Positions 1 through 64,000 of a stretch of 64,000 bases of DNA are shown here, piece by piece. Made by a program: the position numbers and the translations under genes. The notes beneath the pieces were generated by a model, which searched no databases, had not been told where the DNA came from, and saw only the letters and a program-made list of their open reading frames with translations. The stretch comes from Spiroplasma floricola 23-6 (lineage in GTDB: Bacteria; Bacillota_I; Bacilli_A; Mycoplasmatales; Mycoplasmataceae): the NCBI RefSeq assembly GCF_002813555.1, contig NZ_CP025057.1, positions 744,001 through 808,000 on the forward strand, read 5' to 3'. Each line of letters starts with the position of its first letter. Position 1 is the stretch's first letter.

Positions 1-240
1 TTCTAGGTACTTATTTGCTTTTTTCAAAGCTCTTTTACAAGTAGCATTAACTTGTAGTTTCCTGATCCCACCCTTACACCCTTTACTTTTATAAGTAACT
101 GGAAACTTGGAGATTTTATATTTAATATTGAGTTAATAAAATCAATACCTTCGATTAACTATTTTTTTATTCCCTGTTTTCTATAATTAGAAATTTACTA
201 TCTTCGTAAGTTGATTCGTAACCTCTTACGTTTATTATTA
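1..240 (-). pseudogene. Degenerate coding remnants at window edge
   Basis: Read on the minus strand, this stretch gives short protein-like pieces in different frames, for example VRGYESTYEDSKFLIIENRE before a stop near position 175 and KFPVTYKSKGCKGG nearer the edge. Stops and frame changes separate them. The first 120 bases are visibly less AT-rich than the DNA that follows. This looks like the decayed tail of an acquired gene, perhaps mobile, but no family was recognised and the left part is outside the window. Confidence 0.3.
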
Positions 241-762
241 TCAATTATTAATAAAAATAATCAATAATAATAAGTTAACATAAAATTATTTTTACTTTTT
301 TATATTTCTTTTATATTTTAAAATTATTATATTTTTAATAATTTTTTTGATATAAAAAATATTTAAATTAATTTTTAATTTCTGCATTTTTGTATAAAAA
401 AATAATTCTTTTATAAAAGTAATTTTTGTATACAAAAAGTTATGTTTATTCAACTTTTCAGATAATTTTAAATTTTAAATAATCTATTTATATTTATAAA
501 AATTTAATTAAAACTTTGACTATGAGTTTTTAATATAAAACTTTAATTTATATCTTATTTACAAAAAATAAGCTTCTTTTTCTGAAACTCTCTATAGTTT
601 TTAAATTAAACTAACTATTTTGTTTATTCCCGAACTACATCAAATGATTACACTTTTTTTATATGTAATACTTTTGACTTCTTTATTTTAATACTTTAAA
701 TTTAAAATGCAAGTCTTTTTTAAAAATATTTTTAAAATATTAAAATATTTTTAATTATAAAT
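241..762. other. AT-rich intergenic region
   Basis: No convincing reading frame was found on either strand. The only structure seen is a perfect 16-base palindrome, TTTTTGTATACAAAAA, at 423-438, with a related imperfect copy about 35 bases to its left (388-403). These could be regulatory sites or chance in such AT-rich DNA. Confidence 0.4.
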
Positions 763-793
763 AAAAATAGTTATTTAATAAATAACTATTTTT
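763..793 (-). terminator. Terminator hairpin of the phosphatase operon
   Basis: Two 14-base arms (AAAAATAGTTATTT and its complement) around a 3-base loop. The hairpin overlaps the stop codon of the phosphatase gene, and a T-rich tract follows on the minus strand. Confidence 0.6.
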
Positions 794-1238
794 CAAAATT
801 ATATGGAAAATTTAGCTTTAAAAAGGCCTTTCACCCTGGATTTGGTGAGTGATTTGGATATATTTTTCAATATTCTTTTTGAGCTTGTTCATAATTATCT
901 GCTTTTATTATATTATTTCTAACTAAATACATAAATACTATACTTGCACTTCTATTAACTCCTCAAATGCAATGAACATAAATTTTTTTATCTTTAATAT
1001 TGGTTTCAATTTCTTTAATTGCATCAAGTATTAAATTTTTATCCATATCTTCTAAATATGGATAATCTTCAAAGTTATAAAGTATTCTCTTTTTTTCATG
1101 TTGTATAAGTTTATTTAACCCTTTATGGGGATTTTGATCTTGAAAGATTTCTTGAGCACAGCTAAGAATTAAGTCAGAATCTTTTGGAACTGAGTGCATA
1201 TCTCCTAAATATAAATTATCCACTATTTTTTTGCTCAT
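786..1238 (-). CDS. Dual-specificity / tyrosine protein phosphatase
   Basis: A 150-residue cytosolic protein of the cysteine-based phosphatase superfamily. The CX5R loop is visible as HCIWGVNRSAS, with catalytic Cys90 and Arg96; one of its loop residues is a TGA-encoded Trp. The upstream segment with EDYP and an Asp-rich stretch fits a dual-specificity phosphatase fold that removes phosphate from Ser/Thr/Tyr. The length is right for a minimal catalytic domain with no extra domains. It lies 15 bases downstream of an unassigned 171-residue gene, so the two are probably co-transcribed. The substrate cannot be read from the sequence. Confidence 0.8.
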
Positions 1239-1253
1239 ATCATATCTCCTATC

Positions 1254-1769
1254 TTAAATTCAATTTTCTAAAAATGCATTAAAAAATTCTTCTTCATTAT
1301 CTATGAACAAACAATCATAGTCTGTAATACTTTGATTTTCCAAATTTTTGTATTTCAAAATATTTACAAATATATGATTACTTTCATCAATTACTTGTTC
1401 TAAAAAAACAATTGGTCAGTGTTGTAAACTTGTTTTTAATTGTAATAGTCCTATTTTACTTGATTTATCTAGATATAAATTAATTAATTCATCTTTCTCA
1501 TAATTTTCTTTACCTGTTAGGTCACAATAATATGATATGTTATTTTGATTACTTGCTTTTATTAATCAATCATTTTCATCGAATTTTATATATAAATTAA
1601 CAATTTTATCTTTTGTATTTAAAAAATGTACTTTATAGACATTTTTCAATTCATAAGATTGTCCCTCATCATTTAACTGCACATCTTTTGAATCAAAAAA
1701 TTCAATATGATTACATTCTCTTTCTATTAATATTGTATTTAGTTTCTTTAAAAAGTTAACATTATTCAT
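1254..1769 (-). CDS. Hypothetical protein, 171 aa
   Basis: No family recognised. The protein is soluble-looking and acidic, without signal peptide or membrane segments, and contains TGA Trp codons. The ATG at 1769 is preceded by a purine-rich GGGGGT sequence that can serve as ribosome binding site. It is the first gene of a two-gene unit with the downstream phosphatase. Its role may be linked to that enzyme, but this is inference from position only. Confidence 0.6.
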
Positions 1770-1796
1770 ATAATTACCCCCTTTTAATTATAATAA

Positions 1797-1818
1797 AAAA
1801 CTCGCTAATAGCGAGTTT
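1797..1818 (-). terminator. Rho-independent terminator
   Basis: ACTCGCT-AAT-AGCGAGT hairpin. On the minus strand it is followed by TTTTTTATTA. No intact minus-strand gene lies to its right, which suggests that the coding remnant at 2010-2081 is the end of a lost gene. Confidence 0.7.
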
Positions 1819-2256
1819 AAATATTATATAATTTAATCTTAAATCAGTTGGCTAATACTATTTTAAGATATCTAAGTAAAAATGTAATCTGTATGTGTTA
1901 AGCATTAAGCTATCTATATTTAAAAATTAATACCATATTATTTTATAAAACAAAGAAAACAAAATAATATAATATTTTAATCTAATACTTCAAAAAATAT
2001 TGGTTATTTTTATTTTTTCAAATCCCAAGTACCAAAACTAATTCTTATTCTAAATGCAAAATTATTTATTCCCACCTTTGATTAAAAGGCTCTTTTATTT
2101 TATCAATATCAAAGAAAAAGTATGTAGTTTTATGTAAAATAGAAATTATTTTAAGAAATAAAAATATATTTTATTTATTTTTATAAACAATTTTAGTAAA
2201 AATAAATAGAAATTTAATTTATAATTGTTTAGAATAATTTAAAAGGAATGATATTA
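1819..2256. other. Intergenic region with a short gene remnant
   Basis: Mostly AT-rich and without genes. On the minus strand, 2010-2081 reads as the protein-like tail NNFAFRIRISFGTWDLKK followed by a stop, using a TGG Trp codon. It may be the end of a deleted gene. The promoter of the plus-strand hydrolase gene should lie near the right end. Confidence 0.35.
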
Positions 2257-3267
2257 ATGAATTACAAAAAAAGTCTAAAAAAGTTAAAGAGATATCACTA
2301 TAACTGATTTAATTTAACTTTAATGATACTTTTATTTCCGTTGGTTTTACTTTTATCAGCACTTTGTGCAATTATCTTCGTACCCTATTTATTTAAATAT
2401 CCTAGAAAAGGTTCTTATAAAGGTGTTGTTGAATTCAATACCTATGAACATTTACTCTATGATCTAGAAATTAAAAAAATGAGCAATTTTAATATAAAAA
2501 AAGAACAAATAAGAGATTTCAATATTGGAGCACTTAAAGAACAAATAAGTGCTTTAATGGTTAGAAATAAAAATAGTAAAAAATGAGTTGTAGGTCTTCA
2601 TGGTTTTAAACGAAATAAATACATGGGTTTAAGGGGAATTTATCACTTCTATGATCAAGGTTATAATTTAATTACTTTTGATGCTTTTGCTCACGGTTCA
2701 ACCTATGGTAAATACTCTGATTTTGGTTTAACTAACGCAAAAGTTTTAAATGAAGTTATTAGTTGAGTTAAAAATACCTTTGATGTTGAAGAAATTGGGG
2801 TCTTTGGAACAAGTATGGGAGCTACTAGCTCACTTTATTTTGCAAAAAAATATTATCAATCAAATAAAATAGATTGATTAATTGCAGATTGTCCTTTTGC
2901 GCAAGCAGTTCCTCAAATTAGATTCTTCTTAAAAAAATATATGAAGTTGCCTTGATGACTAATGTCTTTAGGGATTAACTATAATTTTAGAAGATATGCA
3001 AAGAAAAGTATTAAAGAAGTTAACTTACTATTAGGTTTTGAAAATATTGGTGAATTAAAAATCTTATTTATTCATGGTAAAAAAGATGATTTTATAATGT
3101 ATCAAAACTCAGTTGTTATGTATCATTTGAAAATAATGACAGAAGAAAATAAATTAAGTGAACTAAAATTATATGAAAATGCTAAACATTCAAGTAGTAT
3201 GCACAAAAACATGGTCAATTACATAAATACTACTACTAGCTTTGCTCAAAATTTACAATCTTTATAA
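2257..3267 (+). CDS. Alpha/beta hydrolase, membrane-anchored
   Basis: A 336-residue serine hydrolase of the alpha/beta fold. The nucleophile elbow is GTSMG (Ser186); LHGF near residues 114-117 would form the oxyanion region. The likely acid is Asp277 or Asp278 in GKKDDF, and the base is His311 in AKHSS. One hydrophobic segment at residues about 23-45 would anchor the catalytic domain to the membrane. The start was set at the ATG at 2257 because AAAGGA lies at proper spacing; a second ATG at 2248 directly abuts it. The family includes esterases, lipases and peptidases, and the substrate is unknown. It converges on the next gene. Confidence 0.8.
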
Positions 3268-3277
3268 AAACGAAATA

Positions 3278-3310
3278 AAAACACAGGTTAGACTATAAAC
3301 CTGTGTTTTT
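3278..3310. terminator. Bidirectional terminator
   Basis: ACACAGGTT / AACCTGTGT hairpin with a T tract on the plus side and an A tract on the other. It sits between two convergent genes and can serve both. Confidence 0.8.
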
Positions 3311-3330
3311 ATTTAGCTATTTAATTTATA

Positions 3331-5067
3331 TTAAACAATTGATTTTGCTCCACTATTTATTTCATGAGTTGTACCTTGTGGCAACATGAAATGTGCATTT
3401 CAATTTTTTGTTTTATTATAGAAAGTTAAAGTACATTTATTTCAAACGATAATAATTTGATCATTTTCATCTGCTGGACCACCTTGAGTATTTCACTTTT
3501 TAAGTTTTGTGTTAACTTGGTTATCTCAAACTATTTTTTTATTTTTTAAACTAAAAATGAATTTTTTGTTATCAAAGTTTAAAACATATCCATTTTTAAG
3601 ATCATTTCCTTTTAAGTAATAAACTGCTGTACCATTATCAGAAAAACCTGCAATTTTATCATAAGGTGAAAATTCAAAGTTTGAATGATCTTCATTTCAT
3701 TCAATTTTTTCACTACCAAACAGTCCACCTTTTCAAGACCATATATCAGTATCATATGCTCAATTAGAGGCCATAGAACGAGCTATTAATAAGTTTTTAG
3801 ACTTTATTTCTGCACTGTCAAACTTTTTACCACTGTTAAGCAATTCTTGAACTTGTGTTTGATAAGGATTTACAACTCTTTGTGCATATCCTTCTGTTCC
3901 ATATTCATTTGGAGTTCAAGGATTAATAAGGTGCTTTTGACTACTATTTTCTCAATCTAAAACTTTATTCTTTGGTTGTTCTTTTTGAACTATTTTTTCT
4001 GCTTCAATATTTTGTAATTTATCAAGATCCATTCTTTGATATTTTCCGTTTTCATCTTTTTTAACAGGTATAAAACCTTGTTTTTCATCTCACTCACATA
4101 ATGCTCATCATGCTGATTGAAATGGTCCACCAAAAGGATTATCTTGAACTGAAGCTGATACATATCAAAGATTTTCATCAATTCTTACTACATTGGGAAC
4201 TTCAACACCAATATTTCTTACATAAAGTTCACTCACTTTAGTAATTTTAGGCTCATCTTCTATTTTTTCTTTATCTGAAAAATAATTTATTTTTCAAAAC
4301 TCTAATCTATTGTGAGCAGATATTGCAAAATAAAGTTCATCTTCTACTTGAAAAAGAGCAGTATCTCTTCAATCCATTGTTCCATCATCATTTAAACATT
4401 CTTTAGATAAAACCCCAGATGTATAAAAATCTTTTCCTAAACCGTGTGAAACAAAATAGGCAATTCCACTTTCATCTGTTGTCTCATATCCTGATGAATA
4501 ATTACTTCCATGAGATACTGATTTTTGTGAATCTAATGAGTTTTTTTTACCAATTTCTTGTGATTCATCTTGATTCAAAATTGTTGAAGGTTGCATTGAT
4601 AAAACAAATACAACATCACCTTTTTCAAAGTATCTTCCTTGAGTATCAACTCATACAGATCCACCCAATGCTGAAGTTGATCCTTTACCATTTATAGTTG
4701 AAAATTCTCTACCTTGTTTTATTCTATATTTACCTTGTGTTCATTTATTTAAATCAGGTGATGTCATTTCAATTCACCCTGCTGGAAAGCCTTTTCCATC
4801 TCTAAATAGCATTCAACTATAAAATAATTGTTGCTCTTCATCTCATAAAATTGAACATGAATCATTTGCAAAAGCATTAGCATTTCCTTCTTTAGAGTTA
4901 AAAGGACTATATCAGTTCATAGGTCTATCAAAATAATTGTCATTACTATAATTAACATTAGTTGAACAAGACATTACACTCAATGGTGCAACAGTCATTA
5001 AAGTGGCTGCATTAATTCCTAAAACAGTTTTAAATCAAGTCTTTGTTTTGTTAACTTTTTTAATCAT
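3331..5067 (-). CDS. Lipoprotein, GH32-like glycosidase
   Basis: A 578-residue protein with a lipoprotein signal peptide: basic start, hydrophobic core and Cys34 in the lipobox-like VMSC. The mature part resembles the five-bladed propeller of glycoside hydrolase family 32 (sucrose/fructan hydrolases). An early AND-SC-ILWD segment occupies the place of the nucleophile motif, WRDTALF resembles the RDP block, and EVPNVVRIDENLWYVSAS resembles the third carboxylate block. All three are divergent, so activity is not certain. A strong AGGGAGG ribosome site precedes the ATG. It would act outside the cell, anchored to the membrane. Confidence 0.55.
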
Positions 5068-5180
5068 ATTTCCTCCCTTATTTTTATTACTAAAATGTAA
5101 ATTTTTAAAATCACTAATAAAATTATACCACTTAGCAAAAAAAATAATAAATTTTCCTTATTTTTTAGATTTGAGAAAAT

Positions 5181-5230
5181 AAAAAAGTAAGTATAAAAGA
5201 GATATTTATCTTTTTTTGACTTACTTTTAT
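5181..5230. terminator. Hairpin between lipoprotein gene and remnant
   Basis: AAAAGTAAGT and its complement ACTTACTTTT with a loop of about 26 bases, flanked by A and T tracts. It resembles a bidirectional terminator, but the loop is long. Confidence 0.45.
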
Positions 5231-5337
5231 AAATTTTTTAATTTCTCAAATTCTAAAACACTTATTTAAAATGGTTATTTAAAATAAACTATCTTTAATA
5301 ATCTTTTAAATTTAATAAAAAATTACAATAAGTTTAA

Positions 5338-5637
5338 TTAAAATATTGGATTTGCATAATTATTCCAATTTTGTTCACTTCAAAAAGCATTTTTAGATAT
5401 ATTGTAGTAATTCAAATATAGAGGAAATTGGCATAAATAATTAATATCGTTTAATTCAAGATTATAAAAATTAAACAACATTATTTGTTAATTTAAGTGA
5501 TCAACTGTTTGTTGTGCTTGAAAATATGTGCTATATATAGCAATAATATTCATATTTACAACAAAATAACTACTGTTTTTAATTAAAATATAATACATAC
5601 TTTTTGAATTACTTTCTTTTGATAAAAAATAAATATT
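5338..5637 (-). pseudogene. Interrupted reading frame, probable pseudogene
   Basis: In one minus-strand frame there is a protein-like reading of about 100 codons broken by a single TAA at 5488-5490. The part before the stop includes IAIYSTYFQAQQTVDH; the part after includes CQFPLYLNYYN and ends EQNWNNYANPIF with a TAA stop. The same frame on both sides and the amino-acid make-up suggest a decayed gene or C-terminal piece. No family recognised. Confidence 0.4.
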
Positions 5638-5642
5638 TTAAA

Positions 5643-6572
5643 CTACTTTACGTCTAACTGTCTAGATTCTAATGCTTTATGAATAGCTTCCATATTTATA
5701 GGTAAACTATTAACATTTGATAATGGTAAATTATTCTTTATTAAATATAAGAATAAATAGTTTATTTGTTTTTGATTTTTAATTCCTATAATTAAGGAGT
5801 TTTCAGTTTCATCATATTTAAAGGATTTAATATTATATTTAGCAAGAAAATTTTTAAGATTTTCTACGTTAAATTTCTGTTTAATAAATAATTTATATTT
5901 AGGATATAAATCTAACTCTTCTTTTGAGCCTTCAAAGATTTTTTCTCCCTTTTCTAAAATTATATAATCATCAATAATATCTGCTATTTCATCAATATTG
6001 TGAACTGTAATAATAATAGTTTTGCCCTGCTCTTTATAATTTATTAGCAGTTTTTTTATTTTGTATCTTCAAACAGAGTCTAAATTAGCTCCTGGTTCAT
6101 CCATAATAATAATTTCTGAGTCTTTTATAAAACAAAGAATTAGATTTAATCTATTTTTCATACCTCATGAGAAGTTACTTATTTTCTTATTTCTTGCTTC
6201 TCAAAGATCAAAAAACTTTAATCAATACTCTATTTTTGAATTAATTTCTTTTTTATTTATTCCAAAACTTAAGCACATGGTTTTTAGAAAAAAAGTTACT
6301 TTAATATCATAAAGAGCAAAATCAATTTGAGTATAAAAAGTTATTTCTCTATTTACTTTATAATTAAATAATTTCTTTCTAGAGATATTTTTTATTAAAA
6401 TATCTCCTTTAAATTTCTTTGTAGCACCAATAATTGAGTTAATTAAAACACTTTTACCACTGCCACTTGAACCAAGAATAGCTGTTACTCTATTTTTCTT
6501 TATTTCACATGAAATTGGCCCAACCTTATTTTGTTTAAATTTCTTTAAAAAATTCTTAATAACTATTTGCAT
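5643..6572 (-). CDS. ABC transporter ATP-binding protein
   Basis: A 309-residue ABC ATPase. Walker A is GSSGSGKS (residues 34-41), the signature region is the divergent FSWGMKNRL, and Walker B is EIIIMDEP, followed by an H-loop His in ITVHNID. About 90 residues follow the ATPase core. It is the last gene of a three-gene operon; its ATG lies 5 bases past the stop of the permease gene, so it should power that permease. The direction of transport and the substrate are not evident; ABC-2-type exporters have this layout. Confidence 0.85.
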
Positions 6573-6577
6573 TTTAT

Positions 6578-8344
6578 CTACCTCAAATCAGCTCTGCTAA
6601 ATTTATAACTTCCAATCAAAATGAAAATTAAAGATAAACAAGACTGAATGGCTAAATAAATTCAAGCTTGTATATAGTTTTTAGAAGAGTTTTTGTTAAT
6701 AATATTTTGTTCATTTAGTTTAAAAGTATAATTTTTATAACTTAAAAATAAATTTTTTTGTTCATTTAACTCTATTTTAGATTTTGAGTAATTTTTAAAT
6801 CAAAAATCATCATAAGAAAATCCAGAAAAGTTTGCATAATTTGTTCAAATTCCATTAAATATATTTACATTGTTATATCAGTCAAATTTTTCTCTAGCTT
6901 TTAAATAATTTATTCAACCTTCATTGTTTACATCTACTTGATAATTTGTAGCAACAATATACTTACTTGTATAATTTATAAAATACTCTTCTAAAATTCT
7001 GGCAGCTAACATTAAAGGTAAAAATAAATCCTCTTTAACAAATTTATTTTCATTTACTCCAGGTTTCAATGTTAAACCATTTTGCAATGAAGAAGTTGCA
7101 TTTAAGTTATATTTGTAAAGATTAACTAAATAATCTTTTCTCATTGTTGCACTTATTGTTTTATTGTCTTTATAAATTTTACTTTTTGATTCATCAACAA
7201 AAACAAACTCATTAAAGTAATCACTTGATAATTCTTTAAAATTTGAAAGTTGATTTTGAATTGTTTTTAAAAAATTGTAAAGATCTTGTAATACTAATTT
7301 CTCTGATTGACTTTTATCTTGTGAATTATAAGCTAATTCTTTTAAAGCAACTTCATCTATAAAAGTTTTATTTAAATAGATTTTAAAATCAACTGAGTCA
7401 TTTGGTTTAAAAGCTGCTAAATCTGTTAGAGCAGCATCAACAGGTAAAGTTTTTAGATTTAAATTATCTTTCAAAATCAGCATTTCTGTATTGTTTATAA
7501 CTCCTAAGGAAGTTCAAAAATTATTTAGTCTATTTGAAATTGATTCATTAGTTACAAAACTTTCCTTAGTAAATTGATTATCTTCGACCATAAACTTATT
7601 TAAAGCAAAAGATAAATAAGGGTATTTAACTTTATAGTTTACAATATAGTCTTGTAAATCAAATGAGTCATATAAATCAGGGATTTTATACAATTGCCCT
7701 CCATTATAGTTAAATTTTATTGTAGATTGCTCTTCTTTTGTAGTTATGAATTGTCTTGGAATGTTTGATAAAAAAGTTATAGAGATCAATAAGGTGCAAA
7801 TTATTGTTGTTACTTGCAAAGAAGTAACTAGCAATAAGAGCAAAATAAAAGATATTAAAAATAAACAAGACATAAAAGAGTATGCTAAAAATGCTAAATT
7901 AAGTCTTAGCACTAATTTAAAATTATCTGACATGAAAGTTGATGCAGCTATAATAACAATACAAGAAAATAATATATTTATAAAAGCAATTCCAAGTATT
8001 AATATAAATTGACCGCACAACATTTTTAGTCTAGAAATTTGATTTGATAAGACAAGATAAAGCAATTTATTATCTATAATGTTAACCAGAAAAAATTGTA
8101 ATGATCTTAAAATTATTAAGAAAATAAACAATGAAATGTAAATAATGATATAAAAATTAAAATAAGTTACAATTTTTTCTCCTGTATCTAAAAATAGAAA
8201 AGTTAAAGAATATATTATTGGAAAAGTTAATAAAAACAAATTTAAAATAATAAATGATTTTTCACGAAAAATCATTTTAAAATTAAATATTAATATATTC
8301 TTAAAAGAGATTGTAGATGCTAATTTTTTATTTGTAGTTAACAA
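6578..8344 (-). CDS. ABC transporter permease (ABC-2 type)
   Basis: A 588-residue integral membrane protein. A first membrane segment lies at about residues 26-50 (LTFPIIYSLTFLFLD), a cluster of hydrophobic segments follows up to about residue 200, a long extracytoplasmic region occupies roughly residues 205-540, and there is a final membrane segment near the C-terminus. That is the topology of ABC-2-like exporters. The start is a TTG at 8344, two bases before the upstream lipoprotein's stop codon ends, with AAAGG just before it; no ATG fits better. It is coupled to the upstream lipoprotein and downstream ATPase genes. Confidence 0.75.
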
Positions 8345-8345
8345 A

Positions 8346-10262
8346 TTAACCTTTACTTCTTTCAATAAAAATTGACTGTAGTGAACTATCTGCTTTATAT
8401 TGTTCACAAACAAAAGCAATATAAATGAAATTCATTTTTATAGCTAATGCAGTAGTTCTACTTGTGAATCCACTAAATAATCTTGTTTCTTTATAACCTT
8501 GATCAGTTACTTCTAAGTCTGAATAAATACCATACCATTTCTCAATATCATTTATTGAGTTATTTGAATTAAAGTTTGTTGTTGCTAATCTAAATGTTGA
8601 TTGATATCCTTCCTCTAATAATTTATCTCTGAAATTAATTTGATTCTTATAATTTAATGATAAGGATTCATTAAGATTTCAAACAAAGCTTCCATCACTA
8701 TTTTTCAATTTGTCTCAAATATTTTCTTCAATTTGACCATCTCTTACTTTACCACTAAATGCAAATGGTGTTCTAAATTGCTTGCTTCCACTATTGTTTA
8801 AAATTGTTGGTTCTCTTGTATCAAAAACATTTTGAAATGATTCAAGACCTTTAATTACATTAAAGTAAATTGCATTTCCCAAAGATGTGTCTTTTATCAT
8901 TGTGTCATTGTTATTATCACTGCTTTCACTATTATCAATAGAAGCAGAATAGCTTAATTCAAAAGCATTAATTGGTAAAACATAATTTTCATTTATTCTC
9001 ATTAATAAACCTTCAAGTAAAACATTTCCATGCATAAATGAATTAGTTTTTTTGTAATTTCCTTCATAACTATTTGCTGTTAAAAACTTACTAAAATCAG
9101 TTTGATAATTAGAAAGCATACCTTTTAAATTCTTATTTAATAAAGAATAAATTGCATTATTTACTTGTTTAGTTCCATAATCTTTAAAAGCAATTTGATC
9201 TCCATATTGTTGAATTTTTTCCATAACAGCTTTAGTTATTGCAGAATACTCTTCACTGTTTTGTTTATCTAAAAAGTAATCATGTTTTGTTGTTTCTATT
9301 TTTTTAGTTACAGTATTTGATTTAAAATTAACTTTGTTATCTTCATACTCTAAATTTATATTAATATTATTTAAATATTTTGATTTAATAAAACTTGAAA
9401 AATCTGTTTTAAACTCATCAGAAGTATAAATTTTTTTAAGTGCTTGCATTCTTTTATTTTCATTAAATAAATCAAACATTTCATAAGTTTTATTTTGAGA
9501 AATATTTAATGCACTATTTTTATAATCCAATCATGAGTATTTAGAATCAGTTGCTAAGAAATCTTTTTTAATATTTGTTTGAATATTTTTAATAATTTCA
9601 ACTATAGTTTTATCATTTGTATAAGTAAATGATAAGGGTGTAGTTGTTGTAAAGTTTTCTTTTATCCCATCTTCATTTTTATATTGAATTGCTATATTTA
9701 TTTTAATAATTGTTGATGATAAAAAGTAATCATCATTAGCTTTTGTTAATTGTTCTTGTTGTCAATCTTTATTAGTATATTTTATATCAATAGAGCTTTT
9801 ATCAAAGTCAATAGAGTCAACAACTGAACCGTTTCAAAGTATAACATCATATTTATCTGATGTTTTGCTTATATCATTTAATTGTTTTTCTAAATCTGAA
9901 GTGTTTAAAATATTGCTGAAATCTTTTGCAATATTTTCTTTAATTTCTTCTGTCATTTCTTCTTTAGTTGAATAAGTAGAAATATCTGTTGATTTTCCAT
10001 ACTTTTCAATGTTTTCTCTATTAAAGAAATTATATTGAACTCCATCATTTACTAATCCCAATAATTTATCTTTTTTTGAATTTATATGAGAACTTATAAT
10101 ATCACTTGCTTTTGTTTTAAGTTCTTTAATAAGTTCAGAAATATCTTCATTAGGTTTTGAAGGATTTTTATCTTCATCCTTTTTTGTTCCACAAGCAATA
10201 ACTGTAGTTGTTGCTGAAGCTACAATACCAAAACCTGCTAATAGGTTTAATAAAGCTTTCAT
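8346..10262 (-). CDS. Lipoprotein of ABC transporter operon
   Basis: A 638-residue surface lipoprotein with a typical Mollicute signal: MKALLNLLAGF, hydrophobic core, lipobox VIAC with Cys24, then a charged low-complexity linker (TKKDEDKNPSKPNED). No catalytic domain was recognised. The ATG at 10262 was chosen because GAAGGAAG precedes it; an upstream in-frame TTG would put charged residues before the signal peptide. As first gene of the operon with a permease and ATPase, it may bind or present the substrate. A homopolymer tract upstream may make its expression variable. Confidence 0.8.
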
Positions 10263-10349
10263 TTTTCTTCCTTCTTTCAAATAAGTACTTGAAAAAAGTC
10301 AAATAAGTATCTATAAATTTTTATTATTTTTTAATTCAAATTATCCTTC

Positions 10350-10382
10350 TTATGATATTAAAAAAAAAAAAAAAAAAGCAAT
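10350..10382 (-). promoter_or_regulatory. Possible phase-variable promoter with T18 spacer
   Basis: On the minus strand the order is TTGCTT (weak -35 match), a run of 18 T in total (10360-10377), AA, then TATCAT (5 of 6 to a -10 box, 10352-10357). The run fills the spacer, which is 18 bases as read. The start codon is 90 bases downstream. Homopolymer slippage would change the spacing and so the promoter strength. Promoter activity is inferred; the tract itself is plainly visible. Confidence 0.5.
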
Positions 10383-10466
10383 AGATAAATGTAATTATTT
10401 ATTATATACTTTTTTTAAATTATTTTCTTTTTAATTCAATATTAATTTTACTTTTATATAACTATA

Positions 10467-11519
10467 TTATTTCTCAATTTCTTGAATAAAGTTATTAATT
10501 TCTCTTGTTGTTAAGAATGCATTTGGATCTTCTTCTGCATCTCTATAGATTATTTCAGCTTTTTTAGCTCTTAATTCTTTAATTTCTGTTCTTAGTTTTT
10601 CAACTTCTTGATTATTTTCAAAATCAATAGTTTTTTGCTCTTCTAAATCTTGTTCTAATCTTCTGATTTTTTGTTTTAACATTCTTTTTTCTTCAGAACT
10701 TAATTCCATGCTTTCATTTTCTTGATTTTTTAAAGCATCTTCTAGTTTTTTAATTTTTGCTTTTAAAGCTTCTTGTTCTTCAGATGTAGCTTCTAATTCT
10801 CTGATTTTTTGTTTTAACATTCTTTTTTCTTCAGAAGATAATTCATCTCTAATATTTTCTTGATTTCTTAAAGTTTCTTCTAATTTTTTAATTTTTGCTT
10901 TATATGCTTCTTGTTCTTCTAAAGCTTCTTCTAATCTTTTGATTTTTGCTTTTAAAGTCTTTTTCTCTTCTTCTGCAGCTTCATCACTTAAAAGTTCTTG
11001 AGTTTTTAAAGCATCTTCTAATTTTCTAATTTTTGCTTTTAAAGCTTCTTGTATTCTTAAACTATTTTCATCTTCTTTTTGCTTATTTTTTTCATTTAAA
11101 GATTTTTCCAATTCTTGAAGTTTAGCTTTTCAAAACTCTTCATTATTGTTTTTATCTAATTTTTTATTTCTACGATTATTAAGTTCATTTATTTCATCCA
11201 TTTGATTAATTAGTGGATTATTTTTAATATATTCATCATAAGTACTTTCATCTGGTTTTAGATACATATTTTTATTTGGAATTGGTAAATTAAAATTTTT
11301 TACTTTTCCAGAGAAACCATCATAAGGCAATAAATTATTTATATTATTAATTGGTAAACCACCATTCATTCTCATTGGAAAATGAGTGTTTATAGAACCT
11401 TGATAATTTAGAAATGATGCTACTTGTTGAGCTTCAACAAGTGTCATGAATTTATATATAACGTTCATAAATCTATCTACAACATAAAAAACACGCCCAT
11501 TTGAAAAAACATAATACAT
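10467..11519 (-). CDS. Coiled-coil protein with 46-residue repeats
   Basis: A 350-residue protein. Residues 1-45 form a compact, aromatic-rich segment (MYYVFSNGRVFYVVDRF) that does not look like a signal peptide. Residues 46-130 are polar and Asn/Pro-rich. Residues 131-340 are a continuous Lys/Glu coiled coil. Within it, residues 158-295 are three tandem 46-residue repeats with the common cores KAKIKKLE and KRMLKQKIR. A strong AGAGGAGG site precedes the ATG. The layout suggests a structural or cytoskeletal scaffold, with the N-terminal segment as the functional head; this is inference. No family recognised. Confidence 0.75.
10635..11048 (-). repeat. Three tandem 138-bp repeats inside coiled-coil gene
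   Basis: Three in-frame units of exactly 46 codons. They begin EALKAKIRKLE, EAYKAKIKKLE and EALKAKIKKLE and each ends EEQ. Units two and three are closest to each other (both contain ELSSEEKRMLKQKIR). The copy number could change by recombination. Confidence 0.8.
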
Positions 11520-11653
11520 ATTTTTTGCCTCCTCTTAATTTAAAAGAATACATTTTTTTATAAATGCAGTAATAGATTATATACATTTCTAAAAATCTTT
11601 CAATATAATAATACACAAAAAATCAAATAAAATCAATGCTTTTGGTCTAAATA

Positions 11654-11687
11654 GAAAAACTTCTCACCTAAAAGAGAAGTTTTTTAT
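11654..11687. terminator. Rho-independent terminator
   Basis: AAAACTTCTC / GAGAAGTTTT hairpin with an 8-base loop and T tracts on both strands. It lies downstream of the S1-domain gene, about 110 bases after its stop codon. Confidence 0.75.
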
Positions 11688-11797
11688 AAATTATTCTTAA
11701 ATAAAATATTTTAATAAACAATCAGCAATTTAAAATAAAGACATTTGTAATAATAATACTAAAACCTCTACCTCTAATTCAAATGACAGCTATATTA

Positions 11798-12034
11798 TTA
11801 TTTTGATACTCTTTTTAATGATAATTTAGCTTGGTCTTTGCTTTCATCAGTTGAAATTACATAACCTTCCATTTGTTGACCTACAGTTACATAGTCAGCT
11901 ACATTAGTAACATAAGCGTCAGCAATTTCAGATATGTGAATTAAACCTTTGTAGATTTTTCCATCAATTTCAGCATCACAGAATGCTCCAAAATCAACGA
12001 TTTTAGTAATAGTAATATTTACAATTGTTCCCAT
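11798..12034 (-). CDS. S1 RNA-binding domain protein
   Basis: A 78-residue protein that is almost entirely one S1/OB-fold domain: GTIVNITITKIVDFGAFCDA, then GLIHISEIAD, then AKLSLKR. This matches the small general stress protein 13 / YugI type of Firmicutes, thought to bind RNA or ribosomes. The length matches a lone S1 domain. The ATG at 12034 has TAAGGAGA in front. It is a single-gene unit followed by a terminator. Confidence 0.85.
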   Translation of the reverse strand: MGTIVNITITKIVDFGAFCDAEIDGKIYKGLIHISEIADAYVTNVADYVTVGQQMEGYVISTDESKDQAKLSLKRVSK

Positions 12035-12195
12035 ATTAAATTCTCCTTACTCAATTAACTATAAACTATTTTTATAATTTTGATAGGTTTTTTTGAATAA
12101 AAAATAAAATATTTTTATAATTGAATTAAAAAAATATTTTATTGATAAGTTATAAACATAATTTTTTTGTTATTTAAATAAGCTAATTTACTAAT

Positions 12196-12327
12196 TTAAA
12201 AGTACGATCTTTTTTTTGGAATTTTCTTTTTCATTGCTTTATAGTGCTTTTTACAGATTCTTCCAGTTAAAAAAGGTTTATATCCCTTTCTTAAATACCC
12301 ATTTATTGGGCAAGAACTAATTTCCAT
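12196..12327 (-). CDS. Small basic Cys-containing protein, 43 aa
   Basis: A 43-residue reading that begins MEISSCPINGYLRKGYK and is rich in Lys and Arg. Two cysteines and a His (Cys6, Cys25, His28 in CKKH) could form part of a metal site. GGAGGAG lies about 15 bases before the ATG. The frame is open for twelve codons further upstream, so a non-ATG start closer to the ribosome site (an ATT at about 9 bases) is possible. Its composition is unlike random AT-rich DNA. A nucleic-acid or ribosome-binding role would fit, but no family was recognised. Confidence 0.5.
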   Translation of the reverse strand: MEISSCPINGYLRKGYKPFLTGRICKKHYKAMKKKIPKKRSYF

Positions 12328-12388
12328 ACAAATATATCTTAACTCCTCCAAATTGTGAGAAATTTACATTTTTTTTAAAATTATAGGT

Positions 12389-12600
12389 TTAATAAAAATT
12401 TTTAAGATTTATTAATATTTTATTTTGGATTTTTCAATAGTTAAATAAAATTAAGAACTTAATGACTATATTAGAACTAAATATTGATCTAATAACACCA
12501 TTTTTTCCGTCTATTACCCTTTCATAAAACGTATACTTCTTACATAGTAATTTTAAATCCAGTGGGAGATAAAATATTTTTATCTAGAAACAGGAAAAAA
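12389..12600 (-). pseudogene. Frameshifted gene remnant
   Basis: Two protein-like readings in different minus-strand frames follow one another: FLFLDKNILSPTGFKITM (ending in a stop) and then KKYTFYERVIDGKNG with VIRSIFSSNIVIKF. One frameshift would join them. No start codon or ribosome site remains. Probably the leftover of a deleted gene; family unknown. The rest of the 12328-12644 gap shows nothing else. Confidence 0.4.
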
Positions 12601-12644
12601 TTTTACTGAAAAAAAGTAATTTTTAAAATATTTTTCCCTTTTTA

Positions 12645-14357
12645 TTATTTTATTGATCTGTTATTGTTTTTTTCTGCTTTAATTTGATTTTTTAAAGCTA
12701 ATTTTGATTGTTTATCTTTTAATATCAATTCTTTAAAGTCTTTTTTAGAGATTGCTTTTAATTCGTAAATATCTTCATTGTAATCTTCTAATAATAAATC
12801 TCTTGTTCTTTTTTCAAAAAATTTAATTTTTCCTAAAACTAGGGTCATTGTAAAAGTAACGCTACAGCTTACAAGAATAGAGATTCCACCCCATACATAA
12901 CCTCCTCCAATTCAAGTAGTTGCTCCTGTTAATTCTGGAGCTTTGTGTTGAAACATTAAAAATCCAAAAATAGAACTAGCACCTTGTACAGCAAATGTAT
13001 TTGAAGCAACTAAAACTAAACTTCCACAAAAGACACCTATTGAACATGCAATTAGTGGAAATAAATGCTTTAAATTTACTGTAAATAGAGATGGTTCAGT
13101 AATTCCCCCAACAATAGCAGAAACTCCATTAGAAACACCCAATTCTTTTAATTGTCTTACTCTTCTGTTCAATACAACAAAAGCAATAGTTGCTACACCT
13201 TGTGAGATGTTTGAAAGTGTACAAAGACCTTGAATAATAGTGGTTCCATATGCTGCTTGTCCTTGTAAAATGATTGGAGTTAAAGAATGATGTAAACCTG
13301 TAATTACAAGTGGACCATAAGCAGCTCCAAGTAAAGGTAAAGCAATATATTTGGCAATACTGTTAGTACTCAATCAATTTACAGATATAGATAAATAATT
13401 TGTAAATAACATTCCAATTGGTGCCACTACAAAGATTGCAAATAAAAATGTAACTCCAATAATAGCAATTGGCCCTACTATGTTTTTTGCAGTAGTGTTT
13501 TTTATTTTTGATGTTCATATTTCCATGTAAGCACCAAAAATAGCAATAAATATCATTGGAACCATTAAACCATTAAAATTAATTTTTCAAGGATAAGTGA
13601 TTCCTTCTCCGAAAAGAGTTCATCCTGGATAAACACCTAAAATTGTTTGTCCAGATTCAGGTTTTACATCTCCCATGGCAACTAATCCTGGTGCAGTTAA
13701 TACAACTCCAATTAAAATTCCATAGATTGGTGTACACCTCATCGCTTTAAATACAGTATAGCTTACAGCTATTGTAATAAACAATGAAAATGTGCTTGTT
13801 AAAACATCTAAAATGCTTGCAAATTCGCCAAAGAAATGTACAGTTGAGGCAAGTGAACTGTCTTTTCCACTTCATTCAACTGTCATCACTGATCAAAGAG
13901 TTAAAAGTAGTCCATATCCTATTAGAGGATAGACGATTGGTGAAAATACTTTAGAAATAAAAGATAGACATTTATTTGTAAGTCCTTTTACTTTAAATTT
14001 ATCTTTCATTTGTTTAATATCTTCAATTTGTTTAGTTTTAAAATTAGTATCTTTTTGTGAAATCTCTTTAAAGATAATAGTTTTTCCATCTTTGTCAAAA
14101 CCATTTATTTCACAAAAAGTATCATAGAAATCTGCTACATCCATACCCACTATTATTTGATATTCATCTCCACCTTGATTTTTATTAATACCTGTAGCAT
14201 AACTGCTAGCTTTAATTTTTGCTTCATTTACTATACTTCAATCTTTTAAGTGAAATCTCATTCTTGTCATGCAATGAGTGAAATAATCAATATTGGCATA
14301 TCCACCTAAATCTTCAAAAAGTTCTTGAACTGAATCAATATATTTTTTCTTTATCAT
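12645..14357 (-). CDS. PTS permease EIIBC, beta-glucoside type
   Basis: A 570-residue PTS enzyme II of the glucose superfamily. The EIIB domain is at residues 1-90 with the phosphorylated Cys29 in FTHCMTRMRF. A linker rich in Lys follows, then a multi-span EIIC domain with the family block GGITEPSLFTVNL. The C-terminal 60 residues are charged and cytosolic. There is no EIIA domain, which must come from another protein. The gene starts 4 bases after the stop of the GH1 gene, so it would import the beta-glucoside that GH1 cleaves. The ribosome site AAGGGAT lies in the end of the GH1 gene. Confidence 0.8.
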
Positions 14358-14361
14358 AGCT

Positions 14362-15723
14362 TTATCCCTTCTTATTTAAAATTAAATCTTTGTATCAATA
14401 CGCAGATTTTTTAAATTTTCTACTCTGATCTTCTAAATTAACTTCAATAAGACCATATCTATTTTTAAAAGCATTTCTAAAACTTCAACAATCAAGTGCA
14501 GCTCAAATGTGATAACCAAAGCAATTTGAACCACTGTTAATTGCTTTTTTTATTTGAGACATGTGCTCAAATAAAAATTCAATTCTATAATCATCGCTGA
14601 TAACTCCATTTTCATCTCTAAATCTATTTTCATTTTCAACACCCATACCATTTTCTGCAATATATCAAGCTATATTGTCATATTTTTCTTTTATTTCCAT
14701 TCCAATTTCATATAGAGCATCAGGATATATTTCTCATCCTCGATGAGAATTTATTTTAGCATTTTTTGGAATTTCAATAGTAAATTCATCCATGATTCAT
14801 CTTTTTTTACCATTACTTTTTGCTTTTACTCTACAAGGGAAATAATAGTTAATTCCTAAAAAATCTATTTTAGTTTTTTTAATAATTTCTAACTCTTCTT
14901 TGCTATATTTAGGCAATAATGAATATTGTTTTAAAGTATCTATTAAAATTTGATCGATTGTTCCATTAAACATTATATTTAAAGGACCTCTATTCACATA
15001 AGCATCATAGATTTTTGCAGCTTCTTTATCTTCTTGAGAATCAGAAAAAGCATAGGTATAATTTCAATTAAAAACAAGTCCAATTGGTGATTTTAAATTA
15101 TACTTTCTAAAAGCTAAAAGTGCTTTTGAATGAGCCAAAAAGATTCCATAAACTTGTTCTACTGCTTGTTTTGGATCATCAATTGCAGGATAGTGTTTAT
15201 CATTTAAATATCCTTCATATACTGGCACTAATGGCTCATTAAATGTTACATAGTAATCTACTTTATCACCATATTCTTTAAAAACAAATTCACAATAATT
15301 GATAAATAAATCAATTACTTCTCTTGAAGCTCATCCACCTTTTTGATGCGCTCATAGGGGCATATCAAAGTGAAATAAAGTCATATAGATTAATATATTA
15401 TTTTTTCTGTATTCATCTAAATATTGATGATAAAACTCAACTGCTTGTTGATTTAAAGTTTTTCCATCAGGAAACAATCTTGCTCATGAAAAACCAGTTC
15501 TTATAGAATCTAAGTTAATTTCTTTAAACATTTTTATATCATTTTTATAGTGTTTTGTAATATCACAAGTAATTTCTGGACCAACATTGTTATAAAATAA
15601 CTCTGGTCTCTCTTGAAAATACTTATCAAAAGTTAATTCTCCTATTTTTGTTATTCCTTTTCCTTCAGTTTGCATAGAGCTCATTGATGCTCCTATTTGA
15701 AAGTTTTTGGGAAATTTAATCAT
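14362..15723 (-). CDS. 6-phospho-beta-glucosidase (GH1)
   Basis: A 453-residue cytosolic glycoside hydrolase family 1 enzyme. The acid/base Glu163 lies in TFNEP, the nucleophile Glu357 in AENGMG, and TLFHFDMP is a conserved strand. It should hydrolyse phosphorylated beta-glucosides delivered by the adjacent PTS. The length is usual for GH1. GGAGG lies 9-10 bases before the ATG at 15723. It is the first gene of a two-gene operon that diverges from an RpiR-type regulator. Confidence 0.88.
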
Positions 15724-15863
15724 GTTTTGTTACCTCCAAATTAATAATATTGTTTGGAATATTTTTTTACAATGAATTTAAGGTAATGGAGAAATTTTTA
15801 GGAAAATAAGAAAAAATTCTTATTAATGAGAATATAAGTTAATATAAAAATAGGAGATAAATT
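15724..15863. promoter_or_regulatory. Divergent promoter region with inverted repeat
   Basis: This 140-base region separates the PTS/GH1 operon (minus) from the RpiR gene (plus). It contains the inverted repeat AATAAGAA-AAAA-TTCTTATT at 15805-15824, a possible operator for the RpiR regulator. AT-rich -10-like sequences follow it on the plus strand (ATATAAG). Confidence 0.5.
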
Positions 15864-16616
15864 ATGTTTAAAAGTATTAAAGAGAAATTAATTTTAATAA
15901 AAAATAATCCAGAGAATCAAACTCATGTAAGTATTGCCAATTACCTACTAAATTGTATTGAAAATAAAAAAACACCCAAAATTAATGAGTGTTCAAAAGA
16001 AAGTTTTTGTTCTGAGTCAGTTATCACAGCTTTTGCAAAAAAATATGGCTATGATGGTTTTAAAGAATTGGCTATAAGAGTAAAAGTTGAAACAGAATAT
16101 TATGATTGATCAATTGCTAAAAATATAAAAAATAAAGATAGTAACTCTTATAGAAATTTAATAGATAAATCTTTAGATTTATTAGACAGTCAAAATGAAA
16201 AAATTCAAAGCTTGATAACTTCTTTAAAAAAATCTGAAAATATATTTGCCATAAGTTCTTATCAACAATTGTTTAACACAGAGCTTTTTATAAGTGAATT
16301 AAATTTACTTGGATATAACGCTTTTTTTAATTATCAAAGAAAATTAAATGAAACTTGAATAAATAAAGTTAAAGAAAATGATACATTTATTATTGTTGCT
16401 TTTGGTTTAGACAATCAATATATTATTAACTTCTACAATCTTTTAAAAGAAAAGACAAACAATATTTTTATAGTCTGTTCACCTTCTCAAAAACATAAAT
16501 TTGATAAGTATCAAGAAATAATTATTGTTGACTATTATGATAGAGGAACAATTTTAGAATCAACTCGCTCATCTTTGATTATGTATCTATTTAGTTCAAT
16601 TGTTTATAAATTATAA
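15864..16616 (+). CDS. RpiR-family transcriptional regulator
   Basis: A 250-residue regulator. Residues 1-75 form the RpiR-type helix-turn-helix (SESVITAFAKKYGYDGFKEL); residues about 120-240 form a SIS-like sugar-phosphate binding domain (IFAISSY, IIVAFG). AGGAGAT precedes the ATG. It is transcribed away from the beta-glucoside PTS/GH1 operon, which is the classical arrangement for a local sensor of the phosphorylated sugar. Whether it activates or represses is not evident. Confidence 0.8.
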
Positions 16617-16641
16617 AAATCCCTTTTAAAGGGATTTTTAT
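16613..16641. terminator. Bidirectional terminator
   Basis: AAAAATCCCTTTTAAAGGGATTTTT: GC-richer stem with A and T tracts, placed between the plus-strand regulator and the convergent lipoprotein gene. Confidence 0.85.
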
Positions 16642-16655
16642 AAGAAGCATTAAGA

Positions 16656-18728
16656 TTATTTATCTTGATCTGAAAAGATAATATCAAAAGTAAGATCTTT
16701 TTTTGTTAAATATTCAAAACTATTAGTTTGAGTATTAACTTTTACTAAAAATTGAGCTTCTACTACTTTCAATTTAAAACTACTGTAAATTTCAAAAGTT
16801 CTAGAGTTGATTCCTTTTGTAACAGAAGTTCACTCTTTTGATTCTGAAGAATAAAACTGAAATACAAATTTAGCTTTTTTAAAAGTTACTTGTGCATTAT
16901 CTAAATATCTTTTATCAACTCCAAGTTCATTTATTAATAATCCAGGGAATCTATTTATTATTTTCTGCATAGACATTTCAGGTAAAAATGAATTCATTGC
17001 GCCATTTAATTTATCTGTAATTGTTGATTTTATTAAAGGAACTGCTGCTTGAATAATTGGTTTTCGAATTGTATCAAGATCCATTCTTTCAACTATTGCT
17101 TCTAAATTAATATCAGAGTTTTCAAAAAACTCTATTTTTAAGTTAGGACTTAAAAATAGTTCATCTAATTCAAGAAAGTTTTTTCCCTCAAAATTAAATA
17201 ATCTATTAATAATTTTTAAAACCATTTCTCCAGGAACTACTTTAATATCTTGTAATACTTCATATAAATTATCATCAAATACTTTTTTTGTTCCTCCAAT
17301 AACTGATCCACTTAAATCTAAATTTAAATGTATATATAAATTTAAATTTTCTGTTTTTCTGCGATTTTTGTTATAATCTAACATTAAATTAAATAACAAT
17401 GAATCAACTCCACTTTTTGCATTACTTGCACTTAAATGATCTGGATTATTTTTTTCATTAATTTTTAATAAATTTGGATCCATATCTGTTATTAATTCTT
17501 TTAATAACATGTAAAGTAAATTGTGACTTCCTCCAAATTCAGGTTTGTAAGTTTTTGGATTTAGAAATTTTGCAAATATATGAACAATATTTGGAGCAAC
17601 ATTTGCTAATAGATCACCTAAAAGAAGTTTTTTATTTTGACCTTTTGAACCAATTTTGGCAGTCATTTTCATTGATAACCCCATACCCAAGTCTTGATTC
17701 ATTGCAATACTGTCTGGATCAAAATTTACAATATCAAATATATTTGTATCTAATAATTCTGAGATTTTTATAACAACTTCTGGTTTAGTTTCACTTGCAG
17801 GTATTTTAATACTATCTTGCATACCCAAAGTTTTCAAAACTCCTCCAAGTGCTCCAAAAAGATCTTTAAAATATTTTCTAAAATTTTTATCAAATTCATT
17901 ATAAATATATTGACCATTTGCATCATTTGGATTTGCATCTGCTAATTCTTGAACATTTAAATTAACTATTTTTTTAATTGGAGTTAAAATAGCTGTCATT
18001 CAATCAGTTGAGGTTCCACTTTTAGTTGAAGAAAAAGAATTAGAAGAGTTTGTGATATTCAATAAAGATATAAAAGTATGAATTGTACCTAAAGTTATTT
18101 TTAAAGGTATTCCCATTCCTGATAAATCAGCTAAGGGAATATCAATCTTTTTGGACTTATAATCTCCTACATTTGCATAACTATTTACTTGTAATATATT
18201 AATTACATTTTCAATAACTTCATATTCTGGAATAGTTCATTCAAATACTTTTGTATATATTTCTTTATCTAAATAATTTAATCTTAAAAAAGCTTGACCA
18301 TAGACTAAAGAAGCATCATTGTCAAATGTAATTCCATCACTGCTTAATCCTTTTAATTCTGGAAGAGAAAATGAGTTATTAGAATCAATTGTAATTGTAA
18401 AACCATTTTCTGTTATATTGGCTTGTTCTTTTATATTACTAATTAACTCTTTTATTATTTTTTCCTCTGATGCAAAATTACTTTTTTGAATTTTATTTGT
18501 AGCACTTTTAACTGACACATTTACAACAACTTTTTTAGAAACAATATTTTCTAATTTTTTAATAATTTGATCAGGTCCATCAACTATAAAGTCACCTTTA
18601 TTTTCATCTTGAGGTTTATTTTGATCAAATATACTATCATAGTCATTTTTACTTGTACAACTTGTAACTGAAAGTACTGAAACAGAACTTAACGTCATAC
18701 ACGACAATACTGTAAGTAATTTTTTCAT
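16656..18728 (-). CDS. Large lipoprotein, 690 aa
   Basis: A surface lipoprotein with signal MKKLLTVLSCMTLSSVSV and lipobox VTSC (Cys24), then a polar linker and a long mature region of alternating hydrophobic and charged segments without an identified domain. It follows the 1503-residue permease gene by 15 bases, with no terminator between, so it is probably the last gene of that operon. It may be a substrate-binding or accessory subunit of the permease. No family recognised. Confidence 0.75.
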
Positions 18729-18743
18729 TTTTTTCTATCCTTT

Positions 18744-21700
18744 CTAATTGTTAATTGCCAATGAATCAACTGCTCTTATTTTTGAAAATTGTTTATATGA
18801 AATTAATATTGTTATTAAATACATTAGTATTAGAATTGAAAGAACAGCAAATGGTTCTCACCCTAAAAATTGATAAGGAATTGCAAAAGAGTAATTTGAA
18901 GAAATATATTTTATTACTCTCCCTATTGCAAATCATGCTGTGACAAATCCGAATATAAACATTAAGAAGATTGGCAATATATATATTGCTATAATTTGAG
19001 ACATAATATATTTATCAGAGTATCCCAAGATTTTCATTGTAGCAATAAATTGAGTATTTTCTCCAATAATTAAAACTGTAGTTATAACAATAATAGAAAC
19101 TGAAATTATTAAAGCAATTGCTGTTACTAAATAAATTATGATTCCAATAATTGCTTGAACTTGAGCTAATAGTTGTCTTTTAAATTTTAATGAGTCAACT
19201 TTTTTTAATCCATTTTCTCCATAACCTTGAATATAAGTTATTTTTGAAGTTCCTGTATCATCAGTTTCTAAATTTGATTTACCCATCATACCAATTGTTC
19301 CATAATCACCAAATGGTTGAGTTTTAGAAGTATTTATAATTTGATCATTATAATCATCTCTTATTGAATATTTATAATTAAATATTGGATATTGATTTTC
19401 AAATAACTGTCATAAATATTTTGAAGCATATTTGAATCCATTTGGATTATCATAATCATCTGATAATTTTAAAAACATGTTGATATATTCATCATAAGGA
19501 TTATCAGCTCCTGTAATAAATCTATCATTGCCCCCACTTGCTCACTTAACTAATAAGAAGTTATTGTAATAATTTATAAAACCCTCTCATTGAGTTTTGC
19601 TAATTTTGCTCATAATACTTTGATCATAGAAATTTTTTAAAGCATTTCCATCTCTTCACTCATTTAAAAAGAAATTATTGAAGAAATATTTTTTAACTTT
19701 ATCATAACCTAAAATTTTATTAGCATTATCATTTGATACTCAAGCTTTTGAGTCACCATAGTTTTGAGTAATACCTGCAATAACAAATTTTTTATTCTCT
19801 CCCGTTTGTGCTTTTTTGATTTCAGAACTATCTGCTGCTTTTTGAATATCTGTTTTTTGAGATATACCAGCTAAAGTATTTGAAGCAACATTATATCCAT
19901 TTATTTTTGCAACTGATATTGTTGATTCAGAATTTCAACTTCTATTTGAATCATTATAGGCAAAATAGTTTTTTTTATGCTCAGAAATATAATCATTTGA
20001 AGTTTGAGTAACATAATTATATTTTGACTTAATTCCCATTTCAACTTTGTCTAGCTCAATTGCTTTATTTTCTTTATCAACTAACTCTTTTTTCAGAATT
20101 GAAATATCTATTACATCTTTTGCCTTTAAATTTAATTTTTCAGCAATAGTTGCATTAACAACTATTGGCGTATATTGTTTGTAATCATTTGTTAATCTTT
20201 TAAATAAATTTTGACTTAGATCATTTCCACTTCTATCTAACAAATTAACAGCTTTTGAACCTTTATTTATTCCATAAATTTTAATGTTTTGCAATTTACT
20301 ATTTGAAAAATATGTACCATTAATCATTGTTCCCAGTTCGTCATTTTCTTTATTATAAGGAACAATGTTTGTTGTAATATTGTAGTTTGTTCCTTCCAAC
20401 AATGCTTTTTTAATACTTTGTTGAGCAACACTATTTGCTTGTTGATAAGTAGCTTCAATTAACATGGTTCCAATTTTTGATTCAAAATTTATTCAGTATC
20501 ATAAGATTAAATTAGTGTTAAAAATTTTAAATTCTTCAGTTGTTCAATCAACAGTTTCTAAATCAATTGCATTAACATCTTTTTCTTTAAAGAAAACTTT
20601 TTTACTTTGCAATTCAAAATTTTTATTTGCAAATTCTAAAACTTTTGAATTTCATTTTGAATTGGCATCTGTTGAATTTTTATCATACCCATAAAACAAT
20701 CTATTGTTTCCTTTTGCAGCTAACTTAAAAGGAGTTTTTACATTTTGTTCAGAGTAAATGTTATTAGTTGAAGTTGCAAATAATTGATTGTCAAAATTTA
20801 TTTTTTTAATTTCTTCAATGTTTAATTTGTTCTCACTGCCAGTTAAATATTTTTTAGTAACATTTAATGGTAAAGCATTTACATACTTTTTATAAAAATT
20901 CTGAAGTTCTTTTGATATCTCTACAACATTTTCTTTGTTATCATCAATATTTTGTTTAATTGATTTTATTGCAACTTTTTCAATGCTATCAACTAAATTT
21001 GAAAAATCAGTTCACTGATTAATAATTGAAACAATTGCATTATAAGGAACTCCTTGTGTATCTCTTGAAGGTATAGTTACTTCATCTAATTTTCTTAAAT
21101 ACTCTAAAGACATGTTCTTTCAATTACTATAATTATTTTTTGTTATTTCTTTATATAAATCAAAATTATTACCTATTACAGGAATATTGTATGAATAAAA
21201 ATTAGAACTAATATCATTGTTCATTAAATCTTTAATTATTTTTTCTGTATCATAACTGTATTCTGTTTTAGAATCTTTTAATTTTAATGGATAAGCTGTT
21301 TGATATTTTTGTTTTGAATTTGTAGCTTCAGAAATATCTGTTACATTATTTTCTTGTTTGTAAGTTCAATTATCTTTTTTATTAGGATTATAAGTTTTTA
21401 AAAAAGTAGAAGGATTATTTGAAATCGGTTCATTAAATTCAACTATGTCATTGTAATTTAATCCTGTAAAACTTGCCGTATTATTTTTTTGTAAAACTAT
21501 TGGAACTATTACAGCTGAAGAAATTAAACTTATTGAAACAAACAATGTTGCAGAAGTTGCAAATATTTTTCCTGTTGAACTCATTAATAAAGCTGAATGT
21601 AATTTTACTGTTGGATTTGAATTTTTAAAAAGATATTTAAATCCTCTTCCAACTTTTGAATTTGTTTTTGCAAGATTTCCTGCCAATAATTTTAAAGCAC

Positions 21701-23255
21701 TTTCTTTAATAACAAGATAAGCAATTAATAAAGTTAAAGACATTAATATAAATAACACAAATGCAAATATTAAAATTGATTCTCCCACTACTGGATTAAA
21801 TTTTAAAAAGTGAATATTAAAATAAGTTGCAAAGAAGTTTACAATTTGATTTTGAAGTGACAGTGTAAGAATATAGGCAAAAATTGAACCAAAAAAACTT
21901 ATAACTATTGAAGGTGATATAAAGAACATTAAAAGAGAAAAATCAGAATATCCCAATGATTTAAATGTTCCAAGTTTTGTTCTTGTCTCTTCAATTTGTT
22001 TTTTTATTATTAAAATAATAATAAAGAAACTTATTAGTACTAGAAGTATTAGTAGAAATGCGGAAAACATTCAATAAACTCAAATTACTTGTCTATAAGT
22101 TGCTGTTCTAAAATAATATTTATACTCTGTATCTCTTAAAGAATAAAATAATTTAGTATTTTTTATATTTAAATTTCCATAATTAATTCACTCTTGATTA
22201 AAAGCTCTTAAATAGGATTCTGAATTATTACTTTTATTTTTAAACTTTCCTGAAAAATAAACTTCTCTGTCTTTTTCAGATTCTGGATTTAGTTTACTAC
22301 TTGCAATATTATAAAGATAAAGTTGCATTTTACTTCCATATTCTGATTTAACATTTACTTTGCTTAAACCAAAAATTGAAGGTGCCACATACACTACTAA
22401 ATTTCTTTTTGTAGAAGGAATTGAGGAGTTAACTTCTGTAACAGGATAAACAAAATCAGCTGATGCTCCAAATCCTATTACTTGAAATCAAACTTGATCT
22501 TTATACTCACTTGCTTCAATTCCTAATTTTGAATCATTAATACTTACATCATTTCCAAAAGTTAAATTATTAATATTTTTTTTAACTAATAGTTCACTTC
22601 CATAAACATCACTTGTAAGTCTAATAATATCTCCTCTTTTAATATTATTTTTTTTAGCAAAACTTGATTGAATAATAACTTCTCTTGAAGCTAATTTAGT
22701 ATCTGAAGAAAAATATTTATCTTTTGTTTCATCTTCTAAAATAATTTTGTCCACCATTACTTTTTCTTCTTTTGTTTCTTCAAATCTTTCATCTACAATA
22801 GAAGTTTTTGTTAATGCTTTAATACTTAAATCATTATTATTTAGTTTTACACTTGAAAAAGTTCTTCCCTCTGTTCTAGATCAGCTAAAGTAACTATCTC
22901 CAGTTACAATACCTTGAGAATTTTTTATTCCCTTTCTTGATAAAGAATTTATTAAGTATTGAGAGTATAAATCTTGATTTGAGAATTTATCAATATCTTC
23001 TCCCCCAATTCAATTATGTTCATCAAAAGAGATTCTTGCAGAGTTAGCTTCATCAACTATAAAGTCATGTTGAACAGATTTATTTAATAAGTCAGTATAG
23101 CTTTTATCAACTCTATTTTGTACAACAAATATTGACATACCTGTAAGAACAGCTACTGTTACTAAAAAACTCAAAACAAGTAAATGTCCCAAATTTTTTA
23201 TATTTGTTTTAAAACCAGACTTTATTATTAAAAACATTTTACTTTTCTTTTTCAT
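18744..23255 (-). CDS. FtsX-like ABC transporter permease, 1503 aa
   Basis: A very long membrane protein, intact across 4.5 kb when TGA is Trp. A single membrane segment lies at residues about 20-45, then a large extracytoplasmic domain, a membrane cluster from about residue 395 with the FtsX-type block KKQIEETRTKLGTFKSLGYS, another near 560-590, a second large external domain (600-1320), and a C-terminal cluster with the duplicate block ATMKILGYSDKYI. This two-module FtsX/MacB-like architecture is known from Mollicute lipoprotein-linked exporters. No ATPase gene is adjacent. It starts just 2 bases after the upstream stop codon. Confidence 0.8.
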
Positions 23256-23257
23256 TA

Positions 23258-25345
23258 TTAAGAAACCTCTATACTATTTACAACAACTGATCATGATGAT
23301 TGAAAACTACTACATCCTGATCAATCTTGAAGTTTAGAAGATATCTTTATTTTTATTACAAAGTAATCAATTGAATTAGCATTTGTTTTACTAATTGAAT
23401 AATAGAAATTACTTGTAAATTTTATATTCGTACTTGATGTACAAAAAAATCCGCTTTTAAATGAAACAGGAATTGAGCTAGACTCTCTAAGAGATTTTTC
23501 TCCATTTTGATTTCCTTGTGAAAAATCATAAGAAATACTTATATTTTCTTTATCATATTTTTTTAACTCTGCTGCAGACACAGCTGATTTTGCTGACATC
23601 TTTTTAGCTTTTGTTGATAAGTTAAAATTAATATTTTTTTTACCAGCATTTATTAAACTCTCATAACTGTCTGGAATTGCATAGCGCAATTCAAAAGTAG
23701 AATCATCTGGAGTTTGATACATTGTTGGTACATCTTGTTTTGAATCAAAAGATTCTGCTGTTAAGTTTCCATTCACTGCATTTTTAAAATCAAAGTCATT
23801 AATTTTTTTAAACACTGTTTCATAAATTATTTTTACTTGTCCATAATAATTTAGTGATTTTTCTTTTGCTTTTAAATCTATACTTGTATAACTAGGTTTT
23901 GAAAAGTCCACACTATCTTCATTAAAATTTGTTCCATTTTTATCTTTGATTTTTTGAATTATATCTGAAGTTTTAATTCAATAAATTTTTCCTAAATTTT
24001 TTGTTGTTATTAAAGAAGAAATATTTTCTCTTCTAATATTAAACTTTCCATTTACAGTTCCATTGTAATTTTTTATTTTTAAATTAAATTTTACATCTTT
24101 AATTAAAATGTCATTTATTCCAAACTCTCCAATTTCAACATTACTAATAATGAAATCTGAAGCTGGCAGTTTTTTTAATAATGGATTAGATGTTTTAATA
24201 GCTTCAACAATTAACTGATCTCTTTTTAAAGTTTCTTCACTATAGTTTGAAATATTTCCAATATTTTTTTCAGTAACAATAACATTTATATCATCAATTT
24301 GGAAAGTTAAATTAATTCGATTTGCTAAATTTGGATTTGAAATAATAGCTGAATTTAAATCAAAATCTATAATAGAACTATTTACTTGACTGTATTGAGC
24401 AAATATAGGATTTAATTCTTTTACTTTTGATAAAATTGTTTCTTTATCAAGTTTATTTAAAATACCTAAATTTGTATTTTTAATTAAAGCAGCTATATCA
24501 CTTACATTATAAGTAACCATTAAAGCATTTCCTTCTTGGAAATTAACAATTTGATTATTATATTTAATTGATATGACTGCGTTTTCTGGAGTTTGTTTTG
24601 ATGTATCAGAAATTATTATTTGATATTGTTGACTAGATAAGAAGGAAGACTCTTTATTAATTTCCAAAATCTTATTTGAGATTCATGAAGAACTAATGTC
24701 ATTTGTTACTCCCAAATCTGTATTCATAAAAATTCCATCAAGTGAAATTGATTCATAAGTTAAAGTTAACTCTTCTTGTGATTCTTTTGTTTCTTTAGCT
24801 CATGTTAATTTAATTTCATTTAGTGATGATACTTTTAAATCAATATCATTAATAAAATCCATACCTGCAATATTAGGATTTAACTCTTTTATTTTTTCAA
24901 TAATTGTTGTTGATTTAATATTTTTAATTTTTCCAAGTTCTTTATTTTTAATAAGTCCATTTAAACTTGTAATTTTAAAATCAAAATCAAAAGTTCCAGT
25001 ATAATTCTCAACAGTAATTTTTATTTTTTTCAAAGTTAAAGCTTTAATATATATTTTTTTATCTTTTAATGTTGGATTAACTTCTTGTATTCTTTTAATT
25101 AATCCCTCTTCACTTATATCTGAAATTGATCCTAAATTAGATTTTAAATTTAGAACGCTTATATTTTGATAACCTTGATTACTATCTTTTACATCTTCTC
25201 CTACTTTTTTCGATTCATCTTCATCTACATTTGGATTATACTGTTCTAAACTTCTAACAAACCCTTTTACAACTAACATGCTTGGTGCTAACACTGCACC
25301 AAATCCTATTGTACAAACTCCTCCTAAAATAAGTAATTTTTTCAT
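23258..25345 (-). CDS. Membrane-anchored repeat protein, 695 aa
   Basis: Begins MKKLLILGGVCTIGFGAVL, a hydrophobic anchor or signal, but without a lipobox Cys at its end, so it is probably a membrane-anchored extracellular protein rather than a lipoprotein. At least five or six repeats of about 70-100 residues can be read, each with a start like NLGSISDISEEGLIKRIQEV or ELGKIKNIKSTTIIEKIKEL and an Asn-Pro after it. The repeats are divergent. It lies directly before the giant permease gene and is probably co-transcribed. It may be a surface adhesin-like or accessory protein; no family recognised. Confidence 0.7.
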
Positions 25346-25409
25346 AATTCACACTCTTTCTTAATTTTTTTAAAAAATATAAGCAAGAACAATTCCTTTT
25401 TTAAAAAAA

Positions 25410-26099
25410 TTAAGCAAGTGGAATAATACTTTTCTTTTTAATTAACAGTAAAATTTTGTTTTTCATAAATACATAATTTAAAAATATAAAGTAATCGTTA
25501 AAGAATTCAAATACTTTATTTATTTGTTTAATAATTTTTTTAGTTTCTTTTTTAAATATTGGTCTAATTCGTCTAATAAAAAATAATGGCAAATCAAAAA
25601 TAAAGAAATTAATTGGTTCAAAATCAATTAAAGGATTTCTTTTCTTAAGTATTTTGTAAATAATCATCATTATTACTAAAGAAACAATTAGAATGAAATT
25701 CATTGAAAATAATATAAAAATAGTTACTAACTGATCATTGTTTGATTCAGCTATTTCCTTATTTTTAAAAAAGAATATAGTAATAAAAAGAACTAAAGGA
25801 ATTACTACTAAAACAACTTTAAAAATAAAAATTGAATCAACTCTTTTTTTATAAAGCTTTATAAAATTTCTTCAATCTATTTCTTTATTTTTAATTGTGA
25901 GAAGAATTGATAAAAGATTTATAAATAAATACGCTAGTAAACAAGTTAAAAAAAAGTTATTAATTAATACTTTATTTGCAAATAAAAAAGAGTTATTTTT
26001 ATAAAGTAATAAAAATAATATATAAATTACAATTAGTGAGTAAGATATAAGCAAAGAAAAAGTTTGTTTTGGATTAAATAATTTTATCTTCGACAGCAT
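25410..26099 (-). CDS. Membrane protein, 229 aa
   Basis: An integral membrane protein with about four hydrophobic segments (for example LLISYSLIVIYILFLLLY and MNFILIVSLVIMMIIY) and a basic C-terminal part. No family recognised. AGGAGTTGAAAGAG precedes the ATG. It is the first gene of the probable operon with the repeat protein, giant permease and lipoprotein (25.4-16.7 kb). Confidence 0.6.
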
Positions 26100-26259
26100 A
26101 TCTCTTTCAACTCCTATTGCTTTAATATTTTTAAGATTTTAACACTATAATTTTGTAAAACTTTTTTTGTATATAAAAATCCTTTTATATAATTATTTTT
26201 AGTTTAAAAATCTTTTAATTCTACTTTTTATATGCTTAAATATATATTTAAAACCTAAA

Positions 26260-26296
26260 TAAAAAAACCTTTGTATTTAACAAAGGTTTTTTTGTT
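26260..26296 (-). terminator. Rho-independent terminator of EIIB gene
   Basis: AAAAAAACCTTTG / CAAAGGTTTTTTT hairpin with a 7-base loop, about 55 bases downstream of the EIIB stop codon, with A/T tracts on both sides. Confidence 0.8.
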
Positions 26297-26349
26297 TTAA
26301 ATTAATTTTAATAAAAAAAGTTTAATTTTTTTTATTAATTTCATTATTA

Positions 26350-26592
26350 TTATTCAGATTTTGCTAAAAATAAACTTTGAATCTCATTTGCAACATGCTC
26401 AACATCAGTTCCTATAATTAATTGTAGACCTTGATCACCAAGTCTTTTTAAACCATAAATTCCCAAAGCCTTTAGTTCTTTATCTTCAATTCCTTCTTTA
26501 TTGTTTTTAAGAGTCAATCTTAATCTTGTACTGCAATTCTCTACTTTTAAAATATTGTCTAATTTAACAATATCTACAATACTTTTTGCCAT
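26350..26592 (-). CDS. Stand-alone PTS EIIB domain, copy 1
   Basis: An 80-residue glucose-family EIIB domain made as a separate protein. The phosphoryl-acceptor Cys20 lies in ENCSTRLRLT, and LKRLGDQGLQLIIG is the usual C-terminal block. In most species EIIB is fused to EIIC; here it follows the EIIC gene by 28 bases and should pass phosphate from EIIA to the sugar bound by that EIIC. A nearly identical copy occurs at 35688-35957. Confidence 0.85.
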   Translation of the reverse strand: MAKSIVDIVKLDNILKVENCSTRLRLTLKNNKEGIEDKELKALGIYGLKRLGDQGLQLIIGTDVEHVANEIQSLFLAKSE

Positions 26593-26620
26593 TTTATTAT
26601 ATTTATTTTTATCTTTTATT

Positions 26621-28294
26621 TTATTTATTATCTTTTATTTCCATTTCTTCTTCCCGTCCAGGAGTTAGAATATTCATTTTTTTAATAAGTATATTAAATG
26701 TAAAGAAATATGTAGGAAATGCTAAACCAGCTAAAACAAACATTCATAAGGGATTTGATAAAATACCATAAATAGGTCCATTTATTATTCTTTCATATTT
26801 GCTCATAGCCCATGAGTTTGAAAATGAAATAGCATAATCAATAAATCCTCCACTAAATCCAAATCCAATATGCATGTGCATAGCAATTGCAATAGATGCA
26901 AAAATTGCAGTATATAGAGCATTAATCACTAATAAGATAGGTCCAACAAAAATAAAAGAAAAAACCAAAGGTTCATCAATTCCAGTTAAAGCAGCAACTA
27001 TAGCTACTCCTGCTAAAAATGATATGACCTCTTTTCGATTTTCCTTTTTAGCTGAATAAATCATTGCTAGTGCAGCTCCTGGTAATCCACCTCAAAACAT
27101 TGGAAAGTAACCTGTTTGAAAATTTCCAGAAACCATAGATTTTTGAAAAGCATTTATATCTCCAAATATTGTAAAACAAGGGACATTATTTGTTGTTGTC
27201 AATATTACATTATTTGGAATTGCACACATTTGTATTGAAAAATACTGATTAAAGTTTTGGTTTGTAATAGAAACTTGTCCAAAAATTGAGTTTGAAATTT
27301 GATTCATTACATCTAAGCCAGTTGAAGAAAGTATTGTTGAACTTTTTAGTAATGGATTTTCATACATGTTATTAAATAATACTACTTTTCCATTAAAATC
27401 AACAATAAAACCATTTATTGGCATTTGAAATCATAGAAAAGTATTAATGATATGATGTAAACCTGTTGGTTGAACAAGTCGATTTAATAGTGCATAAAGA
27501 AATGCTCCAGGTATTGGTATTGCTCAAGAATCACCACTTGAAACCAGCTTTCCAAAATTAATTAAGGAATACTGAAATCATGGTCAAATAATGGCAAACA
27601 TAAATGCTATTGGAATTGATAAGACCATAGCTACTATTGGAGCAAATCTTCTTCCTCCAAAAAATGATAATGCTTGAGGTAGTTTAACACTTTTAAATTT
27701 ATTATATGCTCAAGCACTTAAACACCCTGAAACAATACCTCCCAAAACACCAATATTTAATATATAAGTACCACCAATTATCTCGAGTTTATTTTTAATT
27801 TCTCCATATTTTGGAACATAAAATAAACTCGACAAAGACCCCGCTAGTTCCGGTCCATTATTGCCTGTTTTATAGAAATCAAATGTAATTACATCATCAT
27901 AAAATAATTTTGGAAGACAATTTCTACCAAGAAGTCCTGTCAAAATTAAGTAAAATCCTGCACCAATAAGAGCTGCTTCACCTCTTTGATCTTTTGCAAG
28001 ACCAAATGCTATACCTATTGCAAATAATAAGGGTAAATTATCAAAAATAACTAAACCTGGTTTTTGTATTATAAAACCAATTCACCATCCAACATTATGA
28101 ACTGTTTGACTATTGAGTTCCATTGCCAAAGACCCAAAACGATTTAAAAAAGCAGCAAAAGGTAACAGTGCAATTGGATACATTAAAGATTTACCAAGAC
28201 TTTGTAATTTAATCAAAAAACTTCCTGCAAATTTTTTTTTAATAGATTTGTGTTTTTGATTATTTACTTCTTGTTTTCTATTAAACGTATTCAT
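26621..28294 (-). CDS. PTS EIIC, glucose/GlcNAc family
   Basis: A 557-residue membrane permease with ten or so membrane segments. The glucose-family landmarks are GRRFAPIVA, QPTGLHHIINTF and TGIDEPLVFSFIFVGPIL. It lacks an EIIB domain, which is encoded by the next gene. The substrate is probably glucose, N-acetylglucosamine or a related hexose; it cannot be fixed from sequence alone. AAAGGAGT precedes the ATG. A long palindrome lies about 70 bases upstream and may control it, together with the DeoR-type gene next to it. Confidence 0.82.
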
Positions 28295-28669
28295 TTGTAC
28301 TCCTTTCTACAAAAATTTTATTTTATTTTCAAAACTTTATTTTACTTTGCTTTAAAAAATGTGAAAAAAAATGGAATTGTTTCCATTTTTTTTCATTATT
28401 TGTTATTTCAACTATAAACATCAAAATATAAAAGAACATAATTAATATTAAAAAGATAAATAAATATATTTAATTAGTTAGTTAATCTACTTTTAAAAAA
28501 TTTTAAAACATTACATTTTTATAAATTAAATTTTTCAAAACTCTAGTAAAAGTTTCTTTAAAATTTTTTAAAAAAGTTTTTTTATCTTTCAATAATATCT
28601 ACTTTTATTTTTAAATTTGCAATTGGCAACTATATTTATTTAAATGTATTAAACTTTATATATTTTTTA
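28295..28669. other. Intergenic region between PTS and regulator genes
   Basis: AT-rich, no reading frame of note. It holds the palindrome at 28363-28394 and presumably the promoter of the EIIC-EIIB operon. Confidence 0.4.
28363..28394. promoter_or_regulatory. Palindrome, possible operator or terminator
   Basis: Perfect 14-base arms, GAAAAAAAATGGAA and its complement, with a 4-base loop. It is placed about 70 bases before the EIIC start codon and 275 bases after the DeoR stop codon. The core TGGAA-TTGT-TTCCA could be an operator; the T tracts could also make it the terminator of the DeoR gene. Confidence 0.45.
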
Positions 28670-29458
28670 TTAGAATTCATTTTCTTGTTCTATCATAGAG
28701 TAAATAATTTTTTTAGGTTCTAAAAAATCATTAAAATTATTATTATCTGAAAAATCTGTTACTAGTATATCTATTTCTTTAATATTCATAAAACCAGCTC
28801 CAACTTTTTTCATAAACTTTGTTGAGTCTACTAATAAAATTTTTTTACATGACTTTGTCATAACTTCTTTTAGAATGTTTGCCTCTGGAATAAAATTATC
28901 ATAGATATTTCCTTTGCAATCAACAGAAAAACAACTAAAGAAAGTATGTGAGAATTTAATTCCCTCTAAATATTTCTTTGCATCTTTATTTCAAAAAACT
29001 TGACTGTTCTCTCTAAATATTCCCCCTATTAAAAGAATATCTTTTACGTTATCATTTTTTCAACCTTCCAAAAAAACAGGAAATGAATTTGTTACAAGTA
29101 GTTTTATTTTTCTATTTATTTTTCTAACAAAAGCTTCAACTGTTGTTCCTGGACCACAAAAAATATTGTCACATTTTTCTAATAGTTTTATAGCTTCTTT
29201 TGCTATATTTTCTTTTTTATTAATTTCTTTATATTTCTGTTCAGATCTTAGAATTAAATTTTTATCATCTTCAATGGATTTAATTAATCCAAAAAATATA
29301 TTTATTTTACATTCATTTTCTAATTCCTTTAGATCTCTTCTAGCTGTAGAAGAGTTTATATTGAAATCACTGATATAATTAAGAATTACTTTAGTTTCAA
29401 TTACTTTTTCAATATTTATTTTTTTTAATAGTAATTCTTTTCGCTTAACTTTATGCAT
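28670..29458 (-). CDS. DeoR-family transcriptional regulator
   Basis: A 262-residue regulator. The N-terminal helix-turn-helix ends in SSTARRDLKELE (near residues 40-51), the hallmark of DeoR proteins. The C-terminal domain carries the sugar-phosphate sensing blocks CGPGTTVEAF, LLIGGIF and LLVDSTKF. The ATG at 29458 is preceded by AAAGGGAG; a TTG further upstream is less likely. It is encoded just upstream of the glucose-family PTS genes and is the natural candidate to regulate them. Confidence 0.82.
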
Positions 29459-29609
29459 AATTTCTCCCTTTATTTGCAATTATAGAACTTTATAATTAAT
29501 TAGATTTCAAACAAAGTGGAAATATTTTAAAAAAAATGAAACTTTTTGCTTTTTTTCAAAAATTAAATTCTGACAACTCTAAAATATCAAATTTACTTTT
29601 TAATAATTT

Positions 29610-29775
29610 TTATAATATACAAATTATTAAATAACTTCATCAATTGAAAGCATTACAAATTTTATTTAACCTTTCAGTTTTATCTACTTCAATTTCATCT
29701 TCAAATAATATTTATTTATTTCTTCAAAGTTAAACTTTGCAAGTATAAAAAATTCTTTTTGAAGAGTTTTAATTA
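29610..29775 (-). pseudogene. Frameshifted gene remnant
   Basis: Minus-strand readings TLQKEFFILAKFNFEEINKY and then, in another frame, EDEIEVDKTERLNKICNAFN followed by two TGA Trp codons and a TAA stop at 29610. One frameshift separates them. The composition is clearly protein-like. Original family unknown. Confidence 0.45.
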
Positions 29776-30165
29776 TCAAGTTTTCTAGTTAAATTTTTTT
29801 CTTACTACCCTAAATAATATTTTATTTCATCTTTATTTTTGAAAATCAATAAATATGAAAAAATAATTAATATTAATTATTTATAATAAATATAATCTTT
29901 TTTTCAATAAGATAGTAAATATTTACTAAGAAAAAAGTTTCTTTATTAAAAATAAAATATTTTATATCTTTTTTACACTCATATAATTATTAAGGTAGTA
30001 ATGATTTTAATTTTAAAGAGAAAAAAATTTTTTTAATCAAATAAGAAATTTTAATTTTTAAATTTTATAAAATTAAATCTTAATGTTTATAAATTAGTAA
30101 AATTTAAAAAACTTTTTAAATTTAAAAGAAAATAAAAATTGTTTTATGATAAATTTAAATAAATA

Positions 30166-30194
30166 AAAAAAACTATTTTTTATAATAGTTTTTG
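30166..30194 (-). terminator. Terminator of the second DeoR gene
   Basis: AAAAACTAT / ATAGTTTTT hairpin with flanking A and T tracts, 45 bases beyond the DeoR stop codon. Confidence 0.65.
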
Positions 30195-30238
30195 ATAATT
30201 AATTACTATAATTTCATAATTTATAAAACATATTTGTT

Positions 30239-30976
30239 TTATTTATTGAAAATATATTTTTTTTCATAACTCAAAGGTAAGTTTTCACTAATTAAATATG
30301 TTTCTTTTTCAACATCAACTTTAATTTTATTTTTAGAATTAAATTTTGATGAATCCATTAGAATGTAGCTTCTTAATGAATTTTTAATAACTTTTTCTTT
30401 TATCATTGCTTCTTCAATATTTGTAGTGTAGAAATCATTTTTATATAAATTATTCATTCCTAAAAAAGCCTTATCAAAATTAAAGTTATCTAGAAATTTT
30501 AAAGCTAATTCACCAGCTGTTGCATGAGTTGTAGGAATAATTGTTCCTCCAACTAAACAAACTGAAATATCATTTTCTAATAATTCTAAAGCAATTGAAT
30601 AACCATTGGTAACAACTTGTATATTTTTTCCAATTAAATAATTTATCATTTTTTTAGTTGTTGTTCCTGTATCAATAAATATTAAATCATTTTCTTCAAT
30701 TAATGTTGATGCAAAACTAGCAATTTGATTTTTAGCCTCAATATTTAATGATTCTTTTTCTTCATCAAAGTATTCTCTAATTGTTTGTTGATTATTACTA
30801 ATGGATCTTGCTCCACCATAAACTTTTATCAAACGACCTTCTAATTGCAATTCATTTATATCCATAATAATTGTTTGAATTGTTGAATTTGTTAATTCAG
30901 ATAATGTAATATTTTTCATAAAGCCATTTTTATTTAATAACTCAACAATTAATTCTCTTCTTTCATCTTTTAGCAA
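30239..30976 (-). CDS. DeoR-family transcriptional regulator
   Basis: A 245-residue regulator. The helix-turn-helix is unusual (TNSTIQTIIMDINELQ instead of the standard STxRRDL), followed by the wing GRLIKVYGGAR typical of DeoR. The sensing domain has FIDTGTTTKK, VTNGYSIA, VGGTI and LMDSSKF. The start is a TTG at 30976, preceded by GGAGG. It lies downstream of the HAD and sugar-phosphate transporter genes and may control them. A decayed paralogue lies at about 39236-39717. Confidence 0.82.
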   Translation of the reverse strand: MLKDERRELIVELLNKNGFMKNITLSELTNSTIQTIIMDINELQLEGRLIKVYGGARSISNNQQTIREYFDEEKESLNIEAKNQIASFASTLIEENDLIFIDTGTTTKKMINYLIGKNIQVVTNGYSIALELLENDISVCLVGGTIIPTTHATAGELALKFLDNFNFDKAFLGMNNLYKNDFYTTNIEEAMIKEKVIKNSLRSYILMDSSKFNSKNKIKVDVEKETYLISENLPLSYEKKYIFNK

Positions 30977-31143
30977 AAACTTAATCCTCCATACTTATTA
31001 ATATAATAAACTTTTATTTCTTTTAGTAAAGCAAAAAAAATTATAATTATTAAAAAGTAAAATTAAACATATAATCATTCAGTTTTTGGAATTAAATTTA
31101 TATTCTCCATTTTCATCATTTTTATTTATAGAAAAATATATAA

Positions 31144-31175
31144 AATAAAAACTTTGTATTATATACAAAGCTCTT
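31144..31175 (-). terminator. Terminator of the HAD gene
   Basis: CTTTGTAT-AT-ATACAAAG hairpin followed on the minus strand by TTTTTATTTT, immediately after the HAD stop codon. Confidence 0.75.
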
Positions 31176-31179
31176 CTTT

Positions 31180-31986
31180 TTATTTTATATATTTTTCTAT
31201 TTCATGCACTGATTCAATACTATATTTTACACATTCAAATAACTTTTTATTTGTTAACTCTGATTTTATTAAAAATGAATTATCATTAAATAACAACATT
31301 TCTTTATCATTTGGTCCATCACCAATTGTATAAATATCTTTAGAATCTATTTCAAAAGTTTGTGCTAATTTTTTAATTCCATAATCTTTTCCTGCATCTT
31401 TGTGAACTACTTCTATTGTTTGATTTGTAATCATTAAAACTCTTAAATCTTTAAAGTTTTTTTCAAAATAATCTGTTACTTCTTTTACATCATTGATATG
31501 ACATGCAATTTGAAAAGATATTACATTTTCATCTTCTAACAGTTCATTGAAATTTTTACAATTATCTGTTCCTAAAAACTCTTGATAATTAAAATTATCA
31601 TTTCTAATGACTCCCTTTGGCAAGACATTAATCATTTTTCTTGCTTGAGGTGTACAATATGAAACTTCTCATCGATTTAATTCATCTTTAACAAAATTCC
31701 ATAATTTCTTTCTAGTTTCAAGATCTATTTCTAAAGAATAAAGTACTTTATTTTCTTTTCTAGAATATCCCATTGTTCCATCACAGCAAACTAATAAATC
31801 TAAATCAATATCATTTAACTCAAATAATTTATTCATTTCTCTAGGAATTCTTCCTGTGTTTATAATAAATTCATTGCCTTTTTTTTGTCATTCTTTTACA
31901 AATTGTAAATCTTGTTGAGTGATTTTATCATCTCGTGTTTTACACAAAGTTCCATCATAGTCTGAAAAAATTCATTTTCTAGTCAT
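31180..31986 (-). CDS. HAD-family sugar-phosphatase (Cof type)
   Basis: A 268-residue haloacid-dehalogenase-like hydrolase. Motif I is DYDGT (nucleophile Asp9, acid Asp11), motif II lies in INTGR, and motif IV is GDGPNDKEML; the middle cap insertion makes it Cof/type IIB. Such enzymes remove phosphate from sugar phosphates. It follows the phosphate-ester transporter gene by 60 bases on the same strand, so a role in handling the imported phosphorylated sugar is plausible. The substrate is not evident. Confidence 0.8.
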
Positions 31987-32046
31987 ACTTTAATTCCTTT
32001 CAAAATATTTTTTATAAACCTATTTAATTTTATATAAAATTAAATA

Positions 32047-33447
32047 TTATTGTGATAATTTTACTTTAAATAATGGAATTAACACTAATGCAGCAACAAA
32101 ACCAGATATTGCAACAAAACCAAATACTCAGTTATAACCTAAATGCATTAAGCCCATTCCTACAATTATTTTAGACATGATAGCATCTCCTGCATAACCT
32201 GCAATACCAAGTAATCCCCCTGCAGTTGAAACAACTCTTCAATGAGAAACTTCTGCAACCATAATTGGTAAAAAACATTGTGGAATAAAAATAACTCCAG
32301 CTATTAGTAAAAATACAATTATTAATGCTTCATTATCATTTGCCAATAGTCAAAAACCAAGCAAAGAACCAGTTGCTATTAAAATAACAATAAATGTTAT
32401 TGGAGCAAATCTTTTTAAATATTTATTTGCAGTTAATCCAATTACTAGTGTAAATAAAAGTCCTCCTCAATCAAACATTGAGTATAGAAACGCTGCACTA
32501 CTTTGTTTGTCAAAGTGTTTTTCATTAATTAAATAATCCAATGATCAATCACTTAATGCCATTCTTAGAGTATAAATACACAAATTTGAAATAAACAATA
32601 GTCAAACATATTTATTTTTTAAAACATATTTAACAAAAAAGTAACCTCATTTTTTATTATCTTCATTAATATCTTCTTGTGTTTTTTCTCTTTTAGCTCC
32701 AATTAACTCCATTTTGTAATAGTCTTTTAATGGAGGCAAACCAACTGTTTCTGGTCTGTCTTTAATAAAAAATATTAAAAAGATTCCCATAAGTATACTA
32801 ATAATACTTGGTAATAGAAAATAGCCCATATAACTTCCATTTAAATATTTGCTAAATAAAGTTTGTGAACCTAATATTAAAAATGTTGCCAAAGCACTTC
32901 CAATATTGTGTGCTACATTTCAGCTAATAATTCTTGTTCTTCTTTGTTTATTTGGAAATCAGTTATAAAAAAACCTAACTGATGGAGTTGCTCCTAAACT
33001 GTGAATAAAACCAATTGCTACTTGAATAACACAACTTAAAATAATTGGTGTCAATATCATAGAAGCATTAAGTCAAGATAAACCTAAAAGTAAATTTAAA
33101 CCCCCTGCTCCTATTAACCCTATTCCTAACAGTCACTTGTTGGACTTTGTATCAGATAATGGTGAAGATACAAATTTTGCAATTCCATATGATATAGCAA
33201 AAACTAAACCAACTGTGGCAAATTGAGTACTGCTAAGAACACCATCTGTCATTAAAATAGTTCCAAATATTGTTCATTGTTTTCTAGTTAAATAAAATAC
33301 CATGTAACTTACAAATACAGTTCAAAAAACTTTCTCTTGATTGTATTTGTATTCTTTTTTTATAACAAAATCATAGAGATTTTCTTCTGTTATTAAATCT
33401 CTTTCATTTTTTTCTGCTAAAAAATTTTTAAAACTCTTTTTCTTCAT
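32047..33447 (-). CDS. MFS sugar-phosphate / glycerol-3-phosphate transporter
   Basis: A 466-residue 12-segment transporter of the organophosphate:phosphate antiporter family (GlpT/UhpT type). Family-like features are FYLTRKQWTIFG in the first segments, FNNWFPNKQRRTRIISWN-like sequence (read as FYNWFPNKQRR) after segment 4, and RPETVGLPPLKDYY in the central loop. It should exchange a phosphorylated C3 or C6 compound for phosphate. AAAGGAGT precedes the ATG. A HAD phosphatase gene lies directly downstream and a DeoR gene after it. Confidence 0.8.
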
Positions 33448-33497
33448 TATTTTTAAAACTCCTTTAAAATTTATTTTACTTGCCTTATATAAGTTTT

Positions 33498-33540
33498 CTT
33501 TTGTAGAAATGATTTAAAAATGTTTTTACTTCTACTAAAG
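33498..33540. promoter_or_regulatory. Imperfect inverted repeat upstream of transporter
   Basis: CTTTTGTAGAA at 33498-33508 and TTCTACTAAAG at 33530-33540 match as an inverted repeat at 10 of 11 positions, with a 21-base spacer. It is 50-95 bases before the transporter start codon, a fitting place for an operator. Confidence 0.4.
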
Positions 33541-33596
33541 GATTTTAAGAAATAAGAAAATATTGATCCCAAAAATTCTTGATTTAAATAAAATAA

Positions 33597-33627
33597 AAAA
33601 AATGAACAACTAATTTTGTTCATTTAT
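33597..33627 (-). terminator. Rho-independent terminator
   Basis: AAATGAACAA / TTGTTCATTT hairpin followed on the minus strand by a T run. It directly follows the stop codon of the short reading at 33632. Confidence 0.75.
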
Positions 33628-33631
33628 AATT

Positions 33632-33765
33632 TTATATAATTTCTACAAATATAGATAATGGTACAAAATATGAAATGTTTACGTTCTTATAATCAACTTC
33701 AGTATCATTAAAGATTAAGTTCTTGGTAGTACTTTCTCTACCATCTAATCATTTTTTATTCCTTT
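33632..33765 (-). pseudogene. Possible gene remnant
   Basis: A minus-strand reading of about 40 codons, NKKWLDGREST followed by KNLIFNDTEVDYKNVN, ending in TAA at 33632 next to a terminator. No start codon is in frame. Its beginning echoes the start of the neighbouring membrane gene (EKKWLDGS), so it may be a fragment of a related copy. Confidence 0.35.
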
Positions 33766-33828
33766 AATCTACCTTTTAGTTTTTATTTAAATTTCCCTCT
33801 TATTTTCAAGAAGAGTTTTAATAAAAAA

Positions 33829-34590
33829 TTATTCTAAAACAATATTTTCTTCATTCTTAATACCATTTTTTCTAGTTTTTGATGTATTAAATATGATTAA
33901 GAAAGTTAAATAATTTAAACATGGTATTGCAAGAAATGATAATAATATAATTTGCTCTTTTTTTGAAAATTTTATTTCTTTATCTGCTAATAGAGAAAAA
34001 ATATATATTATACAAGTTGTATAAAGAAGTGAAATCAATATTATAGTTGTAATCAAACTACTTTTGAATGTTTCATCTTTATCTAAGATAGCTCATATTA
34101 ATGTTATTCAAAAATAAATTTCTAAAAAAAAGTTAAAGAAAAATTGTCAGAAGCATACTATTTTAAGAGTTTTTATGGACTCAGTTTTAAAATTTGGATC
34201 TGAATAATTTATATTTAATTTACGAGTAGCTTTTATATAATAGACAATACTTAGAATATATGTTGGTATAAAAATAATTGAAAATACATCAAAAATTCCT
34301 AATACTAAATATTTTGTTATTATTCCTTTATCTATTTTTACTCAAGCATTTTGTATTGCAAAAATAATATAGGCGTATGATACAAATATTGCTATAGTTA
34401 AAATAACATCAATTATTCCTCCAAAACCTTTTAATTTAACTAAAAAACTTTTATCATTAGAATTTTGTATGAATAACTTACTAATTAAATTAAGTCAAAT
34501 AATAAAAGCTACACTACAAAATAAAGCAATTATTGTATAAATAAATATTGTTCTGCGAAGTATACTACCATCAAGTCATTTTTTTTCCAT
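33829..34590 (-). CDS. Membrane protein, 253 aa
   Basis: Integral membrane protein with about six hydrophobic segments, starting MEKKWLDGSILRRTIFIYTI and ending in a charged tail (KTRKNGIKNEENIVLE). No family recognised. AAAAGAGAT precedes the ATG. It follows the 292-residue membrane protein gene by 27 bases on the same strand; the two are probably co-transcribed. Confidence 0.6.
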
Positions 34591-34617
34591 AATATCTCTT
34601 TTCTAATTTTTATGTTT

Positions 34618-35496
34618 TTACATTTGATTTCAATTAACAATTATTACATCAAGAATACCTATATATGCTCCTCCACTATAATTTTTAAAACTCTCTATTG
34701 TAAAGTGATACAGTATTGCATTTAGCAATAAAATTAGTCCAATTCCCAGAAGAACTCATCAAAGAATACTTGCTATTGCAGCTGCTCCTGTTATAGCTGC
34801 ATTTACTAAAATAGTTTCAACTGTAAGAACACTTCCTGCTGAACTTAAAACCTCTTTAGCTGCTTTTAAAAGAACATCAGCTCCAATATTAACTAATATT
34901 TCTCTTCCATATTGACTCATTTCAAATCTTTTATATCCAAATCAATATCATTTACTTACTAATCAAAAATCGCTTGTAAAATCGATAGTTCAATATGGTA
35001 TTTGTGAATTATTAATCATGTAATTTTCATTAAATATAAGTTTATTATTAATAATTAGTATTTCATTTGAATTAATAGATTTAAGTATTTCTTTTTCAAA
35101 ATCTTTTGATTCAAGTAACTCTATTAAAGATTTTGTTAAATTTAATTTATTTAATTCTTTAAAATTAATTTCTATTTTGTTATTTAAATAAATAATATTG
35201 CTTAATATTACATCTTCAATATTAATTTTGTCTTCAAAACTATCTTTGCTTTTAAAATAACTAATATTGTCCATTTTTTTATTATAGTTATTAAATTCAT
35301 TTTCTAATTTCAAAGAAATATTTGAAAGTCCATTATTTTCTAAAGGAACTGGATTTTCTAATTTCTTTTTATTATTTATTACTGAATAAAATATTAATAA
35401 AGCAGATACTATTAAAATAGTTGATAAAAATATTTTAAGTTGTTTTGTAAAGGAAAAAAGACTTTCCTTATTTAAAAAACTTTTTAATTTACTCAT
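34618..35496 (-). CDS. Membrane protein, 292 aa
   Basis: One membrane segment at residues about 22-42 (FLSTILIVSALLIFYSV), a charged region of about 120 residues that would lie on one side, then two further hydrophobic segments (AAITGAAAIASILWW and LLGIGLILLLNAILY) near the C-terminus. No family recognised. It is upstream of the 253-residue membrane protein gene. Function unknown. Confidence 0.6.
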
Positions 35497-35627
35497 ATAT
35501 TTCTTTCTAAAGTACTACAAATCAAATTGTTACTTTTATATTACTCCACTTTTAATATAAGCTTAAATTTTATAAATAATAAAATGTATTTTATAAGTTA
35601 AAAATTATTTTAAATTTTAACTGGATT

Positions 35628-35665
35628 ATAAAAAAATCCTTTATAAAAATAAAAGGATTTTTCTT
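35628..35665 (-). terminator. Terminator of EIIB copy 2
   Basis: AAAAAATCCTTTT / AAAAGGATTTTT hairpin about 25 bases past the EIIB stop codon. Confidence 0.75.
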
Positions 35666-35687
35666 AATAAAAACTTAATTGTTAAAT

Positions 35688-35957
35688 TTAGGTCTCTTTT
35701 TTATTCATATTTGTATTTTTTTCATTTATTAAAAATAATGTTTGAACTTCATTTGCAACATGTTCTACATCTGTTCCAATAATTAATTGTAAACCTTGAT
35801 CTCCTAGCCTTTTAATTCCATAAATTCCTAAGGCTTTTAAATCTTTATCTTCAATTCCGTCTTTATTATTTTTAACAGTTAATCTTAATCTTGTACTGCA
35901 ATTCTCCACTTTTAAAATATTGTCTATTTTAACAATATCTACAATACTTTCTGCCAT
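35688..35957 (-). CDS. Stand-alone PTS EIIB domain, copy 2
   Basis: An 89-residue EIIB domain. Over its first 76 residues it differs from the protein at 26350-26592 at only about nine positions, mostly conservative (L/I, L/V, E/D, S/T), and keeps Cys20 in ENCSTRLRLT. Its C-terminus is extended by an Asn/Lys-rich tail (NEKNTNMNKKET). It has no EIIC partner next to it and is bounded by terminators on both sides, so it is a single-gene unit. It may serve the EIIC at 26621-28294 or another permease under different conditions. Confidence 0.8.
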   Translation of the reverse strand: MAESIVDIVKIDNILKVENCSTRLRLTVKNNKDGIEDKDLKALGIYGIKRLGDQGLQLIIGTDVEHVANEVQTLFLINEKNTNMNKKET

Positions 35958-35982
35958 TTTTCCATCTCTTAAAAAAATTAAA

Positions 35983-36017
35983 TAAAAAAATAATCTAAAA
36001 GTAGATTATTTTTAAAA
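35983..36017 (-). terminator. Terminator of the PfkB kinase gene
   Basis: AAAATAATCTA-AAAG-TAGATTATTTT hairpin with T tract, about 15 bases downstream of the kinase stop codon. Confidence 0.8.
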
Positions 36018-36030
36018 TATTTTATATAAA

Positions 36031-36972
36031 TTATTCAAGATTTTTTAATTCCAAACTATTAATTTGTTCTTTTAATTGATCAACAAGCTCTTTGCTAGCT
36101 ATTCTCTTTGAATAAGCTGTAGCACTTCCACATATGATTGCCATTTTTAAAGCTTTTTCATAATCATTTGTTAATATATACTCATTTAAAAAACCAGCTA
36201 CCATACTATCTCCAGCTCCTGCTGCATTTACAAGTTTATGATCTCACTTGCCAACACTACAATATTTCATTAGTTCTTTATTCAAAAAGATTGCACCTTT
36301 TTTTCCCATGGAAATAAGAATATTTTCAACACCCTTTTCAAGAAGTTTTTTTCCAGCTACTAAAATATCTTTTTCATTATTTATGACAATACCTGTAGTC
36401 AAACTTAACTCTTCTATATTTGGTTTTATTAAAAACGGTTTTTTCTCTATTGCATAATTTAGAGGTTCACCAAAAGCATCAACTATACATTTACATTTTA
36501 AAGAATTACTTACCTCTACTATTTGAGAATATATTTTTGAATCAAGTCCTTTTGGCAAACTACCTGTTGCAATTACAAAGTCACCCTCTTTTAAATTTTG
36601 TTTTAAATACTCAATCATTTTTTTTAAGTCATTTTCATCAATTGCAGGAGCTTGTGCAGTACATTCAGTTTGATCTGAATCAATTAATTTTAAATTTATT
36701 CTAATATTTTCTTTTGCTCTAAATTTTTTGTAATCAATTTTTAATTTATCAAGCTGACTGTAAAAATAATTCTCTAAATCCCCTGTTGTAAAAATAATTG
36801 ATTTACTCTCTAAACTTAGATTTTTTAACATCATTGCTATATGAATACCTTTACCAGAGGGATACATTTCAGTATTAAATGGTCTATTAGTTTTATCTTT
36901 TTTTAAGTCATCAAATTCTAAAATATAATCTATTGCTGGACTCAAAGAAATTATATATATTTTATTTTTCAT
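36031..36972 (-). CDS. PfkB-family 1-phosphofructokinase-like kinase
   Basis: A 313-residue sugar kinase of the ribokinase/PfkB family. Visible landmarks are PSGKGIHIA near residue 40, VIATGSLPKGL, and the C-terminal signature NAAGAGDSMVAGF with the catalytic Asp. The closest functional classes are 1-phosphofructokinase and tagatose-6-phosphate kinase, which feed an aldolase. It lies 24 bases after an EIIBC permease gene and near a class II aldolase, so PTS uptake, phosphorylation to a bisphosphate and aldol cleavage form a coherent path. Confidence 0.82.
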
Positions 36973-36996
36973 ATTTATAACCTTTCTCTTTAATCA

Positions 36997-39192
36997 TTAT
37001 CTAATTTGAATTTGATTTTCTTTTATTTGTAAATAATGAATATTATTATAATAATTATTTTTATAATTAATTAATGACTCATTCATTAATTTTTCCATTT
37101 TGTTTAAAGTCTCTTCAATCTCAGAATAATATTTTTGTGTTTCTATTGATAAATTTATATAACTGTCATTTATTTTTACATTTTGCTTTTCTATTTCTAA
37201 ATTTAAATTTTTTACTTTATCTGTTTCTAAATTTTTTTCTCCTGAAGTTTTAATTAGTAACTCTCCAATTTCAACTTTTCCTGGATCCTTGCTTATTATT
37301 AATTTTTTTCCTTTATTGAAAAGTTTTACACTCTTCTCTTCATTAATCTCTAAAGTTTTGTTTAAAGAATATTGCAAATTAGATTTTTTAATAAGCAATT
37401 TATAATGTTCTTTTGTGTAAGGATTAAGTTTATTTAACTGCTTATTAAAAATAAATAAACTTTTTAAAATATCTCTTAATTGTTTTTGTCTATTAGATTT
37501 AATTGAATTTAATTTGATTATTATCTCTTTTTTTAATTCAGCATTGTATTTTTCTTTTAATAAATCCTCAATAAATAAATCAATTTGTTTTTCTAAATTG
37601 GAATCAATATCAATAAGTTTTTTTCTTCAAAGTAAAATATTTGAAATAAGCTCTTTATTTTTAATTTTTCTATTAGAAACTTTTTTAAGATAATATATTA
37701 ACTTTTTAGCTGAAAAATCTGTATCTTGGTTTAAGTAATAATCTCTTGCCAATTTTTTTGTAGTTTTAATTGCTAATTGTTTTTCTGTTTTTTCTTCTTT
37801 TCACAAAAAGTAAGTTATAACAATTCCCAAAGCAAATGAAAGTAAATCAATTGCTATTGCAAGTGCAAGATGATTTGTATATGCTAAGAAACCAACAATT
37901 CCTCCAAGTCCTGCTAAATTATCTAAACTTACTCCCAAAATACCAATCATTCATCCCCCAATTGCTCCTGCAAGAGTTCCTGTAATAAAAGGCAATCCTT
38001 TTGGGAGATTAACACCATAAATACATGATTCAGTTGGACCAGAAATTACTCCTGGCAAGACAGCAGCAAAGGCAGCTGACTTATCAATAGTTTTTTTAGA
38101 TTTTAATCCTACTGCAACAGTTGCACCCATTTGTGCTCAAGCTGCTGCAAAAGCCGCTGCTAAAAAAAGTGAAGGTCTTCCTGTTGTACTAAGATCTGTA
38201 ACAGCTGCAAAAAATAAGATATTGTGAACTCCTAAAACAACAAGTGGTTGTCAAGTTAAACCAACTATCATTGTTCCTAAACCTAAAGGTCAATTCATAA
38301 ATCAATTAAATACATTTAATAATGAATTTTCTACTATTCCCATAATTGGACCCATCACAAAGAATGCTAAAAGCCCCCCCACTAATAAAGTTAAAAATGG
38401 ATTTAATATAAAATTTGCTACTGGATTAAAATATTTCTCCATTAGTTTTTGACAATAAGCCACAAGAATTCCCATTGCTATAAAAACCAATATTGTTGAA
38501 TAAAATGGTTTTAAAGCAACTTCTCAACTTCCAATTGTAAATAGATTTATACCTTTTTCAGGTAAAATTGGATTTACCATAATTAAACCTAGAGCAATTG
38601 CAATTGGAGTTTTGCCTCCCAAATATCTAACAGTAGATCAAATTGCAATTACACCCATCATTTTAAATCCTGTACTTGATATCACATTTAAAATAACATC
38701 AAAGATATTATAATCTTGTCCTAAGATAGCATTTTCTTTATTTGGATTATGAACTAAACCTGTTCTTAACAGTAATTGTTCTAAAGCCATAATTAGTCCT
38801 ACTCCAATTAAGAATGGAATTAATGGACCAAATATTGCAGAAACAGATTTAATTAATCTCTTTCATATTGGTACTTTTGTTGAATTTAAATTATTTTCAA
38901 CTTTAAAATTAACTTTATCATCCTTATTTTTAAAACTAGTTAATTTATTTTTTAATAGTTGTGTAACTTTAGAAACTACAGGTCCAATTATTAATTGTAA
39001 CTCTCCATTGGATCAAAGAGCACCTTTAATATTTGTAATAGTTTTCAGTTCCTTTAAATTGGCTGAATCTTGATTAAATAAGGTAAGTCTCATTCTTGTT
39101 GCACAATGATAGACATCTTTAATATTTTCAGAACCACCAATTTTATCAAAAATATTTTCTATTAATATTTCATTTTTTGATTCTTTACTCAT
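36997..39192 (-). CDS. PTS permease EIIBC with long C-terminal coiled coil
   Basis: A 731-residue PTS protein. EIIB is at residues 1-90 with Cys30 in YHCATRMRLT; EIIC follows at about 100-465 with GVHNILFFAA and GPTESCIYGVNLPKG. The EIIB and EIIC resemble the sucrose/beta-glucoside branch rather than the classical fructose permease. The last 260 residues form a Lys/Glu/Asn-rich, probably coiled-coil cytosolic extension without an EIIA signature, which is unusual. No strong ribosome site is seen. It is co-transcribed with the PfkB kinase. Together with the kinase it suggests a ketose as substrate, but this is inference. Confidence 0.78.
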
Positions 39193-39235
39193 TTATTTCT
39201 TTCATTCTTCTTAATTAGAGCAAATATTAAAATGT

Positions 39236-39717
39236 ATTTGCTTTACTTATGAAAAATATATATCCTTTCGTAATCAGAAGGCAAATCTTCACTGATTAAG
39301 TCAGTTTATTTATCAACTTTAACTTTAATTTTAATTTAATTTCGTTTAATTACAGTTTTACCAATTAAGTATTTTATCTTTTTTTAAATGTTGTTGTATT
39401 GGTAAATATTAAATCATTTTTTTTCAATTAAACTTGAAGCAAAACTTACAATTTCATTTTTTGAATCAATACTTAATTGTTCTTTTTACTCATCAAAATA
39501 TTCCCTAGTTGATTGTTGACTATTATTAATGGATCTTGTTCTCCAATAAACTTTTATAAAGCACTTTTTTAAATGAAGTTTATTATATCCATAATAATTG
39601 TTTGAATTGTTGAATTTGTTAATTCAGATAATGTAATGTTTTTTTTAAAAATTACTCTTATTCAACAATCCTTTCCTTTCCTTTCTCTTTTAGCAAGGAT
39701 TTAACCTTCCATATTTA
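39236..39717 (-). pseudogene. Decayed DeoR-family regulator gene
   Basis: The sequence follows the intact gene at 30239-30976 at nucleotide level in several blocks: a long shared run around 39587-39645 (encoding the helix-turn-helix region), the stretch around 39500-39540, and the C-terminal part around 39250-39340. Frameshifts, stops and an internal deletion of about 240 bases prevent a full protein. It lies between the EIIBC gene and the divergent aldolase gene, where a local regulator would be expected. Confidence 0.75.
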
Positions 39718-39744
39718 TAATATAATAAACTTTTAATTTTTCTT

Positions 39745-39815
39745 ATCAAAGTTTAAAAAAGTTTAAAAAAGTTTAAAATTATTTAAAATATATACTATAC
39801 TATTCTTGAGAAAGG
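39745..39815 (+). promoter_or_regulatory. Aldolase promoter with threefold 10-bp repeat
   Basis: Three tandem copies of GTTTAAAAAA (the last ending ATT) at 39751-39780 lie just upstream of the -10-like TATACTAT (39790-39798). The repeat period of one helical turn would put the three copies on the same face of the DNA. It may be the binding site of the DeoR regulator or an UP-like element. Confidence 0.5.
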
Positions 39816-39822
39816 AAAAGAT

Positions 39823-40671
39823 ATGAAAGCGAGTTTAAAGAAAGAATTATTAAAAGCAAGAAATGGTAAATATGCTGTACCAGCTTTTAATTTTGACAAT
39901 CTTGAAATGATGAAAGGTATTATTGAAGCTGCAGAAGAAGAAAAAGCACCTGTTATTTTAATGGTAACTGAAAGTGCTGCCAAATATATGGGTTTAGATT
40001 TAGTATTTTCTTTTGCAAACACAGCAGTTAAAAATTCAACTGTTCCTATTGTTTTACACTGAGATCATGGTTTTGATATAAATCTTATTAAAAGAGCAGT
40101 TGATGCAGGTTTTTCAAGTGTAATGTTAGATTCATCTTTAAAACCATTTGAAGAAAATGTTAAAGAAACTAGAGAAGTTGTAAACTATTCTAGAAAAAAA
40201 GGAGTTGAAATAGAATCTGAAATTGGTCATGTTGGAGGAAAAGAAGATGATAGAAATTCTAATTCAAAAGGATATACAAATATTGATGAAGCTATAAAAT
40301 TTGAACAATTAACTAATGTTGATGCTTTAGCTATTTCAATTGGTACAAGTCATGGACTTTTTAAAGGAGAAGTTAATTTGCAATTTGATTTATTAAAAGA
40401 CATTGCAAATAAAATTGAAACTCCCTTAGTTTTACATGGATCAAGTCAAGTACCTCTTGAGGATTTAAAAAAAGCAATTGAATTAGGAATAACAAAAATC
40501 AATATTGGCACTGATTTAAAAATAGCTTGTGCTCAAGGAATTCAACAATGATTTAAAGAAAATGATAATGGTTTTGATGCAAGAAAATATGGTCGAATGG
40601 GAATAGATTTTGTTAAAAAAGAAGCAATTAAAAAAATTAGAGCTTTTAATGCTAATAATAAAGCTTGTTAA
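39823..40671 (+). CDS. Class II fructose/tagatose-bisphosphate aldolase
   Basis: A 282-residue zinc-dependent aldolase. Seen are the N-terminal YAVPAFNFDNLEM, the zinc/catalytic block LHWDHG (with TGA Trp where Leu is common), ESEIGHVGG with further zinc ligands, SIGTSHGLFKG, LHGSSQVP and INIGTDLK. It splits fructose- or tagatose-1,6-bisphosphate into two triose phosphates. AAAGGAAAAG precedes the ATG. It diverges from the EIIBC/PfkB operon and is single, with its own terminator. Confidence 0.88.
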
Positions 40672-40679
40672 AATAAAAA

Positions 40680-40712
40680 TAAAAAAACTTAACTTATGTT
40701 AAGTTTTTTCAA
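40680..40712 (+). terminator. Aldolase terminator
   Basis: AAAACTTAAC-TTAT-GTTAAGTTTT hairpin followed by TTC and T-rich DNA, starting 9 bases after the stop codon. Confidence 0.8.
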
Positions 40713-40789
40713 ATTAACTTTATTTTTTTTTATTATAATTTATAACTATATTTTTTTAAGTTCATATATAAAAAAGATAAAAGATATAC

Positions 40790-42346
40790 TTATTGTCTAT
40801 TACCAAATAAAGGATAATCTGTACTTAAAATTCTATTTCCATTTCCAAAAATTTCAAAATCAGTTTCTATATTTCTATAAAAAATTATAGTTTGTATTTT
40901 CTTATTTTTTAAATAGTTGAATAATAGTTTTTTAAATTCAAAATCAGCATTATCAAATATTGAAGAATCAATAACCATAGGTCCTTTTAAATCAAAAAGC
41001 TCTAATATTTGAGATTTTAAATAAATTGTTGTTATTTGTTCTCTACCTTCACCTTGTGTTATTTCTGCTCCTGTTTCTAATCCTTTCATTGAAATTTTAC
41101 ATTTAAGATCATTTTTAATATTAAAAAACTCCACAATCAAATTTCTTTGAATTAAATCTTTAAAAATAAGTTCTCATTCTTTTAAAACTTTTTCCTTAAA
41201 GTTTTTCATTTTCATATTCATTGAGAAACTATTACTTTTACTTCTTTTTTGTTTAATATCTTTTTTTTCTTCTTCAAGATCTTTAATTTTTTGAATAACT
41301 TGATTTAGATTGCTAATTTTAGATTTAATACTTTCAATATCTGAAATTGCTATCGATAGACCCAATTCCTCTAATATTTTATAATTTTCATTTATTTTTA
41401 TTTTTGTTTTATTTAAAATTTCTTCAATATCCTCTTTTTTATAAATATTTTCACTGTAGCTTTTTTGCATTATTGAGTAGAATTCTTTCACATCCTCAAT
41501 TTTTTTTATTGATTCCTCTTTTAAAAAATTTTTTGAGTAATTTTTTAAAAATTTATTAAATAGTTTTAAATCAAAATTTAAAGTATTAGCATTTACTTTC
41601 AAACAATTTTTTAAGTATCTATATTCTTCTTCCAATATATTAGTTTCTATGTATAAACTATTTTTAGAAAACATAAATAATTTCTCTTGCTTTTTATTAA
41701 GTTCTTTGTTTAAATTACTAATTTCCTTAAAAATATCGCTTTTATTAATATCTTTAATTAATATATCAATTTCTTTTAATCTAACTTCTAAGCTCAAATC
41801 ATAGAATTGAGTATTAAAATCAAAAATACTTCTTATTGTTTCACTTGTAGTCTTTACACTTTCCTTTGAATATTTTTTAAATAGATCCATTTTATTTTCT
41901 AAAGGTATTTTATTTATAAAAAATAAATTCATTTGTGTTTGATATTCTTCTCCAAAAAAAATATTTATTTCTTTTAAATAATCTTTGGAAAATAAAAGTT
42001 TATTGTTTAAAAAATATTTATTAGTAAATATATAAAATTTAGCAAAATGTTTTTCATCATTTCTATTAGAACAAATTTCCATTTCAAAAAAAACTTCTTC
42101 TAGTTTTCTTATTTTAGTTTTTTTTGATTCAAACAAATCTAAAATTATGTTTTTTATATTATCAATACCTGAAGTTTTTTTACCTAATAAAAGTTTAATG
42201 ATTGTATAAAATGAAGATTTACCTGCATCATTTGCAGATTCCTTTTGAGAGTTCCTAAAACCTGATGAAATAATTGTAAGATTTTCTGAAAAATTAAAAT
42301 TAAATCCTTCATCAATATTTGAATTTATATTTTTGATATAATACAT
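40790..42346 (-). CDS. SMC/DUF2326-like ABC ATPase of an ABC-3C system
   Basis: A 518-residue ATPase. The N-terminal strand pair is followed by the Walker A-type NDAGKSSF (residues 39-46), as in DUF2326/SMC-like ATPases, then a long Lys/Glu/Asn-rich coiled coil (about 190-390), and a C-terminal ATPase half with GEGREQITT and the Walker B-like GPMVIDSSIFDN. Its start lies inside the end of the small middle-component gene, with GAAGGAG in that gene as ribosome site. In ABC-three-component conflict systems such an ATPase senses an invader and drives the effector. Here the effector would be the HNH protein. Confidence 0.75.
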
Positions 42347-42552
42347 ATTTTATCATCTCCTTCAAAAATATAATCAATATAACCAAAATTGTATGCTAAA
42401 CACAAAAAATATTTAGTTTTTGTTTCTAATTGTATTTCTTCTAAATATATTTTTTTCAAATTTTCTATTTGAGATAAAAAATATATAAAAGTATTATTAA
42501 AAATGCAGCTCTTATTAGGTAAAAGCGAACTGATCTTGTATTTCTTTTTCAA
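42325..42552 (-). CDS. ABC-3C middle component-like small protein
   Basis: A 75-residue protein between effector and ATPase genes, with overlaps on both sides (38 bases with the effector, 22 with the ATPase). It reads LPNKSCIFNNTFIYFLSQI and then FLCLAYNFGYIDYI, a small helical protein with a final hydrophobic hairpin, like the middle components (MC families) of ABC-3C systems. A TTG at 42552 with GGAG 9 bases upstream is the best start; an in-frame TTG at 42570 is possible. The assignment rests on size, position and the LAL-x-LGxI-like motif. Confidence 0.6.
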   Translation of the reverse strand: MKKKYKISSLLPNKSCIFNNTFIYFLSQIENLKKIYLEEIQLETKTKYFLCLAYNFGYIDYIFEGDDKICIISKI

Positions 42553-43423
42553 AAATATCACACTCCACAAACATAATTCATATTATTTTTAAAATAAAAT
42601 ATTCAATATTTTCCAAATTTATATTAGCATTCTTATAAACAATTATAGTTTCTTTTTCTGTTGTTTCTTTTAATAACAAGTTAGATAATAAATTTCTCAA
42701 TTCCTTAATTATTTTAATATTTCTATCACTCAATTTTAAGTCAAAATTTTCTTGTTTTAATAATAAATAATTTTGATTTAAAAAATTTCTAATATCTTCA
42801 AATTCCACATTGCTTTTTTTTAGAAAATCCCTATATATTTTATAATCATTTGTCATTAAATTTCTTATTTGAATATTTATAAAAATTTTATCATCCTCAT
42901 GAAAGCTGTTTATATCCATTTTTTCTTTATATTCTATAGTTTTATAATTAATTTTATCCTCAAAAATATCTTGATCAATTTTTGAAATTAATTCGTATAT
43001 GATTTCTTGATTTTCTATTCACATTTTTTCTGTATGAACAGCATACCTAACAGAATGTCTTTCTTTTAGTTCTATTAATTTATCCATTGGAAATTTTTCA
43101 GGATTTATAGAATCAATGTTTTTATGACAGTTCTTACAAAGTAGAACTGCATTTTCTTCTTTATTGAGTTTATCTTCTCCATATCTAATAATAAAATCAT
43201 CTTTATATTCACTTCTTGGCTCACCTTCTTTATTAGAAGAAGGTATTATATGAGCAATTTCACAATACTTGAAATTAAATAAGGAAATAAATGAGTTTTT
43301 CCATCTTTTTTTTGCATCAGTTTCCATAACAAGAACACAAAGACATATAGTACAAATGCCTTTATATTTTTTATAAACTTCTTTTTTAACTTTTTCACTA
43401 AAATCAAATAATCTGTTACTCAT
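42515..43423 (-). CDS. HNH nuclease effector of an ABC-3C system
   Basis: A 302-residue protein. The N-terminal 105 residues are an HNH nuclease: CxxC at Cys24/Cys27, IAHIIPSSN with His58, Asn91, and LCKNCHKNID with Cys96, Cys99, His100. The C-terminal 190 residues are a helical, Asn/Lys/Glu-rich region that probably couples to the other components. Both TGG and TGA Trp codons are used. It is the first gene of the three-gene unit with its own upstream promoter-like AT-rich region. It is predicted to cut DNA when the ATPase is triggered. Confidence 0.75.
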
Positions 43424-43543
43424 TTTAACCTCGTTTAAATAATCAACATTATTATTTTAACACTTTTAATTTTATAATAAATTATTAATAGATTTAAAAT
43501 ACATTTTAGAATTTAAAAATATTTTTAAAATAGTAATTATAAA

Positions 43544-44368
43544 TTAAAAATCAAAGTTATCTGGATCTGGTCCATCTCTGTATTCTTTAATTGTTGCCAA
43601 TAATTTCATATCTTCACTAGTTAACTCAAAATCATCTATTTGAATGTTTTCTACAACCCTTTTTGGTTTTGAAGATTTTGGAATAATAACATAGTCAAGT
43701 TGTAAAGCTCAACGCAAGCAAATTTGTGCTTCACTTTTATTATATTTTTTAGCCAATTGTTTGATTTGATCAATTTCAAAACATTTTCCTCTAATCATTG
43801 TTCCTCATGATTCAACAACAATATCATTTTCTTTACAAATATTTACTACTTCTAAATTTTGTAAAGCTGGATGTAGTTCAAATTGATTTATAACAGGTTT
43901 TATTTTACATACCTCTAATAATTCTTTAATATGGTGAGGTTGAAAATTGCTTACACCAATTGATTTAACTTTACCCTCTTCTACTGCTTCTTCTAAAGCT
44001 TTTCAACATTCAAGTCTGTGTTCAGTTGGTCAATGAATTAAAAGTAAATCAATATAAGTTAATTCCAATTCTTTTAAAATTTCATCAATTGCTTGTTTTG
44101 CAAGATCATAGCTGTGATGTGAATTTCATATTTTTGAAGTAATAAAAATATCTTCTCTTTTTACTTTACTTTCTTTAATAGCTCTTGCCACTACTTTATG
44201 ATTGTTATAAATTGTTGCAGTATCAAGATGTTTATAGCCATTTTCTAGTGCTGCTTTAATAGATTCTAAAGTTTCTTTTTCATCTGTTAATTTGTAAGTT
44301 CCTAAACCTACTTGTGGGATTTCTAATCCATTGTTAAATTTTATTTTTCTTTCCAATACTTTATTCAT
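43544..44368 (-). CDS. Aldo/keto reductase
   Basis: A 274-residue NADPH-dependent oxidoreductase. The AKR landmarks are GLGTYKLTD, HLDTATIYNN (with catalytic Asp and Tyr), FITSKIW (catalytic Lys), LLLIHWP (catalytic His), SIGVSNF and the cofactor-binding IPKSSKPKRV. The length is typical. AAAAGGAGAAG precedes the ATG. It is a single gene between the ABC-3C unit and a GH1/PTS operon. The substrate is not evident; 2,5-diketo-gluconate reductase-like and methylglyoxal reductase-like members look the same. Confidence 0.85.
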
Positions 44369-44419
44369 ACATTTTCTTCTCCTTTTATAAAGTAATTAAA
44401 TTATACAACTTTATAAATA

Positions 44420-44461
44420 AAAAAAATGAAAGATTATTTTTTAAAATAATCTTTCATTTTT
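44420..44461 (-). terminator. Terminator of the second GH1/PTS operon
   Basis: Perfect 18-base arms (AAAATGAAAGATTATTTT and complement) with a 3-base loop, directly after and overlapping the GH1 stop codon. Confidence 0.85.
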
Positions 44462-45866
44462 AAAATATATCACCATTTTTTGAAATTAAATCTTTATATC
44501 AAAAAAACGATTTTTTCTTATATCTTTTAAGTTCTTTTAAATCTTTTTCAGTTCTGTCAACAAATATAAAACCATATCGTTTTTTAAAACCTTGATGTGA
44601 AGAAACCACATCAATTGCACTTCAAGGATTATAAGCAATTACTTCTACTCCTTCAGAAATAGCTAATTGTAACTGTTCAATATGTTTTGAATAATACTCT
44701 ATTCTTTGCATATCATTTACAGTATCATTTTCTAATTCTTCTGTTAAACCAATTCCATTTTCTGAAATCATTAAAGGTAAATTATATCTTTCATAAACTT
44801 CTCTAAGAGTTATTCTAAAACCAACTGGATCAGTGTTTCAACCATATTCAGTTTTTTCAAGTTTATCATTTTGTGCATAACTAAATAAACCATTAATATC
44901 AAACATTGTTTGTTGATCTATTTTTACTTGTTCAGATGTATTTTTAATATTTTCTTGAACAGTTCCAGAAGTATAATAGTTTATTGATAAAAAATCAGGT
45001 TTTCCTTTTTTTAATATTTCAAAGTCATCATTTAAAATTTCAGGCATTAAATCATTGTCAATAAAATATTTCTTAGCAATGGGATTGTAAATTCCTCTTA
45101 CAATTGCATCTAAGTAATATCAATTTCTCATAACACTTGCATTTTGTGCTGCTAAATAATCTTCTGGTTTATTAGAATTGGGATAAATACATACATTATT
45201 TAAAGCTGGTCCAATCTTTGCATTACTATTATATTTTCTAAGCAATTCAACTGCTTTTGCTTGAGCTATAAACATGTGATGTGATTGTTGATATAATTCT
45301 TTTTCTGTTAAAGATGATTTTCCCCCATTTAACATAGCAACTTTATTGCCAATCATTATTATTACATTTTGTTCATTGAAAGTTATTCAGTATTTTACTT
45401 TTTGAGAAAAGTGTTTAAACAAAGTTTCAACATATTTTAAATAAGCATTAACTGTTAATTCTCTGTTACTTCACCCTCCTCTTTCACTTAAAGAAAGTGG
45501 CAAGTCAAAGTGGTATAAAGTTGGAATTGGCTCGATATCATTTTTAATTAATTCATCAATTAACTCTTCATAAAATTTAATTCCTTTTTCATTAATTTCT
45601 CCATCTCCATCAGGAATAATTCTTGATCAAGCAATTGAGAATCTAAATGATTTTATTCCCATTTCTTTAAGCAATTTTATATCATCTTTAAATTTATGAT
45701 AAAAGTCAGATGCTACTTTAAAATCAGCAATTTGCTCTCCATATTTTTTAACATCTTGAATTGAAAGTCCTTTACCATCTTGATTGTAAGCTCCCTCTGC
45801 TTGAAAAGCAGAGATTGATGCTCCTCAAAGAAAATCTTTGGGAAATTTATTTTTCTTTAATAACAT
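44460..45866 (-). CDS. 6-phospho-beta-glucosidase (GH1), second copy
   Basis: A 468-residue GH1 enzyme: [13 protein letters not shown] at the N-terminus, [10 protein letters not shown], acid/base Glu165 in TFNEQN, nucleophile in ISENGIG, and the final [19 protein letters not shown] block typical of the 6-phospho-enzymes. It starts only 2 bases after the PTS stop codon, so it processes the PTS product. The sequence is clearly different from the GH1 at 14362-15723, so a different glycoside is likely. Confidence 0.88.
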
Positions 45867-45868
45867 TT

Positions 45869-48358
45869 TTATTTAACCACCTTTAGTTTGATATCTTTTT
45901 TTAACAAACTTTGATTAACTTTATTTGTCAAGCCATAATTTATATCAAGAGAATGAATAGCATTGAAATATTGTCCATCAATATTTGTTAGATTAGAGAA
46001 GTTTAACTCTTTTGCAAGTTTTGCTGTATTTTGTGAAACTATTTTCATAAACTCATCTTGTTTATCATCAAATCATTTAGATTTATTTTTCACAATTACT
46101 TTATATTCTTCAATTTCTTTTGTTAATTCTTCTTTTTTATTATTTGATTTAAAATCTTCAAATTTTAAATATAGAATTTTTAAACTTTGAGGATTATCAC
46201 TGTTTCTTAATTTTTTTAATTTGATAAGATAGTTGTTATATTTTTTCTCATATTTATTTTGATATTGTTCAAATTTTGCTTCTTTTTGATTTAAAATGAT
46301 TATTTCTTTTTCAAGCTCTTTAATTCATTTTAAATCTTCTTTTTTAAGAAATTCATTTTGAGATTTTAAAACCTGTTCAAGTTTTAATTTAGCTTCTTTT
46401 TTAGAAATTTGTTTTCTAGATGCATAAGCACTTATTAATAATTTATTAATTTTATTAACTGTTTTTAATTCATCTGGTCTTTCTTGATAAATTAAAATGG
46501 TAGCTACAGCTCCCCCACCAAGAGCAACCAAAAGACAAAGGACAAACATAGCAACATTAGTTGCACCTCCAGGAATATAGCCTGTAATTGAGAAAATTCC
46601 ATATCCTCCTGGAACGTGTAATTTTACACCAATTATTCCACTTAACATCCCCCCAATTGCAGCTCCTATATTTCCTGCTATAAAAGGTTTTTGTTTTGGT
46701 AAGTTTATACCATATAAAATGGGCTCTGACACTCCAATAAATCCTGCTGGCAGTGAAGCAATTGACATTGCTCGCAGTTTAGCATCTTTGGTTCTTATTA
46801 TAATTCCAATTAAAGCTCCAACTTGTCCATAAACTCCATACATTAATCCAGGACTTAAAAGTTGAGGTATTCCTTGTTGAACTTGTAAACTAATTGGCAT
46901 TGCAATTGCAATGTGAATTCCCAAAACAACAGCTGGTTGTCATACAAATGCAAAGATTGCAACTCCAATTCCAAATGGGATTAAACCAATTTGATTAACT
47001 ACATAACCTATTCCATATTCAAATAGTCCTAATATTGGTCCCACCAAAAAGAATGTTCCTACAACTACTATTAAAAATGCTAGAGTATGTCTAAAAATTA
47101 TATCAACCATTGAAGGCATTCATGTTTTAATTCATTTGTCCAATCAATAATAAGCAATCATTGCAGCAATACAAGGTAAAATTGTATTTGCATATGCTTT
47201 AATTCCAATTGCCACATCACCAATTTTAAATCATTCTCAAATTGGTTGACCATTTTGAAATAAATAAGGATTGGCAATTACTAAACAAATTAGCAATCCC
47301 ATTTGTGAGTTACCACCTAAATATCTTATTGTGTTATAACCAACAAATAGACCTAAAAATTTAAAAGCAACATCAGTAATTATGAAGAAAAACTGACTGA
47401 AATGATCTATATCATTTAAAGATACTCCAAATCCTGGTTTTGTCAATACATTTGCTTGAATCAAAATACTTTGAACAGCCATTAACATACCTATTCCAAT
47501 AAAGATTGGTAAGTTAGGTACCATTACTCCTGCAAGTGAAGCCATGATTCTTTCTTTAATTGGTTTTTTTACTTTTATTTCATTTTTATCTTCATTAATT
47601 TTTTGATCAATATTTTGAAAGGCTGTAAAAACTTTTTGAACTTCTCCTCCAATTATAATTTGAAGTTCTTCACCATTTCAATGTGTTCCTTTAACTAAAG
47701 CAATTTTTTCAATTGCTTTTAAATCTACTTTAGATTTATTTTTTACAATAAGTCTAAAACGAGTCATACAATTATAATATTTTGAATAATTTGCAGAAGT
47801 ACCTACATTTTTATAAATTTCTTCTGCTGTTTTTTCATATTTGTTAATTGAAAATAGAGCATCAATATTTTTTAAAATATCAACTTCTTGATCTAATTCA
47901 AAATAACCTATTTCATCTCCTTGTTTAACTTTTGTTAAACCTTCTTTTAATTTTAACTTTCACTTTTCATTTACATCTTCTTGTATAACAATTGGTGTTG
48001 AAATAGCTAAATTATTTTCTTTAATTAACTTTAAATCTACTTCTACAATTTTGTCTTTTAATGAAATCTCTTCATTAATTTTTGAAATAAATTTAAAAGG
48101 TTTTCCTTTTAAATTTACAGTATCAAGTCCAATATGTATAAGAACATTAGGACCATCTTGTGCTTTTACAAAAAAAGCATGTTTTGTTTCAAAAATTAAG
48201 TTTATTGTGCTTTTTTCAAAGGGTGAATAAAATACATTTGAACTAGGTTCAATATAAATTCCTTCTCCAAGCATTTTTTCACTAAACACGCCATCATTAA
48301 GTTTTTCTATTGGAAAAACCATACCATCACATGGTGCATAGAGTTTTATTTTTTCCAT
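45869..48358 (-). CDS. PTS permease EIIABC (unusual A-B-C order) with coiled-coil tail
   Basis: An 829-residue enzyme II. The crr-like EIIA comes first (residues 1-140; His60 in KHAFFVKAQDG and phosphorylated His75 in VLIHIGLDTVNLKG), then EIIB (about 165-250; Cys197 in YNCMTRFRL), then EIIC (about 270-630; PAVVLGIHIAIAMP, GVSEPILYGINLPK). In most beta-glucoside permeases EIIA is at the C-terminus. Here the C-terminus (630-829) is a Lys/Glu-rich coiled coil with no catalytic motif. It is the first gene of the operon with GH1. The ATG has GAGGAAG in front. Confidence 0.85.
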
Positions 48359-48431
48359 TTCTTCCTCCTCATTTAAATAATAAAGACTAAGAAAAAATAT
48401 ATAAAGAGATTATTGTTCTAATTCATTTAGA

Positions 48432-49166
48432 TTAATTTTTTTCAAGTAAATTAATTGCTTCATGAAAATAAGCAATAATATAGCTCATTGCTATATTCCT
48501 GTATATATAATTGTGTGGTTTTTGATTAATATCTAAAACAATTTTAGTATCGTAAAAATCAAATTTATATTTTTGAGAATTAGAACAAAATATAAAGATA
48601 TTTTTATTTATTTTAGATATTTTTTTATATATTTGAAACAATACATCATTATCTTGACCTGCAAAGAAAAATATAATTGAATCTTTTGAATTAGTATTTT
48701 TTATATATTCATAAAATAAATAATTATTTAAAAATAAAGTTGAATCAATGTTATTAAACTTAAAAATCTCATTTAAAAGTTCTGTTTGAACTCTTAGTTG
48801 ATTTGAAGAGAGTATAAAAACTCTAGTTTTTAAGATTTTGTTAAAAATATTGTCAATATCGCTTTTATTAAAATTAAATAAATCAACTAAATTCTCTTCT
48901 TGAGAAATAGTTTCTCTATTATTTGCAGGTTTAATTTGTTCTAATCTTTCAAATTTTAAAAGTGATATCAATTCTCTATATCCTTTAAGATCTAATTTTT
49001 TTGCAAATACTGTTAAAAGAGATTCGCTAACATGAATATCTTGTGCTAATTCTTTAACTGATAGAAAATTATCTTCTAAATACATTTGAACTAATTTTTT
49101 AGCTATCAAATAATCTGTATTTTCATTTTTACTATTAGAAATTGCTGTTATTTTATCAAAAATCAT
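48432..49166 (-). CDS. RpiR-family transcriptional regulator
   Basis: A 244-residue regulator with the N-terminal RpiR helix-turn-helix (LSVKELAQDIHVSESLLTVF, residues about 35-55) and a C-terminal SIS-like part (VFILSSNQLR, IIFFFAGQDN). It is just upstream of the EIIABC/GH1 operon on the same strand (73-base gap) and most likely regulates it. Same design as the regulator at 15864-16616 but clearly diverged. Confidence 0.78.
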   Translation of the reverse strand: MIFDKITAISNSKNENTDYLIAKKLVQMYLEDNFLSVKELAQDIHVSESLLTVFAKKLDLKGYRELISLLKFERLEQIKPANNRETISQEENLVDLFNFNKSDIDNIFNKILKTRVFILSSNQLRVQTELLNEIFKFNNIDSTLFLNNYLFYEYIKNTNSKDSIIFFFAGQDNDVLFQIYKKISKINKNIFIFCSNSQKYKFDFYDTKIVLDINQKPHNYIYRNIAMSYIIAYFHEAINLLEKN

Positions 49167-49248
49167 TTTTCTCTTCTCATATCTATTTTTTAATTATTTT
49201 AAAACAATTTAATTATAATCAAATATTAATATAAAGATATAAAAACAA

Positions 49249-49280
49249 AAAAATCAGTGCATTTTAATGCACTGATTTAA
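49249..49280 (-). terminator. Rho-independent terminator
   Basis: AAATCAGTGCATT-TT-AATGCACTGATTT hairpin, immediately after the stop codon of the 79-residue gene. Confidence 0.85.
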
Positions 49281-49285
49281 ATCTT

Positions 49286-49525
49286 TTAGTCAAAGAATCC
49301 TAATCCGTTAGCAACTTTTTTTGATAACTTTTCATCTAACTTGTATTCTTCATTGTTTGTAAGTTTTATAAATACTTGAGTTTGACTTTTAATATTTACA
49401 CTAACAATATGATCTGTTAATATTTTAACAACACCATCTTCTTTGCGAATAGTTAGATAATTTTCTTCTAACAAATCAGGAAATTTTCTGTCGAAAAAGA
49501 ACTTTTCTTCATTTCGATTTTTCAT
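49286..49525 (-). CDS. Hypothetical protein, 79 aa
   Basis: Small soluble protein, MKNRNEEKFFFDRKFPDLL followed by beta-rich segments (ENYLTIRKEDGVVKILTDHI). No family recognised. Its own terminator and a GGAGTAAAG sequence upstream of the ATG support a real gene. It stands alone between the PTS regulator and the defence island. Confidence 0.55.
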   Translation of the reverse strand: MKNRNEEKFFFDRKFPDLLEENYLTIRKEDGVVKILTDHIVSVNIKSQTQVFIKLTNNEEYKLDEKLSKKVANGLGFFD

Positions 49526-49955
49526 TTTTATATCTCTACTTTACTCCTTTAAAAAAATTATATACCTTTCATAAGAAAATCACATAAAAGTTTTAAAAAT
49601 TTTATTTAAAATATTCATTTTTTAAAATGCCTTATTCATACTTCTAATCATTAAATTTTTTTACAATAGATTCATCAAATAATTTAAAAATATTAATTTC
49701 CTCATTATTTATCTATTTTTAATTTTATATAAAATAAGATTATTAATTTCTATCTTTAAAATTTAGCTAATAGATGCTTTTATAAAAACAGTATTTTATA
49801 GATTATTTAATGTAGTTATATTTTTGTTTCTAACATAATCTCTTTAAAAAATTTATGTAAACTTGAAAAGTTTACATTTTTTTATTTCTTTGTATTTAAT
49901 ATGCAAAACAATTTAACATATTTAAGTTTATTAATTATTCTTTTTATTCAATTCC
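49526..49955. other. Intergenic region between metabolism and defence island
   Basis: Mostly AT-rich. A short minus-strand tail (INIFKLFDESIVKKFND then a stop, about 49650-49715) is protein-like and may be leftover coding DNA. The terminator of the R-M operon is at 49851-49881. Nothing else seen. Confidence 0.4.
49851..49881. terminator. Terminator of the R-M operon
   Basis: TGTAAACTT-GAA-AAGTTTACA hairpin with T-rich flanks on both strands, about 75 bases after the end of the nuclease gene. Confidence 0.7.
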
Positions 49956-51299
49956 TTAATATAAAATACTTAAGTCCTCTAATTCAATTTTAAGACCTCT
50001 TAATGCTAATTGTGAATGTCTTTCATTATATAATATTGATATCATTTTATATTTATCTTTTTTTGTTGAATAATGAATTTTCTTATGACAATTAGGACAT
50101 AATGCTACATAATTTTCAATAACTTCTATTGAGTTTTTAAAATCCTCACTATAACCATGTGGAATTAAATGATGAATTTCAATATAATTTTCATTTGTAG
50201 TCTCTGATATAAAGTATTTACAATTATTATTATTTTCAAAATAGCACTTATTATTATAATAATTTCTAGCTATAGATTTCATTTTATTAAATTCTGTACG
50301 ATCTTTTCTAGATATTTTTACATACTTAATTTCTGCTTTTTCAATTGGCATTATAACAAGTTCCTGATTATTAATATTTTTATAATCAATAAAATTTACA
50401 ATAGATGTAAAATCTGAAAATAATTCAATAACTGATTCATTATATTCATTTAAAAAAGAGTCTCTTTCTAAAAAATTTATAATATATTTATAATCATTTT
50501 TCTTAAATATACTATATAAAGTTTTTACTGTTTCTTCAAGATTTAAATTTTCAAGAAAATTGATAATAAAATTATAAATAAAAAGTTCATCTTTAAATGT
50601 CTTTATAGTATAAACTCCTCCAGATTTCAATTTTTGGTCTAGAATCTCATTAATTTTTAGTAAATCTTCGGTTTCTAAATAATTAAAATTTCTCATAATT
50701 TCAGAAGTTAAATCAGAGAAATTAGAAAAATTCCAAAGCATAAATTCTAAACTTCTTACTTTTGAATTATTTTTTTTGGTATATACTTCATAAAATAAAT
50801 TACTAATTTTTTTATTAAAAATTTGAAATTCTTCAACACTTAAATTATTTTTAAAAACCTGAATTTTTTTTAAAATTTTTACAAAAAGTTTCTCATTATT
50901 TGCCATCATAAAATATAGTGTATATATTTTAGAGTCAAAATCTTTAAAATTTGAGTTTTGTTCAATTTTCAACAGTTCATTTTCATAAAAAATAGAATTT
51001 TTAGTGATAATCTCAAAATCATTTTCTTTTTTAGTTAAATTGTACTCTTTTCATTTTTTAATTGATTGTTTATGTTTATCTTGACCTGAACGTTGTTTTG
51101 GTCAATCTTTTACCTTTATATTTTGCAAAGTCTTTATTGTATCTATATTATGTTTAATGGATTCTAAAACTCTAAAGTTAGTTGAAAATATATTTGATAT
51201 TAAAGAAAGATTACTTGTTATCTTTGATGAAGTTCAAAATTCGCTTTTATCTTTAATAAATTCTTTATAATATTTATCTATTACTACGTTTGCAGACAT
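49956..51299 (-). CDS. HNH restriction endonuclease
   Basis: A 447-residue protein with a C-terminal HNH nuclease: CxnC pair Cys352/Cys360, IEIHHLIPHGY with His376/His377, Asn396, and LCPNCHKKIHY with Cys401, Cys404, His405. The N-terminal 330 residues are helical and have no recognised domain; they may bind DNA. It follows two D12-class adenine methylases and overlaps the second of them by 26 bases, so it is the restriction subunit. AAGGAG precedes the ATG. The recognition sequence is unknown. The reading continues through several TGA Trp codons, which would be stops in the standard code. Confidence 0.75.
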
Positions 51300-52299
51300 A
51301 TAAAATCTCCTTATGATCTATAAAATTTGTTTTACCACTATTAAATGACTTATATGGTTTTTCATAAATTTCTACTTTTCCATATTCTTCAAAAATTTCA
51401 ATAATATCCTGTTCTGTAATTTTATTATTTGAAGCTGTTGAAGATGCATTATAAGTATTATTATACGACATTAATATCACTTTACTTTTACTTGAATTGA
51501 TTAATTCTTTTAAAAAGTGTTTTGCCTTTGATCTTGAATATTCACTTTTTAAATGATCTCTCAAAAATTTCATCGATTTACCTTGAAATTCAGTTGGTTT
51601 ATTTCAAATTGCTATATTTTCTAATACATGATAAAAGTTTATATATTGTCTTGCATTGTAAGGTGGATCTAAATAAAGAATAGAGTTTTCTTGATTTAAA
51701 TTCTTTATTAATAAATTTGCATCCATATTAAAAGGAGTAATTTTTGAACTATATTTTTGAACAAATAAAGTTTTTAACTCTAAATTTTTATCAAAATGCT
51801 GGTTATTTAAAAAAGATTCATAATGTCCAACAGTATTTGCTATTTTATCTGCACCAAACATAAGACTTGTAATTAAATAATATTTTTCATCTTCATTTAT
51901 TATTTTACTTTTAAATTTTTTTTCAATATCTTCTCTTATTTCTCCAATTTTAAAAGCTTCAGTTTTACTAAAGTACCTATTTCCATAAATTTCACTAATA
52001 TAATTATCAAATAAGTATTCATATTTTTTGTTATTATATTTATCAATAATATTAGATAATTTTTCTTGATCAATGTTATCAAAACTATTAAATGCTCTAT
52101 AAATTACATAATTATGAAATAAATTATCATTTAAAATTGTATTATATCCTTTTTCTGCAAAATAAAAGCCAACAGCTCCTGTACCAGCAAAAATATCAAT
52201 AAATTCAGTATTTATATTCATTTCCTTTTCAATTGTTTCAAAAATTCAACTAGTTAATTTATTTTTATTACCAATATATCTCCTATTATTATATTTCAA
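51274..52299 (-). CDS. D12-class N6-adenine DNA methyltransferase 2
   Basis: A 341-residue Dam-like methylase. Motif X is RRYIGNKNKLTSW (residues 6-18), motif I FIDIFAGTGAVG (near 34-45), motif IV LYLDPPY (Asp211). The start was placed at the TTG at 52299, since an ATG at 52221 would remove motif X. It overlaps the upstream methylase by 11 bases and the nuclease gene by 26 bases. It methylates adenine at N6, probably on one strand of a non-palindromic site with its partner on the other. Confidence 0.8.
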
Positions 52300-53215
52300 A
52301 ATTCATCACCAACACTTCTTTATCTAACGTATATCTATTTTTTTTATTATAGCTACTTGAAATGTAATTTTTTTCAATTTCTTTAACTATTAAATTATTT
52401 CTTTTAATAAATTTTTTTAATTCAATATTAATTTTATCTCCTCTTTTAAGAATATTTGAAATTATAATTTTTTTATTATTGGCTAATATTTTTTTTTCAA
52501 TAAAAGCATAAAATTCAATTTCAGTATTAATATCTCATTCCTTATTATAAGTTGCTTCTGTTAACAAATATGGAGGATCAATATAAACTATATCTGAATC
52601 TAAAATCTTTTGATTAAGTCTTTCATCTCTAAAATCGAAATTATTTATATCTATTTTCATATTATTTGTCTTTAATTTGAAATTTTCAATTCTCTTAAAT
52701 GTGGCTTTATTAAAATCAGTTTTACCTACAGGAATATTATAATTACCAATAGAATTAAATCTAATTTCTCCATTAAAACCATAGATCTTTAGAACAAACA
52801 AAATAATAATTGCTTCTTCTGTAAATTTATCATTTAAAGAATTGTAGTAACTTCTTAACTTATTAAAAGATACAATATTTAATTCCTTTAATCCATTATT
52901 AGAAGTATTTTTTAGTTTACTTTTGTAAAATGAATAACTATTTCTAAAAGAATTTGTTAAATCAAATTTATGTATTACATTTTCTATATCTGAAACAATT
53001 TTATCCAATTTATTTTTAATTAAATACTTTAATATTTCAATAATGCTCTTATTTAAATCATTAATTATAATTTTTTTATTTCTCGAATTTATTCCCACAA
53101 CAGAACTACCACAAAAAAGATCTAAAATAACTTCATCATTTTTTATGTAATTATAAATTATATTCAATATTTGAAACTTATTTCCAGCATAACTCAAAGG
53201 ACTTTTAATAAACAT
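52289..53215 (-). CDS. D12-class N6-adenine DNA methyltransferase 1
   Basis: A 308-residue Dam-like methylase with motif X SPLSYAGNKFQIL (5-17), motif I LDLFCGSSVVG (31-41) and motif IV IVYIDPPY (DPPY at 213-216). It is the first gene of the three-gene R-M operon, with TAGGAG before the ATG. The two methylases are only distantly related to each other, as is common where each modifies a different strand of an asymmetric site. Confidence 0.82.
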
Positions 53216-53300
53216 ATATACTCCTATAACTATTATAGTATAACATCTTTGTTTTAAAAATTAATTTAGTTACTTAATATTTACTATTAATATTTTTAAA

Positions 53301-53330
53301 AATAAAACGAGATTTTTACCTCGTTTTACT
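53301..53330 (-). terminator. Rho-independent terminator
   Basis: AAAACGAG / CTCGTTTT hairpin with an 8-base loop and T tract. It directly follows the coding remnant at 53333-53500 and is 260 bases from the end of the PD-(D/E)XK gene. Confidence 0.75.
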
Positions 53331-53332
53331 AT

Positions 53333-53500
53333 TATTTTCCTAAATTTTAATCTTTCATTTATGAATTTCTATTTCCCTTTTAAATTTCTTTTCTTCTTTT
53401 TCTCTTTTTCTTATCTTACTTTAACTTCTAAAAACATTTTATCTAGTGAGCTTAATTCTTTTTGCAATTTTTCTTTTCTTTTTAACTATTATATTTGTTT
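53333..53500 (-). pseudogene. Decayed coiled-coil gene remnant
   Basis: One minus-strand frame reads LKRKEKLQKELSSLDKMFLE, then a stop, a Lys/Glu-rich stretch, a second stop and FINERLKFRKII. The Lys/Glu pattern suggests the end of a coiled-coil protein. No start or ribosome site. The rest of the 53216-53591 gap shows no gene. Confidence 0.4.
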
Positions 53501-53591
53501 CTACATATTATAAAAAAACCCTTTTATTAGTTCTGTATATAACTAAACTATTAACTAACATAGAAAAAGAATAATTATAGTATTAATTAAT

Positions 53592-54560
53592 TTAATATAT
53601 TTGCATAATTGAGTTTAAATCATAACTTTTAATATTAAATAAATCAATATTAAAAGATATATTTTTGATTTTATTATCATATTCTTTGATATATGGTATT
53701 TCTTTAATATTAATAAACTTTATTTTTATTTCTTCTTCTGAAAATCTTATAAGATTTCTTTTATCATGATTTTCTTTGAAATCTGTAAAAAATTCTTTCA
53801 TCCCTAATGCTAATGAAGGAATAGATAAATATCAATCAATTAAATCAATTAAGGTTTTTCCACCTTTTCTTACCTCCGAAATTTTTATTGCAGCAAAATA
53901 ATCATTAATATTTTCATTTATTTGATGATTTTTCAAAGAAAAAAGATCTTCATCACTTGTAGTAGTTTTAACTTCTATATTTATTTTTTTATTATTATGT
54001 GTATTAATTTCAAAATCAGTTTTAGATTCAAATTTTTTAAAATTATTGTACTCTTCTATATGATATCCTTCTAAAAATTCTTTTAAATATTCTCCACTAT
54101 TTTTTAATATTAATAATTCTCCTATTAAACCTATTTGAATTTTTTTCTTAATTTTAAAGACTAATCCAAATATTGTTTCCAAATTAACTACAGTATCAAA
54201 AATTGTTTGAGATAAATCATCTATATTAGAAATAGTTTTAAATACTAAATCTACAAAGTATTTTTCCATTTTAGGTTGTAAAATTAATACTTCTGCATCA
54301 CAGTCTTCATGTCCTTCAACATCGATATTCATTGTTTGACTAGGAAATCCAGAAAGTTTTTCATCTCCTTCAATACCATTGGAAATTGATTTTATTGATG
54401 GATAATATGAAAAGTTAGGCTTTTTTAAACTTTTTATATTTTTTGGTAAATTTACATTTTTATAAATTGGTTTTAAAATAAAATATGTGCTTGACTCAGG
54501 TAAAAGAAATAAAGAATATTCTCCTATATCTTTAATTGCTATAACATTTAGTTTTTCCAT
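53592..54560 (-). CDS. PD-(D/E)XK nuclease, DUF4420 type
   Basis: A 322-residue protein with the PD-(D/E)XK nuclease core: Glu148 in GLIGELLIL, Asp182 in SKTDFEI, and Glu196-x-Lys198 in INIEVKTTTSDEDLF. The layout fits the DUF4420 (PD-(D/E)XK motif protein) family that accompanies Z1 helicase and MORC/MutL-like ATPase genes in ATP-dependent restriction-like systems. TAGGAG lies 8 bases before the ATG, inside the end of the Z1 gene region. It is the last gene of the operon and its probable cutting subunit. Confidence 0.8.
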
Positions 54561-54569
54561 TGTTTTCTC

Positions 54570-55988
54570 CTAATTTGTTCATCTTAAAGAGAATTTTTTA
54601 AACTCCTCTTTAATATCTTCTGATTTTTTATCATTATGAATAGAATCTTCTTTGTACATTTTTCTCAATTTATTTTCAATAATTTCAATATCTTTATAAA
54701 AACTAATTGCTTTTTTTGAAGTAAATATATTCATATCTTTTATATAAGAACTTCTATATCCAAATCATCTAGCTCTTTGGAGTAATGTATCAGCAGTTAA
54801 TTCATTAGAGTTTGAGTGATTTAACATAATTTCAAATAATAATTCTTCAAAAGTAAATCCTCTTGACAATAAATTACCTCCAATAATTATTTCAGGACAT
54901 TTTTCTCTTAAGTACTCTATTCCTTCTCTTACTTCTTTAATCTTCAACTTATTAATAATTTTTATTAAATCTGACTTAGTAGTTTTCATTGAAAAAGTAT
55001 CATTAAAATCACTTGACATTAAAGCAATAGATAAATCACTTACTGCATCTCTAAAAATTTTTTCTAATCATATAATATGATTTTTACCAACATCAATATT
55101 TATAAGAAACTGAAAATTTCTATTATATTGGATACACTTATTAAGAAATTTCAAAATAACTTCTTTTATAAAATATTTTAATTCATTTGATAACATCTTA
55201 TTTTTAAAACTAAAGACAATTTGATCTTTGAGCTCTACATATAAATTATTATTATTAAAAATTTTTAGTCCACAATATGAATTTGGAGATACAAGGGGTA
55301 TTAAAAAATCAGGTTTAATTCAATCAGTATAATGTGTTATATTTGCATAAGGTGTAGCAGTAATTTGAAAATATAACACATTTTTAAAGCCACAGTTAAT
55401 AATATTTTCAATATTATTATTTATTGATCTATTTTTTTTACCTTTCTCAGAAGAAGCTTCATCACATTCATCATCAATAATAACTATTTTAAATTCAGAT
55501 TTTTGATTCTGAGTCATTTCCTCTAAATTTATTAATATATTTTTTATATTTTGTTTTATGCCATATAAAAACTCTGTTTTATTATCATTTTGAAAAAAAT
55601 TACTTTTATTTGAAAAAGGCAAAAAACGACTTTTTTGATTTGCTTGTTTAAATCTATTTATATTTTGCTTATTAAGATTATTTTTAGTTCCAGTCAAAAT
55701 AATAAATTTTTTAAAATCATTATCCCTTAAAAAAGAAGTTAAAAATATAATATTATTTGTTTTACCAGATTGTACCTCACCCAGTAGAAGAAATTTTTGT
55801 ATTTTTTTTTCATAAGAAAGTTTTTCACTTATATTCTTTAAATTTACTTCTATAACATCATCAATAGTATTTTGACCATAAGTTTTATTTTCTCTTATAA
55901 ATTTTTCTCTAAGTTCTAAGTAATTCGCTCCTTTAGAAAAATCATTATAATTCTTTTTTTTAGCTAAACTTATTTGTATTCTACTCAC
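54570..55988 (-). CDS. Z1-domain superfamily II-type helicase/ATPase
   Basis: A 472-residue protein with Walker A LLLGEVQSGKTNN (near residue 70), Walker B VIIDDECDEAS, the helicase-like ITATPYAN, and the Z1 block GGNLLSRGFTFEELLF followed by ADTLLQRARWFGYR. It is shorter than most Z1 proteins I know of. The likely start is a GTG at 55988, overlapping the MORC gene by 8 bases; a TTG at 56003 is in frame. In related loci the Z1 protein is thought to move along or remodel DNA for the nuclease. Confidence 0.82.
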
Positions 55989-57768
55989 CTTCAATACCCT
56001 CAATCAATTCTTTAAATCTTTTATTTTTTTCTTGATTAGTTTTATATTTAATCAATTCACACATAAGTAGTTTTATTAATGGATTAAATAATATTGAAAA
56101 ATGTTCATCTTTTAGATTATTTTTAAATCCATAGAATTCTTTGTTAAGAACAATAACAAATAATATTGAGTTATCTTCACAAGGTAAAGCTCTTGTTTTA
56201 AATAACTTATGTTTATTTCCAAATTGACCTTCTGGATGGCAAACTATTTTAAAAGCACTTTCTTCTTTTTCATTTACAACTATAAAACCATTTCTAAATC
56301 TTTCACCATCTGTATCATTTATTTTTAATTCTTCTGTAATTACAGAATGATTCTCTAAAATTTTATTTTTATTAATTTCATTTGCGAATCTATCAATTTC
56401 TTGTTGAAACAGCTTATCTTCAAGAAGCTGATCATTTTTATAAAAAATAATATCCAATATTTTATCAAAAAGTGGAGACAGATAATTTTTAAAAATGTCT
56501 GATAAAGTTTTTTCAATATCCTCTTTAACTGTTCCATGAAATCCCATTTTATTATTATCCACTCTAAATATTTTCTTATTATTAAGGTCAATTTCGCCAA
56601 TAAATCTTTTAGTTACTTTATAACTACTATCACTTAGGGCTTTTGGATAAGAAAGTCATGTTAAATTACTCTTTTCAGAATTTGGACCTGAAATAATAGC
56701 TCTATCATCTTGATAAACTGTTAAACCATTATATTTTAGTAAACTACTATTATTACCTATAAAACCAAAAGTGAAGGGTATCCTTTCATTTTCATAATAG
56801 TTATAGGGTAATCTAAAAAAAGTTTTAAATTTAAGTTCTTCTTGATTTTCAAATTTTTCAATTATCATTCCATAGGTTATATCTTCTAAACCCTCAATTA
56901 CATTGTTTCAAGAATCTGCAAATGCATTTTTAATTTCTTTCATTGATTTAATATAAAATTTTGATTTATTAATATTAATTTTTTCCTTATCAGATACTTT
57001 AAACTCATAATCCTGTCTTTCTTTGGAATTTTTTATATACATATCAGGTATTTTTGATTTTGTTATTTCAACAGGAACTTTATTTGGCATTTCTTCATCA
57101 CCATCTTCATTAATATAACTCATATTTATAGATAAAAAGTTTTTCTTTATATATCTTGAATATCTACAAGCTAACTGTTCTTCTAAAGCTTTACCCTCGT
57201 TTTTAGTACCTTTATTAAACATTCTTTTTTCATATCTTTCTGAGTGAACAGTATCTATATGAAATTTATCTATTTTTATAATTGTTCCATGATCATAATT
57301 GAATTGTATACCAGATTCCTTTTTAATGTTTATATCCTTAGTATCATAAAAATTAAAATTTTTTCCCTTTAATTTGTCTATATCAAGATTTATCATATAT
57401 GGAAAATCATCTTCAATACTTTTCGTAAAAATTCTTAATCTTTTACCAAATCATATTGCTGCCATTTTCATTCCAACTCCAAACATATTTAAAGAGTTTC
57501 CTTGTTCACTTTCATCTTTTCCATTTCTAATTGCAATACTTCTATTTTTATAAGCAATACCAGCTGCATTATCAATTATATAAATTGCCTTTTCTAACAT
57601 GTTAACAATTATTTTAACTTCAACATATTCAAAATTATTATCTATTGCACTTTGAATTGAATTATCTATAAATTCAGAAATCATATATATATGACTTGTT
57701 GTTTTATCAATGTAACCAAGAAATTCTCTATTCGTTCTTGGTATTTCATTTTCATTTATTTTACTCAT
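55981..57768 (-). CDS. MORC/MutL-like GHKL ATPase
   Basis: A 595-residue protein with a GHKL ATPase head: N box SEFIDNSIQSA (catalytic Glu32, Asn36), IIDNAAGI (G1, 65-71) and NMFGVGMKMAA (G2, 94-104), followed by a transducer-like region and a long C-terminal part. Such MORC-like ATPases form DNA clamps. Its ATG abuts the stop codon of the DndC gene. In bacteria this family is linked to Z1 helicases and PD-(D/E)XK nucleases, as here. Confidence 0.85.
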
Positions 57769-59202
57769 TTAATTGTACCCCTTTATTTGCTCAAACAATC
57801 CACTAATCTTTTCATCAAGATACCTATCATTTTCTAATGCTTCCATTACTATTTTAAAAATTTCTTTTATTTTATTTATTTCCTCATCTGAAATAATCTC
57901 AATTTTATATTTCTTCATCGCTTTTTTTAATTTAAGAATTTCTATAAGTAGTTCTTTTCTATAGTCTAATGTATATGGACCTAAACCAACTATTGATAAT
58001 TTATCATTATCTAAGTTTTTGTCTAATTTAATTACAAAATTGAATAATGGTATTTCTCCCTCTACATAAGGATTTATTTTACGTTGATCAACTTTTTTTC
58101 GATATTCTGATTCACTAATTATTTTAAAAACTTTTTTATTATATTTTAATTTTGTAAAATCTTCGTTAATTTCACCAAATATAATCTCTTCTCTTCCCTC
58201 TTTTTTTGGTAAATAATAAATTCCATTTTTAAACTTTAAATCCATATATCTATATTTAACTAAGGTTACAATTTTTTTATTTTTCATAATTCTTAAGGAA
58301 CCATGATATCTATTTTTTAGTAAATCTCTTTCTTTCATTAATTTTTCTCTAAAACTCATAAGTGGTTGTAGTCAATCTTGACCTGAATTTATAAAACCCT
58401 GAAGTGATTTGTCTTGAGTAACAACAGGACAAAGTCAACAACCTCATCTAGAATTTCCACAACCCTTTTGCAATTTATCATCTAAACTCGATGGACATTC
58501 TCCTGTTCCCACCGATGAATCTTCATAAAGAATAGATAATTTATCATTATTTTTTTTAAAAAAATTAATATTGCTTTCAGCTAAATATTTTCATATATCA
58601 TAAAGTTGAAATTCTTCAATTGGTGAGAATATATATTTTCCATTAGTATTATTAATTCTCAAATCTGAATCTTCAATTTTGGTTTTATCCATTTTTATAT
58701 CTCTACTTAAAGATTCTCCTTTACGAACACCTAAAACAGTAAGTATTTCTTTTTTACTTTTTTTAGATATTTCTTCCATATAATCATTCATAGGTTTAAT
58801 TTTTAATCTATCAGTACATCATCTAAAACTTTGATTAGGTAGTGGATATCCTCTACCTATTAAATTTACTCAAAAAGTCTCATTAATATCTGGTGTAACT
58901 TTAAATACTTCCACAGGTAGTTGTTTTTCATCTGCATAAGTTTGCAAAATTTCTAGTGAATTATTTAATTGTTCCAATACAATTGGGTTTTCAATTAAAG
59001 TATCAGAACTAACAATATAAATTTTATTTTTTAATTTTGTTTTTATCTCTGTTAATGATTCTAATATTATTTGAACTAATACTGATGAATCTTTTCCACC
59101 AGAAAAACCAATCATTCAATCATAATTACATTCTCTATAAACTTTTTTTATTTTTTCTTTTACTATCTTAACTTTTTTAAGATATATATCTTCTCTGTTC
59201 AT
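57769..59202 (-). CDS. dndC: DndC-like sulfur-transfer (PAPS reductase-family) enzyme
   Basis: A 477-residue protein of the adenine-nucleotide alpha hydrolase / PAPS reductase superfamily. The P-loop-like SGGKDSS is at residues 34-40; RWCTDRLKIKP follows; the DndC-type cysteine block is GECPSS and then CGNSRWGCWLCPVVTQDKS. In Dnd systems DndC activates DNA for phosphorothioate insertion. None of dndB, dndD or dndE is in the window; a cellular cysteine desulfurase could replace dndA. It lies between the 58-residue gene and the MORC gene, all in tight succession. Confidence 0.85.
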
Positions 59203-59203
59203 T

Positions 59204-59380
59204 TTAATAACCCTTATTAGTTTTTTTATTATTATACCTATCATAGTATGCAATTGCAAAAATATTTTTATTTATATTTTTCATATACAATTCCTCTTTC
59301 TTTTCTAAAGAATAGAATAAAACTGATCTTATTCATACTAAACTAAGATTATTTATTGATAAACTTAATATTTTTTTCAT
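59204..59380 (-). CDS. Small protein leading the DndC-MORC-Z1 operon, 58 aa
   Basis: A 58-residue reading (MKKILSLSINNLSLVWIRSV, then a charged part with KNINKNIFAIAYYDRY) with an excellent ribosome site, AAAAGGAGGAAA, directly before its ATG. Its stop codon is 1 base before the DndC ATG, so the two are translationally coupled. One Trp is TGA-coded. It has no recognised family. It may be a regulator or subunit of the system, or only a leader for coupling. Confidence 0.6.
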
Positions 59381-59437
59381 TTTCCTCCTTTTATAAAAGC
59401 TATTAAAATACAAATAAACAATTCAAATTGATATCAA

Positions 59438-59467
59438 TGATTATATAAAAAAAAAAAAAAAATCAAG
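59438..59467 (-). promoter_or_regulatory. Possible phase-variable promoter with T16 spacer
   Basis: On the minus strand: TTGATT (-35-like, 59461-59466), then T14 and A as a 15-base spacer, then a perfect TATAAT (59440-59445). The full T run is 16 bases (59447-59462). The start codon of the 58-residue gene is about 60 bases downstream. Gain of two T would bring the spacer to 17. Position and motif match make this the best promoter candidate for the defence operon. Confidence 0.65.
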
Positions 59468-59551
59468 TTTATTGATTTTATTCTATTAAGGAATGTTCCC
59501 CCCCCCATTTAGGCAACAATTTTTATACAATAATAGAAAAGGATAAAGTAT

Positions 59552-59881
59552 ATGGCAAAAAAAGGACAAAAGTTTAGAAAGTGAACTCAAGAAGAAAAAG
59601 AAAAAATTATTGAATTAAGTTTGAATGGTTATTCTCTAAAGGAAATAGCATTAAAATTTAACTCAACTACAGGATCAATTGGAACAATAATAAACAAATA
59701 CAAAAATACAGATATTGGTGATTCAAAAACTCGTTTACCTTATAAAATAGATTACAGTATATCTCAAAAGGCAAATGATCTGTTTGTAGGAATTCTATTT
59801 GATTACAATAAGGAATTAATTAAGGAGAATGATATTTTAAAAAAGCAATGAGCCTCCAAGGCCAAAACCAAAAAGAAATAG
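59552..59881 (+). CDS. IS3 transposase OrfA
   Basis: A 109-residue protein with a helix-turn-helix (SLNGYSLKEIALKFNSTTGS, residues about 24-43) that binds the IS ends, and a C-terminal coiled part. AAAGGAT precedes the ATG. Translation ends in TAG after one TGA Trp; a -1 frameshift at 59839-59845 gives the OrfAB fusion. Confidence 0.8.
59839..59845 (+). other. Programmed -1 frameshift site
   Basis: A AAA AAG heptamer in the OrfA zero frame (TTA AAA AAG). A one-base backward slip leads to AAA GCA ATG, the frame of OrfB. This is the classical IS3 signal. Confidence 0.8.
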
Positions 59882-60702
59882 TTCAACAATTATTGATAAA
59901 TACCAAGAGCAATAGAACAATGATTTGTAAAATTTTAAATATTAATAGAACATCAACATATAAAAAAAATAAAACTTTAATGAATTTCCTGGATGATACA
60001 AGAATTATGAATTTAGTTATTTCAGAAATTGAAAGGAATAATTTCCTTAGTGCTTATAGTGCTAAAAGATGAGCCCTATATTTTAAATTAAATTATATTG
60101 ACCCTTTCAGAATTAATCATAAAAAATTAGAACGTATATTTAAAAAATTTAATCATATTGCATATTACATTAAGAAACAATCTAAACATGAGATTAAAAG
60201 ATATAACGAAACTATTAGAAAGAATTATTTAAAAGAAGCAAAAGAAATTGGTTTTGAAAATATTTGAACTAGTGATATAACTGAATTTTCAGTTAAAACA
60301 AAAAAAGGTTATATTTGCACAGTTCAAGATAATTTAACTGGAGAAATAATAGGAAAATCTAAAAGAATTGATAATCAAAAAACAGATTTTGTTCTTGAAG
60401 CTGTAGAAATGGCATATAAAAATAAAAAATATTTAGGTTCAATATTATTACATTCAGATAATGGAAATCAATATACCTCTCTGGATTACATAAGTTTATG
60501 TAATGATTTACAAATTATTAGAAGCTATTCAAAACCAGGAACACCTCATCATAATGGTAAACATGAAAGTTTTCATGGTCGTTTAAAAGATGAAACTATA
60601 AGAACATGTCATATTGAAAACATTAATCAATGTATGGAAATAGCATGAGCATGATTGGACTTTTATAATAATGATAGAATTAGAATGAATAAAAAATGAT
60701 AA
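59848..60702 (+). CDS. IS3 transposase OrfB (DDE integrase)
   Basis: A 284-residue catalytic part with the DDE triad: Asp143 in WTSDITEF, Asp204 in LHSDNGNQYTS, and Glu240 in HHNGKHESFHGRLKDE. It resembles the IS150 subgroup. It ends at RIRMNKKW, so the usual final SPxxYR-like stretch is missing; the stop is followed by a run of A. The element may thus be slightly truncated at its 3' end or simply variant. Confidence 0.85.
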
Positions 60703-60712
60703 AAAAAAAAAA

Positions 60713-60742
60713 AAAACGTTCCCAATTTGGGGGGAACGTTGT
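60713..60742. terminator. Hairpin at IS right end
   Basis: AACGTTCCC-AATTTGGG-GGGAACGTT forms a stem including the inverted repeat. It follows an A16 run. It may insulate the element from its surroundings. Confidence 0.5.
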
Positions 60743-60805
60743 AAATCCTACTCACTTAAATTTTTTAAAAAATTAATAATATTTAAATGGAGATTTCTAT
60801 ATATT

Positions 60806-61126
60806 TTAACCAATTATTATAACAATACACTTTGTTTTATATTGAATAACTCCTGCACTTTTATGTTTATATTCAAATTCAATTTCAATTGGATTTGAAA
60901 AATCAGTATTTTTTACTATACTTTCAATAAGATTTGCATCTAAATCATTTTCTGCAAATGCAACATATAATCTATAATCATAATCAAATCTCTCTTCATC
61001 TTGATTTTCATACATTCATTTAGCTAAAATTTCAGGATTGTTTTTTAAATACTCCTTTGGATTTACAATATTTAAATCTTCAATTAACTTATTTCCAAGA
61101 GATTTTGAAACTTTTTGATCAAACAT
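60806..61126 (-). CDS. Hypothetical protein, 106 aa
   Basis: Soluble acidic protein, starting MFDQKVSKSLGNKLIEDL, with NPKEYLKNNPEILAKW in the middle and ending in a hydrophobic strand (CIVIIIG). No family recognised. The frame is open for about 20 codons upstream of the ATG without a good start codon, so a 5' truncation is possible. It follows the small HNH gene. Confidence 0.5.
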
Positions 61127-61207
61127 AGTTCCATCTATAAAAAAATCTACAGATTTATTATGTAATAATAGTAGTATTTTTTAATATAACCCTCTTTAAT
61201 TAGATTA

Positions 61208-61519
61208 TTAGTATTTTCCAAAACTCTTTGCCTTTTGTTTATTGCATTTTGGATGCATTGGTTGAAGGTTATTTATAAAATTATCCTCGTAATTTTCATT
61301 TATATGATCTATATCTCAACTATATTTTTTATCTGGTTGTACTCCTTGATATTGTGCTTTTAACATTAAAGAACCACAAAGTGGACATGGTGCTTCTTGA
61401 CTAAAATCTCATTTTTCTTTATCTAATTTTTGAAAATATTTAAACATTTTATTACTAATATAATCTTTTCATATTATATTTCTATCTTCTTTACTTCAAG
61501 TTCCTCTTTTATCTGCCAT
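61208..61519 (-). CDS. Small HNH endonuclease-like protein
   Basis: A 103-residue protein with the HNH elements PCPLCGS (Cys45, Cys48), SWDIDHINEN (Asp71, His72), Asn83 and PMHPKCNKQK (His89, Cys92). AAAGGGG precedes the ATG. The gene is easily overlooked because it has four TGA Trp codons. It may be a stand-alone nuclease, a phage-type HNH protein or a toxin-like effector. Its neighbours give no clue. Confidence 0.7.
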
Positions 61520-61914
61520 ATTTTTTACCCCTTTATAATAATATTTTAATACTAAATTTAACTATTTGAGTAAACTTTTTAGTGATTTTTATTTATAAAC
61601 TAAGTATTTTGTTTTAATTCACAAAGTAGACATTATAAACAGGAAAAAATAAATTCTTCATTTTCAAAAAATGAGAGATAGAGTTTTTTTATGTCAAAAA
61701 AGATAATTATTAATCAATGAATTAAAGTAATTAAAATTAGAAAAAATGAGAATACAAAGAAACCCATAAATACTATTTAAGCATTAATAATTCAAATATA
61801 TCTTATAAAAATTTTTTAAGTTTATATAAATAAAAAATAGGCCTTTTGCCTATTAATTTTAATTTTATATGTTACATACTATTTTTTTCAAAAAATAAAT
61901 AAAAACAATAACTA
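61520..61914. other. Intergenic region with terminator
   Basis: A gene-poor AT-rich stretch. A 29-codon plus-strand reading (61691-61780, MSKKIIINQWIKVIKIRK) has only a weak ribosome site and is probably chance. The terminator at 61832-61858 closes the small gene to the right. Confidence 0.35.
61832..61859 (-). terminator. Rho-independent terminator
   Basis: AATAGGC-CTTTT-GCCTATT hairpin followed on the minus strand by a T-rich tract (TTTTTTATTT), about 55 bases after the stop of the 72-residue gene. Confidence 0.8.
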
Positions 61915-62133
61915 CTATTGAGCAGATAATATTTCAATAATTTCTTTTATTTTTGGGGATTTTATATTATCTTCTCCAAATAATTTAATTTGATCATTTC
62001 ATTCTTTACTATTTATACTTATAAGATTTTTTTTAACATTATTTAAATCTATTTTTTCAGAGTTAGCAGCTCATATATCCAATTCTTTATTACTAATTAC
62101 TATATTTTCATTATTTTTTAATGTTTTTTTCAT
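61915..62133 (-). CDS. Small protein, 72 aa
   Basis: A 72-residue soluble protein, MKKTLKNNENIVISNKELDI to EIIEILSAQ, with two TGA Trp codons. The ribosome site GGGGGGAG is the strongest in this region. It lies 20 bases after the 107-residue gene. No family recognised; size and helical character would fit an antitoxin-like or phage-type small protein, but this is only a guess. Confidence 0.55.
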
Positions 62134-62146
62134 GATAACTCCCCCC

Positions 62147-62180
62147 ACTTATGTTAAAAACTAAAATAATTAACATAAGT
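62147..62180. promoter_or_regulatory. Inverted repeat, possible operator
   Basis: Perfect 11-base arms ACTTATGTTAA and TTAACATAAGT with a 12-base spacer, between a TATATT-like -10 sequence and the ribosome site of the 72-residue gene. It overlaps the 3' end of the preceding gene. The position suggests control of the small gene. Confidence 0.5.
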
Positions 62181-62477
62181 TAATAATATACTATTTTTTT
62201 TAATATTATCAATTAAATTAGTTGTTTTATACATCAAGTATTCTTTTGACATTCATATTTGATAATTTACATTTATTGTAACATTCTCCAAAATGAATAA
62301 TTTAATTTCTTCTAAAATTTCATTTTCTCTTTCTGATTCAAAACTTGCAACATGAACCATAAAATTCTTTACTCTTTCAACTAATTCTGCTTTATCTATT
62401 TTTAACAAATAGTTTTTTCAAGTATCTATTTGCACTATCTTTGCAATAATTATCATATTCAACAAATATCACTTCAT
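62154..62477 (-). CDS. Hypothetical protein, 107 aa
   Basis: A helical, Lys/Glu-rich protein (MKWYLLNMIIIAKIVQIDTW, then a charged central part with ASFESERENEILEEIK). No family recognised. No good ribosome site precedes the ATG at 62477; the frame extends to a TTG at 62543 with the sequence WEFQFKQFLQEFEESLKA, so the gene may start upstream or be 5'-truncated next to the terminator at 62545. Confidence 0.45.
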
Positions 62478-62544
62478 AGCTTTTAAAGATTCTTCAAATT
62501 CTTGTAAAAACTGCTTAAATTGAAATTCCCACAGTATAACCAAA

Positions 62545-62577
62545 AAAAGTAGAGTTAAATACCTCTACTCACTTTAA
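62545..62577 (-). terminator. Rho-independent terminator
   Basis: AGTAGAG / CTCTACT hairpin with a T7 tract on the minus strand, placed 5 bases after the stop codon of the large gene at the right edge. Confidence 0.85.
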
Positions 62578-62581
62578 TTAT

Positions 62582-64000
62582 TTAAAAAATAACAAATTGA
62601 GAGCCTCCAATATTATAGTTTCTATCGAATTTAATTTTAACCTTTACTACTCCAAATAAATTTAAAATCATATAATCATAAGTTTTTAAAGATTTACTTG
62701 ATGAATATAAACTATCAACAAAAACAAAACCATCATTTAGAACTTCATTTTCTTGAAAAACAAATTTAATAGGTTTTTGTATTTCTTGATCAAACTCTTT
62801 TGTCATATTAAAAGAAAAATAGATATTTTCTTCTTTAAAAGAGTTACTTGATAAATTAAACTTATTTAAGTGCTTTTCTTTATTTTTATAATAACTATTA
62901 TTAAAGTTTAATAATGTATTGTTAACATCTCTTACACTTCTTATTTGAGTATTATTTGTAGGTTTTCAAATCTCATATTTATAAAATCATAAATCAAATA
63001 ATCATTTTCTTTGAGAATGACTTTCTTCTTCTTTTGGCATATAAAGTTCTTTGTAAACATTAAATAACTCTAAACAAAATTCACTAAGACTTTGATTATG
63101 TTCATCATTTATTCCATTAATTGAATAAGAAATAGCTAATTTAAAATCAGGTAATTCATGATTATAAAAAGACTCATCTTTTCCAATTTTTATACTAGGT
63201 CCAATAAATTCAACATATCCCATAGCTACTCCAAGATCATAGTTTTTTGTTTTTTGATATTCATAAATTTCACTTTGATTTAAAAAAGAGGTTAAAAAAC
63301 TATTTTGAGCAATTTTATAATTGCTTCTTATTTTGCTTCAATTAGCTCTATTAAATTGAGTATCTAGAAAAAATTTATTTAATTCTTCATTATTATTTAA
63401 AAGCATTTTTCTTGTCATTTCATATTCTTTTGTATTTGATAAGTCAAAACTTTTAATATCTTCATCGCTTTCATAAAAATTATTTACAATTAAATAGTTT
63501 TTATTTTCTTTTGCAAAGTTATTAGTTTTATAGATACTTTTTTTATTATAACTAATATCTATTGATGGAAATTGAGCTTTAAAATATTTATCATTAATTG
63601 TTTTTAGCAAAGAGTTATGAAAACTTTCATTTTCATTATAATATTTTTTTAATTGAGAATTTGAGTTTACATAAGCTTTAGAATCACTGCTATTGTTCTT
63701 TATATCACTTCATTTCAAATTTACATACTTTTGTGTTTCTTGTGAAATAAACATATCTTTGGCAATATTTTTATACATTACATCTCCAACTTCTTTAAAT
63801 GACTTACTATCTGTTGAAGTATATTTTAAAGTTCCTGATTTTTTAAACTTTTCTATATTATTCATTCCCATATATTGAGTTACAACTTTATAATCAACTA
63901 TTACATTTCCTATGTAACTTCCAGGAGCTATTTCTCCTGAATTAATTTGAAAATTATTGTTAAAAACCAACTCTACATGTTCAAAAACTGAACTAACTTC
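62582..64000 (-). CDS. Large unassigned protein, 3' part
   Basis: At least 472 residues in one frame; the start is beyond the window. The sequence is rich in Asn, Lys, Tyr and Phe with alternating short hydrophobic segments (for example MGYVEFIGPSIKIGKDE and DYMILNLFGVVKVKIKF), no membrane segments and no known motif. It resembles the mature part of Mollicute surface or secreted proteins, but the signal peptide would be outside the window. It ends at its own terminator. Confidence 0.6.

Follow-up and report, generated by a model that had tools for sequence, protein, structure and literature searches.

The operon analyzed here in Spiroplasma floricola 23-6 raises the question of what a DndC-type sulfurtransferase does inside a restriction module that lacks DndD and DndE. 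The window, i.e., the whole stretch of 64,000 nucleotides that was analyzed (NZ_CP025057.1, positions 744,001 to 808,000), belongs to a mollicute genome of 1.284 Mb in one contig that reads TGA as tryptophan (translation table 4). Translation of the window with table 11 was rejected, as it gave broken open reading frames that were restored by reading TGA as tryptophan. Four genes on the minus strand at 53592-59202, packed end to end, encode DndC, a MORC ATPase, a Z1 helicase, and a DUF4420 PD-(D/E)XK nuclease (Table 1). All four frames are intact under table 4 with zero internal stops, and the catalytic residues are conserved in all four proteins. The start codon of the Z1 gene produces an 8-base overlap with the MORC stop, and the DUF4420 gene starts after a 9-base gap 3' of Z1. 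The DndC-MORC-Z1-DUF4420 operon described in the earlier note is thereby confirmed; of the five packed genes that it had counted, these four are intact and packed, and the 58-residue protein, which is not conserved, is to be dropped. The latter frame probably does not belong to the system despite its good ribosome-binding site, because no relative has a counterpart upstream of dndC and because a promoter-like site for dndC (59260-59231) lies within it, just upstream of that gene.

Table 1. Features of the DndC-MORC-Z1-DUF4420 operon and its borders (window positions).
Feature	Position	Strand	Description	Basis
DndC	57769-59202	-	PP-loop sulfurtransferase, PAPS-reductase superfamily, 477 aa	TIGR03183, PADLOC DndC, alignment, AF2 model
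MORC-type GHKL ATPase	55981-57768	-	595 aa	PF13589, ATPase residues, Iyer 2008 motif
Z1-domain SF2 helicase/ATPase	54570-55988	-	472 aa, GTG start	PF10593, invariant motifs, Iyer 2008 motif
DUF4420 PD-(D/E)XK nuclease	53592-54560	-	322 aa	PF14390, conserved residues, predicted core
58-aa ORF ahead of dndC	59204-59380	-	without relatives; promoter-like site inside	
Terminator-like hairpin	53303-53328	not assigned	between the operon and the downstream D12 methylase operon	

Directly upstream of the operon lies an IS3-type insertion element (59552-60702) with two overlapping frames of the frameshift type; ahead of it stand a long run of A and a run of C.

The MORC gene matched HATPase_c_3 (PF13589) at 5e-12, and the ATP motifs of its product were identified as the N-box (E32, DN35-36) and G1/G2 (D66..G70; GxGxK 97-101), with the ATPase residues invariant in seven relatives. 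Its S5 motif, GLTVYQDDRAI, fits the family-defining GhXhhpXXRhl. The Z1 protein matched PF10593 (1.4e-22) and contains the motifs GEVQSGKT, IDDE, TATP, and DTLLQRARWFG, all invariant in the alignment, the last of which fits the DThhQXuRhFG of Iyer, Abhiman and Aravind (2008; PMC2292703). Because the MORC S5 and Z1 motifs match, the operon belongs, by the criteria of that paper, to its third operon type, composed of a MORC protein, a Z1-type SFII helicase, and an RE-fold nuclease, in which a DNA methylase is frequent and not obligatory. The same three proteins, the same motifs (including the E-D-ExK of the nuclease), and the same tight packing are found in both, whereas the operon in the window has DndC instead of a DNA methylase. 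The text of that paper mentions neither a PAPS reductase nor phosphorothioation. The match of the nuclease to DUF4420 (PF14390; 3.9e-6, 26.7 bits) is slightly below the 27-bit cut-off, and its fold was not confirmed, since a Foldseek search with the model gave no significant match; the evidence for a nuclease is therefore the Pfam match, the conserved residues, and the predicted topology. The E-D-ExK motif (E148, D182, E196-x-K198) is conserved in relatives, with D182 invariant and E148 and K198 present in at least 90% of 23 homologues, and the structure model predicts an alpha-beta-beta-beta-alpha-beta core around these residues.

The DndC protein scored 339 bits against TIGR03183, over the curated cut-off of 290, and matched the PADLOC DndC profile at 3e-108. 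Its SGGKDSS P-loop and the cysteines C129, C236, C248, C255, and C258 are all intact, in agreement with the complete motifs read initially from the sequence. However, the protein matches TIGR03183 only up to position 381 of 447, and the same shortening was found in the other MORC-linked DndCs, in which the match ends at positions 361-381 versus 446-447 in canonical proteins. The GPxTL motif is followed by 52-83 residues in the MORC-linked DndCs versus 130-153 in those canonical sequences where the motif could be located. All of the MORC-linked proteins keep the P-loop and the five cysteines, the catalytic residues remain conserved at identities as low as 33%, and RWGCW replaces RFGCW without exception in the set compared. 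The missing tail matches the region reported as the DndD interface of DndC, namely residues 433-482 and the very C-terminal helix (2025 study, PMC12193691), so that the lost part is the DndD dock. As judged from sequence, MORC-linked DndC is thus a protein without the C-terminal DndD-docking tail that retains the sulfur-transfer core. In a tree of 82 DndCs, which carries a warning for AT-rich composition, the eight MORC-linked proteins form one clade (SH-aLRT 99). The AF2 model of DndC (pLDDT 87.7) structurally matches PAPS reductases and [4Fe-4S] tRNA thiolases, including TtuA and NcsA. A single IscS-type cysteine desulfurase gene is present in the genome (C1:990935-992053).

Genome-wide searches with TIGR03185 for DndD and PF08870 for DndE detected neither protein in any of the eight genomes with a MORC-linked DndC. 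In all seven control genomes, which are the other DndC-bearing genomes drawn from the class, the same searches detected both, with the genes adjoining dndC. The absence of dndD and dndE from the operon, noted from the outset, thus extends to the entire genome, and genes elsewhere that could pair with this DndC, which the earlier note had named as a refutation of its reading, were looked for and not found. In G060 there was one stray 17-bit fragment match to the ABC ATPase model TIGR03185, far below the cut-off. An assembly or search artefact was considered as a cause of the absence, and is contradicted by the near-complete state of the eight genomes (seven in a single contig, one in two contigs) and by the seven detected controls. 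Among the best 80 DndC loci from outside (GTDB contigs), 79 have DndD adjacent and 78 DndE, the single exception, L036, resembling a prophage-borne orphan. Rakesh et al. (2024; PMC10853773), whose survey of Dnd genes is the most thorough, described DndD-DndE as an obligate core and ascribed DndC without them to poor assemblies. Current work holds DndD-DndE to be indispensable for DndC-type phosphorothioation; the eight near-complete genomes studied here have a tail-less DndC in another restriction module.

DndC was found in 8 of 320 Mycoplasmatales genomes, belonging to three genera and two families. The gene-order search that the earlier note had proposed placed dndC, in all eight, in one cluster with MORC, Z1, and a DUF4420 or similar PD-(D/E)XK gene. 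The order DndC-MORC-Z1-DUF4420 is shared by the window, G035, G032, and G033, and G060 has a similar layout in which the nuclease is short and a DUF262 gene is added; the order MORC-Z1-DUF4420-DndC-X-DUF262 is found in G048, G036, and G028. Distances between genes range from -65 to +30 bases in the six relatives' loci that were measured, and dndC overlaps or abuts the module in each. The eight genomes are related and represent about two to three independent cases, not eight. By our own arithmetic, about 1% of such genomes would have a DndC at most 6 kb from a Z1 gene through chance alone. Chance is thus far from explaining even two or three independent cases, and the recurrence of the linkage in all eight DndC-bearing genomes of the order likewise argues against a random association. 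No MORC-linked DndC was found outside the Mycoplasmatales in evenly drawn class and phylum samples or beside Z1 genes of viral contigs, and none of the 80 best outside DndC loci (GTDB contigs) has Z1 beside DndC.

The position taken by dndC was compared with that of modification genes in some 40 other Z1 loci across the Mycoplasmatales. A C5-cytosine methylase gene adjoins the MORC-Z1 module in 14 of them (8 checked against PF00145), and an adenine-type methylase in 4, in line with the original proposal that DndC stands in the place of the methylase. In seven further loci the gene is that of a distant PAPS-reductase-family protein containing SGGKDS; it runs in line with the module in five and is divergent in two. 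This PP-loop enzyme, which accompanies MORC-Z1-DUF4420 in another Mycoplasmatales family (L138, L139, L141, L161-L164), apparently represents another sulfur-type enzyme that occupies the methylase slot. The DndC-linked Z1 genes fall in at least two places of the Z1 tree and came together in 0 of 200 bootstrap trees. The Z1 tree thus requires DndC to have joined at least two MORC-Z1 lineages, and, since the DndCs nevertheless form one clade, DndC has moved between modules as a part. Around the DndD-DndE core, DndC and C5 methylase are already known to replace each other (PMC10853773), and in type 4 BREX a PAPS reductase and a methylase do so (PMC12839542); here such an exchange is seen around MORC-Z1, and for a DndC without DndD and DndE.

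The linkage in eight of eight genomes, the absence of DndD and DndE, and the C5 methylase in the sibling slot support the initial reading of the locus as a combined modification-restriction operon. We consider it probable, although by no means settled, that this is a restriction system with an exchangeable modification part, in which DndC and IscS make a sulfur mark without DndD and DndE and MORC-Z1-DUF4420 attacks unmarked DNA. The housekeeping IscS would hand sulfur to DndC, as in Dnd systems without DndA, and DndC would put the mark, most likely a phosphorothioate, on host DNA unaided by DndD and DndE. The MORC ATPase may clamp or loop DNA, as proposed by Iyer et al. (2008), the Z1 helicase would translocate along it, and the DUF4420 nuclease would cut DNA without the mark. 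For canonical DndC, DndD/DndE provide ATP-driven handling of DNA, a task that MORC and/or Z1 would then probably take over. The existence and chemistry of the sulfur mark, the way the proteins share the work, the direction of control, and the restriction activity are all inferred. Against this reading, nothing that we found shows MORC or Z1 able to replace DndD-DndE, and there are no modification or restriction data. To our knowledge, phosphorothioation in all studied systems needs an ATPase or DNA-scanning partner (DndD-DndE, or SspC with SspB).

The nature of the mark is addressed by the DUF262 genes, which are present in four of the eight DndC-MORC operons, with DGQQR and a P-x-(F/Y)-Q-R patch, and absent from the operon in the window. 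DUF262 is the phosphorothioate-sensing domain of SspE and DndI, and SspE requires phosphorothioate for its activity (PMC11662687). By this analogy, the presence of DUF262 in half of the operons leans towards phosphorothioate but is not specific, as proteins with this domain also accompany non-sulfur systems and are present in two sibling MORC-Z1 loci that lack DndC.

DndC could instead thiolate a DNA base, e.g., the position methylated by the sibling C5 methylase, rather than the backbone, and the operon would still be a modification-restriction system. This possibility, which we regard as unlikely without dismissing it, draws on the slot of base methylases that DndC occupies, on the use of the same slot by a second PP-loop family that is kin to base-thiolating or PAPS-reducing enzymes, on the tRNA thiolases among the best structural matches, and on the loss of the DndD/DndE backbone machinery; however, phosphorothioating DndC has the same catalytic core and five cysteines, and half of the operons have a DUF262 gene of the phosphorothioate-sensing type. 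We know of no DNA base thiolation by the DndC family. More doubtful still is the proposition that MORC-linked DndC produces no backbone phosphorothioate and instead directly replaces cytosine methylation by a thiolated base or some other sulfur mark; if true, this would be a kind of DNA modification so far undescribed among restriction systems.

We give even less credence to the sulfur mark being a licence rather than a shield, such that DndC-marked self DNA keeps MORC-Z1-DUF4420 (and DUF262 where present) inactive or switches it on. Such control would be consistent with the DUF262 genes and their sequence patches in four operons and with the dependence of SspE on phosphorothioate, but the operon in the window has no such gene, and MORC-Z1-DUF4420 accompanied by methylases fits classical restriction.

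A separate restriction-modification trio of type IIS-like composition, with two D12 adenine methylases and an HNH protein, lies 377 bases downstream of the operon (49956-53215), and a homologous trio, with methylases about 49-53% identical, flanks the operon of G033 (L012) on the opposite side. The D12 methylases were rejected as part of the system on account of the terminator-like hairpin in between and of the lack of any nearby methylase in three of the eight DndC-MORC loci. That DndC is a decayed or unrelated passenger of a defence island, where unrelated systems gather, and that the module has a different modification partner, e.g., these neighbors, is very improbable given the same two facts, the overlapping or abutting position of dndC in every relative measured, its conserved catalytic residues, and its association with two different Z1 lineages.

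The operon also differs from the known systems that it resembles. With DndABCDE it shares the DndC core with the PP-loop and five cysteines and an available IscS, but it has no DndD, DndE, or docking tail and has RWGCW instead of RFGCW. The MZA anti-phage system likewise combines a GHKL ATPase with a Z1 protein; however, the scores against MzaB and MzaC (21 and 69 bits) were far from the cut-offs (850 and 1500 bits, respectively), and no operon protein matched AIPR (MzaE). In SspABCD-SspE and type 4 BREX, a PAPS-reductase-like enzyme also replaces a methylase, and SspE has a DUF262 sensor, as do half of the DndC-MORC operons, whereas the enzyme here is DndC rather than SspD/BrxP, and MORC-Z1 takes the place of BrxC/PglZ. 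A search for DUF4007 (SspB) matched none of the eight genomes, nor did it match any positive control. We found no description of DndC paired with MORC or Z1 in the literature searched, from which most subscription papers and preprints were outside the scope, so that prior notice is not excluded.

We class the locus as a MORC-Z1 restriction operon in which a sulfur enzyme would serve for modification, and it points to a new sulfur-marked DNA defence. If DndC marks DNA, the operon would reveal a minimal sulfur-transfer machine, demonstrate that MORC-Z1 restriction modules can swap methyl for sulfur marks, and offer a way to approach the reading of marks on DNA by the MORC ATPases of prokaryotes.

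Several observations concern related loci. Two MORC-Z1 loci, L145 and L153, have a DUF262 gene ahead of MORC, and the protein in the nuclease position has a degenerate ExK in L153 and no Pfam match in L145, as if DUF262 had replaced the nuclease. Phage- or prophage-borne DndCs without adjacent DndD/DndE were found in L036, L189, L191, L201, L202, and L204, and those of L036, L201, and L204 also have a short C-terminal tail. Weak GHKL/MORC-like genes were observed near canonical dndCDE operons at L061:16025 and L196:12961.

Follow-up and report, generated by a model that had tools for sequence, protein, structure and literature searches.

In Spiroplasma floricola 23-6, a probable phage-defence operon is preceded by a promoter-like sequence whose spacer consists almost entirely of thymines, which raises two questions: whether slippage in this homopolymer could vary defence expression, and how a defence operon would have come under such control. 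The original prediction, made from a 64,000-nucleotide stretch of the genome (the window; NZ_CP025057.1, positions 744,001 to 808,000), was that a homopolymer promoter of the vlp type switches a whole sulfur-modification/restriction operon. The predicted letters are indeed present on the minus strand at 59466-59440, namely TTGATT, T14+A as a 15-base spacer within a 16-base T run, and TATAAT, and the following features can be delineated around them:

59440..59466, minus strand: T-run promoter, with TTGATT (59466..59461), the 15-bp spacer T14+A (59460..59446) and TATAAT (59445..59440)
59447..59462, minus strand: T16 homopolymer (A16 on the plus strand)
59459..59479, minus strand: weak hairpin AAAATCAA-TAAAC-TTGATTTT, the 3' arm of which contains the -35 element and runs into the T run

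The spacer length equals the length of the T run (16) minus 1, and the homopolymer occupies the gap between the -35 and -10 elements, the arrangement that characterizes vlp-type contingency promoters.

The genes downstream of this promoter are:

57769..59202, minus strand: dndC homologue (TIGR03183, 339 bits against a cut-off of 290)
55981..57768, minus strand: MutL/HSP90-like ATPase (HATPase_c_3; weak MzaB match)
54570..56060, minus strand: Z1-domain helicase-like protein (MzaC-like, under the equivalog cut-off)
53592..54560, minus strand: DUF4420 PD-(D/E)XK protein (Pfam match slightly below the gathering score)
53303..53328, strand not given: hairpin in the gap downstream of the four-gene unit

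These four genes are a probable phage-defence operon. It is followed by a 376-bp gap, containing the hairpin, and then by two D12 methylases and an HNH gene, which, from their arrangement, look like a separate unit. The dndC gene scores above the TIGR03183 cut-off, but a scan of seven neighbouring genes yielded no match to DndD or DndE, so that phosphorothioation by this operon is not established. In more distant congeners, a related set of genes is found in which dndC is placed after the ATPase and Z1 genes. The exact promoter pattern and DndC had no match in the genome contig collection, which possibly does not include the source genome.

The T-run promoter belongs to a multigene lipoprotein promoter family, which supports the vlp-like part of the prediction. 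A leader query of 273 bp has more than 20 copies in the genome, and the notion of a one-off sequence was therefore rejected; the exact 26-mer T14ATATAATCATTG has one further occurrence in the 1.28 Mb genome, ahead of a lipoprotein gene. The family comprises about 22 paralogous copies, which combine TTGAC, TTGA or TTGC with T15-18, mostly ATAAT, and a shared downstream block; in nearly all of them, a strong RBS and a lipoprotein ORF of the type MKKLLSVLATIG..VACG follow. The T run is 16 long in 15 copies, 17 in five, and 15 and 18 in one each, lengths that were read from one assembly, with one genome per species compared and homopolymer calls being error-prone. The implied spacers are mostly 14-15, away from the sigma-70 optimum, and the concentration of 15 of the 22 copies at exactly T16 is a narrower spread than free switching might produce. 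A sister species (G151) carries the same promoter family, with T16 in all 11 aligned copies; TTGAC/TTGC and ATAAT/ACAAT are kept there, and the upstream sequence has diverged.

Long A/T runs are a genome-wide class. The number of A/T runs of at least 16 expected in 64 kb, according to a first-order Markov model of the window, is about 0.2, and 3 were observed; the run at 59447-59462 can be considered above chance because it has homologues, 22 copies (itself included) with common borders. The other long runs inside the window lie within an IS element near 60701-60716 and near 10376 (T18). Across the genome, which is translated with TGA as tryptophan (relatives' genomes measure 0.7-2.2 Mb), 83 of the 85 T runs of at least 10 reach at least 15, and the distribution of A/T runs in 191 kb is sharply bimodal, with seven runs of length 9, none of 10-14 and 43 of 15-18. 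A search of 60 family genomes revealed the same surplus of long over medium runs in many of them. Because the class is genome-wide, a length near 16 is a general property of these runs and is not peculiar to the dnd promoter.

What sets long runs apart ahead of genes is their association with TTG, which they abut in 27 of 44 cases in the relative G141, compared to 13 of 146 short runs (Fisher p 4e-12), and in 22 of 65 cases in the source genome, compared to 28 of 377 short runs (p 7e-8, a value inflated by paralogues). Runs of at least 15 that abut TTG are, by this measure, a wider class of putative promoters. The genes downstream encode lipoproteins, PTS components, an acyltransferase, an ABC transporter and, in the source genome, a C5 cytosine DNA methylase (L168:2-967, genome 872195 region), which is preceded by TTGCAA-A16-...-TAAAAT with a spacer of 17, 32 bp before the ATG. 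A short nucleotidyltransferase fragment (L148:1000-1340, genome 226298) lies downstream of facing T16 and A15 runs.

The sequence between the T-run promoter and dndC indicates how the operon would have acquired it:

59359..59439, minus strand: 5' leader homologous to lipoprotein genes, with the ATCAATTTGAATTGTTTATTTG block and the RBS AAAGGAGGAAA
59204..59380, minus strand: remnant lipoprotein start (MKKILS...) fused to a 58-aa frame that stops just ahead of the dndC ATG at 59202
59231..59259, minus strand: inner promoter-like site TTGCAA-17-TATAAT, 28 bp before dndC

The remnant start reads ATGAAAAAAATATTAAGT, and the dnd leader ceases to resemble the lipoprotein leaders near 59359, about 20 bases past the remnant start codon (59381). 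This homology break marks the capture of a lipoprotein promoter by the DndC operon; most likely, recombination within a lipoprotein gene placed the homopolymer-spacer promoter upstream of the four genes.

The inner site matches the position of the promoters of the orthologous operons in G141 and G149. Four-gene orthologues are present in G141, G149 and G150, with 63-65% identity in DndC. The G149 operon has TTGCTT-18-TATAAT, and no homopolymer tract was detected upstream of the G149 and G150 operons, that is, in two of the four orthologous operons. The G141 operon is preceded, 25 bp before its ATG and with no second promoter in between, by TTGCAA-A15TC-TACAAT with a spacer of 17, the A-run of which is the sole run of at least 10 within that 20 kb; this homopolymer spacer is independent of that in the T16 promoter. 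In a simple scan, the inner site of the window scores no better than chance, so that the case for it rests on position, which suggests that it is the ancestral promoter and that the T16 promoter is a later addition.

An IS3-family element lies divergently from the operon, at 59491..60741 on the plus strand; it belongs to a set of 11 near-identical copies with just six variable core columns. The internal A-run of this element is 16 long in eight of the 11 copies and 17 in three, differences that suggest slippage, although homopolymer sequencing error is another possible source, and the comparison, like that among the promoter paralogues, is between different loci. The left end of the element is located immediately upstream of a T-run promoter in 10 of the 11 copies, with unrelated right flanks, suggesting that this family inserts in a targeted fashion at T-run promoters. 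The terminus of the copy in the window has a C9 run (59498-59506), and the other copies have C6.

The explanation that we favour, by a modest degree of confidence, is that the captured lipoprotein-type promoter is tunable by slippage and adds to a baseline of DndC operon expression. The spacer would shift by single bases through slipped-strand replication of the T run, such that T18 would give 17 bp in place of the 15 bp of the assembled T16, and with such changes in spacer length, strong transcription of the operon from the T-run promoter would occur in a fraction of the cells. The baseline is probably supplied by the predicted ordinary promoter next to dndC, and the T-run promoter would therefore tune expression rather than shut it off. 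The vlp, maa2 and vmm precedents speak for this explanation; the vpma T-tract of Mycoplasma agalactiae (PMC2268961) and the lack of a tract in G149 and G150 speak against it. The complete ON/OFF switching of the whole operon that was originally proposed, in which the T-run promoter would act alone, appears improbable: it draws on the lipoprotein promoter family, on the vlp, maa2 and vmm precedents (PMC2268961) and on the tight four-gene unit downstream, but a promoter-like site adjoins dndC within the presumed switch, and the methylase and HNH genes lie outside the four-gene unit, beyond the 376-bp gap. A better contender, albeit still unlikely, is a captured promoter with an inert tract, which would be either an A-tract spacer of constant length or a leftover of the lipoprotein locus, with constitutive expression from the inner promoter. 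Consistent with this possibility, the inner site TTGCAA-17-TATAAT stands where G141 and G149 have their promoters, 28 bp ahead of dndC, the T-tract of vpma was demonstrated not to switch (PMC2268961), and lengths concentrate at 16-17 in both the promoters and the IS-internal tracts, as fits a mutational equilibrium. However, the -35 and -10 borders are preserved among the paralogues and in the sister species, and the orthologous G141 operon has its own homopolymer spacer.

The T16 run could also be primarily the U-tract of an intrinsic terminator formed with the hairpin AAAATCAA..TTGATTTT, the promoter match being secondary. Most of the 22 copies have a hairpin ahead of the run, typically with the arms AAAGTCAA..TTGACTTT, the change from GTCAA/TTGAC to ATCAA/TTGAT in the dnd copy is paired, and the IS-internal T16 tracts come after a strong hairpin. 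Nevertheless, the fold at 59459..59479 is weak (-5.1 kcal/mol, z -1.2), and TTG is abutted far more often by long than by short runs. The sister-species copies have no hairpin or a short one but keep TTGAC/TTGC and ATAAT; with the promoter borders conserved and the hairpin not, a terminator as the sole reading is disfavoured, and we consider a primarily terminator role of the run very improbable. Under the favoured explanation, too, the hairpin ahead of the T run could double as a weak terminator.

If the tract is active, a wall-less bacterium would vary its phage defence through the same slippage promoters that serve its surface proteins, a type of control that the operon would have gained via capture of a lipoprotein promoter, and the cell may in this way vary defence expression randomly. 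With dozens of similar promoters per genome, there is a ready set of loci of the same kind. More tentatively, and in our judgement possible rather than probable, stochastic promoters with A/T spacers of about 16 would be genus-wide and include defence genes, with DndC operons twice independently (the T16 capture and the native A17 of G141) and the C5 methylase, resulting in populations mixed in both defence and surface antigens.

In the literature collection searched, we found nothing directly relevant on homopolymer phase variation or Dnd in Spiroplasma, or on defence by Z1, MutL and DndC proteins. The gene list of the MZA anti-phage system includes a MutL-like ATPase (MzaB), a Z1 protein (MzaC) and an AIPR protein. 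The DndC operon resembles it in combining a MutL-like ATPase and a Z1 protein within one operon, but differs in that it has DndC, its matches are far below the family equivalog cut-offs (21 against 850 bits for MzaB and 69 against 1500 bits for MzaC), and no AIPR protein appeared in the Pfam results for the operon and the neighbouring genes.

On the promoter side, the T16 sequence is a putative variant of the vlp/maa2/vmm-type contingency promoters, located ahead of a DndC operon. The vlp genes of Mycoplasma hyorhinis have a poly-A tract in the promoter (Citti and Wise 1995, as cited in PMC10502178 and PMC2268961), and indels in the spacers of vlp, maa2 and vmm switch transcription (PMC2268961). 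The likeness to vlp extends to the homopolymer between -35 and -10, the multicopy lipoprotein family and control by slippage, whereas the T16 copy described here drives a DndC-type operon, for which switching is a candidate property. Promoter-spacer indels likewise alter transcription in maa2 of Mycoplasma arthritidis and vmm of M. mycoides, but the vmm spacer is a dinucleotide repeat, and both systems govern surface proteins, unlike the DndC operon (PMC2268961). In vpma of Mycoplasma agalactiae, a T-tract immediately precedes the -10 box of a lipoprotein promoter, as in the T16 promoter, yet this tract was shown not to cause variation, and switching is effected by Xer1 recombination (PMC2268961). 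Finally, the phase-variable R-M genes of M. agalactiae are likewise mollicute DNA-modification genes under short-repeat or homopolymer slippage, although there, poly(G) or poly(GA) tracts cause frameshifts within the coding sequence, whereas at the DndC operon, the repeat lies in the promoter spacer (PMC9465063).
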